Shown here in pieces: positions 1-39,494 of a stretch of 39,494 nucleotides of DNA. The stretch is from an uncultured Candidatus Berkelbacteria bacterium (lineage in GTDB: Bacteria > Patescibacteriota > UBA1384 > CAILIB01): the NCBI GenBank assembly GCA_903834195.1, contig CAILIB010000024.1:1-39494 (forward strand), in the 5' to 3' direction. The notes under the pieces were generated by a model that saw nothing but the letters and a program-made list of their open reading frames with translations, had not been told where the DNA came from and did not search any database. How positions within the stretch are numbered: the first letter of the stretch is position 1; the number at the start of each line of letters is the position of its first letter. The translations under genes were made by a program, and so were the position numbers.

Positions 1-1510
1 AGTCCTCAACGTCCTGAGAAATAATAGTGAGGCCAAGGAAGTATTTACGGGCGCGCTTTGCTAGGCCGTACAAGAAGCGAGCTGAGTCTTCGTACTGCAT
101 CATCCACCAGGCTTCGTCCACAACCATGAGGCGACGTTTCAGTTCTGATCGAACGTTGTTCCAGATGTAGTTAAGAACCATGAAAATAGCGATTGGTCGG
201 AGCGATTCTTCGAGGTCGCGAATCGAGAATACGACCAATCCACCGGTAAGCTTGAAGTTGGTTGGCTGGTTGAAAAGGCTGGCGAATGTACCTTCGACGT
301 ATTTGTTGAGGCGAAGAATCAGATTCTCTGCTCCCTGCATGTTGCCTAAGACTGCTACTAAGTCTGCCATTACAGGTGGTGGGTTTTGTTGAGTAGAAGG
401 GTCCGAAGTAATATCTTTGAGTGCGTATGCTTCATAGAGACCCTTATCAAGAATGGCGTCCTCTTCTGCTGTAAGGCCTCCTGCCATAAGGCGAATCAAT
501 CCGTGCAATGTTGTGATGTTAGATCGGAGCAGATCTTCATTTGCATCTTCAGGGTGAATAGAAATCGGCAGGTCAAACGGGTTAATTCGCTTAGGAGAAT
601 TAAGATTGATCTCCAAGTATGACCCTCCTACTGCAGCTGCTAGTTTTTCATACTCATTTTCAGGGTCGATAATTACCACGTCTGTACCCAGCATTAGGTA
701 GCGGAGAATTTCAAGTTTTACAAAATATGATTTTCCAGCACCAGAGGTTGCAAAGATTGTTGCATTGGCATTCTCTAAGTTGAAACGATCAAACAGAATA
801 AGTGAATCGTTGTGTCGATTAATTCCGTACAGAATTCCTTCGTCAGAGGTAAGTTCAGCAGAGGAAAATGGAAAGGTTGTACAGAGGGATCCGGTATCAA
901 GGTTTCTCAAAATACCGAGCTCGTCAGAGGCAATTGGGAGGGTAGAATTAAACCCTTGTTCCATTTGAACAAGTGTTTCCTTGGTGTAAATCAGCATTCC
1001 TCCCAGAGTGGAGGATAGTTGCTTAGACAGAGTATTCAACTCTTCAAGTGACTTAGCGTACAGAGTAAAATAGAGGCTGTATTGGAATAATCGGTTCTGC
1101 CCTTGAGCTAGAGTTTCACGAAGTTCATCGATGTCAGAAACTGCAGTATCTAGTTCTGGGTCGCGAACTTGTCCCCGTTCAGCTTCAATTTGGCGGGTTG
1201 ATTCTAACTGAGAAACCTTCTTCCGTAACTCTTGCATCACTTCTTGAATATCCTGTGGCACGATAAACATGCCGATATCCATAGTGAAATCGTAGTTGAT
1301 AATTGGCGAGAGCCAGTTGGTGTTCAGATAGCGAGGATACGTGTACACAAAGAGTGAACGGACAAAGTAACTCCCCATTTGGATATGGTTTGTAGTTACT
1401 ACAAAGTCCGCAGGGGCGATGATATCGCGCGTGGTAGTTAATCCGTCCTGATATGCACTTAGAGCTGCTTGTGCTGCCTCTGCGCTTTTGTCGTGGTGAA
1501 ACAAACTCAT
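1..1510 (-). CDS. VirB4/TraC-like type IV secretion ATPase (partial, runs off left edge)
   Basis: The reading frame is open from an ATG at 1510 to the window edge (503 codons visible) but is missing from the ORF track because it is truncated. My translation shows an N-terminal VirB4-like region and a P-loop ATSGAGKSYFVK near residue 255. Further on come a Walker-B-type string LMVVDEAWWMM near residue 465 and the HerA/VirB4-like ending TIISQDVED at the edge. VirB4 ATPases power substrate export and pilus assembly at the inner membrane. The start codon overlaps the stop of the upstream gene (ATGA, 4 nt), which suggests translational coupling with the VirB4-N-like and PrgI genes. The C-terminus is outside the window. 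Identification as a VirB4-family ATPase is firm; what it transports (DNA, protein or pilus subunits) is unknown. Confidence 0.9.
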   Translation of the reverse strand, partial: MSLFHHDKSAEAAQAALSAYQDGLTTTRDIIAPADFVVTTNHIQMGSYFVRSLFVYTYPRYLNTNWLSPIINYDFTMDIGMFIVPQDIQEVMQELRKKVSQLESTRQIEAERGQVRDPELDTAVSDIDELRETLAQGQNRLFQYSLYFTLYAKSLEELNTLSKQLSSTLGGMLIYTKETLVQMEQGFNSTLPIASDELGILRNLDTGSLCTTFPFSSAELTSDEGILYGINRHNDSLILFDRFNLENANATIFATSGAGKSYFVKLEILRYLMLGTDVVIIDPENEYEKLAAAVGGSYLEINLNSPKRINPFDLPISIHPEDANEDLLRSNITTLHGLIRLMAGGLTAEEDAILDKGLYEAYALKDITSDPSTQQNPPPVMADLVAVLGNMQGAENLILRLNKYVEGTFASLFNQPTNFKLTGGLVVFSIRDLEESLRPIAIFMVLNYIWNNVRSELKRRLMVVDEAWWMMQYEDSARFLYGLAKRARKYFLGLTIISQDVED

Positions 1511-2496
1511 AGTGGTGTACTGATAGGTGGAATGCCGTTGTTTTGAGGTGGTGGTTGTGGTGCGGTACCAGGTTGAAGAATCTGAGCTGGAACGCCAGGA
1601 AGAGGTTGAGTAGGCACTTCAGCAACAGGTCCAGTTGGAGCTATGGGAGTTGGAATTGGAACAGGTGCTACAACGGGAGCTGGAGGTGTTACAATTTCAT
1701 CTGGAAGCGGTGTATCCATTACGTGGCCCGAAAGGTCTTCCTGAGTAACACTCTGTGGAGGTTGTACGATAAAGCCTGTAGGAGGCGTTTCAACAGCTGG
1801 AGCTGCTGGTGCATCTTGAGGTGCATCGATTCCGCTCACAATGTTAGAGTTTAAGGTATCCACATCTGTTAGACGTTCTTCAGATACTACATCAGGATTG
1901 TAAATACCGTAGTAGAGCTCAATGAGTTGCTGGGTCTCAAGTAGAGTTGACTTGATGCTTAGGCGGCCAAGACCACCGGCGATAATATTTGCACGGTTGT
2001 GGACTTCAGTTCGATAGTGAGCAAATTCAGCCTCGTCCATTATTGGACCAGTAGGTTGGCGGTGGAAAATATTAGAGATTTGGGCAAATCCAGCCGATTT
2101 ACTTATCGGAGCATAGCTTACTACTACATAGAAACGCTTGGACATGATGTTTGCCACCGAGATCAGGCGCCGGACAAAACCAACATAATCTTCGATCTGA
2201 ATACGGAGAAGGTCATTAGTAACTGTTTTCTGAGATTTCTCAAGGCGAATCAAATATTGTTCAAGATCGAGCTTCTTGGATTGAACAACAATCTGAATGG
2301 GAAAATCAAGAGAGTTTAAGAAACCTTGGTAGGCATAGATAATGGCGTTCTGTTCTGTTTCTGACTTAAGATCAAAGTTGATCGGTTCAAGTTTAAGGAC
2401 AGCGCGAAGGCTGCCATCGGTCATAATGACTGTGCCATCAACGATTCCGGCGATTGGAAGGTGTTCTTGAGTTGGTGAGGCGGTAGAGCGGGCCAC
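1507..2496 (-). CDS. VirB4 N-terminal-domain-like (TraC/TrsE-type) protein with proline-rich tail
   Basis: The 329-aa protein starts at a GTG that shares its G with the PrgI stop (TAGTG). Residues 1-215 resemble the N-terminal domain of VirB4/TraC proteins: the opening HLPIAGIVDGTVIMTDGSLR is typical, followed by mixed alpha/beta sequence with VSYAPI. There is no P-loop. Residues ~220-329 are a low-complexity tail rich in Pro, Ala, Val and Thr, with repeated APVVAPVPIPTP-like strings. That suggests a flexible linker or an envelope-spanning arm. The gene sits between PrgI and the complete VirB4-like ATPase with overlaps on both sides, so the three products probably form one complex. The VirB4-N call rests on sequence style and context, not on an alignment. 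Confidence 0.7.
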   Translation of the reverse strand: MARSTASPTQEHLPIAGIVDGTVIMTDGSLRAVLKLEPINFDLKSETEQNAIIYAYQGFLNSLDFPIQIVVQSKKLDLEQYLIRLEKSQKTVTNDLLRIQIEDYVGFVRRLISVANIMSKRFYVVVSYAPISKSAGFAQISNIFHRQPTGPIMDEAEFAHYRTEVHNRANIIAGGLGRLSIKSTLLETQQLIELYYGIYNPDVVSEERLTDVDTLNSNIVSGIDAPQDAPAAPAVETPPTGFIVQPPQSVTQEDLSGHVMDTPLPDEIVTPPAPVVAPVPIPTPIAPTGPVAEVPTQPLPGVPAQILQPGTAPQPPPQNNGIPPISTPL

Positions 2497-2930
2497 TAGC
2501 GTTTAATTAATGGCTGATTGGTTTTTCCACGACTGTCGAGTACTGCTGCAAGAGTAGCTAGTTCACCTGGTTTAATCTTGCGTGCACTATGTTTCTTATC
2601 GTCATCATTCTTAATAGAAACTGGACGAATAAGTTGAGTTTCCTTCCCTGTTTTATGCCAGACTCGGGTTTTTGGCTTAAAAACGTATGCCAGGATAAAT
2701 CTGAAGAACCGATACATCGGCTGATCATTGAACTTACCGATTGAAAGCACGACGGTTAATAACGCAAAAAAACCTCCACCCACTTGGCGTACGAGATCTG
2801 GTAGAGAGAGGCTGGTATAGATCAAAAACGCGAGTCCCCCTCCGACAACCAGGATCCCGAACTGGATGGCCGTGAGTGGACCGACGATACGATCTTCCAT
2901 GGCGATGTTCTGTGGAACCCGAAACTGCAT
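2496..2930 (-). CDS. PrgI family membrane protein (VirB3-like T4SS component)
   Basis: The ORF track extends this frame to 3173, but the family-typical start is the ATG at 2930 (MQFRVPQNIAMEDRIVGPLT), giving 144 aa. The pattern of a short N-terminus containing VPQ, an acidic stretch, then two hydrophobic segments (about residues 22-42 and 48-65, LAFLIYTSLSLP and GGFFALLTVVLSIG) fits the PrgI family. PrgI proteins occur upstream of VirB4 ATPases in Gram-positive and CPR secretion systems. The C-terminal third is basic and polar and probably cytoplasmic. A TATAAT-like -10 lies about 37 nt upstream. The longer start would run back through the terminator of the neighbouring gene, so it is rejected. 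Confidence 0.85.
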   Translation of the reverse strand: MQFRVPQNIAMEDRIVGPLTAIQFGILVVGGGLAFLIYTSLSLPDLVRQVGGGFFALLTVVLSIGKFNDQPMYRFFRFILAYVFKPKTRVWHKTGKETQLIRPVSIKNDDDKKHSARKIKPGELATLAAVLDSRGKTNQPLIKR

Positions 2931-2966
2931 ATATGTGTGAAATACAGATGTACAACGTACGGATTT

Positions 2967-2972
2967 ATTATA
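2967..2972 (-). promoter_or_regulatory. -10 element (TATAAT) upstream of the prgI-virB4 operon
   Basis: On the minus strand TATAAT lies 37 nt before the PrgI ATG. The -35 is weak (TTAGCT at 18-bp spacing). It is placed just after the terminator of the upstream gene, as expected for the start of a new transcription unit. Confidence 0.45.
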
Positions 2973-2991
2973 CGAGGGCGGGCGGGAAAAA

Positions 2992-3025
2992 GCTAATAAA
3001 ATAGCCGCCGGACTGAGCCGGCGGC
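2992..3025 (-). terminator. Intrinsic terminator after the 3037-3705 gene
   Basis: A GCCGCCGG / CCGGCGGC stem with a 5-6-nt loop reads on the minus strand into a T-rich tract (TATTTTATTAG). It lies 12 nt past the stop of the minus-strand gene. Confidence 0.8.
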
Positions 3026-3036
3026 GGTGCATACGA

Positions 3037-3705
3037 TCAGAGATTAGCCAGTCCAATGAAGCACTGGCGGAAAAGTGAAATTGCAGTAATGAGGCGCTGA
3101 TATTCTCGTAATGATTTTTCGTGAACCTCATTATTGCTCTGTAGAGCGAATGCAAAGTTGAGGTTTTCTCCAAGCTGATCTAGTTGTTCAAGAAGAGTTG
3201 ATATTGAAGATTTCGTTTCGTCTTCATCAAGCAGAGATGTAATTTGGTTGGACAGCTGAGTTATCATCGCCTCCGTATATAGGCAGGTTGCGGCAAAGAA
3301 AAAACTATAATCTCCCGAATTAGTTGCGCGTATGTACAGAAACGAAAGAATCGTTTTCATTTCCGATGCATCATCCACACTGAGTCGTCCATTTTCAATC
3401 TTCTTAATCATCAGGGTTGATTTGATGGTTTCAAAGAATGACCAGCTTTGTAAATGTGAACTATTTATCTGAAGGTAAAGATCTCCAAGTCGAATGAGGA
3501 GTGGACGAACAAAATTTGGTGCGTTTTCTCTGTGAAGAGTCCAGTAGCAAAAAATGGATAAAATCAGGACTTCAGTTTCAACTTCTGGATTAAGATATAT
3601 GGTCGATGATGATGAGAACGGAGAGTCTGTTAAATCGCCCAAGGTTCCCAAGATATTGTCGAGTTTAGGGTCGTAGGGGCCAATTTGTGCAAGAAACGAT
3701 TTCAT
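3037..3705 (-). CDS. Hypothetical protein, predicted all-helical
   Basis: The 222-aa product matches no family I recognise. There is no signal peptide and no clear membrane segment. The sequence is rich in Leu, Ser, Glu and Asn, with long amphipathic stretches such as SSISTLLEQLDQLGENLNF near residues 165-185, so a helical bundle is likely. An SD-like AGGA sits 7 nt before the ATG. A TATACT -10 with a TGTACA -35 (16-bp spacing) lies just upstream, and an intrinsic terminator follows. It is therefore a monocistronic gene between the deaminase and the T4SS operon. The clean expression signals make a real gene very likely, but its function is unknown. Confidence 0.75.
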   Translation of the reverse strand: MKSFLAQIGPYDPKLDNILGTLGDLTDSPFSSSSTIYLNPEVETEVLILSIFCYWTLHRENAPNFVRPLLIRLGDLYLQINSSHLQSWSFFETIKSTLMIKKIENGRLSVDDASEMKTILSFLYIRATNSGDYSFFFAATCLYTEAMITQLSNQITSLLDEDETKSSISTLLEQLDQLGENLNFAFALQSNNEVHEKSLREYQRLITAISLFRQCFIGLANL

Positions 3706-3725
3706 TTTAATGTCCTAACTTTTGC

Positions 3726-3753
3726 AGTATAGCTGGACATTTAGATCTGTACA
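3726..3753 (-). promoter_or_regulatory. Promoter for the 3037-3705 gene
   Basis: Minus-strand TGTACA, a 16-bp spacer and TATACT lie 20-50 nt upstream of the ATG. The -35 is imperfect. Confidence 0.5.
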
Positions 3754-3759
3754 GAGTAC

Positions 3760-4227
3760 TTATCCTCCCGCTGAATTTGTATTTCGCCAGTATTCAATTT
3801 GTTCTCGTGTTTCCTCTGCAAGTATATTTGGCACAAGAGTGACTTCATTTGCTGTATGATCCCGTACCATTTCAGCAGATATGCTCGGACGTGTTTTTCT
3901 CCCCTGTGCTGTGCCGTATATAAAAGTGAAAATTTTGGTTTTTATAGCTGCCGACATGCACATTGAACATGGTTCAGCGTTGGTTACTAAAATGTGCCCC
4001 TCAAGAGATTGAGTGTGAAGGGTTTTACATGCATGCCGAAGGAGGTTTATTTCAGCGTGGGCAAGACGATCACTATCTTGTAGTTTTGTGCAGTGTGCAG
4101 AAAACACAACAGCGCCTGCCTTATCAACTAAAAGTGCTCCAAATGCGTCTTCTCCAGATTTACCGGCTAATTCAGCTTCTGTCATGCAGAGGCGGACTAG
4201 TCGTTCTTTTTGTTCTTGTGTGAACAT
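3760..4227 (-). CDS. Nucleoside/nucleobase deaminase (CMP/dCMP deaminase fold)
   Basis: The protein is 155 aa from the ATG at 4227; the ORF track uses a TTG seven codons earlier, and neither start has a clear SD. It has the zinc-dependent deaminase signature: HAEINLL (zinc His and catalytic Glu), then AEPCSMCMSA supplying the PCxxC zinc cysteines. The family hydrolytically deaminates cytosine, guanine or tRNA adenosine. The motif spacing and AEPCSMC wording are closer to guanine deaminase/TadA-like enzymes than to tetrameric cytidine deaminase. The exact substrate cannot be fixed from the sequence. A role in purine or pyrimidine salvage would suit a reduced CPR genome, but that is inference. 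Confidence 0.85.
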   Translation of the reverse strand: MFTQEQKERLVRLCMTEAELAGKSGEDAFGALLVDKAGAVVFSAHCTKLQDSDRLAHAEINLLRHACKTLHTQSLEGHILVTNAEPCSMCMSAAIKTKIFTFIYGTAQGRKTRPSISAEMVRDHTANEVTLVPNILAEETREQIEYWRNTNSAGG

Positions 4228-4321
4228 GTGTGTGAGTGTATATGGCAAGATTCGCAGATTGTTGGTGAGGTGTCTAATATTGGGCGGGGCGGAGTAGGTG
4301 CGTATATGTTCGCTAAATATA

Positions 4322-4476
4322 GCGGGACTCGATTATAGTTCGCTGCGCGAACGGGCAAGCATGCACATGGTACTCTCGTCCCTCCTGATTCCACTAAAAT
4401 ATGCCCCAATGATTACCTCTGCAGCACTATTCTATTCCAGTGCGAAGCCAGTAATCATTGGGGCATATTTTAGTGG
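4322..4476 (-). repeat. tRNA-anchored palindromic element at tRNA-Leu(UAA) (copy E1)
   Basis: Directly behind the tRNA is a perfect 26-bp inverted repeat (arms 4391-4416 and 4451-4476; 34-nt apical part), the inner arm edge coinciding with the encoded CCA. The apical part contains GCACT/AGTGC pairing and the loop ATTCTATTCC, nearly the same as at tRNA-Leu(CAG). Beyond the palindrome is a decayed inverted T-arm (GGTACTCTCGTCCC on plus). At the far end an 11-nt direct copy of the tRNA 3' region (GCGGGACTCGA, 4322-4332) matches 4485-4495. The insert between is shorter than in other copies, with a GTTCGC/GCGAAC pair. The outer hairpin could also terminate tRNA transcription. Confidence 0.7.
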
Positions 4477-4557
4477 TACCGCGGGCGGGACTCGAACCCG
4501 CAAGCCCGAAGGCAAAGGATTTTAAGTCCTTCGTGTATACCATTCCACCACCGCGGC
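4474..4557 (-). tRNA. tRNA-Leu(UAA), CCA encoded
   Basis: A class II tRNA with a long variable arm. The anticodon loop CTTAAAA gives anticodon UAA (codon UUA). The T-arm is GCGGG-TTCGAGT-CCCGC, and acceptor GCCGCGG pairs with CCGCGGT (terminal G-U). Discriminator A and CCA are encoded. A long palindrome starts at the CCA. Confidence 0.95.
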
Positions 4558-4574
4558 GTACCTATTAAGCTAGC

Positions 4575-5540
4575 TTACGATACCAGAAAGGGCTCCACTC
4601 GCCAACCACTTTCCCCTTTGCTAATGCGTCCAGGAACCGTAAAGCCAGCGGCTCGTGGGTGTCCTCCTCCACCCATCACACGTGCTAAGGCCGCAACATT
4701 AAACATTGAGCCGTCAGCAGTGCGGAATGACCCGCGAATGTCGCCTGGAATAAGTTCTGTAAGCAGTAGCGTAAATTTAACTCCGCTAAGTGTATTAAGT
4801 TCATTCACTACTCCAATTAAATCTTCATCCTTAGCATTCACAGCAAGCATGTCAGCGTGAGTAAGAGCTGAAACTGCGCATCTTCCTCCCCAACTTACTT
4901 CAAGTCGTTCTAGGGCCATTCCAACCAGTTTTAAGTGGGCAACGGACTTCTGATGGCTGATATGTTGAACAATCTTGTTTAGTCGTGCCCCACGGCGCAT
5001 TAAGTCGGCCGACATCTGCATGGTAGCTTCTCGAGTATTACTGTACTGAAATCCTCCAGTATCGGTGTACATCCCAGTTAATAGCGCTGTAGCGATGTCA
5101 TTTGTAATTCGGGTACCGAGTTCACGAATCAGTTCCACTACAAGCTCGGCGGTTGATGAAACATCTCGCTTACTCAGTGATGAGGTGGCTAGTCGAGAAA
5201 GATCTCCATCAGGATGATGATCTACATACGCAAGTGCTCCCCGTTTTGCGTAGGCGCGTATTAAGTCCCCGTACCCTGTTCTCGCTGCGTCTGGGGCATC
5301 TAATATTATGCAAAGATCAGCATCGGACGGTAGTACGCTGGTGTTAATTGTTTTCCAACCATCTAAAAATTGAAAAACTGTTGCTACACCATCACGAAGA
5401 TAGGCTTCTGCTTGAAAGCCTAATTGGGTAAGCGAAAGAGTAAGACCTAGCGTAGAACCAACTGCGTCTCCATCTGGATGGACATGCGAAACAATGACAA
5501 TGCGTTTCGATTGTCTGATCTGAGAAATCAGGCTAGTCAT
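4575..5540 (-). CDS. DHH/DHHA1 phosphoesterase, NrnA-like (oligoribonuclease / pAp phosphatase family)
   Basis: The 321-aa length is normal for NrnA-like proteins. Visible metal-binding motifs in order are SHVHPDGDAVGS (residues ~17-28), LDAPDAAR (~85), the signature VDHHPDG (~106) and the DHHA1 substrate motif GGGGHPRAAGF (~288-298). Such enzymes degrade 2-5-nt RNA fragments and often dephosphorylate 3'-phosphoadenosine 5'-phosphate, in the cytoplasm. The start lies 6 nt after the stop of the MBL-like gene, so the two are probably co-transcribed, perhaps with rpsA. A second, divergent DHH protein lies at 13920-15299. The family call is secure; substrate preference is not. Confidence 0.9.
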   Translation of the reverse strand: MTSLISQIRQSKRIVIVSHVHPDGDAVGSTLGLTLSLTQLGFQAEAYLRDGVATVFQFLDGWKTINTSVLPSDADLCIILDAPDAARTGYGDLIRAYAKRGALAYVDHHPDGDLSRLATSSLSKRDVSSTAELVVELIRELGTRITNDIATALLTGMYTDTGGFQYSNTREATMQMSADLMRRGARLNKIVQHISHQKSVAHLKLVGMALERLEVSWGGRCAVSALTHADMLAVNAKDEDLIGVVNELNTLSGVKFTLLLTELIPGDIRGSFRTADGSMFNVAALARVMGGGGHPRAAGFTVPGRISKGESGWRVEPFLVS

Positions 5541-5546
5541 GACTGA

Positions 5547-6017
5547 CTAGGCGCGAATGAGTACACTGGTTCCTTCGAGTGGTAACCCAACTCGAGTAAT
5601 CTTAAGTGTGTCACCTTCTGTTCGTGGAAGGCCTAAAGCAGCGAGTACAGCTTCAGTTGCACCTGCGCCAGATAGTACTAAGTAAGATGGCTCAAGTGCT
5701 TTGGTAATCACCTTAAGAGTATCAATATTTGCGTCGCTACGTAGATCAGCAACAAGAATATTAACCTGAGCAACGTCATCAAGTTTCGTTACACTACTAT
5801 CAAGTTCATCGAGTATGAGAGTAGTAAGTTCTTCTGCACGAATAAAGTATGCAACAGAAGCAGTGAGAGGAATGCCTTCGCACTGAATTGAAGCAACATC
5901 GTATTCACCCGCTCCAGGGATAGTAAATGAACCTATCCGAATCCCAGGACCTATCGTGACGGTTTCGGTCTTAGTCTTGAGAGTAACAGTATCTGTTCCA
6001 GAGTGGGCAATAACCAT
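5547..6017 (-). CDS. Metallo-beta-lactamase-like fold protein (COG2220-type), apparently lacking metal ligands
   Basis: I chose the ATG at 6017 (156 aa), since MVIAHSGTDTVTLKTKTETV resembles the usual opening of COG2220-type proteins. The ORF track starts at a GTG at 6077. A GAGGAG motif lies a little far upstream of the ATG. The GAGEYDVASIQCEGI string is typical of the CPR version of this family. The HxHxDH zinc motif of active beta-lactamase-fold hydrolases is not visible, so it is probably non-catalytic or differently catalytic. It sits between rpsA and the NrnA-like gene on the same strand, hinting at a role in RNA metabolism, which is inference only. Confidence 0.6.
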   Translation of the reverse strand: MVIAHSGTDTVTLKTKTETVTIGPGIRIGSFTIPGAGEYDVASIQCEGIPLTASVAYFIRAEELTTLILDELDSSVTKLDDVAQVNILVADLRSDANIDTLKVITKALEPSYLVLSGAGATEAVLAALGLPRTEGDTLKITRVGLPLEGTSVLIRA

Positions 6018-6128
6018 ATGTCTTGTGCCACTCTCCTCGCTTGTACGTGAACTTCCTAGGACAGGAATGTATCGCACGAACTGTGCTCGGAGAGTGGCGT
6101 CGCTTAACTTATAAGAAGTGGGTGAGGA

Positions 6129-7367
6129 CTACGCTTGTTGTTCGAAGTCGTCGACTTCGTCGATCAAACGCTTTTTAGTTGTCTTTTTCTTTGCCTTTTT
6201 AGGTGCTTCTTCTTCAGTTGCAACTGTCGCTGTAGCGGTTGCTGTAGTTTCTTCAACTACAGGTTCGTTGAGGCGCTTAAAGGAAAGTCCGAGACGATGT
6301 TGAGTTGGATCAATTGAAATGATCTTGAACTCGTAGGTGTCGCTCATATGAAGGATGGTACCTGGATCGGTAATCCGCTCATTTGAGATTTCTGAGATGT
6401 GAACGAGTCCATCGATCTCACTGTCTAAGCGTACGAATACACCAAACGGAGTGATACGAGTAACTTGTCCCTTAACCAGCTCACCTACTTTGTACTTGCT
6501 GGCAGCTTCTTGCCAAGGATCTGGCAGGAGGCGCTTGATTGAAAGTGATACGCGGTTGTCTGCGGTAGACACTACGAGTACTTTTACTTTCTCAGCTACA
6601 GTGTACATCGAACTAATGTCGATCACACGTCCCCAAGCAATCTCGGAGATGTGAACCAGGCCTTCGAGTGAATCTTCTTCAGAACCTAGTTTTACAAAGA
6701 TACCGAAATCAACGATACCCGTAATAGTTCCTTCAAGGATGTCACCTTCTTTGATGTGCTTTAGACGTGCTTCTTGAGCAGCATCACCAGCAGCCTTTTC
6801 AGAAAAGATCAATTTGCCCTGTTGAGGGTCAAATGTAAGTACTTTAACTGTAAGAGGTTGTCCAACCAGCTCTTTGAGCTTGGCATAGATTTCATCAGGG
6901 TTACCACCGTCAACGCGTGGGTAGTGTTCAGAAGCAAGTTGAGATACAGGCATGAATCCTGTGAAGTCACCAAGTTCGATAAGTAGACCACCTTTGTTCG
7001 CGTCGCTTACCTTAACGACCATAGGTTGGCCATCTTTTACACGGCTTGTAAGCTCGTTGGTAATACGTTCGCGATCAGCGCGACGAAGTGAAAGTACAAT
7101 ATTGCCCTTCTTGTCTTCAAGAACAAGTACAGAAGCAACGATTGGGTCACCTGGTTTAAGCTCGCCAGAGAGTACCGAAAGCTCGCGCTCTGGGATAACT
7201 CCAACTGCAGCTCCGTTGATATCGACCCAAATGCGGCTCGATGATGAAGAAATAACAGTTCCTTCAATCACTGATCCGGGCACGTACGGTACAACGTTAC
7301 CGCCTTGCTCTTTTAATAAGGACTCCATCGTGAGGGGTTCCAGCTCTTTTGTAGGCTCTTTGGCCAT
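6129..7367 (-). CDS. rpsA: 30S ribosomal protein S1 (four S1 domains)
   Basis: From the ATG at 7367 (MAKEPTKELEPLTMESLL) the protein has 412 aa. Four S1/OB repeats are readable, at about residues 28-98, 107-195, 205-283 and 295-370; the last two contain the classic GLVHISEI. The short S1 resembles Firmicutes/CPR versions, not the six-domain E. coli protein. A Lys-rich then acidic tail (KKAKKKTTKKR, EVDDFE) ends it. S1 binds mRNA leaders on the 30S subunit. The ORF track extends upstream to 7511, but that region holds a 17-bp inverted repeat ending 40 nt before the ATG, more likely a leader. No clear SD is seen (AATTTTTCCT before ATG). Confidence 0.93.
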   Translation of the reverse strand: MAKEPTKELEPLTMESLLKEQGGNVVPYVPGSVIEGTVISSSSSRIWVDINGAAVGVIPERELSVLSGELKPGDPIVASVLVLEDKKGNIVLSLRRADRERITNELTSRVKDGQPMVVKVSDANKGGLLIELGDFTGFMPVSQLASEHYPRVDGGNPDEIYAKLKELVGQPLTVKVLTFDPQQGKLIFSEKAAGDAAQEARLKHIKEGDILEGTITGIVDFGIFVKLGSEEDSLEGLVHISEIAWGRVIDISSMYTVAEKVKVLVVSTADNRVSLSIKRLLPDPWQEAASKYKVGELVKGQVTRITPFGVFVRLDSEIDGLVHISEISNERITDPGTILHMSDTYEFKIISIDPTQHRLGLSFKRLNEPVVEETTATATATVATEEEAPKKAKKKTTKKRLIDEVDDFEQQA

Positions 7368-7406
7368 AGGAAAAATTCCATTCTTATACTCCGACTTAAG
7401 TCGTAT

Positions 7407-7468
7407 GTATACGTATTCAAAACCCTCAATCCTTACGCAGTCCTGCTTGGTGTTTTGAATACGTATAC
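7407..7468 (-). promoter_or_regulatory. Perfect 17-bp inverted repeat in the rpsA 5' leader
   Basis: GTATACGTATTCAAAAC (7407-7423) is matched exactly by its reverse complement at 7452-7468, with a 28-nt loop. It lies 40 nt upstream of the rpsA start codon. It could be an mRNA hairpin used for S1 autoregulation, an operator, or a terminator of upstream transcription. No T-tract follows on the minus strand, so a simple terminator is less likely. Confidence 0.6.
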
Positions 7469-7546
7469 CGGCGACACTCTTATGCTCCGGCTCTGCCGTG
7501 TGCATATGCAAAAAGGGTAATCCCTACTTGCACATAAACACCGCAC

Positions 7547-7948
7547 CTATGCTTTAGGTTTTGGAAGGTACTTATTGTATCGTTCAACAGCTTTAACTGT
7601 AATCTTTTCTTGCCTATACCGCGTACGCGTATACCACACAATCGCATTAATCCAGATTACAAGAATGATCTCTTGTAGCGTACGCAGAGCATCCATACTG
7701 AGGATAGGGATTTCTTGAATACGGCATGCGTAGAGGAGTAATCCGATTAGTCCATTTGTCCACAGGAGGTTTCTCCAGCGACGCTTGAGTGATGGGTTAA
7801 GTGGTACTGCTGGTATCGCAATAATAAGTGCGATTACTAAACAGACAATTGTTAAAGTTGCATAGACAGGGGCAAACTTCCAGGTTGCTACCGGATTAAG
7901 GTCAAAAAGCGTCTTATACGACCACCAATCTTCCAGTTTAAAGCCCAT
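7547..7948 (-). CDS. Hypothetical membrane protein, three predicted TM helices
   Basis: The 133-aa protein has hydrophobic segments at about residues 28-48 (YATLTIVCLVIALIIAIPAV), 60-76 and 88-106. The N-terminus is rich in aromatic residues (WWSY). The tail is basic (RYRQEKITVKAVERYNKYLPKPKA) and probably cytoplasmic. I do not recognise a family. The start codon is only 19 nt from the CCA end of tRNA-Leu(GAG) on the same strand, and no separate promoter is visible, so the mRNA is probably made by processing of a tRNA-mRNA co-transcript. It lies upstream of the rpsA leader. Confidence 0.7.
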   Translation of the reverse strand: MGFKLEDWWSYKTLFDLNPVATWKFAPVYATLTIVCLVIALIIAIPAVPLNPSLKRRWRNLLWTNGLIGLLLYACRIQEIPILSMDALRTLQEIILVIWINAIVWYTRTRYRQEKITVKAVERYNKYLPKPKA

Positions 7949-7967
7949 ACTATTCGTTAGTTCATTG

Positions 7968-8053
7968 TGGTGCCGCGAGAGGGACTTGAACCCTCACACC
8001 ATTGCTGGTCTAGGCCCTCAACCTAGTGCGTATGCCAATTCCGCCATCGCGGC
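7968..8053 (-). tRNA. tRNA-Leu(GAG), CCA encoded
   Basis: A class II tRNA. The anticodon loop TTGAGGG (anticodon GAG) is closed by CTAGG/CCTAG. The acceptor is GCCGCGA/TCGCGGC, discriminator A plus CCA. Unlike other leucine tRNAs here it has no palindrome behind it; a membrane-protein gene starts 19 nt downstream. Confidence 0.95.
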
Positions 8054-8197
8054 CCGATGGATAAAAGCTAATTAAGTCTACCAGTTTAGCGGCAATCTGT
8101 CGAGTGTTAGCAACAGGATTGAGTTATAGGTATTCCAGGTTGGGAATGTGATGAAATACTACAGACTTTCAGCCGTCTTCTGACGTATGGTCAAACC

Positions 8198-9622
8198 ATG
8201 CAATCAATAGTTTATACAGCATGTGTTGAAGGGGCTTCTGTAATTGAAGTTGCAGTTGAAGTTGAGATTCATCCAGGGTTACCAATCTTTAGTATTATCG
8301 GCTTGCCAGATAAGCAAATTGAAGAGGCTCGTGAAAGGGTTCGTTCGGCAATTCGATCATCAGGGTATCAGTTTCCCCTGGGTCGAATCACTGTGAATCT
8401 TGCTCCTTCAGCAGTTCGTAAGCATGGTACAGGGTTTGACCTTGCTATTGCTACTGGTATTTTAGTGTGTGCAGGTGCACTTGAACCAATTGATATGAAT
8501 ATTTGGCTTGTTGGTGAGCTAGGCTTACAAGGAGATGTCCGGCCAGTGCAACATGCAGCAACTTTGGTTATACATGGGGCTGATCTGGGAAAGAGGCTGA
8601 TTATGCCGCATGGTCAAGAAAATATCGCAGGGCTCATTGGTAAAGGGGAGTTTTACTTTGCCCAGAACTTACGTGAAACAATTTTTTGGTGGAGTACCGG
8701 TACCTGGAAGTTGGCACAATTAATAGAGTTACCAGGCAGGGAACAAACACAGTATAAAATTGATCAAATTCGGGGTCAGGACGGGGCTAAACGCGCCTTG
8801 TTAATTGCACTGGCAGGGAAACATCCTCTCTTACTTACTGGGCCTCCTGGAATGGGTAAAACCATGCTTGCCAATGCCGCCGCAGAGCTGTTGCCGACAA
8901 TGAGTAGAGAAGATGTCTTAGAAATGTTAAAACTCTTAGCTTTTGTTGAGATGGGAAATTCCTATCAATATGAAAGGCCGTTTCGTAGTCCACATCACAC
9001 AGTAAGTAAGGCCGCATTATTTGGCGGTGGAAATCCTATCAAGCCAGGGGAGGTTAGTTTGGCAAATCAGGGGGTGCTATTTTTGGATGAGCTTCCGCTA
9101 TTCAAACGAGAGGTTTTAGAAAGTTTAAGGGAAGTGATTGATACCCGTAAAGTTGTTCATAATAGGGCAGGAAAACAGCATGTCTATCAAGCAGCAGGTG
9201 TTTTGATTGCTGCGCGTAACCCATGTGCCTGTGGAAGGCAGGGAATAGCTGGGCAGGAGTGTATCTGTACACCGGCTGAACGTGCAAAATATGGACTACG
9301 AATATCAGAACCTCTTTTGGACAGGTTTGAAGTATTTTGTGATGTTCCTGCGCTGATAGGGCAGGATTGGGATTCAGCTGCAAAACCATTAGGTCAACAA
9401 TTTGCTGACCACATAGCTTCAGTTTGGAAACAGTCAGGGGAGGTTTCTTGGTCAAAAGAAGCGCTTGATGTATTACGCACTTCAGTTGGGAGTTTAGGGT
9501 TGTCGGGAAGAAGTAGGGAAAGTGTGCGAAGGGTTAGTGAAACAATTACCCGAATTCGGGATGGTTCTTCTGTCTTAGTTGAAGATGTTTTTGAGGCCCT
9601 GCAGTTCAGAAACCGGGGATAA
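8198..9622 (+). CDS. comM: ComM/YifB family Mg-chelatase-like AAA+ ATPase
   Basis: At 474 aa it is slightly shorter than typical ComM (about 500). The Lon-like N-terminal domain is recognisable (GLPIFSIIGLPDKQIEEARE, then RITVNLAPSAVRKHGTGFDL). The AAA+ core has Walker A LTGPPGMGKTML near residue 213, Walker B VLFLDELPLF near 293 and the family FRSPHHTVS motif. A cysteine cluster (NPCACGRQGIAGQECIC) is also family-typical. The C-terminal helical domain ends with SGRSRESVRRVSETI. In other bacteria ComM is a branch-migration helicase that extends integration of transformed DNA. With RecA and type IV pseudopilins in this window it is consistent with natural competence. It is divergent from the upstream tRNA-Leu(GAG). 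Confidence 0.93.
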   Translation: MQSIVYTACVEGASVIEVAVEVEIHPGLPIFSIIGLPDKQIEEARERVRSAIRSSGYQFPLGRITVNLAPSAVRKHGTGFDLAIATGILVCAGALEPIDMNIWLVGELGLQGDVRPVQHAATLVIHGADLGKRLIMPHGQENIAGLIGKGEFYFAQNLRETIFWWSTGTWKLAQLIELPGREQTQYKIDQIRGQDGAKRALLIALAGKHPLLLTGPPGMGKTMLANAAAELLPTMSREDVLEMLKLLAFVEMGNSYQYERPFRSPHHTVSKAALFGGGNPIKPGEVSLANQGVLFLDELPLFKREVLESLREVIDTRKVVHNRAGKQHVYQAAGVLIAARNPCACGRQGIAGQECICTPAERAKYGLRISEPLLDRFEVFCDVPALIGQDWDSAAKPLGQQFADHIASVWKQSGEVSWSKEALDVLRTSVGSLGLSGRSRESVRRVSETITRIRDGSSVLVEDVFEALQFRNRG

Positions 9623-9693
9623 GTACTCTATTAAACCTGTACAAACTGCAATTTTCTGGCATAGTTTTTCTTGTATTCGCATTACGTTTTGAT

Positions 9694-9770
9694 CGATCTG
9701 TAGCTCAGGTGGTTAGAGCAACGCTCTTATAAGGCGTGGGTCCTGGGTTCAAGTCCCAGCAGATCGACCA
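9694..9770 (+). tRNA. tRNA-Ile(UAU), CCA encoded
   Basis: The anticodon stem ACGCT/GGCGT closes loop CTTATAA, so the anticodon is UAU (codon AUA). The T-arm is CTGGG-TTCAAGT-CCCAG and the acceptor CGATCTG/CAGATCG, giving an unusual C1-G72 end for an elongator isoleucine tRNA. Discriminator A and CCA are encoded. Most bacteria read AUA with a lysidine-modified CAU tRNA instead. Confidence 0.9.
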
Positions 9771-9977
9771 AATTAAAAGTACTCTTTGGAGTACTTTTAA
9801 TTTTGCTAAAGAGATGGGACTTGAACAGGAAAGGGGTCGGGAAAACAATTGTTTTCCCGTGAAGGAGAGCAGCGAGTGAAATGAGTGATGAGAACCGTGG
9901 GTTCTCATCTGTGCTCAGGTGAAAGTCCCAGCAGATCGACCAAATTAAAAGTACTCTTTGGAGTACTTTTAATTTTG
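9751..9977 (+). repeat. tRNA-anchored palindromic element at tRNA-Ile (copy E2), bounded by a 55-bp direct repeat
   Basis: A 55-bp segment (tRNA 3' end, CCA and hairpin) at 9751-9805 is repeated exactly at 9923-9977. Each hairpin is a perfect 15-bp stem (AAATTAAAAGTACTC, loop TTTG). After the first hairpin comes an inverted T-arm copy (GGGACTTGAACAGG, 9816-9829) at the same distance from the stem as the T-arm of the real tRNA (11 nt each side). The 117-nt insert has a palindrome GGGAAAACAATTGTTTTCCC and a hairpin GAGAACC/GGTTCTC. This accounts for most of the space between tRNA-Ile and the next gene. Confidence 0.85.
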
Positions 9978-9996
9978 TTATAAGATTTTGGAACTA

Positions 9997-10035
9997 CAAA
10001 AAAACCAGCCTTCCGTCAAAGACGGTAAGGCTGGT
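9997..10035 (-). terminator. Intrinsic terminator after the 10048-10425 gene
   Basis: Stem ACCAGCCTT-CCGTC / GACGG-AAGGCTGGT with a 3-nt loop is followed on the minus strand by seven T residues. Confidence 0.9.
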
Positions 10036-10047
10036 AGGACCTGAAAC

Positions 10048-10425
10048 TTAGCGAAAATCAGTAATCTGAACCCACTGACCTTCACTGCGCTCATCTGCAA
10101 TCTCCCAATGATATTCAGTGGCGTGGTTTACGGCGCTGAATGTATCATTCTTGCGGGTAATTTCAAGTAGACATGAACCCCCAGGTTTTGAGGTTAGTTG
10201 ATCGAGATTCAACCAACACCTCTTTTCTGTATCAAAGTACAAAGCCCAAGGTACTGTCCATTTCGTTTGCCCGTTCTTCATGTCAGCAATAGTTGGATAC
10301 CCAAATCCAGTGTGCACGATTGCTTTTTTGACTGGAGCCTTGTCAACTTGATTCCATAAGAACTCCGTGACTCCAAAATATCCTATTACGAAAAGGACAA
10401 TAAAACCAAAAAACTTAAGTTTCAC
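10048..10425 (-). CDS. Hypothetical membrane-anchored exported protein
   Basis: I choose the GTG at 10425 (125 aa), which has GGGAG five nt upstream and gives a normal basic-hydrophobic N-terminus (KLKFFGFIVLFVIGYFGVTEF). The ORF-track start at 10605 would place the start before the promoter. One N-terminal helix (residues ~4-22) serves as a signal anchor. The remainder is extracellular-type sequence with two cysteines (KRCWLN, GGSCLLEI) that could form a disulfide. The end is rich in Trp/His/Glu (HWEIADERSEGQWVQI). No family recognised. It has its own near-consensus promoter and terminator. Confidence 0.7.
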   Translation of the reverse strand: MKLKFFGFIVLFVIGYFGVTEFLWNQVDKAPVKKAIVHTGFGYPTIADMKNGQTKWTVPWALYFDTEKRCWLNLDQLTSKPGGSCLLEITRKNDTFSAVNHATEYHWEIADERSEGQWVQITDFR

Positions 10426-10498
10426 ACATACTCCCATGCCTCTTGCTATCCGCATAGAAGGCTTTTTAAAGGTACATACATCCTTTACTATGCCGGTG

Positions 10499-10527
10499 AT
10501 TATGTCATAAAATAGCCAATTTGTCAA
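10499..10527 (-). promoter_or_regulatory. Promoter of the 10048-10425 gene
   Basis: Minus-strand TTGACA (10522-10527), exactly 17 bp, then CATAAT (10499-10504). It shares the extended string AGATTGACAAA with the promoters at 11147 and 23650. Confidence 0.85.
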
Positions 10528-10574
10528 TCTGGTAGTGGGTAAAAGGCTATGCCTAGCTGATACTTTATTTGTAA

Positions 10575-10615
10575 CAAAAAATCCCCCGTTGCCGCTGCGA
10601 GGCAAATCGGAGGAT
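10575..10615 (-). terminator. Intrinsic terminator after the 10623-11063 gene
   Basis: On the minus strand an imperfect stem (ATCCTCCG-TTGCC / GGCAA-CGGGGGAT) runs into TTTTTTG, 8 nt past the stop codon. Confidence 0.8.
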
Positions 10616-10622
10616 TGGAAGC

Positions 10623-11063
10623 TTATCGGTGATGTCGTCGGTAGCGCGACTCATGTCGCGAGCCACCAAATATGTCGATGTTTATCGTGATGCTTGGCCG
10701 GCGAATCGGCGGGTCGATCACCACTATTCGTTGTGGGCAGGGGTGGTAAACCACCTCTGGTTCCAGTGTGTAGTCGTCGTCATACGAACCGGCGAGTACA
10801 ATAGGGTTTCCGAAATAGTCGTGTTCATCTCCACCATGGTACTCGTACCCGCGTGTGTCGCGGATAACGTGGTCACGGTGGCGGGGTCCCCAGTCGGAGC
10901 CCTGGTTGCGGTATCCGCGATCGTAATTCGATCGCCGAATCTGGTGGTAGTCCGAACGTTGACTGTGGTACCCACCACTGCGAACAGGGTTCTGATGACG
11001 ATACTGCGCCGAAGCGCAGCTAATGGTCGCCACGATGGCGACGGCTATAGCGAGTTTCTTCAT
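10623..11063 (-). CDS. Secreted His/Tyr/Arg-rich low-complexity protein
   Basis: The 146-aa protein begins with a classical signal peptide (MKKLAIAVAIVATISCASAQ, likely cleavage after ASA). Residues 20-95 are unusually rich in Tyr, His, Arg, Gly and Asp (HQIRRSNYDRGYRNQGSDWG), then a beta-like acidic segment and the hydrophobic strand SITINIDIFGG, and a basic tail RHESRYRRHHR. The GC content of the gene looks higher than that of its neighbours. An SD-like GGAG lies 8 nt before the ATG. A metal-binding or polyanion-binding surface role is possible from composition, but nothing here proves it. No family recognised; acquisition by transfer is possible. Confidence 0.75.
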   Translation of the reverse strand: MKKLAIAVAIVATISCASAQYRHQNPVRSGGYHSQRSDYHQIRRSNYDRGYRNQGSDWGPRHRDHVIRDTRGYEYHGGDEHDYFGNPIVLAGSYDDDYTLEPEVVYHPCPQRIVVIDPPIRRPSITINIDIFGGSRHESRYRRHHR

Positions 11064-11146
11064 AGAGTTTCTCCGCGGGCCTCATGAGGTACAAAACAGA
11101 TTATAAACCTGTTAAATACGATCAATATGCTCCGAACGAATGCTGT

Positions 11147-11175
11147 ATGCTACCACGAAACAGCACTTTTGTCAA
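11147..11175 (-). promoter_or_regulatory. Promoter of the secreted His/Tyr-rich protein gene
   Basis: Minus-strand TTGACA (11170-11175), 17 bp, TAGCAT (11147-11152). The inferred leader is about 75 nt and contains CCTCATGAGG. The rest of 11176-11250 is A/T-rich with nothing recognised. Confidence 0.8.
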
Positions 11176-11248
11176 TCTAGGAGCGTATAAATAACCATAT
11201 AAAACCAAATCAAAACACCCACATTAAATCTAAAACACCCTCATATAC

Positions 11249-11275
11249 CAAAAGCAGGCCGCGCACGCGACCTGC
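11249..11275 (-). terminator. Intrinsic terminator of pnp
   Basis: Stem GCAGG-CGCG / CGCG-CCTGC with one mismatch is followed by TTTT on the minus strand, 22 nt past the pnp stop. Confidence 0.8.
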
Positions 11276-11297
11276 TTCATTCTGAGAGGTTTTAAAC

Positions 11298-13421
11298 CTA
11301 TTCTGCGAGCACGTCCTTGATGCTCAATGAGATACGTCCTTTATCAGGATCAATAGCTGCAACTTTAACATCAACGTGGTCACCAATATTGAGACGATCA
11401 GTTACAAACTCGATGCGCTCATTAGCAATCTGAGAAATGTGAACCATACCATCCTTGCCAGGAAGGAATTCAACAATTGCACCAATTTCTTTCTTAGGAT
11501 TCATGCGGTCGCGTACGATTGAGACAACAGGAACATTGCGGTATATCTCACCAACTTCTACAACGCGGCCAATAGATTCAATTTCCTTGATTGCCTGTTC
11601 AGCAGCAGCTGCATCAAAGGAAGAAATCAGAACTGTACCGTCTTCTTCGATATCGATTGTAAGAACTTCTTTACCACCAACGCTATCAATAATGCGGTTG
11701 ATGTTCTTTCCACCAGGTCCGATAAGTTCACCAATCTTGGTTGGGTCGATCTTAATACTCTGGATACGAGGTGCATATGGTGAAAGGTCAGGACGAGGTT
11801 CTGGGATTACAGCCAACATCTTATCCATGATTTCCATACGAGCAGTGAAGGCTTGGGTAAGCGTCTGTTCAATGATTGGCCAGGTTAAACCAGCAATCTT
11901 AGTATCCATTTGAATAGCCGTAATACCATCGCGAGTACCTGCAATTTTGAAGTCCATGTCTCCGGCAAAGTCTTCCAAACCTTGAAGGTCGGTAAGTACT
12001 TTAAACTCTGAAGCGTCATCGTTGGTCATAAGACCCATGGCAACACCGGCAACAGGTTTGCGGATTGGTACACCTGCATCCATAAGCGCAAGTGTCGAGC
12101 CACAGGTTGCAGCCATTGATGATGATCCGTTTGAAGAAAGAATTTCAGATACAAGACGAATCGTGTATGGGAACTCATCTTTGCTAGGAATTACCGCAAG
12201 CAGAGCGCGCTCAGCAAGTGCTCCGTGACCGATTTCACGACGTGATGAACCACGCACAGGTGAAGCTTCACCAGTTGAATACGGTGGGAAGTTGTAGTGG
12301 TGCATGTAGCGCTTGGTACCCTCTAGATCCATGGTGTCGATCATCTGTTCGTCGCCAGGTGCGCCAAGAGTAGCGATTGTCAGTGCCTGAGTTTGACCAC
12401 GAGTAAACAAACCTGAACCATGGGTGCGGGCAAATAACCCAACTTCAACGGTGATTGGACGAACTTCGGTAATAGCACGGCCGTCTGGGCGCTCATCACG
12501 CTCGAGACAAGCTACACGAACCTGCTTTTCAACTAGTTTGTTGAAAGCAATCTTAATGTCTACCTGCTTGAAAGTGCCCTCGAGCTCGGTTTGGGTGCGC
12601 GCTAGGAGGTTAGCGAGGAGGTCTTGGCGTTCTTCACGCTTCTTACCTGACATTGCATCAGCAATTTCTTTACCTGCAAATGACTTAACAGCTTCATCAA
12701 CAGTTGGACCTTCGGCTACAACAGTCACTTCAGGAGTAACATACTTTTTGAAGAATACCTTCTGAATAGCAATGCTCTCCTGCATACTCGAGTGAGCAAG
12801 ACGGAGTGCTTCAAGCATAACGTCTTCTGGAACTTCGGTAGCACCAGCTTCAACCATCATGACGCGTTCGGCAGTACCGGCAACAACGAGATCCAGAGTA
12901 GAATTCTCCATCTGAGTGCGGGTTGGGTTTACAACTAGGTTACCGTCGATCATACCGATGCGACTTGCGCTAAGAGGTCCCTTATAAGGAGCTGTTCCAG
13001 CTTTTGACAATGCACATGAGGCAGCAAGAATAGCGAGAATGTCAGGGTCGTTCTCCTTATCAATCGAGAGAACTGTAATGATCACCTGAACATCGTTGCG
13101 GAAGTTCTTGTCAAAAAGTGGGCGAACAGGACGGTCGATTAGGCGAGAAGTCAGGATAGCCTGCTCAGACGGACGTCCTTCACGTTTGATAAAGCGGGAG
13201 CCAGAGATTTTACCTGCAGCATAGAGGCGCTCTTCGTAATCAACCATAAGCGGGAAGTAATCGATCCCTTCACGCATGTTCTTTGATACTACGACAGTAG
13301 CGAGAACAACAGTTTCACCTGCTTGTACTGTTACTGCTGCGTCAGCTTGTTCGGCAAATCGGCCGTACTCGATTGTAATCTCGGTTTGTCCGAGACTGGT
13401 TTTGTGGGTTTCTACAGACAT
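11298..13421 (-). CDS. pnp: Polyribonucleotide nucleotidyltransferase (PNPase)
   Basis: The 707-aa length is standard. The first RNase PH domain carries GIDYFPLMVDYEERLYAAGK and GSRFIKREGRPSE. The second carries GSGLFTRGQTQAL, YNFPPYSTGE and the phosphate-site region SSNGSSSMAATCGSTLALMD. A KH domain follows (IGELIGPGGKNINRI, about residue 555-570) and a C-terminal S1 domain (GKDGMVHISQIANERIEF). The enzyme phosphorolytically degrades RNA 3'-5'. It lies behind rpsO as in many bacteria, but a terminator and a separate promoter separate the two. With two DHH phosphoesterases nearby it forms an RNA-turnover neighbourhood. Confidence 0.98.
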   Translation of the reverse strand: MSVETHKTSLGQTEITIEYGRFAEQADAAVTVQAGETVVLATVVVSKNMREGIDYFPLMVDYEERLYAAGKISGSRFIKREGRPSEQAILTSRLIDRPVRPLFDKNFRNDVQVIITVLSIDKENDPDILAILAASCALSKAGTAPYKGPLSASRIGMIDGNLVVNPTRTQMENSTLDLVVAGTAERVMMVEAGATEVPEDVMLEALRLAHSSMQESIAIQKVFFKKYVTPEVTVVAEGPTVDEAVKSFAGKEIADAMSGKKREERQDLLANLLARTQTELEGTFKQVDIKIAFNKLVEKQVRVACLERDERPDGRAITEVRPITVEVGLFARTHGSGLFTRGQTQALTIATLGAPGDEQMIDTMDLEGTKRYMHHYNFPPYSTGEASPVRGSSRREIGHGALAERALLAVIPSKDEFPYTIRLVSEILSSNGSSSMAATCGSTLALMDAGVPIRKPVAGVAMGLMTNDDASEFKVLTDLQGLEDFAGDMDFKIAGTRDGITAIQMDTKIAGLTWPIIEQTLTQAFTARMEIMDKMLAVIPEPRPDLSPYAPRIQSIKIDPTKIGELIGPGGKNINRIIDSVGGKEVLTIDIEEDGTVLISSFDAAAAEQAIKEIESIGRVVEVGEIYRNVPVVSIVRDRMNPKKEIGAIVEFLPGKDGMVHISQIANERIEFVTDRLNIGDHVDVKVAAIDPDKGRISLSIKDVLAE

Positions 13422-13533
13422 AACGTCTCTTTCTTTGTACTACGACTAGTCAGCCATCTCGAGATAGATCACGATAGCTCGTGGTGTGTCTCGAAATGAC
13501 AAGTCGCTGATTATTAATTGGTAATCTGATTGC

Positions 13534-13562
13534 ACTATAGCAAAACTAACCGAGATAACCAA
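13534..13562 (-). promoter_or_regulatory. Promoter of pnp
   Basis: Minus-strand TTGGTT (13557-13562), 17 bp, TATAGT (13534-13539), leaving a leader of about 105 nt. The leader contains an ATCTCGAGAT palindrome and could fold, as pnp leaders often do. Confidence 0.65.
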
Positions 13563-13572
13563 CTGCAGAAAA

Positions 13573-13602
13573 CAAAAATGCCCACCGGAGTGGGCATTTT
13601 TC
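13573..13602 (-). terminator. Intrinsic terminator of rpsO
   Basis: AAAATGCCCA / TGGGCATTTT hairpin ending in TTTTT on the minus strand, just after the rpsO stop. Confidence 0.88.
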
Positions 13603-13614
13603 TTCTTACTTCGA

Positions 13615-13869
13615 CTACTTGCGTAATCCGAGGTCAGCAATAAGCTTTGTGTACACCTCTGGGTCGGTAGACTGGAGGTAGTTCAAGAGGCGACGACGGC
13701 GACCAACGAGCTTCAGGAGACCTGAGCGAGAATCGAAATCTTTGCGGTGCTCTTTAAGGTGCTCTGTGAGTTCTAGAACGCGTTCTGAAAGAAGCGCTAC
13801 CTGAACTTGAGTAGAACCAGTGTCACCTTCGTGTGTCTGATATTTTTGTACGAGTGTTTGTGCAGCCAT
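13615..13869 (-). CDS. rpsO: 30S ribosomal protein S15
   Basis: From the ATG at 13869 ([20 protein letters not shown]) the protein is 84 aa. The S15 hallmarks are the [20 protein letters not shown] stretch, [20 protein letters not shown] and RRRRLLNYL. It binds 16S rRNA helices 20-22 in the central domain of the 30S subunit. The three extra N-terminal residues in the ORF track (MIL) are not part of the conserved protein. It lies between the second DHH gene and pnp. Confidence 0.97.
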
Positions 13870-13919
13870 GAGAATCAATAAATATTTCTAAGTGAGTATA
13901 CCCTAACTATGGGTTGAGA

Positions 13920-15299
13920 TCAAGCTTCTGTAAGAGGGGGAAGTGATTGGCCTTGCTCAGCAGTGCGTTGGCGATTAGGTTCGCGTGGTGGGCGATCTTG
14001 TGGGCGACGCTGTTGAGATGGTTGAGCAGGTTGTCGTTCCTGACGACGCGGTTCACGTGGTTCAATCTGTTGAATTGGCATTTCAATCTGCTGTTGAGCT
14101 GCAGGCTCTTCATGTAATTCAGTATCCTGAGGCAGAGTAAACGATTTTCCAGAAAGGTGGGCACGAATTTTACCAAGTATTTCCTGTTCTTTTTGAGCAA
14201 CAGTAGCGTTTTCAATCGAGAAGGCTGCTGCTTGAGGGTGTCCTCCGCCATTAAATAGTGCTGCCAATGTAGCAACATTTACAGTTGGGTTTATAGATCG
14301 GAATGATCCCTTAACACCTCCGTCACGTTCATAGAGTAAGACAACAAAGTCCATTCCTTCAGCAGTCTTCAGGAGATCATCAATCACACCCTGTGGACCA
14401 TCGGACATTGGAGCTTGCGCAGCAACAAAATCTGCCTTGCTTAGGTTTGTCCATGCAAAATGATATTGAGTATCTTCTTTAATATACGCAAGTGCACGTC
14501 CCCAGAGGCGAAGCTGAGAAAGTGAGCGTGTCATGTAAATTCGACGAATAATCTCCTGCTGCTCGGCTCCAGCCGCTACCATCTGTGCAGCTACGGTAAG
14601 AGATTTTGGAGTTGTGTTGGAGTTCTGGAAACTGTTAGTGTCGGTGATAATACCTGTGAGTAGGCAGGTAGCAATCTGTGGATCAATTAATCCAGGAGTA
14701 TCTTTACCGAGTGTCTCCAGAAGAGAAACCAGTATTTCAGCAGTTGAAGAAGCAGTTACATCAACAATGTTAACCTTGCCAAAGTTAACGTTTGTACTAT
14801 GGTGATCAATATTTACTACGGGAACTTCATAGAAAAGATCTGAATTCTGTTGATAGAAGTTGCCAATGCGATCTAAATCAGTACAATCAAGAACGATCAC
14901 TAGATCAGTATTAAACGAACCTTCTTCAATTCGAACGTCTGAAGCCGTTAGTACGCCATCTTTAGGAGATACAACAACCATTAATTTGGTATCTGAGACG
15001 CGTCGAAGGGTAATATTTCCTACTTTTGCCTGGTTCTCATCAAGAATAATCAAGAGGTCCTTTTGAAAACTCAGTTCTTTTTGAACTGATGCAAATTGAG
15101 GGAGAAAATTGAGTACTTCTGGGATATTACCATCAATTGCTGCAGTAACTTGTTTACCAAGCTTTTCTAGACCCATTTTGAGCGCCAAAACACTACCCAT
15201 AGCATCGCCATCAGGATGAGCATGGGTTAACAACAAAATAGAATTCGCGTTGCGAACTAGTTCGTTGATCTGTTGTTTGGGGGTCAATTCAGTGGACAT
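13920..15299 (-). CDS. DHH/DHHA1 phosphoesterase with insertion and Gln/Arg/Pro-rich tail
   Basis: The 459-aa protein has THAHPDGDAMGS near residue 25, LDCTDLDR, the signature NIDHHSTNVNFG, and DHHA1 FNGGGHPQAAAF. Between the first two motifs is an extra segment of roughly 50-60 residues (FQKDLLIILDENQAKVGNI onward) not present in the paralogue at 4575-5540. The last ~60 residues are low complexity (QRRPQDRPPREPNRQR), a composition often linked to RNA binding. Oligonucleotide or cyclic-dinucleotide hydrolysis is the family activity; the substrate is unknown. The promoter lies so close that the mRNA has almost no leader. Confidence 0.85.
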   Translation of the reverse strand: MSTELTPKQQINELVRNANSILLLTHAHPDGDAMGSVLALKMGLEKLGKQVTAAIDGNIPEVLNFLPQFASVQKELSFQKDLLIILDENQAKVGNITLRRVSDTKLMVVVSPKDGVLTASDVRIEEGSFNTDLVIVLDCTDLDRIGNFYQQNSDLFYEVPVVNIDHHSTNVNFGKVNIVDVTASSTAEILVSLLETLGKDTPGLIDPQIATCLLTGIITDTNSFQNSNTTPKSLTVAAQMVAAGAEQQEIIRRIYMTRSLSQLRLWGRALAYIKEDTQYHFAWTNLSKADFVAAQAPMSDGPQGVIDDLLKTAEGMDFVVLLYERDGGVKGSFRSINPTVNVATLAALFNGGGHPQAAAFSIENATVAQKEQEILGKIRAHLSGKSFTLPQDTELHEEPAAQQQIEMPIQQIEPREPRRQERQPAQPSQQRRPQDRPPREPNRQRTAEQGQSLPPLTEA

Positions 15300-15311
15300 A
15301 AGATACTGGCC

Positions 15312-15340
15312 ACTATAGCCAGTTATGCCCGCCAGGTCAA
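15312..15340 (-). promoter_or_regulatory. Promoter of the second DHH gene, giving a near-leaderless mRNA
   Basis: Minus-strand TTGACC (15335-15340), 17 bp, TATAGT (15312-15317). TATAGT ends 12 nt before the ATG, so the transcript should start within about 5 nt of the start codon. Confidence 0.7.
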
Positions 15341-15353
15341 GAATTTCCCCAGA

Positions 15354-15929
15354 CTACTTAATTGAGCAGGTATTTGCAGCGAGACTGCTTCCACAGGGTT
15401 TACCAAAGTAAAGCCACCGTGTACGCGAAGCATCTTTAGCAGATGGAGTACTGGTGATTCCTTGTAGATCTGTTGTTGGGTCACTTTCAAGGCCAACTTC
15501 AAGTACATACTCATACTGTTGTCCGCTAGCTGGTTTAGCTAGACTTGTACCTTGCCTATTCGAATAGACGTATCCGCATGTGTAGTTAACAGGGCTAGCC
15601 TGACAACTCGTATACTCAGGTTGGCCGTCCGACGGGATTTGTCGAGTAGTAAATAGAGAAAGATCGAGTTGACTAGTCAGACTGCTACTACTATTTACAA
15701 TAACTGAACCCGCCCCTCCAGTATTTGTGGGATACATACCTCGAATAAGTAGGGCTGATTGATCAATTGCATGTGCAACTTGAAGTACATCAGAGATGCG
15801 TTTACTGTCACGGTTATTTACGCGTGCTTTAGCTAATCCAATACCAGCTGCAGCAATAAGAAGGCCGATAATCGTGATTACGACGAGTAGCTCAATAATG
15901 GTAAATCCGAATTTTCGTACAGGCTTCAT
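15354..15929 (-). CDS. Type IV pseudopilin (prepilin, GspG/PilE-like)
   Basis: The 191-aa protein begins with a short basic leader and a class-III prepilin signal, KFG|FTIIELLVVITIIGLL: cleavage after Gly, Phe at +1 and the assembly Glu at +5. The hydrophobic helix continues to about residue 30 and the helical spine to AHAIDQ. The C-terminal domain carries several cysteines (SCQASPVNYTCGY, GKPCGSSLAANTC), probably disulfides, as in minor pilins. It follows the larger pseudopilin by 4 nt, so the two are co-expressed. It would be exported and assembled by type IV pilus machinery, used for adhesion, twitching or DNA uptake. Confidence 0.9.
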   Translation of the reverse strand: MKPVRKFGFTIIELLVVITIIGLLIAAAGIGLAKARVNNRDSKRISDVLQVAHAIDQSALLIRGMYPTNTGGAGSVIVNSSSSLTSQLDLSLFTTRQIPSDGQPEYTSCQASPVNYTCGYVYSNRQGTSLAKPASGQQYEYVLEVGLESDPTTDLQGITSTPSAKDASRTRWLYFGKPCGSSLAANTCSIK

Positions 15930-15933
15930 ATGC

Positions 15934-16662
15934 TTAGCGTCGTACCATGTAAATATTGCTGTTGCTCACATCAATGTTTCCAGATGGGTAAAGAGGCTGA
16001 TCTTTGAGAGTTACTGTATTACCCTGACTTGCTTGAATTGTATCCGAGCTACTATTTTCAAGTCGCGTATACGTCATATATCCGCCTGGTAAATGACGAT
16101 AGTAGAGGGTTCGCGCAAGAGATCCGGCCTGTGATCCATTAACTACATCGTAATACTGACCTGTTGTGGAATCATCGACGGTTTGGGTTGAATCACCGTT
16201 TACTCCTTGATACCGCTTCTCAATAGGAATAGGGTTCAGGTACGACCCAAGACCAGGTATCCAGCTAGAAGCAGGTTGATAATCAGATGGTTTAAAACCA
16301 GTAGTTGCAGTTCTTGATCCACAATCTGTAAAACCAGCACCAAGTTGAGTTTGAGGAGCGTAATAGTACACAATGCTGGTGTTTGTACTATCAATTGCAA
16401 GACAGCCTTTCCAACTTGCTCTTCCAGCGAGAGTAGGAATTCCTGCTTCGGTGCCAATATATCCAGGAAAACTCTGGTTTACACGGTAGTAGCTCTCAAC
16501 AGCAGTCGCGATGTTGTCGACATTTGATTTACGTGCGTTATCCCGTGCGTTTTTTTGCGCATTTATATAGCTGGTAGCGGCAAGACCAGTAAGAAGACCG
16601 ATGATTGTAATCACCGTCAGGAGCTCAATAATCGTGAAACCTCGTTTGCGCAGCGTGTGCAT
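15934..16662 (-). CDS. Type IV pseudopilin, larger variant
   Basis: The 242-aa protein has a prepilin signal KRG|FTIIELLTVITIIGLLTG with Glu at +5, then the GspG-like ARDNARKSNVDNIATAVESYYR helix. The globular domain is rich in Ser/Thr/Tyr, with a few cysteines (KGCLAID, DCGSRTA), and ends SNIYMVRR. It lies immediately upstream of a second pseudopilin and 32 nt after the Clp-like gene on the same strand, forming a pilus-associated operon. Both pilins share the N-terminal 25 residues but differ beyond them, pointing to different subunit roles. Confidence 0.9.
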   Translation of the reverse strand: MHTLRKRGFTIIELLTVITIIGLLTGLAATSYINAQKNARDNARKSNVDNIATAVESYYRVNQSFPGYIGTEAGIPTLAGRASWKGCLAIDSTNTSIVYYYAPQTQLGAGFTDCGSRTATTGFKPSDYQPASSWIPGLGSYLNPIPIEKRYQGVNGDSTQTVDDSTTGQYYDVVNGSQAGSLARTLYYRHLPGGYMTYTRLENSSSDTIQASQGNTVTLKDQPLYPSGNIDVSNSNIYMVRR

Positions 16663-16694
16663 AAGCCCTCTTTATACTCTGGTGCAGTGTACCA

Positions 16695-19343
16695 CTACTC
16701 TACCATCTCAGCCGTAATCCGCAACGGCTGACTTTTATCGATGCTATTTTGTAAGAGTAAAGTTGCAAGCAATCCTTCAACCTTGTCTTGAATAACGCGT
16801 CGTAGCGGACGGGCGCCATACAGTGGGTCGTACCCAAGTTTGGCAATCTTTGCGATTGCGTCCTCACTAAACTCAAGTGTTACACCTTGTTCGGCAGCTT
16901 TTGTGATTACTTCCGCAAGCATCAAAATAACTACCTTAGACAATTCAGATTCAGTTAACTGGCGGAACGGTACGATTGCGTCAAAACGGTTGAGAAATTC
17001 AGGTTTGAAGTTATTTTGAAGGAGGCTGAGTACTTGCTTAGGTAATTGATCAGGGCTCACTTTCTCTTGCATCAACTTCATAATCTCTTTAGAACCTGCG
17101 TTTGAAGTTGCAACGATCAGACAGTTTTGAAAGTGGACTGTACGTCCTGCGTTATCAGTAAGGCGTCCATCATCAAGAAGTTGTAAGAATAGATCAAGAA
17201 CGTGACTATCTGCTTTCTCTAGCTCATCAAAAAGAATAAGAGAATAGGGGTGTTCGCGCACTGCTTGTGTAAGTGCTCCTCCTTGTGCCTGAGTTCCTGC
17301 CCCTGTAGGTGCACCGATAAGTTGGTAAATTGAACTTGGATCTTGGAATTCAGACATATCAAACCTGATAAAGTGCCCGTGTTCACCAAACAGTAGATCT
17401 GCTACAGCTTTGGCGGTTTCTGTTTTCCCCACACCTGTTGGTCCAACAAAAAGAAATGATGCGATTGGTTTCTTCTTATTAGTTAGTCCAGCTCGAGAAC
17501 GACGAAGTGCATCAGCGACGGCTTCAATCGCCTGTTCTTGCCCGATGACCCGCGTATGCAGATTTGTCTCTAGATCGAGAAGTTTCTGCTTTTCTGCTCC
17601 ATCAGCTTCTCGAACAGGGATTGAGGTACGCTTTTCTATTGCTTGTTCTACATCATCGCGTCGTACCCAAGATTGTTTACGCTGTTGTGCCCCACTAGCA
17701 GCATCACCAAGCAGTGTTAGGGCGCCACTTGGAGCAAGTTGATCTGGTAAGAATCGCTCGGCTAGTTCCACTGCTGCTTCTAAAGCGTGAAATGTGAGTC
17801 GTAAATTATACTGGGCCTCTATGTTAGGCGCTTCTTCCTCAAGAATACGTAGTGTTTGTTCAGCTGTTGCAGGAGGAACTTCGATAATAGTTACTGCATT
17901 AGTGATGGCAGGAACATTCTCGAGGTACGAGTGGTACTCTGAGTAAGTTGCCGTACTTACTATCTGGAGAATACCCTGAGTAAGCGCATTAGCGAGTAAT
18001 GTTGCTGGTGTAATTGCAGCCCCTGGGTTAGCTGAAAGCACATGTAAGTCTGGAATTGCAAGAATGACATTTCCGGCTTGCGCAACCTCGGCAATAATCT
18101 GTTGGACATGTTCTTCAGCGCCGTCAGAGGCAAGTAGAGTCTGGGCGTCTAATTGAACCAATCGTTTATCACGGAGTACTTCCGGAACAGTATCTTCAAT
18201 CATGCGGAGTGCGATGCCACCGAGCATAGTCGACTTGCCAACTCCTGGCTCACCAAGAAGAATTACACTGTTCTGGGAAGTTGCACCAAGTATCTCTAGT
18301 GCACGATCGATTTGCAGCTTGCGAGCATCGGCAGAACGAACGTTGCCTGACGCTGCTTGGGCTGTAATATCAACACTAAATCGATCAAGAAATGGGGTTG
18401 GAAGTGCTGTCCAAGCTTTATTCATGAATCCAGAAGGTCTACTGCGACCACGCTCTCTCCAAAAAGCCCACTGTCGATTTCGATCTTGGTCTTCAGCATA
18501 CCAGCGACTAACTGCGTAGATATCTTCTTCAGTAAGTCCATGCTTCTTGAAAAATGCTGCATGGCCCTTAGGATCGCGCATATACGCTAGGAGGAGATCT
18601 TCAAGGTCGATATAGGGGAAATGGGCGCTAAAGGCAGTGTGGAAAGCCTGGTAGTATCTTTCGCGGGCTTCGGCCGTAAAGTAGGCGTGACTCACGCTTG
18701 CTGTATGGCCAGGGGCGATACGTGCCTGCATTTCACTAATAACATCTTGGAGTGGTAATTCTAGGCGGGCTAAAATACTCTGAATACGAGGCTGAAGAAA
18801 GAGTGTTCCGAGAAGAATATCATCGGATATTTGATCAGTGTGTTTCTGTTCAGCTGCATAGGCTGCTTGGCCAAGAAGTTCTTTTAATCGAGGGTTCGCA
18901 TAGTCAAACAAGTCAACAGGTATCGGGGATGTTTCTGGCAGAGTATTGAGTGTATGCACACTTGTTTGGTGATGCTCAAATAGGGTGAGTGCATACATAC
19001 TGAGTAGACCACTTACTCCCATCACGAAACGAAGAATGCCGCGTTGCCATATAAGTTGGTCAAGTGATTGGATTTCACTAAAGCTTACAATAGTACTGAT
19101 GAGAAAAATCAGAAGAATACTGGCTGCTAAACCATATCGTAGGATACGTTTGCGGCCATGCTGAGCTTCAGTTTGAGGGGTTATGTATGGTGTTGTCTTG
19201 AATTGAAACTGAACACCTTGTTCATTACTCAGACAAACACCAATTCCATTACACTTTTGACATACTTTTGCCACACTTTCACCTGCGGCGACAAGTCCGC
19301 GTCCAGTGCATTCATCACAGGTTTGATATGTGTAGGTGCTCAT
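16695..19343 (-). CDS. Membrane-anchored Clp/Hsp100 AAA+ ATPase with N-terminal zinc finger
   Basis: The 882-aa protein has a DnaJ-type zinc motif at residues 9-12 and 28-31 (CDECTGRG, CQKCNGIG). Two hydrophobic helices follow (about 68-89 and 103-122), then a Clp-N-like region, and two AAA+ domains: Walker A LLGEPGVGKSTM near 361 and FVGPTGVGKTET near 634. The D2 Walker B ILFDELEKA and sensor region ATSNAG are intact. In D1 the Walker B reads VILAIPDLH where ClpB/ClpC have LFIDELH, so D1 hydrolysis may be impaired. It is preceded by a small membrane protein (1-nt gap) and followed by pseudopilins, suggesting a membrane unfoldase linked to the envelope or pili. Confidence 0.85.
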   Translation of the reverse strand: MSTYTYQTCDECTGRGLVAAGESVAKVCQKCNGIGVCLSNEQGVQFQFKTTPYITPQTEAQHGRKRILRYGLAASILLIFLISTIVSFSEIQSLDQLIWQRGILRFVMGVSGLLSMYALTLFEHHQTSVHTLNTLPETSPIPVDLFDYANPRLKELLGQAAYAAEQKHTDQISDDILLGTLFLQPRIQSILARLELPLQDVISEMQARIAPGHTASVSHAYFTAEARERYYQAFHTAFSAHFPYIDLEDLLLAYMRDPKGHAAFFKKHGLTEEDIYAVSRWYAEDQDRNRQWAFWRERGRSRPSGFMNKAWTALPTPFLDRFSVDITAQAASGNVRSADARKLQIDRALEILGATSQNSVILLGEPGVGKSTMLGGIALRMIEDTVPEVLRDKRLVQLDAQTLLASDGAEEHVQQIIAEVAQAGNVILAIPDLHVLSANPGAAITPATLLANALTQGILQIVSTATYSEYHSYLENVPAITNAVTIIEVPPATAEQTLRILEEEAPNIEAQYNLRLTFHALEAAVELAERFLPDQLAPSGALTLLGDAASGAQQRKQSWVRRDDVEQAIEKRTSIPVREADGAEKQKLLDLETNLHTRVIGQEQAIEAVADALRRSRAGLTNKKKPIASFLFVGPTGVGKTETAKAVADLLFGEHGHFIRFDMSEFQDPSSIYQLIGAPTGAGTQAQGGALTQAVREHPYSLILFDELEKADSHVLDLFLQLLDDGRLTDNAGRTVHFQNCLIVATSNAGSKEIMKLMQEKVSPDQLPKQVLSLLQNNFKPEFLNRFDAIVPFRQLTESELSKVVILMLAEVITKAAEQGVTLEFSEDAIAKIAKLGYDPLYGARPLRRVIQDKVEGLLATLLLQNSIDKSQPLRITAEMVE

Positions 19344-19344
19344 C

Positions 19345-19659
19345 TTAATTAGCTCCTATAAAGCTGCCAATAATCCAGACTAAACAGAGAATAGGGAAAA
19401 GTAGCCATAGCAGGTATACAAGCGCATAAAGTAAGGCAACGATTGCGTATGCGAAAAGGGCTAATCCAACACGAGCTAAACGGAGAAAAAATCCGATTAT
19501 TCGACCTTGGCGGGTATAATCCTGAAAAATAGGTTTACCAAGGTTCTTCAGAGTATCTCGTACCGAAAATTGACCATCTAAGGTCGTAATTGTTCCAACT
19601 AAGTGTTTGTACGTCCAGGATGGGCTCTGTACGTACCAAAATCGGAGTACGTTTTGCAT
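19345..19659 (-). CDS. Small membrane protein coupled to the Clp-like ATPase
   Basis: The 104-aa product has a polar N-terminal half with aromatic residues (WYVQSPSWTYKHLVG), then two closely spaced hydrophobic helices (about 55-73 and 76-100, ALFAYAIVALLYALVYLLW and FPILCLVWIIGSFIG). Its stop is separated by one nucleotide from the ATG of the membrane-anchored Clp ATPase. The two membrane proteins are therefore almost certainly co-translated and may interact. No family recognised. Confidence 0.7.
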   Translation of the reverse strand: MQNVLRFWYVQSPSWTYKHLVGTITTLDGQFSVRDTLKNLGKPIFQDYTRQGRIIGFFLRLARVGLALFAYAIVALLYALVYLLWLLFPILCLVWIIGSFIGAN

Positions 19660-19702
19660 ACTTCTATTTAACCACAGTATGGAGGAGAACTCTCGTACTG
19701 AG

Positions 19703-19963
19703 TTAGTCCTTTAGTTGTGCATTTATCCAAATCTGTTTTAACCAGCGCAGTGTAAGTGTTGAGAGTGTGAAGCCAATACTAGGTACTATGGCGTTTATCC
19801 AGGGATTTGAATTGCCGATCAGTATGAGAAATATGCCAATTATTACGTAGGTCATAATGAGAATGGCGAGTCTACGCTCAAGGCTAGATTCCCATGTTTT
19901 GTCGAGTTCTACGCGTTTGTTGCGCTTCTCGAGTGCATCTATGCGTTCTTCTATTGTTTTCAT
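19703..19963 (-). CDS. Small coiled-coil/two-TM membrane protein
   Basis: From the ATG at 19963 the protein is 86 aa. Residues 1-30 form a charged heptad-like helix (MKTIEERIDALEKRNKRVEL). Two hydrophobic segments follow (about 32-50, LAILIMTYVIIGIFLILIG, and 55-72). The ORF-track start at 20044 would read through a terminator hairpin and is rejected. No SD is present; a TACAAT -10-like hexamer ends about 7 nt before the ATG, so the gene may be leaderless. It lies directly downstream of the terminator of small RNA copy R1, so R1 could instead be an attenuator leader of this gene. Function unknown. Confidence 0.6.
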   Translation of the reverse strand: MKTIEERIDALEKRNKRVELDKTWESSLERRLAILIMTYVIIGIFLILIGNSNPWINAIVPSIGFTLSTLTLRWLKQIWINAQLKD

Positions 19964-19987
19964 GGGGTAATTGTAGCATTTGGGGGA

Positions 19988-20098
19988 TAAAAAAGAGAAC
20001 CCGCACAGACACGGGTTCCTATAATTCGGGGCCGCATTTGGCAAAGGGCCCTTTCCTCTTAATTTTAGGCAGAAGGTGAAACACCTGAATTTCAGAGT
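19988..20098 (-). ncRNA. Candidate structured small RNA, copy R1
   Basis: Approximately 110 nt, running from the inferred start to the T-tract. In order on the minus strand: CTGAAATTCAG, hairpin GGTG/CACC, an AGAGGAAA linker, stem GGGCC/GGCCC, conserved CGAATTATA and a terminator GAACCCG/CGGGTTC followed by TCTCTTTTTT. Each part has a counterpart in copy R2 with compensatory stem changes. No ORF of note. I do not recognise an Rfam-type family. It is either an independent sRNA or an attenuator leader of the 19703-19963 gene. Confidence 0.65.
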
Positions 20099-20104
20099 AA
20101 TTTA

Positions 20105-20133
20105 GGTATAACATCAATTTTGGGTGATATCAA
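20105..20133 (-). promoter_or_regulatory. Promoter of small RNA copy R1
   Basis: Minus-strand TTGATA (20128-20133), exactly 17 bp, TATACC (20105-20110). The same arrangement precedes copy R2. Confidence 0.75.
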
Positions 20134-20168
20134 ATTGGGACCGAATTTTACTTTGTAATCTGTTATTT

Positions 20169-20300
20169 ATAAAAAAGAGAACCCGCACGGTGCGGGTTCA
20201 TATAATTCGGGGTCGCTTCCATGATTCTAGTACGACCCTTTCCCCTTTGGTTCATCCGCCTCCAGGATTGGCATTTGTTATGATGCCTGAACTTCAGAGT
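20169..20300 (-). ncRNA. Candidate structured small RNA, copy R2
   Basis: Approximately 130 nt. It shares with R1 the 5' string ACTCTGAA-TTCAGG, the GGGGAAAGGG linker, CGAATTATA and the terminator (here a perfect 9-bp GAACCCGCA/TGCGGGTTC with CGG loop). The middle stems differ in sequence but keep pairing: GGCAT/ATGCC, and GGGTCG/CGACCC where R1 has GGGCC/GGCCC. It lies next to the left end of the IS481-like element. Together R1 and R2 fill the ~300 nt between 20045 and 20347; I see no gene there. Confidence 0.68.
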
Positions 20301-20306
20301 GTTTTA

Positions 20307-20335
20307 TGTATATCAGATTAGATTCATTGTATCAA
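20307..20335 (-). promoter_or_regulatory. Promoter of small RNA copy R2
   Basis: Minus-strand TTGATA (20330-20335), 17 bp, TATACA (20307-20312). The start point would be about 20300. Confidence 0.75.
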
Positions 20336-20347
20336 TAATGTGTACGG

Positions 20348-21455
20348 GATCACCCTCTTTGAGACTCTTTGGTTAATGCCAAGTATTGCAGTGGCGTAAG
20401 TCGTTGTCCAGGCTTTCCAAGTGAGCGGTGAACACGCTTGGTGTTGTAGAAGGTCATCCATTCAGAAAGTTCTTTGTTGAAGTCCACTGGATCTCCAGCC
20501 AGACTGGCATAATGCCAGTCAAGAAAACTCTCCTGTATGGTTCGGTTAAACCGTTCAATCCACCCTTGGTATTTTGGTTGTTTCACCCAGTTAAAGAAAT
20601 GAGTGAGCTCTGTTTTTTCTGCTGCCTCTCGAAACTCTTTCATGAATTCAGGTCCATTGTCTGTTTGGATGTGTGTCACCTCAAATGGTGCAGCCCTCAA
20701 GAGTTCAGTGAGGAAATCTGCACCATTTCTAGAAGAGGTGGTTTTGTATGTTTTAGAGAAAGCCCAGCGAGACACCAAATCAACTGCTGTGAAGGTATAC
20801 CGTCGCTGTCCCAGGGTGTTAATGAGTACTCCATCCACTTGCAGCAAGTCCCCAGGTTTTTCGGGGATATACCCTCCACGCCGGAGTTTCTTCTTTGGAG
20901 TGAGGTGTTTCTCCGTGAGCTTCCCTGTTTTTCCATGGAGACTAAGTTGAGCTCCAGTGGGAAGCTTTCCAGCTTTCTTTAAGTCATCCACAATACGTCC
21001 CACCGTTGCTTCAGCGGGACATGCAATACCCTGAGCTGCACAAAAATCAACAAGGAGTGGGCGTAGCTTTTCCTTGCCGAGCTTTGGGTACTTTGTTCTC
21101 AAACGAATAATCTCAAGTTCAAGGATATAATGCACCACTCGTTTCTGGTATCCATTCCGATGAGCTTGGCTTTTAGGAATGGGATTCTGTTTCCAGCGGA
21201 ACAAGGTGGCTCGTCCCACGCCAAATGCATCCCTGGTTGCCTTAAGGCCGTGTACAGACCAAAAGGTGAGTATCTTCTCTCTTCGTTCAATTTCCTGCTG
21301 CTGTTTGGTATCCATCCTCCTGGGATACCAACTCTGAGCTAATTGCTCAAGGAGCTTCTTTCCGTTAGGTTCAGCGTGTGCTGCACCCCATGCGTTCATC
21401 TGAAACATTTCAACCTGCTATTTGTTCAGACCAAAAGTCTCATATGAGGGTGATC
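20348..21455 (-). mobile_element. IS481-like insertion sequence, copy 1
   Basis: Bounded by imperfect terminal inverted repeats: GATCACCCTCTTTGAGAC on the left and the complement of GATCACCCTCATATGAGAC on the right. It contains one transposase gene, whose TGA stop lies inside the left repeat. I could not identify a confident target-site duplication. It lies between small RNA copy R2 and the tRNA-Val repeat element. Confidence 0.85.
20350..21408 (-). CDS. IS481-like DDE transposase (rve integrase core)
   Basis: 352 aa from the ORF-track start; an internal ATG at 21315 (MDTKQQQEIERREKIL) is an alternative. An N-terminal helix-turn-helix (KATRDAFGVGRATLFRWKQN) is followed by the rve catalytic core with DDE residues in QVDGVLI, IQTDNGPEF and GWIERFNRTIQESF. 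A basic linker (HLTPKKKLRRGGYIPEKPGD) precedes the core. It has the same architecture as the transposase at 35021-36031 but is clearly diverged from it. The frame is intact, so it may be active. Transposition is by DNA cut-and-paste or copy-out, acting on the terminal repeats. Confidence 0.93.
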   Translation of the reverse strand: MFQMNAWGAAHAEPNGKKLLEQLAQSWYPRRMDTKQQQEIERREKILTFWSVHGLKATRDAFGVGRATLFRWKQNPIPKSQAHRNGYQKRVVHYILELEIIRLRTKYPKLGKEKLRPLLVDFCAAQGIACPAEATVGRIVDDLKKAGKLPTGAQLSLHGKTGKLTEKHLTPKKKLRRGGYIPEKPGDLLQVDGVLINTLGQRRYTFTAVDLVSRWAFSKTYKTTSSRNGADFLTELLRAAPFEVTHIQTDNGPEFMKEFREAAEKTELTHFFNWVKQPKYQGWIERFNRTIQESFLDWHYASLAGDPVDFNKELSEWMTFYNTKRVHRSLGKPGQRLTPLQYLALTKESQRG

Positions 21456-21470
21456 TTTTACATAATGTTT

Positions 21471-21659
21471 CCTAGAGGTAGACGCTCACGTTCTTGTTCT
21501 TTCACCACCTTCGGTGATGTGAAGCGCACTAGAAGTGTTGCGCTAACTTCGCTCTTCGCTTCGCGAAGTTCGGTACAGGCGAAGTCGAACCTGGTTCTTA
21601 ATCTCTAAAAGACCACCAAAGAAAAAAGAACACTAGAAGTGTTCTTTTTTCTTTGGTGG
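21471..21659 (-). repeat. tRNA-anchored palindromic element at tRNA-Val (copy E3)
   Basis: In tRNA orientation: a perfect 22-bp hairpin overlapping the tRNA end (arms 21613-21634 and 21638-21659), then an inverted T-arm copy, then GGTTCGA. A structured insert follows: ACTTCGC/GCGAAGT enclosing CTTCGC-GAA-GCGAAG, linker TTAGCGCAACAC, and a second hairpin ending GTGGTGAAAG. The element ends in CCTCTAGG, a copy of the tRNA 3' T-stem (21471-21478). It corresponds part by part to copies E4 and E5. Confidence 0.8.
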
Positions 21660-21729
21660 GCCCTAGAGGACTCGAACCTCTGACATCCTCGGTGTAAACG
21701 AGGCGCTCTACCAACTGAGCTAAGAGCCC
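21654..21729 (-). tRNA. tRNA-Val(UAC), CCA encoded
   Basis: Anticodon loop TTTACAC in stem CCTCG/CGAGG gives UAC. T-arm AGAGG-TTCGAGT-CCTCT; acceptor GGGCTCT/AGGGCCC with one G-U. Discriminator A, CCA encoded. It is the last tRNA of the cluster and carries element E3. Confidence 0.95.
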
Positions 21730-21808
21730 ATAGTCTGGGAGCATAGGGTGCTCCGAGTGCGATTCGCCTATTGCTCATGTACTATAGCAAATTTTTGAAA
21801 GATTTCTA

Positions 21809-21883
21809 TGGTGCCGAAGGTCAGAATCGAACTGACGACACGAGGCTCTTCAGGCCACTGCTCTACCACTGAGCTACTCCGGC
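21809..21883 (-). tRNA. tRNA-Phe(GAA), CCA encoded
   Basis: Anticodon loop CTGAAGA gives GAA. Acceptor GCCGGAG pairs with CTTCGGC allowing G-U, and the T-arm is GTCAG-TTCGATT-CTGAC. Two oddities: the anticodon stem GTGGC/GCCTC contains a T-T mismatch, and position 37 is G where bacterial tRNA-Phe usually has A. No palindrome directly behind; a small GGAGCA/TGCTCC hairpin lies before tRNA-Val. Confidence 0.85.
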
Positions 21884-21914
21884 AGGTTGTGAATTGTTTT
21901 CTTGTGCTTTTTTT

Positions 21915-22151
21915 GGAAAGAGGGTGGGACGTTCGCTTCCTTCGGCTTCCGCCACTTCGTGATGTGGAGCGCCTAAGGAGCACTGCACTAACTTCCCTCT
22001 CGCTTCGCGAGCAATGTATTGGGGAAGGCGAACCTGCTTCTCCTCACTCTAGTAGTCAAGTACCAGGTAACAGTGTATTTTCTTTGCCTCCGCAGTACTA
22101 TTCTTTTCCAGTACGAGGACTAGCAAAGAAAAATACACTGTTACCTGGTAC
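21915..22151 (-). repeat. tRNA-anchored palindromic element at tRNA-Leu(CAG) (copy E4)
   Basis: A palindrome with ~28-bp arms and one bulge (22060-22087 and 22123-22151) starts inside the tRNA acceptor. Its 35-nt apical part resembles that of E1: GTACT/AGTAC around ATTCTTTTCC. Then come GGTTCGC and a structured insert (CTTCCC/GGGAAG enclosing CTCGC-GAA-GCGAG, linker TTAGTGCAGTG, hairpin around CCACATCACGAAGTGG, then GCGAAC). It ends in CCTCTTTCC (21915-21923 on plus as GGAAAGAGG), a copy of the tRNA 3' end. The element separates tRNA-Leu from tRNA-Phe. Confidence 0.8.
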
Positions 22152-22231
22152 CGGAAAGAGGATTCGAACCTCCACACCCTTGCGGGCACTAGCACCTGAA
22201 GCTAGCGTGTCTACCATTCCACCATCCCGGC
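22146..22231 (-). tRNA. tRNA-Leu(CAG), CCA encoded
   Basis: A class II tRNA. Stem CTAGC/GCTAG closes loop TTCAGGT (anticodon CAG). T-arm GGAGG-TTCGAAT-CCTCT with the stem reading into TTCCGGT, which pairs with GCCGGGA. Discriminator A and CCA encoded. It lies 30 nt downstream of secG in the same transcription direction. Confidence 0.93.
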
Positions 22232-22261
22232 ACGAACTAAACTGCGTACGAGCCTACTCGC

Positions 22262-22480
22262 CTATTTATTCAGCGCAAGTTGCAATACTGAAAGTACGAA
22301 GAATGTTGTGCCAAAAATGATTGTCAGGTAGTAGAGTACTTTTTCAGCACCACGACGACTTACGTAAACTTCTGAGCCAGCACCAAAAGCGTCACCTAAA
22401 CCACTACCTCGTTGCTGAAGTAGAACAGTGGTTACAAGAAAGATCGTGATGATAACTTGGATAATCTGTAGTGAGAGCAT
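22262..22480 (-). CDS. secG: Preprotein translocase subunit SecG
   Basis: The 72-aa protein has the SecG pattern: a first TM helix (IIQVIITIFLVTTVLLQ), the signature QQRGSGLGDAFGAG, and a second TM helix (VLYYLTIIFGTTFFVLSVLQL). SecG assists SecYE in protein export. The ATG lies 13 nt after the CCA of tRNA-Cys with no SD and no room for a promoter, so secG is probably expressed from the tRNA transcript starting upstream of tRNA-Gly. tRNA-Leu(CAG) follows 30 nt later. Confidence 0.93.
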   Translation of the reverse strand: MLSLQIIQVIITIFLVTTVLLQQRGSGLGDAFGAGSEVYVSRRGAEKVLYYLTIIFGTTFFVLSVLQLALNK

Positions 22481-22493
22481 AGGAAGCTGTTTT

Positions 22494-22568
<75 letters not shown>

Positions 22569-22638
22569 GTGTTCAAATTGAACCTGTGCAGACGCTTGTT
22601 CCACACGTGGGCTTAGCACATCGCCTTGTTAATATTTT

Positions 22639-22713
22639 TGGAGCGGGTAACGGGAGTCGAACCCGTATTTCCACCATGGCAAGGTGGCGTAATAGCCGCT
22701 ATACGATACCCGC
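22639..22713 (-). tRNA. tRNA-Gly(GCC), CCA encoded
   Basis: Anticodon loop TTGCCAT in stem CCACC/GGTGG gives GCC. Acceptor GCGGGTA/TACCCGC; discriminator U. It is the first gene of the tRNA-secG cluster. Confidence 0.95.
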
Positions 22714-22736
22714 ATTCGCGCTCGATTGCACATCCA

Positions 22737-22765
22737 ACTCTAGCGTAAACTGGTTCACCTGTAAA
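22737..22765 (-). promoter_or_regulatory. Promoter of the tRNA-Gly / tRNA-Cys / secG cluster
   Basis: Minus-strand TTTACA (22760-22765), 17 bp, TAGAGT (22737-22742), about 25 nt before tRNA-Gly. It is the only good promoter seen for the cluster. Confidence 0.65.
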
Positions 22766-22779
22766 CTGTTTTGGCTAAG

Positions 22780-22800
22780 AAAAAATCCCGCGTATGCGGG
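22780..22800 (-). terminator. Intrinsic terminator of the 22833-23207 gene
   Basis: CCCGC-GTAT-GCGGG hairpin followed by TTTTTT on the minus strand. It separates the membrane-protein gene from the tRNA promoter. Confidence 0.85.
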
Positions 22801-22832
22801 AAGTTGAGATGTCCCTGCATGCGGATATCCAG

Positions 22833-23207
22833 TCATGGCAGTCGAAAGTGTTCATCGCCGAATACGCACGAAACAACTTCTAGGGCTACTATGCTCATGA
22901 ATATCCAGCAACAAGCAATGAAATATGCAAGAACAATTCCTTGCCAAAGACCAGATATGAATGGATGTTCTGCTGTGTGAGATGCCAGGTTGAATACATC
23001 AACTAGGCAAGAGCAGGCGATTATGTAAAATACAGTGAATGTAGTGACTGCTAGTCGCTTATTAGTTCTGTATCCCAGTTCATCCAAAATGATTGCTGGT
23101 ACTGAAACAATAAAAGCCACTGCGATAAATACAATCACGTACGATGTCATACATGAGACAACAATGGTTTCCACTGTTTCTCCCATGCGGGATTTCGGAT
23201 ATATCAA
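22833..23207 (-). CDS. Hypothetical four-TM membrane protein (TTG start)
   Basis: A consensus SD, AAGGAGG, lies 6 nt before a TTG at 23207, giving 124 aa beginning (f)MIYPKSRMGETVETIVVSC. This is preferred over the longer ORF-track start. Four hydrophobic segments are visible: YVIVFIAVAFIVSVPAIIL, LAVTTFTVFYIIACSCLVDV, GIVLAYFIACCWIF and MSIVALEVVSCVF. The protein has several cysteines in or near helices and no recognised family motif. It is divergent from the single-TM protein gene at 23281 and has its own terminator. Confidence 0.7.
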   Translation of the reverse strand: MIYPKSRMGETVETIVVSCMTSYVIVFIAVAFIVSVPAIILDELGYRTNKRLAVTTFTVFYIIACSCLVDVFNLASHTAEHPFISGLWQGIVLAYFIACCWIFMSIVALEVVSCVFGDEHFRLP

Positions 23208-23280
23208 AGTTCTCCTCCTTGAATTCTGTCTCATCTTCTATATCATATGGCTAAGCAAGATTCCACTAAACAGAACAGAA

Positions 23281-23631
23281 ATGGGAAAAAAGAGTAGGCA
23301 GAAACAACAAAAAAAGGCTCAAAATCAGAATAGCTCGACTAATCAGTCAGTTAAAAAAGGCATACCTGGTATTACAATTACCCCAATTGGACAATCAGGA
23401 GCTGCAACCGCTGTGCTGCGCACCGAGACAACACAAGCTGCGCCAACCCTATCTAAACCAGTTACAACCTTAGTGCCTGATCAGTTCCTTCGTCGTGACA
23501 TTCGTCGTATTCTTTTCACACTTGGAGTGCTTGTCGTGCTATTGGCAGTCCTAGTAGTTGTTAACGATAAGACTACGGTTCTTAAGACTGCTGGCCATAA
23601 ACTCGCTGTTTTCGCACAGCTGCAGAGCTAA
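23281..23631 (+). CDS. Single-TM protein with basic N-terminal tail
   Basis: From the ATG at 23281 the protein is 116 aa. Residues 1-30 are Lys/Gln/Asn-rich (KKSRQKQQKKAQNQNSS), then a Thr/Pro/Ala-rich stretch, and one TM helix at about residues 80-98 (ILFTLGVLVVLLAVLVVV). The short C-terminus ends HKLAVFAQLQS. It looks like an N-in membrane anchor with a polyanion-binding tail. No strong SD. The longer track start at 23035 lies within the opposite-strand gene and is rejected. Family unknown; a real gene is likely because the protein pattern is coherent. Confidence 0.55.
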   Translation: MGKKSRQKQQKKAQNQNSSTNQSVKKGIPGITITPIGQSGAATAVLRTETTQAAPTLSKPVTTLVPDQFLRRDIRRILFTLGVLVVLLAVLVVVNDKTTVLKTAGHKLAVFAQLQS

Positions 23632-23649
23632 ATAATACGCCTAAGCAGA

Positions 23650-23678
23650 TTGACAAAATCAGTCATTTGAGCTATAAT
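23650..23678 (+). promoter_or_regulatory. Perfect consensus promoter (TTGACA-17-TATAAT)
   Basis: TTGACA at 23650-23655, exactly 17 bp, TATAAT at 23673-23678, about 48 nt before the 66-aa gene's start. It matches the sigma70 consensus in all 12 core positions, the strongest promoter seen in the window. Confidence 0.93.
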
Positions 23679-23732
23679 ATGCGTATCGGAAAAACAAAAA
23701 AATAAAATAAATATTCCGAAAAAAGGAGAAAT

Positions 23733-23933
23733 ATGAAAAATAAAATTGCTGAGGCTACCCCTGTAGCCGCTGTTGCTGAGACGCCTGTGCACTTCATGAA
23801 GAAGTCACATATGTTGATCTCAAGTAAACATATAGATCTTGATAACTTATCTGCTCTTGAAGCAGGAGCTATGAGTCTTGCACTCTTACTCGCAGTTATC
23901 GTTGGTACCGTTCAAGGTACTATGTGGTCCTAA
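23733..23933 (+). CDS. Small membrane peptide under a consensus promoter
   Basis: The 66-aa protein has a perfect promoter, an AAAGGAG SD 6 nt upstream of the ATG and a strong terminator just downstream, so it should be very highly expressed. The N-terminus is Ala/Val/Glu-rich (EATPVAAVAETPVHF), the middle basic and polar, and residues ~42-60 form one hydrophobic helix (ALEAGAMSLALLLAVIVGTV). It resembles small pilin- or bacteriocin-like peptides in layout (a double-Gly-free leader and one TM), but no motif allows a call. An abundant envelope structural peptide is equally possible. Confidence 0.75.
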   Translation: MKNKIAEATPVAAVAETPVHFMKKSHMLISSKHIDLDNLSALEAGAMSLALLLAVIVGTVQGTMWS

Positions 23934-23968
23934 GCGAATAGCTCAGACACAGCTCCATGATCTAAACG

Positions 23969-23998
23969 AAAAACCCCGGCAGGAATCCCGGGGTTTTT
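23969..23998 (+). terminator. Intrinsic terminator of the 66-aa membrane peptide gene
   Basis: AACCCCGG / CCGGGGTT stem followed by TTTTT. A second perfect 11-bp hairpin (AAGAATACCCG, 24011-24021 with 24033-24043) follows without a T-run. Confidence 0.9.
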
Positions 23999-24085
23999 CA
24001 TATAAAAATGAAGAATACCCGGAATTTATTTTCGGGTATTCTTCTACGTTGTGGAGGGTGAGAGCAGGATCACGAAGTGAGCCGT

Positions 24086-24118
24086 AGAGAGAGGGAACCT
24101 TTAGAGTTCCCTCTCTCT
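24086..24118. repeat. 13-bp hairpin between the membrane-peptide gene and ychF
   Basis: AGAGAGAGGGAAC (24086-24098) pairs perfectly with 24106-24118 around a 7-nt loop. It lies 5 nt past the ychF stop but lacks a U-tract, so it may stabilise the mRNA 3' end or weakly terminate. Confidence 0.55.
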
Positions 24119-24123
24119 AATAG

Positions 24124-25233
24124 CTATACGTTGAACCTAAAGTGCATTACATCACCATCTTGTACTGTGTATTCCTTACCTTCAGAACGGACTTTTCCAG
24201 CTTCTTTAGCTCCTTGTTCCCCGTTTCCAGCAATGTAATCGCTGTATCCGATCACTTCTGCGCGGATAAAACCTTTTTCGAAATCAGTATGAATCACTCC
24301 AGCAGCTTCTGGTGCCTTAGCGCCTGTGCGGACTGTCCATGCACGTACTTCTTTAACACCAGCAGTAAAGTATGTCTGTAAACTAAGTAATTTGTAGGCA
24401 GATTGGACGAGTCGAACAAGACCAGATTCTTTCAATCCATACTCACCAAGAAACATTTCTTGTTCATCTGCAGGTAGGGCAATGAGTTCAGACTCTAACT
24501 TAGCTGAAATTGGCACAATCCAATCTGCAGATGGAACCAGGGAAGAGAGCTCGTACTTTTCGTACAATGTTGCACCGGTTGTGTGAATATCGTTTTCACC
24601 AACATTTGCGACTATTAGCATAGGCTTACTAGTCAGAAGTTGTAGTTCACGGAGTGCAGTTTTTTCTTCATCACTTGATGCCGGTAGTGTAGATGCAGGC
24701 TTTTCGTTACTAAGCACCTGTTCAAGTTGTTCAACGTAGACTAGGCGCGCCTTGGCAGCTGCATCACCGCCGCGAGCAACTTTTGCGTAGCGATCTTTGG
24801 CTTTTTGAACTGCTTCTATATCTGCCAAAATCAACTCAAGTAGAACGGTTTCAAGATCGGATTTTGGATTAACTGTCCCATTTACGTGAATAACATCAGG
24901 ATGGTCAAAAAAACGGGCTACCAGAATAATCGCAGCGGTCTCGCGAATGTGACTAAGAAACTTGTTTCCAAGCCCTTCACCTTGTGAAGCACCCTTGATG
25001 ATTCCGGCAATATCATAAAACTCGATAGCAGCAGGGAGTATACGTTCTGGGTGAACAATTTCTGCTAACTTGCCTAAGCGATTGTCAGGTACTTCAACAA
25101 TACCGACATTAGGGTCGATAGTGCAGAATGGATAGTTACTCGCTTGCGCCTGAGCATTCTTAACTAAGGCATTAAACAGAGTAGACTTACCAACATTAGG
25201 TAGACCGACGATTCCAAGTGAAAGTGAAGACAT
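24124..25233 (-). CDS. ychF: Redox/ribosome-associated GTPase-family ATPase YchF
   Basis: From the ATG at 25233 (MSSLSLGIVGLPNVGKSTLF) the protein is 369 aa, the normal length. P-loop GLPNVGKST lies at residues 9-17, and the G3 region reads EFYDIAGIIKGASQGEGLGN. Next come a coiled-coil insertion (AKDRYAKVARGGDAA) and a C-terminal TGS-like domain with GAKAPEAAGVIHTDFEKGFI and the final DGDVMHFRFNV. The family is a universally conserved Obg-type protein that prefers ATP and binds ribosomes. It is divergent from ftsK; the two share the intergenic promoter region. Confidence 0.95.
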   Translation of the reverse strand: MSSLSLGIVGLPNVGKSTLFNALVKNAQAQASNYPFCTIDPNVGIVEVPDNRLGKLAEIVHPERILPAAIEFYDIAGIIKGASQGEGLGNKFLSHIRETAAIILVARFFDHPDVIHVNGTVNPKSDLETVLLELILADIEAVQKAKDRYAKVARGGDAAAKARLVYVEQLEQVLSNEKPASTLPASSDEEKTALRELQLLTSKPMLIVANVGENDIHTTGATLYEKYELSSLVPSADWIVPISAKLESELIALPADEQEMFLGEYGLKESGLVRLVQSAYKLLSLQTYFTAGVKEVRAWTVRTGAKAPEAAGVIHTDFEKGFIRAEVIGYSDYIAGNGEQGAKEAGKVRSEGKEYTVQDGDVMHFRFNV

Positions 25234-25260
25234 AATAGAGTGACTATACCAGGTCTGTGT

Positions 25261-25266
25261 TATAAT
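25261..25266 (+). promoter_or_regulatory. -10 element (TATAAT) upstream of ftsK
   Basis: TATAAT preceded at ~16 bp by AGTGAC (weak -35), about 80 nt before the ftsK start. It lies in the divergent ychF-ftsK intergenic region. Confidence 0.5.
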
Positions 25267-25343
25267 GGCTATGATCCTGACTCTTGCTCGTACCGTGTAC
25301 GGTGCAGACGTCTCTGTAAAGAAAAATTCAGCTAAGGCACTGT

Positions 25344-27479
25344 ATGGCAAAAGGAAAAAAGAAATCTTCAAATCGATCTTCTTCAACAGTTGATGATCGA
25401 GTTGTTAAGCAGATAAAGGCACTTCTTGGCATTGTGGTGTTTATATTTATTTTTGCCTCTCTCTTTAATCAAGCAGGCAGTATTGGTGGATATGTGTATA
25501 GAGGAGTTTACGATGTAATAGGATTGGCTACTCCGATTGTGTCACTTATCATGCTCTGGTATTTAGGACATCGGTTTTTCCCAGATAAACTTCCAGTTCG
25601 AGTCATTACTGTAGTAGGAGTAATTCTCTTCTTCCTCAGTTTTACCGGAATGGTATCTTCATTTGATTCAGCTGGCGGCATAGTAGGCTCGGCATTGTAC
25701 GGAGTACTTCAATCGGCGCTTGGTCTTTGGATAGGTCGCCTACTCCTCTTCGTGCTTTGTTTTATTTCATTGACCTTGATGCTTGATAAGTTGCTCATAG
25801 TTCCGTTCCTTATTCCACAAGCTACTGAAGATCAGGAAGAAGAGGAGTCAAGCGATGAAGTGGATACTCGTGTGCCTGTTACCGGAGAGCTTAAAACTGG
25901 TGGGGTGTTTAAACGTATTATGAAAGAGCGCCTATCCAAAGTTGAAGTTAAAGAAACCGAAGTAGTGAAGAAATCCACGGTTTCATCTCGAAATGGTAGT
26001 ACGTGGGCGTATCCTCCTGTTACATTGCTTGAAGCAGTTGATATGAAGCCACAGGCTGGAAATATCCAAAAACGCATGGAGCTGATTGAAAAGACACTAG
26101 GTGATTTCAATATTGATGTGACAATGACAGACGTAAATATTGGTCCTACGGTTAGTCAGTACCTCCTTAAACCAGCAGAAGGAGTAAAGCTTAACGCTAT
26201 TACTGCTCGTCAAGATGACTTGGCACTTGCCTTAGCAGCCCAGTCACTCCGTGTAGAGGCGCCTATTCCAGGTAAAGGTTTGGTTGGAGTTGAGATTCCT
26301 AATGAAAAGAAAGCAATTGTAGGTCTTCGAGATATTGTTCAGTCTAAAGCTTTCCAGAATGTTGGTTCGAAACTTGCAATTGTAATAGGTCGTGATGCTG
26401 CAGGTGAGCCTGCGGTGGCTGACTTAACTAAGATGCCTCACCTGCTCGTTGCAGGAGCTACTGGTTCTGGTAAGTCAGTATGTATTAATACCATGATCTT
26501 AAGCTTGCTCATGAATAACTCTCCTGATGAGTTACGCATGGTGCTTGTTGACCCTAAGCGAGTAGAACTTTCAGGGTATAACGGTCTGCCTCACCTGCTT
26601 TGCCCAGTTATTACTGAATCTCGCGATACAGTTGTTGCATTGAAGCGGGCAGTTGAAGAAATGGAGCGTCGCTATAAACTGTTGCAAGCAACTGGAAAGC
26701 GTAACATTGAGCAATATAACGCAGAGCCAAATCTCTCTGAAGGTCGTCTTCCGTATATTGTAATTATTATTGATGAGTTGGCTGACTTAATGATGGTTTC
26801 AGCTCGTGAAGTTGAATCTAAGATTGTTCGACTTGCACAGATGGCACGTGCAGTTGGTATTCACTTGATTGTTGCTACACAGCGTCCTTCAGTAGATGTA
26901 ATTACTGGTCTGATTAAAGCGAATATTCCAACGCGTATCGCCTTTGCAGTAACAAGTCAGATCGACTCACGGACAATCATAGATACTGCGGGCGCAGAAA
27001 AGTTGCTCGGCTATGGTGACATGCTGTATCTCTCAACAGATGTATTAAAGCCAAAACGAGTTCAAGGTGCCTACTGTTCTGAGCGAGAAATTAACTCAGT
27101 TATTGCACACATTAAGCAGCAGGAACCTGGTGATCGATATGATCCTTCGTTCCTTGAAGAGCCAATGGAATCCCGATTTGGTGGTGGCACGAGTGGAGGT
27201 CTTGATAGCTCTGAAGAAATGCTAGTGCGTGAAGCATATGACCTCTTCCTTAAACACAACAAAGCATCCACAAGCATGCTTCAAACCTATCTACGTCTTG
27301 GATATAACAAAGCCAAGCGAATTGTTGCAGCGATGGAAGAGCGTGGAATGATTGGTCCAGAACGCGGAGGAAAGCAGCGTGAAGTGTACCATGTTGATGG
27401 TGTTAGTAACGAAGATACGAGTGTTCCAGTGATGGAAACTCAAGATACTGGCATTGCGGCGTATCCGGAAAACGAGTAA
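25344..27479 (+). CDS. ftsK: FtsK/SpoIIIE DNA translocase
   Basis: The 711-aa protein has an N-terminal membrane domain with about four helices (residues ~30-165, for example VVFIFIFASLFNQAG and LLLFVLCFISLTLML). An acidic linker (EDQEEEESSDE) follows. The motor has Walker A VAGATGSGKSVCIN near residue 370 and Walker B VIIIDELADLMM near 472, with the FtsK motif IVATQRPSVDVITGLIKANIPTR. A C-terminal winged-helix gamma domain (YLRLGYNKAKRIVAAMEERG) binds chromosomal polarity sequences. It moves chromosomal DNA through the closing septum. The linker is short compared with E. coli FtsK, closer to SpoIIIE. Confidence 0.96.
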   Translation: MAKGKKKSSNRSSSTVDDRVVKQIKALLGIVVFIFIFASLFNQAGSIGGYVYRGVYDVIGLATPIVSLIMLWYLGHRFFPDKLPVRVITVVGVILFFLSFTGMVSSFDSAGGIVGSALYGVLQSALGLWIGRLLLFVLCFISLTLMLDKLLIVPFLIPQATEDQEEEESSDEVDTRVPVTGELKTGGVFKRIMKERLSKVEVKETEVVKKSTVSSRNGSTWAYPPVTLLEAVDMKPQAGNIQKRMELIEKTLGDFNIDVTMTDVNIGPTVSQYLLKPAEGVKLNAITARQDDLALALAAQSLRVEAPIPGKGLVGVEIPNEKKAIVGLRDIVQSKAFQNVGSKLAIVIGRDAAGEPAVADLTKMPHLLVAGATGSGKSVCINTMILSLLMNNSPDELRMVLVDPKRVELSGYNGLPHLLCPVITESRDTVVALKRAVEEMERRYKLLQATGKRNIEQYNAEPNLSEGRLPYIVIIIDELADLMMVSAREVESKIVRLAQMARAVGIHLIVATQRPSVDVITGLIKANIPTRIAFAVTSQIDSRTIIDTAGAEKLLGYGDMLYLSTDVLKPKRVQGAYCSEREINSVIAHIKQQEPGDRYDPSFLEEPMESRFGGGTSGGLDSSEEMLVREAYDLFLKHNKASTSMLQTYLRLGYNKAKRIVAAMEERGMIGPERGGKQREVYHVDGVSNEDTSVPVMETQDTGIAAYPENE

Positions 27480-27500
27480 AATATAGAGCAAAGATAAAAA

Positions 27501-27529
27501 GTGTCATTCTGATTACAGTTGCATGACAC
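27501..27529 (+). repeat. Small inverted repeat between ftsK and the RodZ-like gene
   Basis: GTGTCAT / ATGACAC with a 15-nt loop, 20 nt after the ftsK stop. There is no T-run; a weak terminator or operator is possible. Confidence 0.35.
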
Positions 27530-27568
27530 AGTGTCGATTTTCCCCTTCATTCACACATTAAAGACAAC

Positions 27569-28270
27569 ATGGCTGCTGGATTTCGCACCCGTCGAATTAA
27601 ATCCGAGACATCTATAGGTGATCGCCTAAAGCGCGCGCGTACGCGTCAAAAGGTTACTGTTGCTGAAGTAGAAGAACAGACTAAGATTCGCGCCAAGTTT
27701 ATACTTGCGTTAGAGAGTGATTCGTGGGAACAAATCCCTTCTGAAGTGTATGGTCGTGGATACCTAGAAACATACGCATTGTTTCTTAAGATTCCAGTTG
27801 CTGAAATCATGTCTGACTACGATAAAATGCGGGGGATGTACGCACGTCGATGTCAGCAAGGAGTTCCAGAGTTTGCTCCAAAACCATCTCTAAAACTTTC
27901 AAAATTTGTTATTACACCTCGACTGTTAATGGTTGGAGCGCTATCTATTGCCATTCTTGTGGGAGGTGTTGCTGCATACAATAAAATTGCTAGTTTCAGT
28001 TCTGCACCGTATCTCAGAGTGCCAATGGCAGAGGCTAAGGGAGTTGATGGATCGCCTCAGATTGTTATTAACACCAACACTGTGACAGTGAAGGGAAACA
28101 CTGCAGTAGATGCAATTTTGCACATTAATGGCCGAGAGGTTCCAGTGCAGTCTGATGGTAGCTTTAGTGCTGATGTTCCAGTACAAAAAGGTTCAAACAC
28201 AATTGAGATCAAAGCCCTTGGCCGCAGCGGAAAAGAATCAACCCAGCTACTCCAAGTGTACGTACAATAG
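27569..28270 (+). CDS. RodZ-like HTH membrane protein
   Basis: The 233-aa protein has an N-terminal Cro/HTH domain of the RodZ (HTH_25) type (SIGDRLKRARTRQKVTVAEV, then FILALESDSWEQIPSEVYGRGYLETYA). A basic juxtamembrane stretch and one TM helix (about residues 117-137, LLMVGALSIAILVGGVAAY) follow. The external part is a small beta-rich domain (TVTVKGNTAVDAILHINGRE). RodZ-like proteins link MreB or division machinery to the cell wall. It follows ftsK on the same strand by 90 nt, consistent with a cell-shape/division neighbourhood. No SD is visible. The HTH-TM-beta layout makes the family call good; the partner is unknown. Confidence 0.82.
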   Translation: MAAGFRTRRIKSETSIGDRLKRARTRQKVTVAEVEEQTKIRAKFILALESDSWEQIPSEVYGRGYLETYALFLKIPVAEIMSDYDKMRGMYARRCQQGVPEFAPKPSLKLSKFVITPRLLMVGALSIAILVGGVAAYNKIASFSSAPYLRVPMAEAKGVDGSPQIVINTNTVTVKGNTAVDAILHINGREVPVQSDGSFSADVPVQKGSNTIEIKALGRSGKESTQLLQVYVQ

Positions 28271-28344
28271 TTCGTGTATCGTATTTGTTTCTTGTCCTCC
28301 CCGAAATACTCGGGATGCGGTGGAAACAAATACGATATACGAAC
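28270..28344 (+). repeat. 22-bp palindrome with structured apex after the RodZ-like gene
   Basis: GTTCGTGTATCGTATTTGTT... (28270-28291) pairs with 28323-28344 with one G-T, and the 31-nt apex contains CCCGA/TCGGG. The layout (long stem, inner small hairpin) resembles the palindromes behind two tRNA-Leu genes, although the apical sequence differs. It begins at the last base of the stop codon and may terminate transcription before recA. Confidence 0.7.
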
Positions 28345-28504
28345 ATTTACCGAATATGTAAAAACGGTAATAGTGATAATTAGCTCTAAAGGCTAGTTTT
28401 TTTGAAATCTTAGAAATCTATTTTCATTGTGATTTTAGCTCCCATCCAGTAGTATTACCTAGAGCACAATCCGGGTTTAACACAAACTAGTTACAGGAAG
28501 AAAT

Positions 28505-29602
28505 ATGAGTGAATCATCAGAACAAAGCGGGCGCCGTTCGGCATTAGATGCTGCAATTGCGTCAATTGAAAAACAGTTTGGCCGTGGTGCCATTATGACC
28601 ATGGGCGGTGAAAACGCTCTCGGTTCAGTAGAAATTATCCCTACCGGAATTTTGGCTGTAGATATTGCCCTAGGTGGAGGAATTCCACGGGGTCGTATCA
28701 TGGAAATTTATGGGCCAGAATCTTCGGGTAAAACTACATTATCAAGTTATATCGTTGGTCAGGTTCAAAAGCGTGGTGGTCTCGCAGCGTACATCGACGC
28801 AGAGCATGCTTTCGATCCAGATTACGCTAAAACCCTCGGCATTCAGCTAGAAGACCTCTTGGTGTCGCAGCCAGACACAGGTGAGCAGGCATTAGAGATC
28901 GTAGAAACATTAGTGCGTTCAAATGCAGTAGATGTAATCGTTATCGACTCAGTTGCAGCACTTGTACCACGTGCAGAAATTGAAGGTGAAATGGGTGACG
29001 CAATGGTAGGTGTACAGGCTCGCCTAATGTCACAAGCACTTCGTAAACTTACAGGTGCAATTTCAAAGTCAAAAACCACAGTAATCTTCATTAACCAGAT
29101 TCGTATGAAGATTGGTGTAATGTTCGGCAACCCTGAGACTACAACAGGTGGAAACGCACTGAAATTCTACTCTTCAGTCCGTATCGAAATTCGTAAGAAA
29201 GAAACAATTAAAGAAGGTGATGTTGCAGTTGGTGTAACAACCGGAATTAAGATTGTGAAGAACAAAATTGCAGCACCATTCCGCACAGCAACATTCGACC
29301 TCATTTATGGTGAAGGTATTTCTAAAGAGGGAGATCTACTTGATACAGGTGTTACAAACGAAGTAGTACGTAAGTCAGGTGCTTGGTACTACTGGGGTGA
29401 AGTAAAGCTTGGTCAAGGCAAAGAAGGCGCACGCGAGTATCTCAAAGCAAATCCAGATATCTACGCAAAAATTGACCGCGAACTTCGTATTAAGGTTGGT
29501 TTGATCAAAGAAGAAGGTTTTCCTGAAAAAACAAAGGAAGCAAAGCCTGCTAAAGAAAAAGCAGTAGACAAAACAGCAGTAGAAGAAGTAGTTACTAAGT
29601 AG
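28505..29602 (+). CDS. recA: Recombinase RecA
   Basis: The 365-aa protein has the canonical opening ([22 protein letters not shown]) and Walker [13 protein letters not shown] near residue 69. Other hallmarks are [33 protein letters not shown], and the L2 loop [21 protein letters not shown]. The C-terminal domain is followed by a Lys/Glu-rich tail. RecA forms filaments on ssDNA for recombination and SOS signalling. SD AGGAAG lies 6 nt before the ATG. It overlaps recX by the TAGTG junction. I did not find a convincing LexA box in 28345-28504, a mostly A/T-rich stretch holding only the likely promoter. Confidence 0.98.
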
Positions 29603-30075
29603 TGAATGCGCAATCGTATGCGCTCCGCCTACTGAAAAGTCGCATACGCAGTGCCTGGGAACTCGACCAGGCACTTATGCGTCGTGGGGTAGAAGAAGCT
29701 GAGCGCACCAAAGTCATTGACCTGTTAAAAGAGATAAAACTCGTTGATGACGAGCAATTTGCGCGTGCCTGGTTGCATACGCGGGATAGGTTATCACCTC
29801 GTGGTGAGTATGTTTTGAAAATGGAACTTGCACAAAAGGGGATTAGTAAAGAAATAATTGCCCAAGCTCTTGCAGAACGCAAAGTAGAAATTTCAGAAGA
29901 GGGTGACGGTGAAACCTTGCAAGAAAAAGAAATCACTCAAGGCAAGAAAATCATTGCAGGTAAACAGCGTGCGCTCGCACATCTTGATTCTGAAACAAGA
30001 AATCGGCGTCTCACAGCACTCTTATTACGCCGGGGCTTCTCCTATGATACGGCGCGCCGTATACTAGATGTATGA
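29602..30075 (+). CDS. recX: Regulatory protein RecX
   Basis: The 157-aa protein starts at a GTG sharing a base with the recA stop (TAGTG). The N-terminal YALRLLKSRIRSAWELDQAL and VIDLLKEIKLVDDEQFARAW are typical RecX three-helix repeats. A charged linker (KVEISEEGDGETLQEKE) precedes the last repeat (NRRLTALLLRRGFSYDTARRIL). RecX limits RecA filament growth. Its stop overlaps the ATG of the next gene (ATGA), so recA, recX and the PEP synthase-like gene form one translationally coupled operon. Confidence 0.92.
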   Translation: MNAQSYALRLLKSRIRSAWELDQALMRRGVEEAERTKVIDLLKEIKLVDDEQFARAWLHTRDRLSPRGEYVLKMELAQKGISKEIIAQALAERKVEISEEGDGETLQEKEITQGKKIIAGKQRALAHLDSETRNRRLTALLLRRGFSYDTARRILDV

Positions 30076-32282
30076 CGCAGAATTCCTACTGTGCCTGGCT
30101 CTACCAACTGACGTCTATCGAAGAGTCGCGTTGGGGTAAAGAAGCGATTGCCCTGGCTGAAACAGCTCGAACCGGAGTACCGGTTTTGCCTGGTTTCGCC
30201 ATTGCTCGTGAAGTCTTTTTTCTGTATTTCAACGAATCAAGTACACGGCACGTTATTACTAAGGCTGTACAAACTGCTCCTCTCGAAAAAGCACATCTAC
30301 TTCCTGGTGTAGCAAAGGAAATTCGCCAACATATTCTCAAAACACCTCTCCCAGTTGAGCTAAAAAGCTCATTAGCAGCCTATCTCGAAGAATTTGAGGA
30401 TCAGCTCTTGATGACTAAAGGCACAGGGCTAGAACTTGTGCTTACAGCTCAAAATAACCAGCACCTTCGTATTCAAGGCAAGGTTAAGACTATTGCAGAA
30501 GCTGAGTTGCTCCTTCGTAAGCTGTATGCGCTCTATTTTGAAGATACACTTCTTCATACACGACTCGAATCTGAAGATCTAATTGTCCCCTCTGCATTTG
30601 CGGTGCTGGTTCAAAGTGCACAACCTACGCAACTTTCAGGTACAGCAGTTCGTATAGATGCTGAAAAACATGATGAGACGGTGGTTACAATTACAGTTCA
30701 CCATCACGATCATGGTGCACATGAGCAACGAACCGAGGAAGATGTGTACCGTTTTGATGTTCCAACCGGTATTCTCCTTTCAAAATCGGAAGTTCACCAT
30801 CAGTGGGCAGCAACGTCAAAAGGGCATACAACCCCTGCACGTAAAACCACTTCACATCATGCTGAGGAATCCCAATTGAGTCGTCTGGCAAAAATGACCA
30901 AACGTGCTCAAACTGCCTTTAGTGACCTACAGTTTTTCACATGGGTCTTCACAGGTACTCAGCTATTTATAACTGGTGTACAGCCATTTGAAGCAGAAAT
31001 AACGGCAACTTCTAATGGTATTGATCCGCTGCTTTGGGGTATTGTCGGTCATTTAGGAGTTGCGAGTGGTCCAGTGCGTCATATTGCATCAACAAAGGCA
31101 TTAGAAAGCATCCAATTAGGCGATGTTGTTGTTACTGAGCATATTAGTGAAAAGATGCTTGATTTACTCGCCGGTGCTGCAGCACTCATTTGCGAATCTG
31201 GCCATGGAGCTTCTCTAGATGCTGACAGTGCTCGTCGATTAGGTATTCCGGCAGTACTTGGTGTGGCTCATGCTCGTACTGCTCTCCAAGAAGGCCATGT
31301 TGTTACGGTCGATGGCTCACACGGAGCAGTCTACTCAGGTATTCGTCGGGCTGCCGAAGTGCCAGTATTTACTCCACCTGCTCCAACTACAGGTACAAAA
31401 GTGTATGCAACAGTTCGAGAAGTCTTGGATTTGCCAACTGATTTAAGTACTGCAGACGGAATCGGCGTACTTCGAAGTGAACAAATACTAGAGTTGCTCG
31501 GAATTCATCCGCAAGACGTCCTCCGAAAAGGAGTTTCAGATGAGTACGTCAGTATTCTTGCTGACGGTATCGCGCGAGTTGCGCGTGCAGTGTACCCGCG
31601 CCCGGTAGTGTATCAGCTGCATGATCTCGCCAATGTGTTTCTTGGAAGGTCTACTCGAGTAGAGCCGAACCCGTTGATTGGGTATCGCGGTGCGCATCGC
31701 CTCCTTGCTGAACCTGAAACACTCGATTTAGAACTTCAAGCCCTCGATCAGGTGGCAAAGTCTGGCCTCCTCAACATTCAACTACTTATTCCAATGGTTC
31801 GTTCGGTGTCTGAACTAGATAAGGTACTCAAATATCTCGATACAGCAGCCGATCAGTATACTCTCCCTGAATTAGTGTGGGTGCGCTGTGAAACCCCTGC
31901 TCTAGCAATTCAAGCAGATGAACTGGCTGCAAGTGGAGTGTACGGCGTGCTCTTTGATATCCCAGCACTCAGTACCTTGATTGTCGGAATTGATGGCGGA
32001 AATCATCAGATTGGTCATCATCTAGATACGGCTGATGGAGCCGTTCTGCAGGCACTTGAGTATGCAATCATGACCTGTCGAGCTGAAGGTGTAGTAACAA
32101 GTATTGTTGCTGAAGGTGAAATGCTTGCAGCTGAGGTAGTCGAAACTGCAGTGCGGGCAGGTGTAACAGCTGTCTCAACCGAAACTATGTATCTCCAGAG
32201 TACACGAGGATTACTCGCGTCTATTGAACAGCGAATGCTCGTTGAACACGTACTTGATTCGAAACCTGAGCTAGAGGCTTAG
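30072..32282 (+). CDS. PEP synthase/PPDK-like protein, active sites eroded
   Basis: The 736-aa protein has the PpsA layout: an N-terminal ATP-grasp-like region (WGKEAIALAETARTGVPVLPGFAI), a central swivelling domain (CESGHGASLDADSARRLGIPAVLG), and a C-terminal PEP-binding barrel (NPLIGYRGAHR, LIPMVRSVSELDKVL). The swivel histidine may survive in SGHGAS. The barrel motif FxSIGTNDLTQ is replaced by GVLFDIPALSTLIVG, and the catalytic-Cys region SICGxAP by SIVAEGEM. A His-rich insertion (TVHHHDHGAHEQ) interrupts the N-terminal half. It may be a regulatory or moonlighting descendant of PEP synthase. It is coupled to recX by ATGA and overlaps tail-to-tail with the next gene. Confidence 0.75.
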   Translation: MTQNSYCAWLYQLTSIEESRWGKEAIALAETARTGVPVLPGFAIAREVFFLYFNESSTRHVITKAVQTAPLEKAHLLPGVAKEIRQHILKTPLPVELKSSLAAYLEEFEDQLLMTKGTGLELVLTAQNNQHLRIQGKVKTIAEAELLLRKLYALYFEDTLLHTRLESEDLIVPSAFAVLVQSAQPTQLSGTAVRIDAEKHDETVVTITVHHHDHGAHEQRTEEDVYRFDVPTGILLSKSEVHHQWAATSKGHTTPARKTTSHHAEESQLSRLAKMTKRAQTAFSDLQFFTWVFTGTQLFITGVQPFEAEITATSNGIDPLLWGIVGHLGVASGPVRHIASTKALESIQLGDVVVTEHISEKMLDLLAGAAALICESGHGASLDADSARRLGIPAVLGVAHARTALQEGHVVTVDGSHGAVYSGIRRAAEVPVFTPPAPTTGTKVYATVREVLDLPTDLSTADGIGVLRSEQILELLGIHPQDVLRKGVSDEYVSILADGIARVARAVYPRPVVYQLHDLANVFLGRSTRVEPNPLIGYRGAHRLLAEPETLDLELQALDQVAKSGLLNIQLLIPMVRSVSELDKVLKYLDTAADQYTLPELVWVRCETPALAIQADELAASGVYGVLFDIPALSTLIVGIDGGNHQIGHHLDTADGAVLQALEYAIMTCRAEGVVTSIVAEGEMLAAEVVETAVRAGVTAVSTETMYLQSTRGLLASIEQRMLVEHVLDSKPELEA

Positions 32283-34391
32283 GCCGGTTGCAATTATTGG
32301 AACGAGGAAGCGGATCAAGAAGAATAGAATGATACCGCCAACAATCGCGATCACGCGTTCTTTTGCTTTTGCGAGTTCGCCTGGAGACCCACCGGATAAC
32401 ATGTATTGGATACCTGAAACTATGATGAGCATAGTTGCAAGAATCATCACGTAACTCATGTTCTGGATGAATACCAGGCTAATGTAGCAGCCAAACGTAC
32501 TACTTCCGTTTATGGCGTTGATTACAGTTTTATCAATGAGAATACCGTGGTTGTCTGCGGAAGTACTCTGTAGGCAGTTAGGTAGATCTTGATTTGGTTT
32601 GCCTGGGTCTACTGTAGCTGTACCTGAGCCGGTTGTTCCTGTTCCAGTAGTACCAATCGGATTCGCACCTTTACCTGTTGTTGGGTTGATACCAGTGGTA
32701 GCAAGTTCAACAACGTCAGTTCCTACTGCACCAGTAGCCCCATTCGCAATGTATGTAACCTTTGTCCAGTAATTTGAACCTGGTGTTAAACCGGTAAGAG
32801 TATAGGTAAATTGAGTTGCCTGTGTGGTTCCACTCAGTCCCGCTGATTTTGTAAGGTTGGTGCTCGTTGTGTCGTACTTGATCTTAAAATCACCCATTTG
32901 GTAGGTATCGACAGTACTCCAGGTGATAACTGCGGTTGTATCAGTTGTTTTAGTGATTGTTGGGCTACCGCTGAAGATCTGGTCACACCCGAAGATAAGT
33001 GTTGGGTCAGTGAGACAGTCGCCTCCTACTCCAGTACCTGAACCAGATGAATCAGTACCAGAACCTGAAGATCCCGAACCTGAACCTGACCCAGATGAGC
33101 CTGAACCTGAAGTATCTCCTCCTGTAGGTGCTGTTCCAGGTGTTGTAGTTGAAATTACATCGCTATTTCCTTGTACAGTGGTGCCATCAGACGCGTATTG
33201 AACTACCTTAAATGAATACGCAGTTCCAGGTTTAAAACCAGAAAGACTAAGTGAGTGAGAGGTAGTCGTACCAGGTTCAGCTGAAATTGCACCTTCAACT
33301 CCTTGATATCGTAGTCCAGTGGTTTGAGTATCGTACTTTAACGTTCCAGGTCCAGTGGCAATATCGGTATTCCAAGCAAAGTCGATTGTGTACGTGCCAT
33401 CAGATGCTGCAGAGTCTGTTTCGACGGTGCTCGTAAAATTACTTACCTTAGCTGGGTTTGTACTACATGTTGGTGGTCCGGCAGTACTAGAATTTGGAAT
33501 ACAACTTCCAGTTTTACTAGATTCAATTCGAGTTTGCACTGCGTCCAGGTAGGTCTGTGCTGCTTGCGCGCTCGTGTTTTGTGCTGCGTTTCTTGCATCA
33601 AGATACTGGCCGAGATATTGCAGATAGTCAGTACCAGACTGAATGTACGGATTTATCAGCGTGTCGATATTTCTAAGTGAAAGCGAGAAATAGGCATGTT
33701 CAAGGAAAGTGTTTGCATCAGTTGTGCCACTGGATGCTGCGTTTATATCGTTGATAATTCCAGGTACAAGACTAACGAGCTTTGGATATCCGACATCATC
33801 TGGTGCTGGGTATACTTGCTGGGCAAAATATTCGGTGAGCATCTCCGCATAGGCAACCTTTTGAATACTTGAATCTATTGGTGTGCCAGAAAATAAATCT
33901 CTGCCCTTGATAAAACTGTGGATCATTTCATGTGCAATAGTAGCCTGGGCACTAGCCTGAGAACCAAAAACATCTGAGTTAATATAGAGTTTTCCAGTAC
34001 CGGTTAGGTAACATCCGTCTATGGTGCTTCCTGGGCCAATCACTCCACACCCTGCATCTGAGTTCACCTGATTAGGGTACATCATGTACACGGTTTTCAG
34101 GTCTGGTGTCATGTTCGCAGTGATCGGAAGCTTGGTTTGAATTGTGTTATATATATCTTTTATGAAGGTTTGAAACTGTGCCTTCTTAGTATCGTTGAGA
34201 TCTTGAGGTAGGATTTTTGAGTAATCGAAAGTAAACGAAGGACCAGATGCGTGGGCCGTCTGTGCTGAGAATGTCAGAGGAAGTACATTTGCTATCACAG
34301 AAAGTCCCACCAGGTAGAGACTCATACCAAAACGGAACCCTCCAGGAGAGATGGAGAAGATGCCCCGAGTTAGTTTTGGAATGCGAAACAC
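32271..34391 (-). CDS. Chimeric surface protein: signal peptide, metallopeptidase-like domain, two FN3 domains, VirB2-like membrane module
   Basis: 706 aa. The basic N-terminus and hydrophobic helix (LYLVGLSVIANVLPLTFSAQTAHA) look like a signal peptide. Residues ~50-290 contain TIAHEMIHSF and AEMLTEYFAQQ, matching HExxH zinc peptidases with a downstream Glu. Two fibronectin-III-like beta domains follow, with a Ser/Gly repeat between them (SGSGSSGSGSGSGSSGSG). The end holds two TM helices (SYVMILATMLIIVSGIQYMLSGG and VIAIVGGIILFFLIRFLVPI) in the VirB2/TrbC pilin arrangement. It could be a secretion-pilus component carrying an adhesive, proteolytic head. The last 12 nt overlap the convergent gene. 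Confidence 0.75.
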   Translation of the reverse strand: MFRIPKLTRGIFSISPGGFRFGMSLYLVGLSVIANVLPLTFSAQTAHASGPSFTFDYSKILPQDLNDTKKAQFQTFIKDIYNTIQTKLPITANMTPDLKTVYMMYPNQVNSDAGCGVIGPGSTIDGCYLTGTGKLYINSDVFGSQASAQATIAHEMIHSFIKGRDLFSGTPIDSSIQKVAYAEMLTEYFAQQVYPAPDDVGYPKLVSLVPGIINDINAASSGTTDANTFLEHAYFSLSLRNIDTLINPYIQSGTDYLQYLGQYLDARNAAQNTSAQAAQTYLDAVQTRIESSKTGSCIPNSSTAGPPTCSTNPAKVSNFTSTVETDSAASDGTYTIDFAWNTDIATGPGTLKYDTQTTGLRYQGVEGAISAEPGTTTSHSLSLSGFKPGTAYSFKVVQYASDGTTVQGNSDVISTTTPGTAPTGGDTSGSGSSGSGSGSGSSGSGTDSSGSGTGVGGDCLTDPTLIFGCDQIFSGSPTITKTTDTTAVITWSTVDTYQMGDFKIKYDTTSTNLTKSAGLSGTTQATQFTYTLTGLTPGSNYWTKVTYIANGATGAVGTDVVELATTGINPTTGKGANPIGTTGTGTTGSGTATVDPGKPNQDLPNCLQSTSADNHGILIDKTVINAINGSSTFGCYISLVFIQNMSYVMILATMLIIVSGIQYMLSGGSPGELAKAKERVIAIVGGIILFFLIRFLVPIIATGLSL

Positions 34392-34588
34392 GTGCTGTTG
34401 ATAGTTGTACGTCTATAGTATCACGGCTAGGTTGGTGTGGAGTAGTTAGATTTTTTGGGTGAGTTTGAGTGGTTGAAATAGCTTTACTGTTTTGCTATCG
34501 TGATCTGGACGCTTTTGAAGCGTTTGTTGTTTTGTATTTGTGTATTCCTCGGTATTGCTTCGCAATATGAGGGCTCGCGCTCGAATGA

Positions 34589-34664
34589 TCCCCGGTAGCT
34601 CAGTGGTAGTAGCGTCTCGCTGTTAACGAGAATGTCGTTGGTTCGAATCCAACCCGGGGAGCCA
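34589..34664 (+). tRNA. tRNA-Asn(GUU), CCA encoded
   Basis: Anticodon loop CTGTTAA gives GUU. T-arm GTTGG-TTCGAAT-CCAAC; acceptor TCCCCGG/CCGGGGA; discriminator G. It anchors the accessory island to its right. The 197-nt gap before it (34392-34588) holds two small hairpins (ACGCTT/AAGCGT and TATTGC/GCAATA) and no gene. Confidence 0.96.
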
Positions 34665-34854
34665 AAAGAAAAGAAGTAGGCGGCTGCCTACTTCTTTTCT
34701 TTTGTTTTACTCGAGAGGATTCGAAACCTGGTTCGACTCTGCCTAAACCTTTTGAGCGAAGCGAAAGCAGAGTTAGTGCAGTGCTTCTTCGCCGCTTCAC
34801 ATCACGAAGTGGTGAAAGGCGGAGAAAGCGAACGTTAGGAAACCCGGGGAGCCA
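34663..34854 (+). repeat. tRNA-anchored palindromic element at tRNA-Asn (copy E5)
   Basis: A perfect 19-bp hairpin (arms 34663-34681 and 34686-34704, loop GGCT) begins inside the CCA. Then comes an inverted T-arm (GGATTCGAAACC) 12 nt from the stem, as in the true tRNA. GGTTCGA and a structured insert follow: ACTCTGC/GCAGAGT enclosing CTTTTG/CGAAAG, linker TTAGTGCAGTG, hairpin GCTTCAC/GTGGTGAAAGGC, closing CGAAC. The element ends in a second tRNA 3' end, AACCCGGGGAGCCA (34841-34854). Confidence 0.85.
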
Positions 34855-34860
34855 CGAATT

Positions 34861-34941
34861 TTCACCACGTTAAACTGGTGATTTTTCATATACTTAAACT
34901 TTTACTAACAGATCAAAAATGGTTCGAATCTAATCGGGATT
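34861..34941 (+). repeat. Island repeat R75, copy A
   Basis: About 75-80 bp conserved with 37131-37211 and more weakly 37656-37730. Order: TCACCA/TGGTGA hairpin around GTTAAAC, a TATACT string, AACAGATCAAAAATGG, and TTCGAATCTAATCGGGA, a decayed copy of the tRNA-Asn T-arm and acceptor. Together with E5 it fills 34665-35020; no gene is seen there. Confidence 0.75.
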
Positions 34942-35001
34942 ATACCTGTAGAACCTGCATTATCAGATGCACTCGTTCAACCACATATGAGACTGTGAAT
35001 A

Positions 35002-36052
35002 CCTAAAAGATCACCCTCATATGGGACAAAATTGGAAGAGATACCTTCATTCAGCGCACCTCTTTCGTGAAGACCTTGCAAACCTCTCAAAGATTGGTAC
35101 AGGTGAAGGTATGCATACTCAACCTGAACGCGAGAAGATCCTCTTGTTTTGGAAAACTCATGGCCTTGCGGCCACCGCTGACGCTTTTCAAGTTTCCCGT
35201 GCAACGCTGTTCCGGTGGGAAAAGAATCCAACTCCACAGAAACGTGTCCGGCACACCCAAGTGCGTAGAGTCATTCCACCACGTATTCGTGCTGAACTCC
35301 TGAGACTTAAACTCCTCCATCCAGAGCTTGGCAAAGGACAACTCCAACCACTTCTCGCACGGTTCTGCAGCCAGGGTGGTATTGGTATTCCGTCTGAAAG
35401 TACCGTTGGGAGGTATCTAGGAGATTTGAGGAAGGAAGGAGTACTTGGGAAGCCAGTGAGGCTTCGCTTCCATGCTCGTACCGGGAAGCTTGTTGAGAAG
35501 CCAATCGAGAGAAAGGTGAAGCTCCGAAGAAACGGGTATGCACCAGGTGTCCCTGGGGATCTCCTGCAAGTTGATACGGTGGTTACCTTCATTAATGGCC
35601 TCAGGCGCTATACCGTGACGGCTATTGATCTGCCCTCCCGCTTCTCCTTTGCCTGGAGCTATACCTCCTTAAGCTCAGCCACCAGTACCGACTTCTTGAG
35701 GAAGCTCACACTAGCTGCTCCATTTCAGATTCACCGTATCCAAACGGACAATGGACTTGAGTTTCATGGCCTCTTTCAAGAGGCACTTCTTAAGAGTGGA
35801 ACCACCCAATTCTTTAACCGGCCAAGAAACCCAAAGCAGAATGCCTTCATTGAACGGTTCAACCGAACCATTCAAGAAGAGTTCCTCTACCGGAACACTG
35901 ATTCTCTAGCTTATGATCTTCCTGAGCACAACCTACGACTCATGGAATACCTCATCTATTACAATGCTGAGCGGCCACATACTGGCCTCAACAAGAAAAC
36001 CCCGCTAGAATATCTCCAATTAACCCCTTAGTCTCAAATAGGGTGGACGAGT
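35002..36052 (+). mobile_element. IS481-like insertion sequence, copy 2
   Basis: The left end GATCACCCTCATATGGGAC matches the ends of copy 1 (20348-21455), and the right end is the complement of GTCCACCCTATTTGAGAC. A partial extra left-end-like string (ACCACATATGAGAC, 34980s) lies just outside. One intact transposase gene is inside. Exact tips are uncertain by a few bases. Confidence 0.75.
35021..36031 (+). CDS. IS481-like DDE transposase, copy 2
   Basis: 336 aa from the track ATG; the internal ATG of MHTQPEREKILLFW aligns better with copy 1. HTH (ATADAFQVSRATLFRWEKN), a basic region, and the rve core with catalytic QVDTVVT, IQTDNGLEF and NAFIERFNRTIQEEF. The protein is recognisably related to, but diverged from, the transposase at 20350, so the two ISs are not recent copies of each other. 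The intact frame suggests possible activity. It lies in the tRNA-Asn island ahead of the metalloprotease gene. Confidence 0.93.
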   Translation: MGQNWKRYLHSAHLFREDLANLSKIGTGEGMHTQPEREKILLFWKTHGLAATADAFQVSRATLFRWEKNPTPQKRVRHTQVRRVIPPRIRAELLRLKLLHPELGKGQLQPLLARFCSQGGIGIPSESTVGRYLGDLRKEGVLGKPVRLRFHARTGKLVEKPIERKVKLRRNGYAPGVPGDLLQVDTVVTFINGLRRYTVTAIDLPSRFSFAWSYTSLSSATSTDFLRKLTLAAPFQIHRIQTDNGLEFHGLFQEALLKSGTTQFFNRPRNPKQNAFIERFNRTIQEEFLYRNTDSLAYDLPEHNLRLMEYLIYYNAERPHTGLNKKTPLEYLQLTP

Positions 36053-36060
36053 ACATCAGA

Positions 36061-36089
36061 TTGACAATGACTAAATTATATGGTACTAT
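36061..36089 (+). promoter_or_regulatory. Promoter of the metalloprotease gene
   Basis: TTGACA (36061-36066), 17 bp, TACTAT (36084-36089), starting 9 nt past the IS end. The transcript would start about 36096. Confidence 0.8.
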
Positions 36090-36117
36090 CGCCCATTGCA
36101 CTTTGAGGTGAATAGTC

Positions 36118-36762
36118 TTGCATAGAAAACCACTTTATCTTTCTTTCGACGACGGTGTTACCAAGTCTGACCGTAGTGTGATCATCGAAGCAATTCGGGA
36201 AATCCTATCTCGGGCAGGTGCGGAATCATTCGTCAGTGTCAGTGACGTCAGTGATTGGAAGTGTCATCCGCGTTCTCACGCTGGCCTCACTGGTTGGAAT
36301 TCTGTCCAGTGGTATATCGAAACCGCGGCGGAATATTCAAGAGAGAATCAGATAGATACTGATGCTCTCCTGCTACTTCTACGTAATGAGCCGTGGCAAG
36401 AGAAGGAACACTACGACGTACTAGTTTCTTCTCGCGACTTCTACGCTCGGGATCTTAACTTCTGCTTTGGCAGTGGGATACACGAGTTTGGCATGGTTCT
36501 TTCTACTGCGAGGTTTCGCGGGGATCCTGAACGACTCACTACCGTTACAATGCATGAGATGGGACATGCCTTTGGCTTGATTCCATCTACTCGAACCAAA
36601 AACGTTACTAGTAGTCTAGGGCTGCACTGCACCAATCGGTGCATTATGAGGCAAGGGCTCACAAGTAGCGAATGGGAAGCGCATGCACGAGACCGAATTA
36701 CGTACGGGCCGTTTTGCCAGCAATGCATAAACGATCTTCGTGGTTATTTTGCCCAGGCATAA
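36118..36762 (+). CDS. Archaemetzincin-like (M54-type) zinc metalloprotease
   Basis: The 214-aa protein starts at a TTG with SD GAGGTG 7 nt upstream. The zinc site is MHEMGHAFGL (about residue 143), followed by HCTNRCIMRQG and a C-terminal PFCQQC. This HExxHxxG...HC-x4-C-x-M...CxxC order matches archaemetzincins (peptidase family M54), although the distance from HExxH to the first Cys is longer than usual. The N-terminal half (YLSFDDGVTKSDRSVIIEAI) is a mixed alpha/beta pro-region-like part. No signal peptide, so it is likely cytoplasmic. It is an island gene with its own promoter and terminator. Confidence 0.75.
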   Translation: MHRKPLYLSFDDGVTKSDRSVIIEAIREILSRAGAESFVSVSDVSDWKCHPRSHAGLTGWNSVQWYIETAAEYSRENQIDTDALLLLLRNEPWQEKEHYDVLVSSRDFYARDLNFCFGSGIHEFGMVLSTARFRGDPERLTTVTMHEMGHAFGLIPSTRTKNVTSSLGLHCTNRCIMRQGLTSSEWEAHARDRITYGPFCQQCINDLRGYFAQA

Positions 36763-36768
36763 CATATG

Positions 36769-36794
36769 ATAGGGGATCCAGTTGGGTCCCCTAT
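36769..36794 (+). terminator. Terminator-like hairpin after the metalloprotease gene
   Basis: ATAGGGGA / TCCCCTAT stem 7 nt past the stop, followed by ATTACTTTG (weak T-tract). Confidence 0.6.
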
Positions 36795-36860
36795 ATTACT
36801 TTGCTATTGGGAGATAACTTCAATTGGAGAATGTTTCTAACTCTCGTCACTACAGAGAGC

Positions 36861-37126
36861 CAAATAATAAGACCTTACGGCTGTAAGGTCTTATTATTTG
36901 TTTTACTCGAGAGGATTCGAAACCTGGTTCGACTGCGACGAGTGAGTGAGAATAATTGTGTTTACATAATTATTTGAGCGAACGAGGAAGCTGTATTGCG
37001 AAGCAATACTCTGCCTAAACCTTTTGAGCGAAGCGAAAGCAGAGTTAGTGCAGTGCTTCTTCGCCGCTTCACATCAAGAAGTGGTGAAAGGCGGAGAAAG
37101 CGAACGTTAGGAAACCCGGGGAGCCA
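36861..37126 (+). repeat. Second tRNA-Asn-type palindromic element inside the island (copy E6)
   Basis: A hairpin with an 18-bp stem of new sequence but the same GGCT loop (36861-36878/36883-36900), preceded by a GAGCCA tRNA-end remnant. It is followed by the same inverted T-arm and GGTTCGACT as in E5. Then comes an extra ~75 bp containing AATAATT/AATTATT and TATTGCGAAGCAATA hairpins, after which the sequence is almost identical to E5 through to AACCCGGGGAGCCA (37113-37126). No intact tRNA is attached. With R75 copy B it fills 36795-37240. Confidence 0.8.
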
Positions 37127-37130
37127 CGTA

Positions 37131-37211
37131 AAATCATCAGGTTAAACTGGTGATTTTTCGTATACTCAAACTTAAACTAACAGATCAAAAATGGTTCGAA
37201 TCTAATCGGGA
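37131..37211 (+). repeat. Island repeat R75, copy B
   Basis: Near-identical to copy A: TCATCA/TGGTGA hairpin around GTTAAAC, TATACT, and TTCGAATCTAATCGGGA at the end. The pairing is kept although one arm base differs (T-G wobble). Confidence 0.75.
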
Positions 37212-37240
37212 TAAATAGCATAATCTCCACCCAAATCATG

Positions 37241-37269
37241 TTGACAAATCAGAGTAAATGTGCTACTGT
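37241..37269 (+). promoter_or_regulatory. Promoter of the 37303-37572 gene
   Basis: TTGACA (37241-37246), 17 bp, TACTGT (37264-37269), about 34 nt before the ATG. Confidence 0.75.
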
Positions 37270-37302
37270 ACTCGATTGCATTGCAATAAGTGAGGATTCC
37301 AA

Positions 37303-37572
37303 ATGGTTCAACCGATACGACCTGAGTTTGCCCCCTATGTTACAGCAAAAGATCCCCTTCCAAGGGCGATCGCTGCAGAGATACTTTCCAATATTGCCTG
37401 CTTGGGAGAAAGTGGAAACTATCCCGATGATATTCCGCCGTACTTGGTGGGACGGGCAATCGCGAGATTGGTAAGCAATTACCGAGCTTGCGACGGCCTG
37501 GATGAGGGAAAAATCTTTGCGGATTTCAATGAGGGACTTGCGATTGTTCCTCGATCCAGAGAGTATTTCTAA
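37303..37572 (+). CDS. Small hypothetical island protein
   Basis: The 89-aa protein has an SD-like GAGGA about 8 nt before its ATG, a good promoter and a hairpin terminator, so it is a real expression unit. The sequence is soluble and mostly helical (AIAAEILSNIACLGESG, PYLVGRAIARLVSNYRACD, DEGKIFADFNEGL). No motif recognised. It is the only gene between R75 copies B and C and behaves as a self-contained cassette. A small regulator or antitoxin-like role is possible but unsupported. Confidence 0.6.
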   Translation: MVQPIRPEFAPYVTAKDPLPRAIAAEILSNIACLGESGNYPDDIPPYLVGRAIARLVSNYRACDGLDEGKIFADFNEGLAIVPRSREYF

Positions 37573-37585
37573 CTCTGGTGAACTT

Positions 37586-37613
37586 GAGCCCGGTGACGAA
37601 AGTTGCCGGGTTC
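37586..37613 (+). terminator. Intrinsic terminator of the 37303-37572 gene
   Basis: GAGCCCGG / CCGGGTTC stem with a 12-nt loop followed by TTATTTGT. Confidence 0.7.
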
Positions 37614-37655
37614 TTATTTGTCTAAACCTTAGAGTAATTGTTTCAGTTCTCTCTA

Positions 37656-37730
37656 AGTTAAACTGGTGACTATTCGTATACTTAAAATATAATCAACAGG
37701 TTATAAGTAGTTCGAATCTAATCTGGTCTG
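37656..37730 (+). repeat. Island repeat R75, copy C (diverged)
   Basis: GTTAAACTGGTGA, CGTATACTTAAA and TTCGAATCTAATC are kept in the same order as in copies A and B; the bases between have drifted. It precedes the broken GrpB gene. Confidence 0.6.
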
Positions 37731-37758
37731 TTCATTCGTAAGAAGCTATCATTAGTGT

Positions 37759-38307
37759 ATGTCTGAAGTAGAAAAACCAAAGAGGGATATGTAGAATGTT
37801 CCCTATGACGCTAACTGGCCACAGGTTTTTGAAAACCTTAGGGTAATCATTTTATATCAGCTTGGTGACTTAGGTACGAAAGTTGAGCATGTGGGTAGTA
37901 CGGCGATTCCGGGTATGCCTGCCAAACCACGTATCGATCTTGATGTAGTTATTGTCTCAATGGCTCATTTCCCAGAAGTAGCAAAAAGGTTGAGTGCATT
38001 AGGCTATTACTCACAAGGTAATCTTGGTAGAGATGGTCGTGAGGCCTTTGGTCGTAGGGATGATTTGGTTCCATATGATTCAAAACAAACCACTTGGATG
38101 AAACATAATCTCTATGTTTGCTCAAAAGACAGTGCAGTATTGCGAGAGCACCTGATATTTCGTGACTACTTGCGAAATCATCCAGAAACAGCCAAAGAAT
38201 ATGCGGAGTTAAAGCAGTTACTAGTTGAGCGTGATCGACATAATCAAGACGCATATGTTGCTGGAAAAACTGTCTTTGTTCAAGAAGTCCTTAGAAAAGC
38301 GCAATGA
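37759..38307 (+). pseudogene. GrpB/UPF0157-family nucleotidyltransferase-like gene with in-frame stop
   Basis: The conserved GrpB core is clear: VEHVGSTAIPGMPAKPRIDLDVV, with the tail RDYLRNHPETAKEYAELKQ. Upstream in the same frame is the family N-terminus NVPYDANWPQVFENL, but it is separated from the ATG at 37759 by a TAG at 37792-37794 (codon 12). No ATG, GTG or TTG lies between that stop and the GTG at 37891 used by the ORF track, which would remove the N-terminal ~30 conserved residues. So the gene is probably inactivated by a nonsense mutation, unless the TAG is suppressed or it is a sequencing error. It is the last gene of the tRNA-Asn island. Confidence 0.8.
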
Positions 38308-38409
38308 TTGAGGTATTCCAGCTTGATTGCCTATACTTTGTGTCCCTAATCTTTCCCTAATACATCTGTCCACTGTCCGCTAACAAATTTGTAACTTTCG
38401 AAGGGTTGG

Positions 38410-38490
38410 GAAGAAACAAAAAGAAGAACATACGGCTGTATGTTCTTCTTTTTGTTTCTTCGGGGGATGTGGGTCAATGGTTCGAATCCA
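38410..38490 (+). repeat. GGCT-loop hairpin plus T-arm fragment at the island's right end
   Basis: A perfect 24-bp stem (38410-38433/38438-38461) with loop GGCT, followed 17 nt later by TGGTTCGAATCCA (38478-38490), a tRNA-Asn T-arm-like fragment. The order (hairpin, then T-arm sequence) is that of E5/E6 without the insert. The rest of 38308-38501 holds nothing else I recognise. Confidence 0.7.
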
Positions 38491-38501
38491 GCTTGTTTTA
38501 A

Positions 38502-39062
38502 TTAAATTGTTGCCTCAGTAGGATGAACGTAGTTCTCCTCAATATTATTCGTAAAATCAGTAAGTTCCGCGTCAGTCATAATCTTTACACCGAGCTCATC
38601 AGCAACTGACCGGATTAGCTGTTCTGCTTCGAACTGATCTTCTTTGCGAGTAGTTAGTACCTCAAGCTCCATATGGTAGCCCCAACTCTTGCTGAACTTC
38701 ACAGCCAGTTCAACACCTTTGTACAGGTAGTTGTGACGTAGAATGGTTGGTTCAAGTAGATACTCATGCCCAAGCTCTTTAAATAACTTTACCGCAGTCT
38801 CAATATCATTTTCTGAGATGGGATATTCGATTTCCTCGAAAGAACTTCCCTGTCCGATTCTGGTAAGTTTCAACGTAACCTTGCCTGACCTCTTCGAGAT
38901 ATTGTGAGTAACTTTGAGTAGTTTTTCTGGCATTACAAAGAACCAGACACACTTATCATCCGAGCCCAAATCCTCCGCTTGTGCTTTAAGAAATACTAAT
39001 AGGCTCTTATATTTCTCTTCTGATAACAGTGCGCGAAACTCAATTTCGTATGATTTTTCCAT
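38502..39062 (-). CDS. CYTH-domain protein (CyaB/thiamine-triphosphatase-like)
   Basis: The 186-aa protein opens with YEIEFRALLSEEKYKSLL, the ExExK/R-type metal motif of the CYTH fold. It continues with alternating charged beta strands (GKVTLKLTRIG, HEYLLEPTILRHNYLYKG, YHMELEVLT), the Arg/Lys/Glu-lined tunnel pattern. CYTH enzymes act on triphosphate-bearing substrates (thiamine triphosphate, ATP, tripolyphosphate). CPR genomes often carry such a protein of unknown substrate. It is divergent from the RdgB-like gene, 36 nt apart, giving a plausible pair of nucleotide house-cleaning genes. Confidence 0.8.
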   Translation of the reverse strand: MEKSYEIEFRALLSEEKYKSLLVFLKAQAEDLGSDDKCVWFFVMPEKLLKVTHNISKRSGKVTLKLTRIGQGSSFEEIEYPISENDIETAVKLFKELGHEYLLEPTILRHNYLYKGVELAVKFSKSWGYHMELEVLTTRKEDQFEAEQLIRSVADELGVKIMTDAELTDFTNNIEENYVHPTEATI

Positions 39063-39098
39063 ATTTAGAGCTTAGCAGTTTCTTGCTACAGTAAAAGC

Positions 39099-39494
39099 AT
39101 GAAAGAAATCACATTCATCACAGGCAATAAAGCAAAAGCAGAGCAGTTGGCATTTCACCTCCACATGCCAATAACGCATCACAAGCTTGATTTGGTTGAA
39201 ATCCAATCACTTGATTTAGAAGAAGTTGTACGAGATAAGGCTGAGCGTGCGTACTCAATTTTAAAAGCGCCAGTTCTAGTAGAAGATACGAGTCTAACTT
39301 TTCACGCTCTGGGTGCCTTACCGGGCCCACTGATCAAATGGTTCCTTACTGAACTTAAAAACGAGGGCTTGGTGCAACTGTTAGATGGTAAAGATAGATC
39401 TGCTCTGGCAGAAGTAAAGTTTGGCTACCATGATGGCAACGAATGCCACATTTTCACTGGTTCGATGAAAGGAAGTATTGCTGAGGTACCTCGA
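39099..39494 (+). CDS. RdgB/HAM1-type non-canonical purine NTP pyrophosphatase (partial, runs off right edge)
   Basis: The frame opens at ATG 39099 (MKEITFITGNKAKAEQLAFH) and is still open at the window end (132 codons). The substrate-binding FITGNKAK motif, the metal motif VLVEDTSLTF (family: EDSGL) and GALPGPLIKWFL (family: PGxySA) are all recognisable. GYHDGNECHIFTGSMKGSIAE is the usual following strand pair. The enzyme hydrolyses ITP/XTP to keep damaged purines out of DNA and RNA. The track lists only a minus-strand shadow here. C-terminus not visible. Confidence 0.9.
   Translation, partial: MKEITFITGNKAKAEQLAFHLHMPITHHKLDLVEIQSLDLEEVVRDKAERAYSILKAPVLVEDTSLTFHALGALPGPLIKWFLTELKNEGLVQLLDGKDRSALAEVKFGYHDGNECHIFTGSMKGSIAEVPR

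What the first reader, a model, noticed from the sequence alone, without database searches (positions are those of the whole stretch)
9751..9829. Mirror-image T-arm at equal distance on both sides of the terminal hairpin
At tRNA-Ile the T-arm lies 11 nt before the hairpin stem, and an inverted T-arm (GGGACTTGAACAGG) lies 11 nt after it. At tRNA-Asn the distances are 12 and 12. Only the 11-12 acceptor bases between have diverged. So the original palindrome once included the whole tRNA 3' half, and selection or repair kept the stem and T-arm but not the acceptor copy. A transcript could pair its T-arm with the inverted copy instead of folding the tRNA, giving a possible switch.
Basis: seen in the sequence. 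Interest (0 to 1): 0.75.

Follow-up and report, generated by a model that had tools for sequence, protein, structure and literature searches.

The report
Tiny mobile elements mirroring tRNA ends
The inverted tRNA piece is the left end of a roughly 100-letter non-coding mobile element found behind tRNA genes and a few conserved protein genes in many Patescibacteria; each copy carries a short stretch complementary to the gene it sits in, which looks like a target guide that is rewritten at every new site.

Summary
At tRNA-Ile (window 9694-9770) an 11-12 nt inverted copy of the tRNA's own T-arm follows the terminal hairpin, and the same holds at tRNA-Asn. The equal spacing is not a rule: 6 of 25 other copies are within 1 nt. 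The inverted copy is the left end of an inserted element. At Ile, 117 nt (9806-9922) lie between two exact 55-nt copies of the tRNA 3' end plus terminator, and two relatives with the same gene order have the empty site. The element is a target-complementary segment ('guide') plus a conserved core starting GGAAAGGGGTCGGG. The core's first 19 bases occur exactly in at least 113 stretches of bacterial genomes; titles that name a lineage are Patescibacteria. In 41 copies found with a model of the core alone, 27 guides match the upstream gene by 10 nt or more (shuffles 0.6%) and 32 copies follow a tRNA. Others sit in translational GTPase genes, rpsI, rpoD, dinB, pgk and rplK. Near-identical cores in one genome carry different guides, each matching its own target. 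No Rfam family, phage, plasmid or paper matched; neither reverse transcriptase nor TnpB is consistently present. I read it as a new class of non-autonomous mobile elements; guide-directed insertion is inferred.

The parts
9694..9770 (+). tRNA-Ile(TAT), target gene
   Evidence: ARAGORN and Rfam
9747..9758 (+). target segment GTTCAAGTCCCA in the T-arm, spans the insertion point
   Evidence: exact complement of 9815-9826
9751..9805 (+). proximal copy of duplicated target: T-loop to CCA plus terminator hairpin
   Evidence: identical to 9923-9977
9771..9804 (+). terminator hairpin, 15-bp perfect stem, loop of 4
   Evidence: syntenic relative G003 also has a terminator-like hairpin here without the element
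9806..9922 (+). inserted element (117 nt)
   Evidence: lies between the two 55-nt direct copies; absent at the same place in G003 and G002
9815..9826 (+). guide: inverted copy of own T-arm, TGGGACTTGAAC
   Evidence: same rule in 52 of 80 and 27 of 41 other copies
9828..9922 (+). conserved core, type A (GGAAAGGGGTCGGGAAAAC..GTTTTCCCG..)
   Evidence: R3 covariance hit 9828-9883, E 9e-12
9923..9977 (+). distal copy of duplicated target
   Evidence: identical to 9751-9805
34589..34664 (+). tRNA-Asn(GTT), target gene
34717..34725 (+). inverted T-arm copy at tRNA-Asn
34730..34836 (+). core, type B, first Asn copy
   Evidence: R1 hit 1.5e-20
34841..34854 (+). distal copy of tRNA-Asn 3' end AACCCGGGGAGCCA
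36861..37140 (+). second type B copy with hairpin but no tRNA, core 37002-37108, distal AACCCGGGGAGCCA
21481..21653 (-). type B element behind tRNA-Val(TAC) (core 21481-21591)
21915..22145 (-). type B element behind tRNA-Leu(CAG) (core 21928-22034)
   Evidence: empty site in syntenic G003 cluster
4321..4473 (-). type C element behind tRNA-Leu(TAA): hairpin, inverted T-arm GGGACGAGA, core GTACCATGTGC.., distal TCGAGTCCCGC
   Evidence: same layout in G001

Best explanation
It is a non-autonomous, non-coding mobile element. Shown: each copy is about 80-130 nt, made of (1) a segment of about 10-20 nt complementary to the top strand of the gene it sits in, spanning the insertion point, then one free base, and (2) a conserved folded core. 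It is flanked by direct copies of the target that run from the insertion point to just past the gene end, so the host tRNA or protein stays intact. Shown: cores resemble each other within a genome while their target-complementary segments differ and match each copy's own target. Inferred: the complementary segment acts as a guide that places the element by base pairing; related T-arms share a seed that allows hops between tRNAs, and the rest of the guide is copied from the new target during joining. Inferred: staggered cutting and fill-in make the target duplication. The enzyme is unknown.
For: Exact 55-nt duplication around 117 nt at the window locus, with empty sites in two relatives having the same Leu(GAG)-comM-Ile(TAT) gene set. 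Guide of 10 nt or more complementary to the upstream gene in 52 of 80 copies (shuffles 0.5%), at a fixed distance from the core, and in 27 of 41 copies found by the core model alone (shuffles 0.6%), 32 of 41 behind a tRNA, 29 of 41 with a direct copy. In 45 loci the guide equals the proximal copy at 91-100% for bases 1-10; proximal equals distal at 91-100% for bases 9-20 but 33-67% for bases 1-5, so the guide spans the junction. Cores cluster by genome (0.773 against 0.655, 0 of 5000 permutations), not by target (p 0.50). L235 (His) and L254 (Leu) have identical compared core stretches but different guides, each fitting its own tRNA. Same codons hit in homologous GTPase genes. Patchy spread: 27 of 287 genomes of the phylum, 1-9 copies each.
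Against: No enzyme was found. Reverse transcriptase (RVT_1) is absent from the window's genome (76% complete) and from 7 of 14 carriers, including G284 with 9 copies; TnpB-type proteins are absent. That the guide directs insertion is inferred; the complementary stretch could be a by-product of fold-back copying. The guide also matches the restored proximal copy, so self-targeting must somehow be avoided. Movement is inferred from comparison, not observed. Type B guides match their T-arm only partly.
Confidence: 0.62

Rival explanations
1. Mobile element without a guide: a core inserts next to conserved sites by a protein with some T-arm preference. Its left end is joined by fold-back synthesis that copies the target backwards, so the inverted copy is only a scar.
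For: Some copies have long inverted copies reaching into acceptor and spacer (L188, L222, L318), as fold-back would give. In G001 Lys and Val the distal side resembles only the left arm of the proximal hairpin. Guides fit the proximal copy over the distal one at 74 of 82 differing bases.
Against: The inverted copy usually ends at the same base, one nucleotide before the core and several bases across the junction; an incidental copy should end at varied places. Targets as different as T-arms and the GTPase AH(V/I)D motif are hit at homologous bases, which one protein specificity does not explain.
Confidence: 0.25
2. Remnants of ordinary tRNA-integrating islands (attL and attR left by tyrosine or serine integrases) with the interior deleted.
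For: Direct copies of tRNA 3' ends from T-loop to CCA are what tRNA-targeting integrases leave (general knowledge). Some loci have cargo between two copies, such as a Fic/Doc protein, and tRNA-Gln lies beside a recombinase fragment.
Against: The only tyrosine recombinase found in the genome looks like a host Xer. One core occurs at dozens of tRNA types and at protein genes, with a target-matching inverted copy that att sites lack.
Confidence: 0.05
3. A cis-regulatory RNA switch: the inverted T-arm competes with tRNA folding in read-through transcripts.
For: Predicted loss of the T-stem when the transcript reaches the inverted copy. The folded core has compensatory changes and G-U pairs.
Against: Same element antisense at gene starts; empty orthologous tRNA loci; patchy presence; spacing not conserved; a terminator hairpin lies before the inverted copy.
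Confidence: 0.05

Closest known systems
RNA-guided transposon-associated nucleases (TnpB/IscB omega RNA of IS200/IS605 elements)
   Same: short guide next to a conserved scaffold, guide matches the site where the element sits (general knowledge)
   Different: no TnpB-type protein over cut-off in the window genome or in 14 other carriers; guide is an inverted copy of the retained target; long target duplications; scaffold matches no Rfam family
Group I / group II introns
   Same: an internal segment pairs with sequence at the insertion point; conserved genes and tRNAs are targets
   Different: core about 80-130 nt, no Rfam intron hit even at E up to 10; no reverse transcriptase in many carriers; the gene end is duplicated rather than spliced
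tRNA-targeting integrative elements (integrase attL/attR)
   Same: direct copies of the tRNA 3' end from T-loop to CCA
   Different: no integrase in the element, one core at dozens of tRNA types and in protein genes, inverted target copy
MITEs and REP/REPIN elements
   Same: short, non-coding, folded, multi-copy, target duplication
   Different: the inverted sequence belongs to the target, not to the element; target duplications vary in length and follow gene ends; partner transposase unknown

Membership tests
Any Rfam 15 family | covariance match at gathering score | tested here: not met
   window and G001 elements: only tRNAs reach the cut-off
TnpB/IscB omega RNA systems | partner nuclease in the genome | tested here: not met
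   PF07282 over cut-off in 0 of 15 carriers including the window genome; IscB itself not searched
TnpB/IscB omega RNA systems | guide-scaffold layout with guide matching the insertion site | tested here: met
   (guide is complementary to the retained target)
Group II intron | intron core in Rfam and reverse transcriptase | tested here: not met
   no Rfam intron hit; RVT_1 absent in G000 and 7 of 14 carriers
tRNA-integrated island | direct repeat of the tRNA 3' end | tested here: met
tRNA-integrated island | integrase encoded inside | tested here: not met
   only 117 nt inserted; the only tyrosine recombinase found looks like host Xer
MITE | target duplication | tested here: met
   17-80 nt direct copies
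MITE | element-owned terminal inverted repeats and related autonomous transposon | tested here: inconclusive
   inverted sequence is target-specific; no autonomous copy found in the loci inspected
IS110-type bridge RNA | IS110 recombinase and two-loop RNA | not tested
REPIN/RAYT | REP-associated tyrosine transposase | not tested
   not searched
tRNA regulatory switch | effect on expression in vivo | not testable with these tools
   folding prediction only

The most novel reading that the evidence does not exclude
A guide-directed insertion element of about 100 nt whose guide is rewritten from each new target, so that it hops between tRNA genes (shared T-arm seed) and between homologous protein genes while rebuilding the gene end, driven by an unknown enzyme or by its own RNA.
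Probability: 0.4. Interest if true: 0.95.

Novelty: categorically new. Interest (0 to 1): 0.85.

Why it matters
If right, it is a so far undescribed class of mobile elements spread through the Patescibacteria, among the smallest with a conserved core. It would point to an unknown, possibly programmable, insertion machinery: the guide lies next to the core at a fixed position and differs from copy to copy, so a bench test of retargeting is direct. It also explains odd palindromes and partial tRNA copies behind tRNA genes in these genomes and why their tRNAs stay functional.

Tried and rejected
Riboswitch or known RNA family: no Rfam match. IS481-like transposases beside the Val and Asn elements as mobilisers: they have their own ends (GATCACCCTCATATG) and are absent from most copies, so I treat them as separate insertions. 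Integrase island: no suitable integrase. Reverse transcriptase or TnpB as universal partner: absent in many carriers. Phage or plasmid origin: no match. Hairpin as a pure fold-back product: in the freshest copies (window Ile, L187, L248, L250) the direct copy runs through the whole hairpin, so there it is the native terminator. An exact type B pattern in named genomes gave nothing. Literature searches found no description. Search for larger, coding copies in four loci found none convincing. RNAalifold's own structure for type A was replaced by a two-hairpin structure supported by pair counts.

Full report
Observation. tRNA-Ile(TAT) lies at 9694-9770. Its T-arm bases 9747-9758 are exactly complementary to 9815-9826, on the far side of a 15-bp hairpin, with 11 nt on each side. 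At tRNA-Asn the match is 9 nt with gaps of 12 and 12. Shuffled flanks reach these matches in 0 and 1 of 1000 trials. So 117 nt (9806-9922) sit between two 55-nt direct copies, and the inverted T-arm is the left end of that insert.

Empty sites. In relatives G003 and G002 the same gene set, tRNA-Leu(GAG), comM and tRNA-Ile(TAT), is found. There tRNA-Ile is followed only by a hairpin, with no inverted copy, core or second copy. In the syntenic Val-Phe-Leu(CAG)-Cys-Gly cluster the window has an element behind Leu(CAG) and G003 has none.

The genome. Of 41 tRNAs in the window's genome, my count is 17 with an element: a hairpin, an inverted T-arm, a core and a direct copy of the tRNA 3' end. There are at least three core types. 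Type A starts GGAAAGGGGTCGGGAAAAC (window Ile). Type B is GGTTCGAC..GTTAGYGCA..GAGCGTC (Asn, Val, Leu). Type C is a short one (Leu-TAA; several copies in G001). Type B cores fold, with compensatory changes in 13 of 25 pairs and frequent G-U pairs, which points to RNA of the plus strand. Its model finds copies in the window's genome and in G003.

Spread. The exact first 19 bases of type A occur in at least 113 stretches of the named genome collection, and the scan stopped at its limit. Among the 80 listed, titles that name a lineage are all Patescibacteria (Moran-, Kaiser-, Colwell-, Jorgensen-, Taylor-, Harrison-, Berkel-, Kazan and others); several are only called 'bacterium'. Of 82 hits analysed, 50 follow a recognised tRNA of 32 anticodon types. 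A core model (R3) hits 27 of 287 genomes of the phylum, 1 to 9 copies each, scattered over many families. Phages, plasmids and viral contigs gave nothing.

The rule. In 80 type A copies the bases just before the core are complementary, by 10 nt or more, to the gene directly upstream in 52; shuffles give 0.5%. The match usually ends one base before the core. In 41 copies found by the core model, which contains no guide, 27 obey the rule (shuffles 0.6%), 32 follow a tRNA and 29 have a direct copy behind the core. Over 45 loci the guide equals the proximal target at 91-100% of bases 1-10. Proximal and distal copies agree at 91-100% from base 9 on but only 33-67% at bases 1-5. The insertion junction therefore lies within the guide's target. 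In fresh copies the direct repeat runs from the junction almost to the guide (for example 79 of 81, 68 of 70, 41 of 42, 33 of 34 nt), so the mobile unit is guide plus core and the rest is target duplication of 17-80 nt.

Targets. Besides tRNA T-arms, hit at the same bases whatever the tRNA, copies sit in protein genes. By reading the flanks I recognise the start of typA, lepA and fusA at the codons for AH(V/I)D, the ends of rpsI, rpmG, rpoD and pgk, and the starts of dinB and rplK (gene names are my reading of the translated flanks, not a database search). Orientation relative to the gene varies; the direct copy restores the gene end.

Movement. Cores are more alike within a genome at different targets (0.773) than between genomes (0.655; 0 of 5000 permutations), and not more alike at the same tRNA in different genomes (0.655, p 0.50). 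L235 (His) and L254 (Leu) of one genome have identical compared core stretches, yet their guides differ as their tRNAs do beyond a shared 13-nt T-arm seed. G125 Asn and Leu copies (0.94) show the same. This shows spread within a genome with a new target-matching guide. How the guide is rewritten is inference: the element end may anneal through the seed and be extended on the new target.

Core structure. Type A has two hairpins, CGGGAAAAC/GTTTTCCCG and a TTGAAACC-GCAA-GGTTTCAA type. 92% of cells pair against 89% in shuffles; cells changed on both sides are 18 against 6.4. The first hairpin hardly varies among these 25 sequences, which share the 19-mer by selection, but the model finds G-C versions such as CGGGGAAAC/GTTTCCCCG.

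Predicted native T-stem probability is 0.79 if the Ile transcript ends at the hairpin and 0.00 if it reaches the inverted copy (mispairing 0.95). Read-through would thus be harmful, and the terminator carried in the duplication makes the insertion tolerable. That is a constraint, not evidence for a switch. Mirrored spacing holds in 6 of 25 copies.

Machinery. No reverse transcriptase in the window's genome or in 7 of 14 other carriers, no TnpB-type protein above cut-off in 15, and a single tyrosine recombinase that looks like host Xer. The enzyme is unknown; the window's genome is only 76% complete.

Judgement. That these are mobile insertions is well supported by the evidence above. That the complementary segment guides insertion is the most economical reading of its fixed position and its match to unrelated targets, but it is inferred. 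I found no description in Rfam 15 or the searched open literature; subscription papers and preprints were not searchable.

Noticed in passing
window 20350-21408 (-) and 35021-36031 (+): Two IS481-like transposase genes sit right behind the Val and Asn elements, each with ends like GATCACCCTCATATG; they look like separate insertions that favour these places.
   Followed up: partly
window 34690-34946 and 36893-37212: A segment holding the Asn element is duplicated around an IS481-like gene and an archaemetzincin-like gene. The two hairpins differ completely in stem sequence yet both pair perfectly with the same GGCT loop.
   Followed up: partly
window 22081-22145 (-), 4391-4476 (-); L003, L029, L030, L043, L045: Hairpins behind Leu, Ser and Arg tRNAs share an apical motif like GTCCTCG..CTGGAATAGAATAG..CTGCGGAGG on otherwise unrelated perfect stems.
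   Followed up: no
L107 (C26:9600-11900): Between a complete and a partial type B element behind tRNA-Leu lies cargo including a Fic/Doc-family protein, so larger composites exist.
   Followed up: partly
L108 (C31:10700-16199): A recombinase zinc-ribbon fragment reads through tRNA-Gln on the opposite strand; the C32 contig has a type B element whose direct copy is tRNA-Gln.
   Followed up: no
L217 and L175: Further core types behind tRNA-Tyr and tRNA-Trp, stacked one after another (GAAGGGTGCGCCCGG..GCACCCAGGTCCGAAGGAG and others), each with its own inverted and direct target copy.
   Followed up: no
type B and C copies (own genome, G001, G003), some type A (L301, L304): The inverted T-loop often reads GAGAAC instead of TCGAAC, a recurring double change that would put tandem G-A mismatches at the insertion junction.
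   Followed up: partly
L240: Two nearly identical type A elements in tandem behind rpsI; rpsI 3' ends are hit in several unrelated genomes.
   Followed up: no

Follow-up and report, generated by a model that had tools for sequence, protein, structure and literature searches.

The question raised by this locus is what kind of element lies behind the tRNA-Val(tac) gene, where a structured insert interrupts a second, partial copy of that tRNA. The window, which is the whole stretch of DNA analysed here, is contig C24 of 39494 bases from a genome, G000, of 1.13 Mb in 46 contigs with an estimated completeness of 76%. Its size and gene content point to Patescibacteria, and its best-scoring RecA match in the genome collection, at 65%, is a Berkelbacteria record, which makes this its probable placement. 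The comparison set consisted of 55 genomes of the class, one genome per species, including G000 and G001, the latter belonging to a second genus of the same family and having an estimated completeness of 100%. It was found that the insert, called type A here, is a folded, non-coding, multi-copy repeat of about 110 nt. Its sense strand is that of its tRNA, minus at 21477-21591 and 21924-22034 and plus at 34730-34840. The type A copies in the window and their surroundings are as follows.

21471 to 21478, minus strand: residual direct copy of the tRNA-Val 3' part, CCTCTAGG (sequence)
21477 to 21591, minus strand: type A insert behind tRNA-Val(tac), the focal copy (covariance model, 111.9 bits, and alignments)
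21593 to 21606, minus strand: revT, a degenerate inverted copy of the T-arm, AGAGATTAAGAACC (sequence; permutation test of revT against tRNA)
21613 to 21659, minus strand: hp1, terminator-like hairpin at the tRNA-Val 3' end (terminator scan)
21654 to 21729, minus strand: tRNA-Val(tac), source of the copied 3' part
21915 to 21927, minus strand: direct copy of the tRNA-Leu(cag) 3' part, CCACCCTCTTTCC (sequence, own-tRNA rank, junction alignment)
21924 to 22034, minus strand: type A insert behind tRNA-Leu(cag) (97.8 bits)
22036 to 22050, minus strand: weak inverted T-arm copy at the tRNA-Leu(cag) locus (sequence)
22051 to 22145, minus strand: long hairpin 3' of tRNA-Leu(cag) whose loop holds a nested structure, GTCCTCG..TGCGGAGG (sequence)
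22146 to 22231, minus strand: tRNA-Leu(cag)
34589 to 34664, plus strand: tRNA-Asn(gtt)
34663 to 34704, plus strand: terminator-like hairpin at the tRNA-Asn 3' end (terminator scan)
34717 to 34728, plus strand: inverted T-arm copy at the tRNA-Asn locus, GGATTCGAAACC (repeat I4)
34730 to 34840, plus strand: type A insert, first copy behind tRNA-Asn (99.9 bits)
34841 to 34854, plus strand: direct copy of the tRNA-Asn 3' part, AACCCGGGGAGCCA (sequence, own-tRNA rank, junction alignment)
37002 to 37112, plus strand: type A insert, second copy in the tRNA-Asn array (88.6 bits; repeat D1)
37113 to 37126, plus strand: second direct copy of the tRNA-Asn 3' part (sequence)

In the focal insert the order is stem A, a KTAG linker, a long bulged stem B and a terminal CGTC. 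BLAST detected 14 type A copies in G000, and a covariance model built from 15 copies detected 17 in G000 and 9 in G001 and none in the remaining 53 genomes of the class, so that the distribution is sporadic, two of the 55 genomes. An exact degenerate DNA pattern gave 0 matches in 84,980 species genomes and IMG/VR, a search in which shortened variants, which are present in G001, are missed and in a collection that may omit the records closest to G000. When the window was compared with Rfam models at the gathering score only tRNA was matched and no family was found for the insert, and relaxed thresholds gave nothing relevant to it. Two contigs of G001, L051 and L059, have an identical tRNA-Pro(ggg) flank and different type A cores, as could arise from a strain mixture or a tandem duplication.

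The stem pairs named in the earlier note, ACTTCGC/GCGAAGT in the focal copy, CTTCCC/GGGAAG at 21924-22034 and ACTCTGC/GCAGAGT at 34730-34840, are all present on the tRNA-sense strand. RNAalifold gave 25 pairs for 15 copies, with two-sided changes in 13 of them. The model-aligned structure of 28 copies comprises stem A (columns 8-13/52-57), an inner hairpin and the long stem B with an extended base. The proportion of paired cells was 93.4% compared to 77.8% in shuffles, and it was about 50% or less when the structure was slid by 1-3 columns, while two-sided changes occurred in 23 of the 27 pairs compared to 12.8 in shuffles, with none of 500 shuffles reaching 23, all of these being values from an alignment that is biased towards the model's own structure. 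Because of this bias a separate tree-based test was written, our own implementation of the R-scape-type test that the earlier note had proposed, in which substitutions were redistributed over the branches of a FastTree tree and all column pairs were scored by a G-test with APC. With 25 copies, three consensus pairs had E<0.05, and the next-best pairs were mostly consensus or inner-hairpin pairs. The covariation therefore exceeds phylogenetic expectation, which supports the conclusion that the folded form of type A is under selection. The earlier claim that the folded form matters is upheld by the shuffles and the tree null alike, and RNA and single-stranded DNA are both compatible with it.

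Other parts of the earlier description need correction. The second stem claimed inside the insert is weak in the copy at 34730. The three-way junction said to be closed by GGTTCG pairing with CGAAC did not hold up: this helix has no pair with two-sided change, its score is not above that of shuffles, and it is broken in about six copies. An extended base of stem B (G-C, Y-R, Y-G, R-Y, Y-G), which pairs in nearly all copies, explains those positions better. This base occurs in two sub-types, GCGCAAC..GTGAGCG and GTGYAGY..GCGAACG, and since the switch between them is largely a single lineage event it carries little weight by itself. The sequence TTAGTGCAGTG, which had been taken as conserved throughout, belongs to one of two sub-types, and the focal copy has TTAGCGCAACAC instead. 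In the alignment the linker is TTAG in most copies and GTAG in a few, and the 3' end of stem B is CGTC in most copies with CGTT, CGCC and TGTC as variants.

What surrounds the insert is as regular as the insert. At each copy the order is a tRNA gene with its CCA, a hairpin, revT, the insert, and a direct copy of the 3' part of that same tRNA, which is at times trailed by another hairpin. All 17 type A copies in G000 are tied to tRNA 3'-end sequence and lie on the strand of the tRNA: 11 behind an intact tRNA gene, two behind a tRNA 3' end cut by the contig end, three as second copies in the arrays of tRNA-Asn, tRNA-Ser(cga) and tRNA-Leu(caa), and one as an orphan between tRNA-Gln-like 3' ends. 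For tRNA genes with sufficient downstream sequence, the downstream copy was scored against all tRNAs of the genome, and the gene's own tRNA ranked first in 12 of 32 in G000 (0.9 expected), 14 of 33 in G001 and 9 of 23 in G004; it did so in 5 of 30 in G002 and 3 of 20 in G003, mostly weakly. In a hand-made table of 27 elements, revT, the direct copy and the tRNA matched their own partner better than in all 5000 permutations. In the permutation test single copies hinted that revT and the direct copy co-evolve beyond their shared tRNA descent, an idea that was set aside, and a pairing like that of R'' and R' arms is not separable because both sequences derive from one tRNA.

The type A junction is between tRNA positions 58 and 59. 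The earlier note had placed the insert in a T-loop copy, and this is confirmed: the left side reads GGTTCGA (58), and in 10 copies, most of them G001 type A inserts, the direct copy resumes exactly at 59. The tRNA 3' part is thus duplicated from the T-loop on, as it is in T-loop tRNA integrative elements. Of 39 direct-copy alignments 12 run past the CCA, one of them, at tRNA-Ile, through the whole terminator, and two fall within the hairpin and are not real starts. Inserts of three further types, B, C and D, which are unrelated to type A, are found at the equivalent type of site, and the window holds these examples.

9815 to 9826, plus strand: inverted T-arm copy of tRNA-Ile (own-tRNA top rank)
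9827 to 9922, plus strand: type B insert behind tRNA-Ile (different sequence, same architecture)
9923 to 9977, plus strand: direct copy of tRNA-Ile positions 57-76 and its terminator hairpin (repeat D3; junction alignment)
4322 to 4385, minus strand: type C-like unit with inverted and direct copies, behind tRNA-Leu(taa) (own-tRNA rank, junction alignment)

Type B occurs in G000 behind tRNA-Pro, -Ile, -Met, -Glu and -Ser(gga), with a variant in G004, and has a common core, GGGAAAGGGGTCG-stem-CGTGGAGGA, in which the stem is CGGGAAAAC/GTTTTCCCG in some copies and CGAAAAACC/GGTTTTTCG in others. Type C, of about 60 nt, and type D were found in G004, and there the direct copy starts at 55 or 56. Since unrelated inserts occupy the same kind of site, the landing plan is more general than any single insert.

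When type A copies of G000 and G001 at the same tRNA were compared they were 60-80% alike, pairs at different tRNAs averaged 64%, and the best match between the genera, 89%, was that of tRNA-Leu(caa) with tRNA-Ala(ggc). Copies were also not separated by genome in the type A tree. Inserts therefore do not track their locus, and as sharing a tRNA mostly does not make copies from the two genera more similar, type A inserts seem, judging from these comparisons, to move between loci. The tRNA-Gly(ccc) copies of both genera are 80% alike and thus some copies may be inherited in place. No clean empty and filled pair at one site was obtained. At tRNA-Leu(cag) in G001 the spacer to tRNA-Phe is about 28 nt and resembles the sequence that separates hairpin from insert in G000, where the insert is present; this is suggestive of an insertion, though a loss could explain it too.

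A possible explanation, and the one we tentatively prefer, is that type A is a folded mobile element of the REP/MITE kind, non-autonomous and specialised on tRNA T-loops. Inserts would pass from one tRNA locus to another, one strand folding while single-stranded. An enzyme acting in trans would recognise the stems, including the KTAG foot and the CGTC end of stem B, and would insert the element at GGTTCGA, a T-loop sequence common to nearly all tRNA genes. The insertion would duplicate the tRNA from the T-loop up to or past the CCA, and the upstream tRNA gene would thereby stay intact while the second copy bears the insert. Cargo, for example a Doc toxin module or an IS481 element with a peptidase-like gene, may afterwards come to lie between resident copies.

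An alternative is that the inserts are recombination sites, either folded strands like integron attC or att sites at which a tyrosine recombinase crosses over in the T-loop, so that the first 3' half, hairpin, revT and insert form a cassette replacing the tRNA 3' half. The T-loop junction does look like a crossover, with a duplication through the CCA and sometimes through the terminator, and revT and the direct copy occupy the places that the R'' and R' arms have in attC. Cargo also lies between tandem sites: the tRNA-Asn array encloses an IS481 together with a peptidase-like gene, that of tRNA-Leu(caa) a Doc-type toxin module, and that of tRNA-Ser(cga) two ORFs of unassigned function. The enzymes do not bear this out. 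The single tyrosine recombinase of G000 is a housekeeping Xer-like one, scoring best as XerD/XerC and far below the integron integrase cut-off, and no integron-type integrase was found in that genome; above the search cut-off G001 also has a single, Xer-like one, G003 has one tyrosine recombinase, and G004 adds one match below that cut-off. Most units are tiny and without a gene, none of the units of 100-300 nt having an integrase ORF inside, and plain site-specific recombination leaves unexplained why each unit has the 3' half of its own tRNA when the insert is common across tRNAs. We consider this alternative unlikely.

With regard to the cargo, positions 408-1005 of locus L008 hold the Doc-type toxin gene and a small upstream ORF, likely its antitoxin, flanked on both sides by the type A copies of the tRNA-Leu(caa) array. 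A further hairpin module, TGCGACGAGTGAGTGAG..GAGCGAACGAGGAAGC, lies at 36934-37013 before stem A of the second tRNA-Asn copy and is also present in the tRNA-Leu(caa) array at about 1430-1505 of L012 on the tRNA-sense strand, which is an equivalent site in the cargo-distal type A copies of both arrays. IS481-like elements adjoin type A copies in the window at 20350-21408 and 35021-36031, by target preference or by chance. By inspection these two have terminal repeats of their own, GATCACCCTCATATGAGAC, they are 50% alike, and no IS481-like transposase was found at any other fetched type A copy. They thus look like neighbours, and IS481-like transposases were rejected as the mobiliser.

Other candidate enzymes were also rejected. 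Mobilisation of the RAYT/IS200 kind was dropped as no Y1 (RAYT/IS200) transposase was found in G000 or G001, the two type A carriers; the single one of G004 has an in-frame stop. A reverse transcription for which the tRNA acts as primer was considered because a start at position 59 is what a retroviral primer-binding site would give, and it was rejected on the grounds that there is no shared reverse transcriptase, with none in G000 and only one of the antiviral DRT type in G001, and that types C and D start at 55/56. The enzyme of G001, at 742-2280 of L243, is DRT4/DRT6-like and shares its contig with tRNA-Val(cac). The reverse transcriptases of L242 and L241 have small Avd-like neighbours, with a variable protein in L242, and by their neighbours those of G004 and G002 look like reverse transcriptases of diversity-generating retroelements. 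Group II introns, retrons and known Rfam RNAs gave no match. The survey therefore leaves no mobiliser candidate common to the carriers except the single Xer-like recombinase, and the search for a mobilising protein that the earlier note had suggested yielded no dedicated integrase, no IS200-type transposase and no shared reverse transcriptase.

It could also be argued that the insert is transcribed, as a structured tail of tRNA transcripts (a trailer RNA, a regulator or a processing signal) kept for its function as RNA. The insert is always on the tRNA's strand, the unpaired linker bases are conserved, and the G-U intermediates lie mostly on the tRNA-sense strand, an excess which fits RNA and single-stranded DNA equally. 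Against this, the insert lies 3' of a hairpin which at tRNA-Val and tRNA-Asn was recognised as terminator-like in scans, and from that hairpin to the insert the scans of these two loci found no promoter-like site on the insert's strand. Roughly half the tRNA genes are without any insert and the unrelated types A to D occupy the same site in others; added to these are the lack of a tie to the locus between genera and of an Rfam match in the window at the gathering score, and this explanation too is improbable. Passive template switching during replication, with fold-back at the hairpin giving rise to revT and GGTTCGA microhomology allowing the insert to be copied from another tRNA locus and the local 3' half to be duplicated on return, is hardly likely, for although it suits the forward-reverse-forward order of the T-arm copies (repeats I4 and I5), the local flanks copied at every site and the failure to find a mobilising enzyme, it does not explain the compensatory conservation of the stems and the fixed 58/59 junction, and it would need a special cause for the near-absence outside two genera.

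If type A is regarded as a mobile element specialised on tRNA T-loops, it can be compared with known systems. Integron cassettes have attC sites with folded complementary arms at the cassette end, and tandem sites carry cargo such as toxin modules; the geometry is alike, but the target of type A is the tRNA T-loop, its insert is conserved in sequence and there is no integron integrase. Islands made in tRNA genes by T-loop tyrosine integrases have their junction in the T-loop and duplicate the tRNA 3' part, and type A units have this junction and duplication in common with them. Unlike such islands, the units are of 100-300 nt, have no integrase, lie behind about one third of the tRNA genes and belong to one insert family across tRNAs. 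Rickettsia palindromic elements (RPE), which are known for the most part from protein genes, are likewise folded palindromic repeats that spread while the host gene is still functional, whereas type A lies in tRNA 3' flanks with a local duplication. The nearest known kind is that of the tagged REP repeats. The GTAG- and CGTC-tagged REPs, which include Rickettsia RPE-4/RPE-6 and Neisseria dRS3, are also short, palindromic, multi-copy and non-coding with a tagged foot, and CGTC-tagged repeats have been reported without a dedicated transposase, as none was seen for type A (PMC3733652). Stem B of type A has KTAG, mostly TTAG and in a few copies GTAG, at the 5' foot and, in most copies, CGTC at the 3' end. 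The tagged REPs have one stem in 20-40 bp, the CGTC-tagged ones with a stem of 8-9 bp and a CCA-like tail, whereas type A has two stems in about 110 nt and, unlike them, is confined to tRNA 3' flanks, amid copies of its host tRNA. For REPINs and BIMEs, mobilisation of a folded single strand by a trans-acting RAYT transposase has been proposed (PMC8266576, PMC3116915), and a folded strand and an enzyme in trans are what we infer here; unlike with those elements, no Y1 transposase was found in either type A carrier. No published description was found in the open-access literature, a scope outside which most subscription papers lie, and type A seems to be a mobile element that has not been described before and has no gene of its own.

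The landing plan, with flanks tailored to each tRNA, is found behind about one third of the tested tRNA genes in three related genera, and type A is a covarying, multi-copy structured element absent from Rfam. A wider reading, which we regard as doubtful, is that types A to D belong to one mobile non-coding class for which the T-loop would be a universal landing site, entry being harmless as the 3' part of the host tRNA is copied, and that tandem copies bracketing cargo would act as a T-loop cassette system in ultra-small bacteria. If type A is mobile, it would land harmlessly in essential genes and could be a route of gene turnover in streamlined genomes without ordinary integrases; if it is RNA, a large share of tRNA loci would have an unrecognised tail.

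Two further sequences were observed beside the tRNA genes. A second small motif, GTCCTCG, a variable stem and TGCGGAGG, is present in the window at 22062-22135 and 4417-4450 and also 3' of tRNA-Leu, -Ser and -Arg genes at L003, L004, L006, L008, L151 and L154. It lies in the loop of a long hairpin that follows tRNA genes, chiefly those for Leu and Ser, in several genera, and the letters of its stems change with complementarity kept. Finally, an 80-nt sequence with a T-arm-like end, GGTTCGAATCTAATCGGG, is present in three copies in the window, at 34859-34938, 37131-37210 and 37647-37726, and these are possibly decayed tRNA-Asn pseudogenes.
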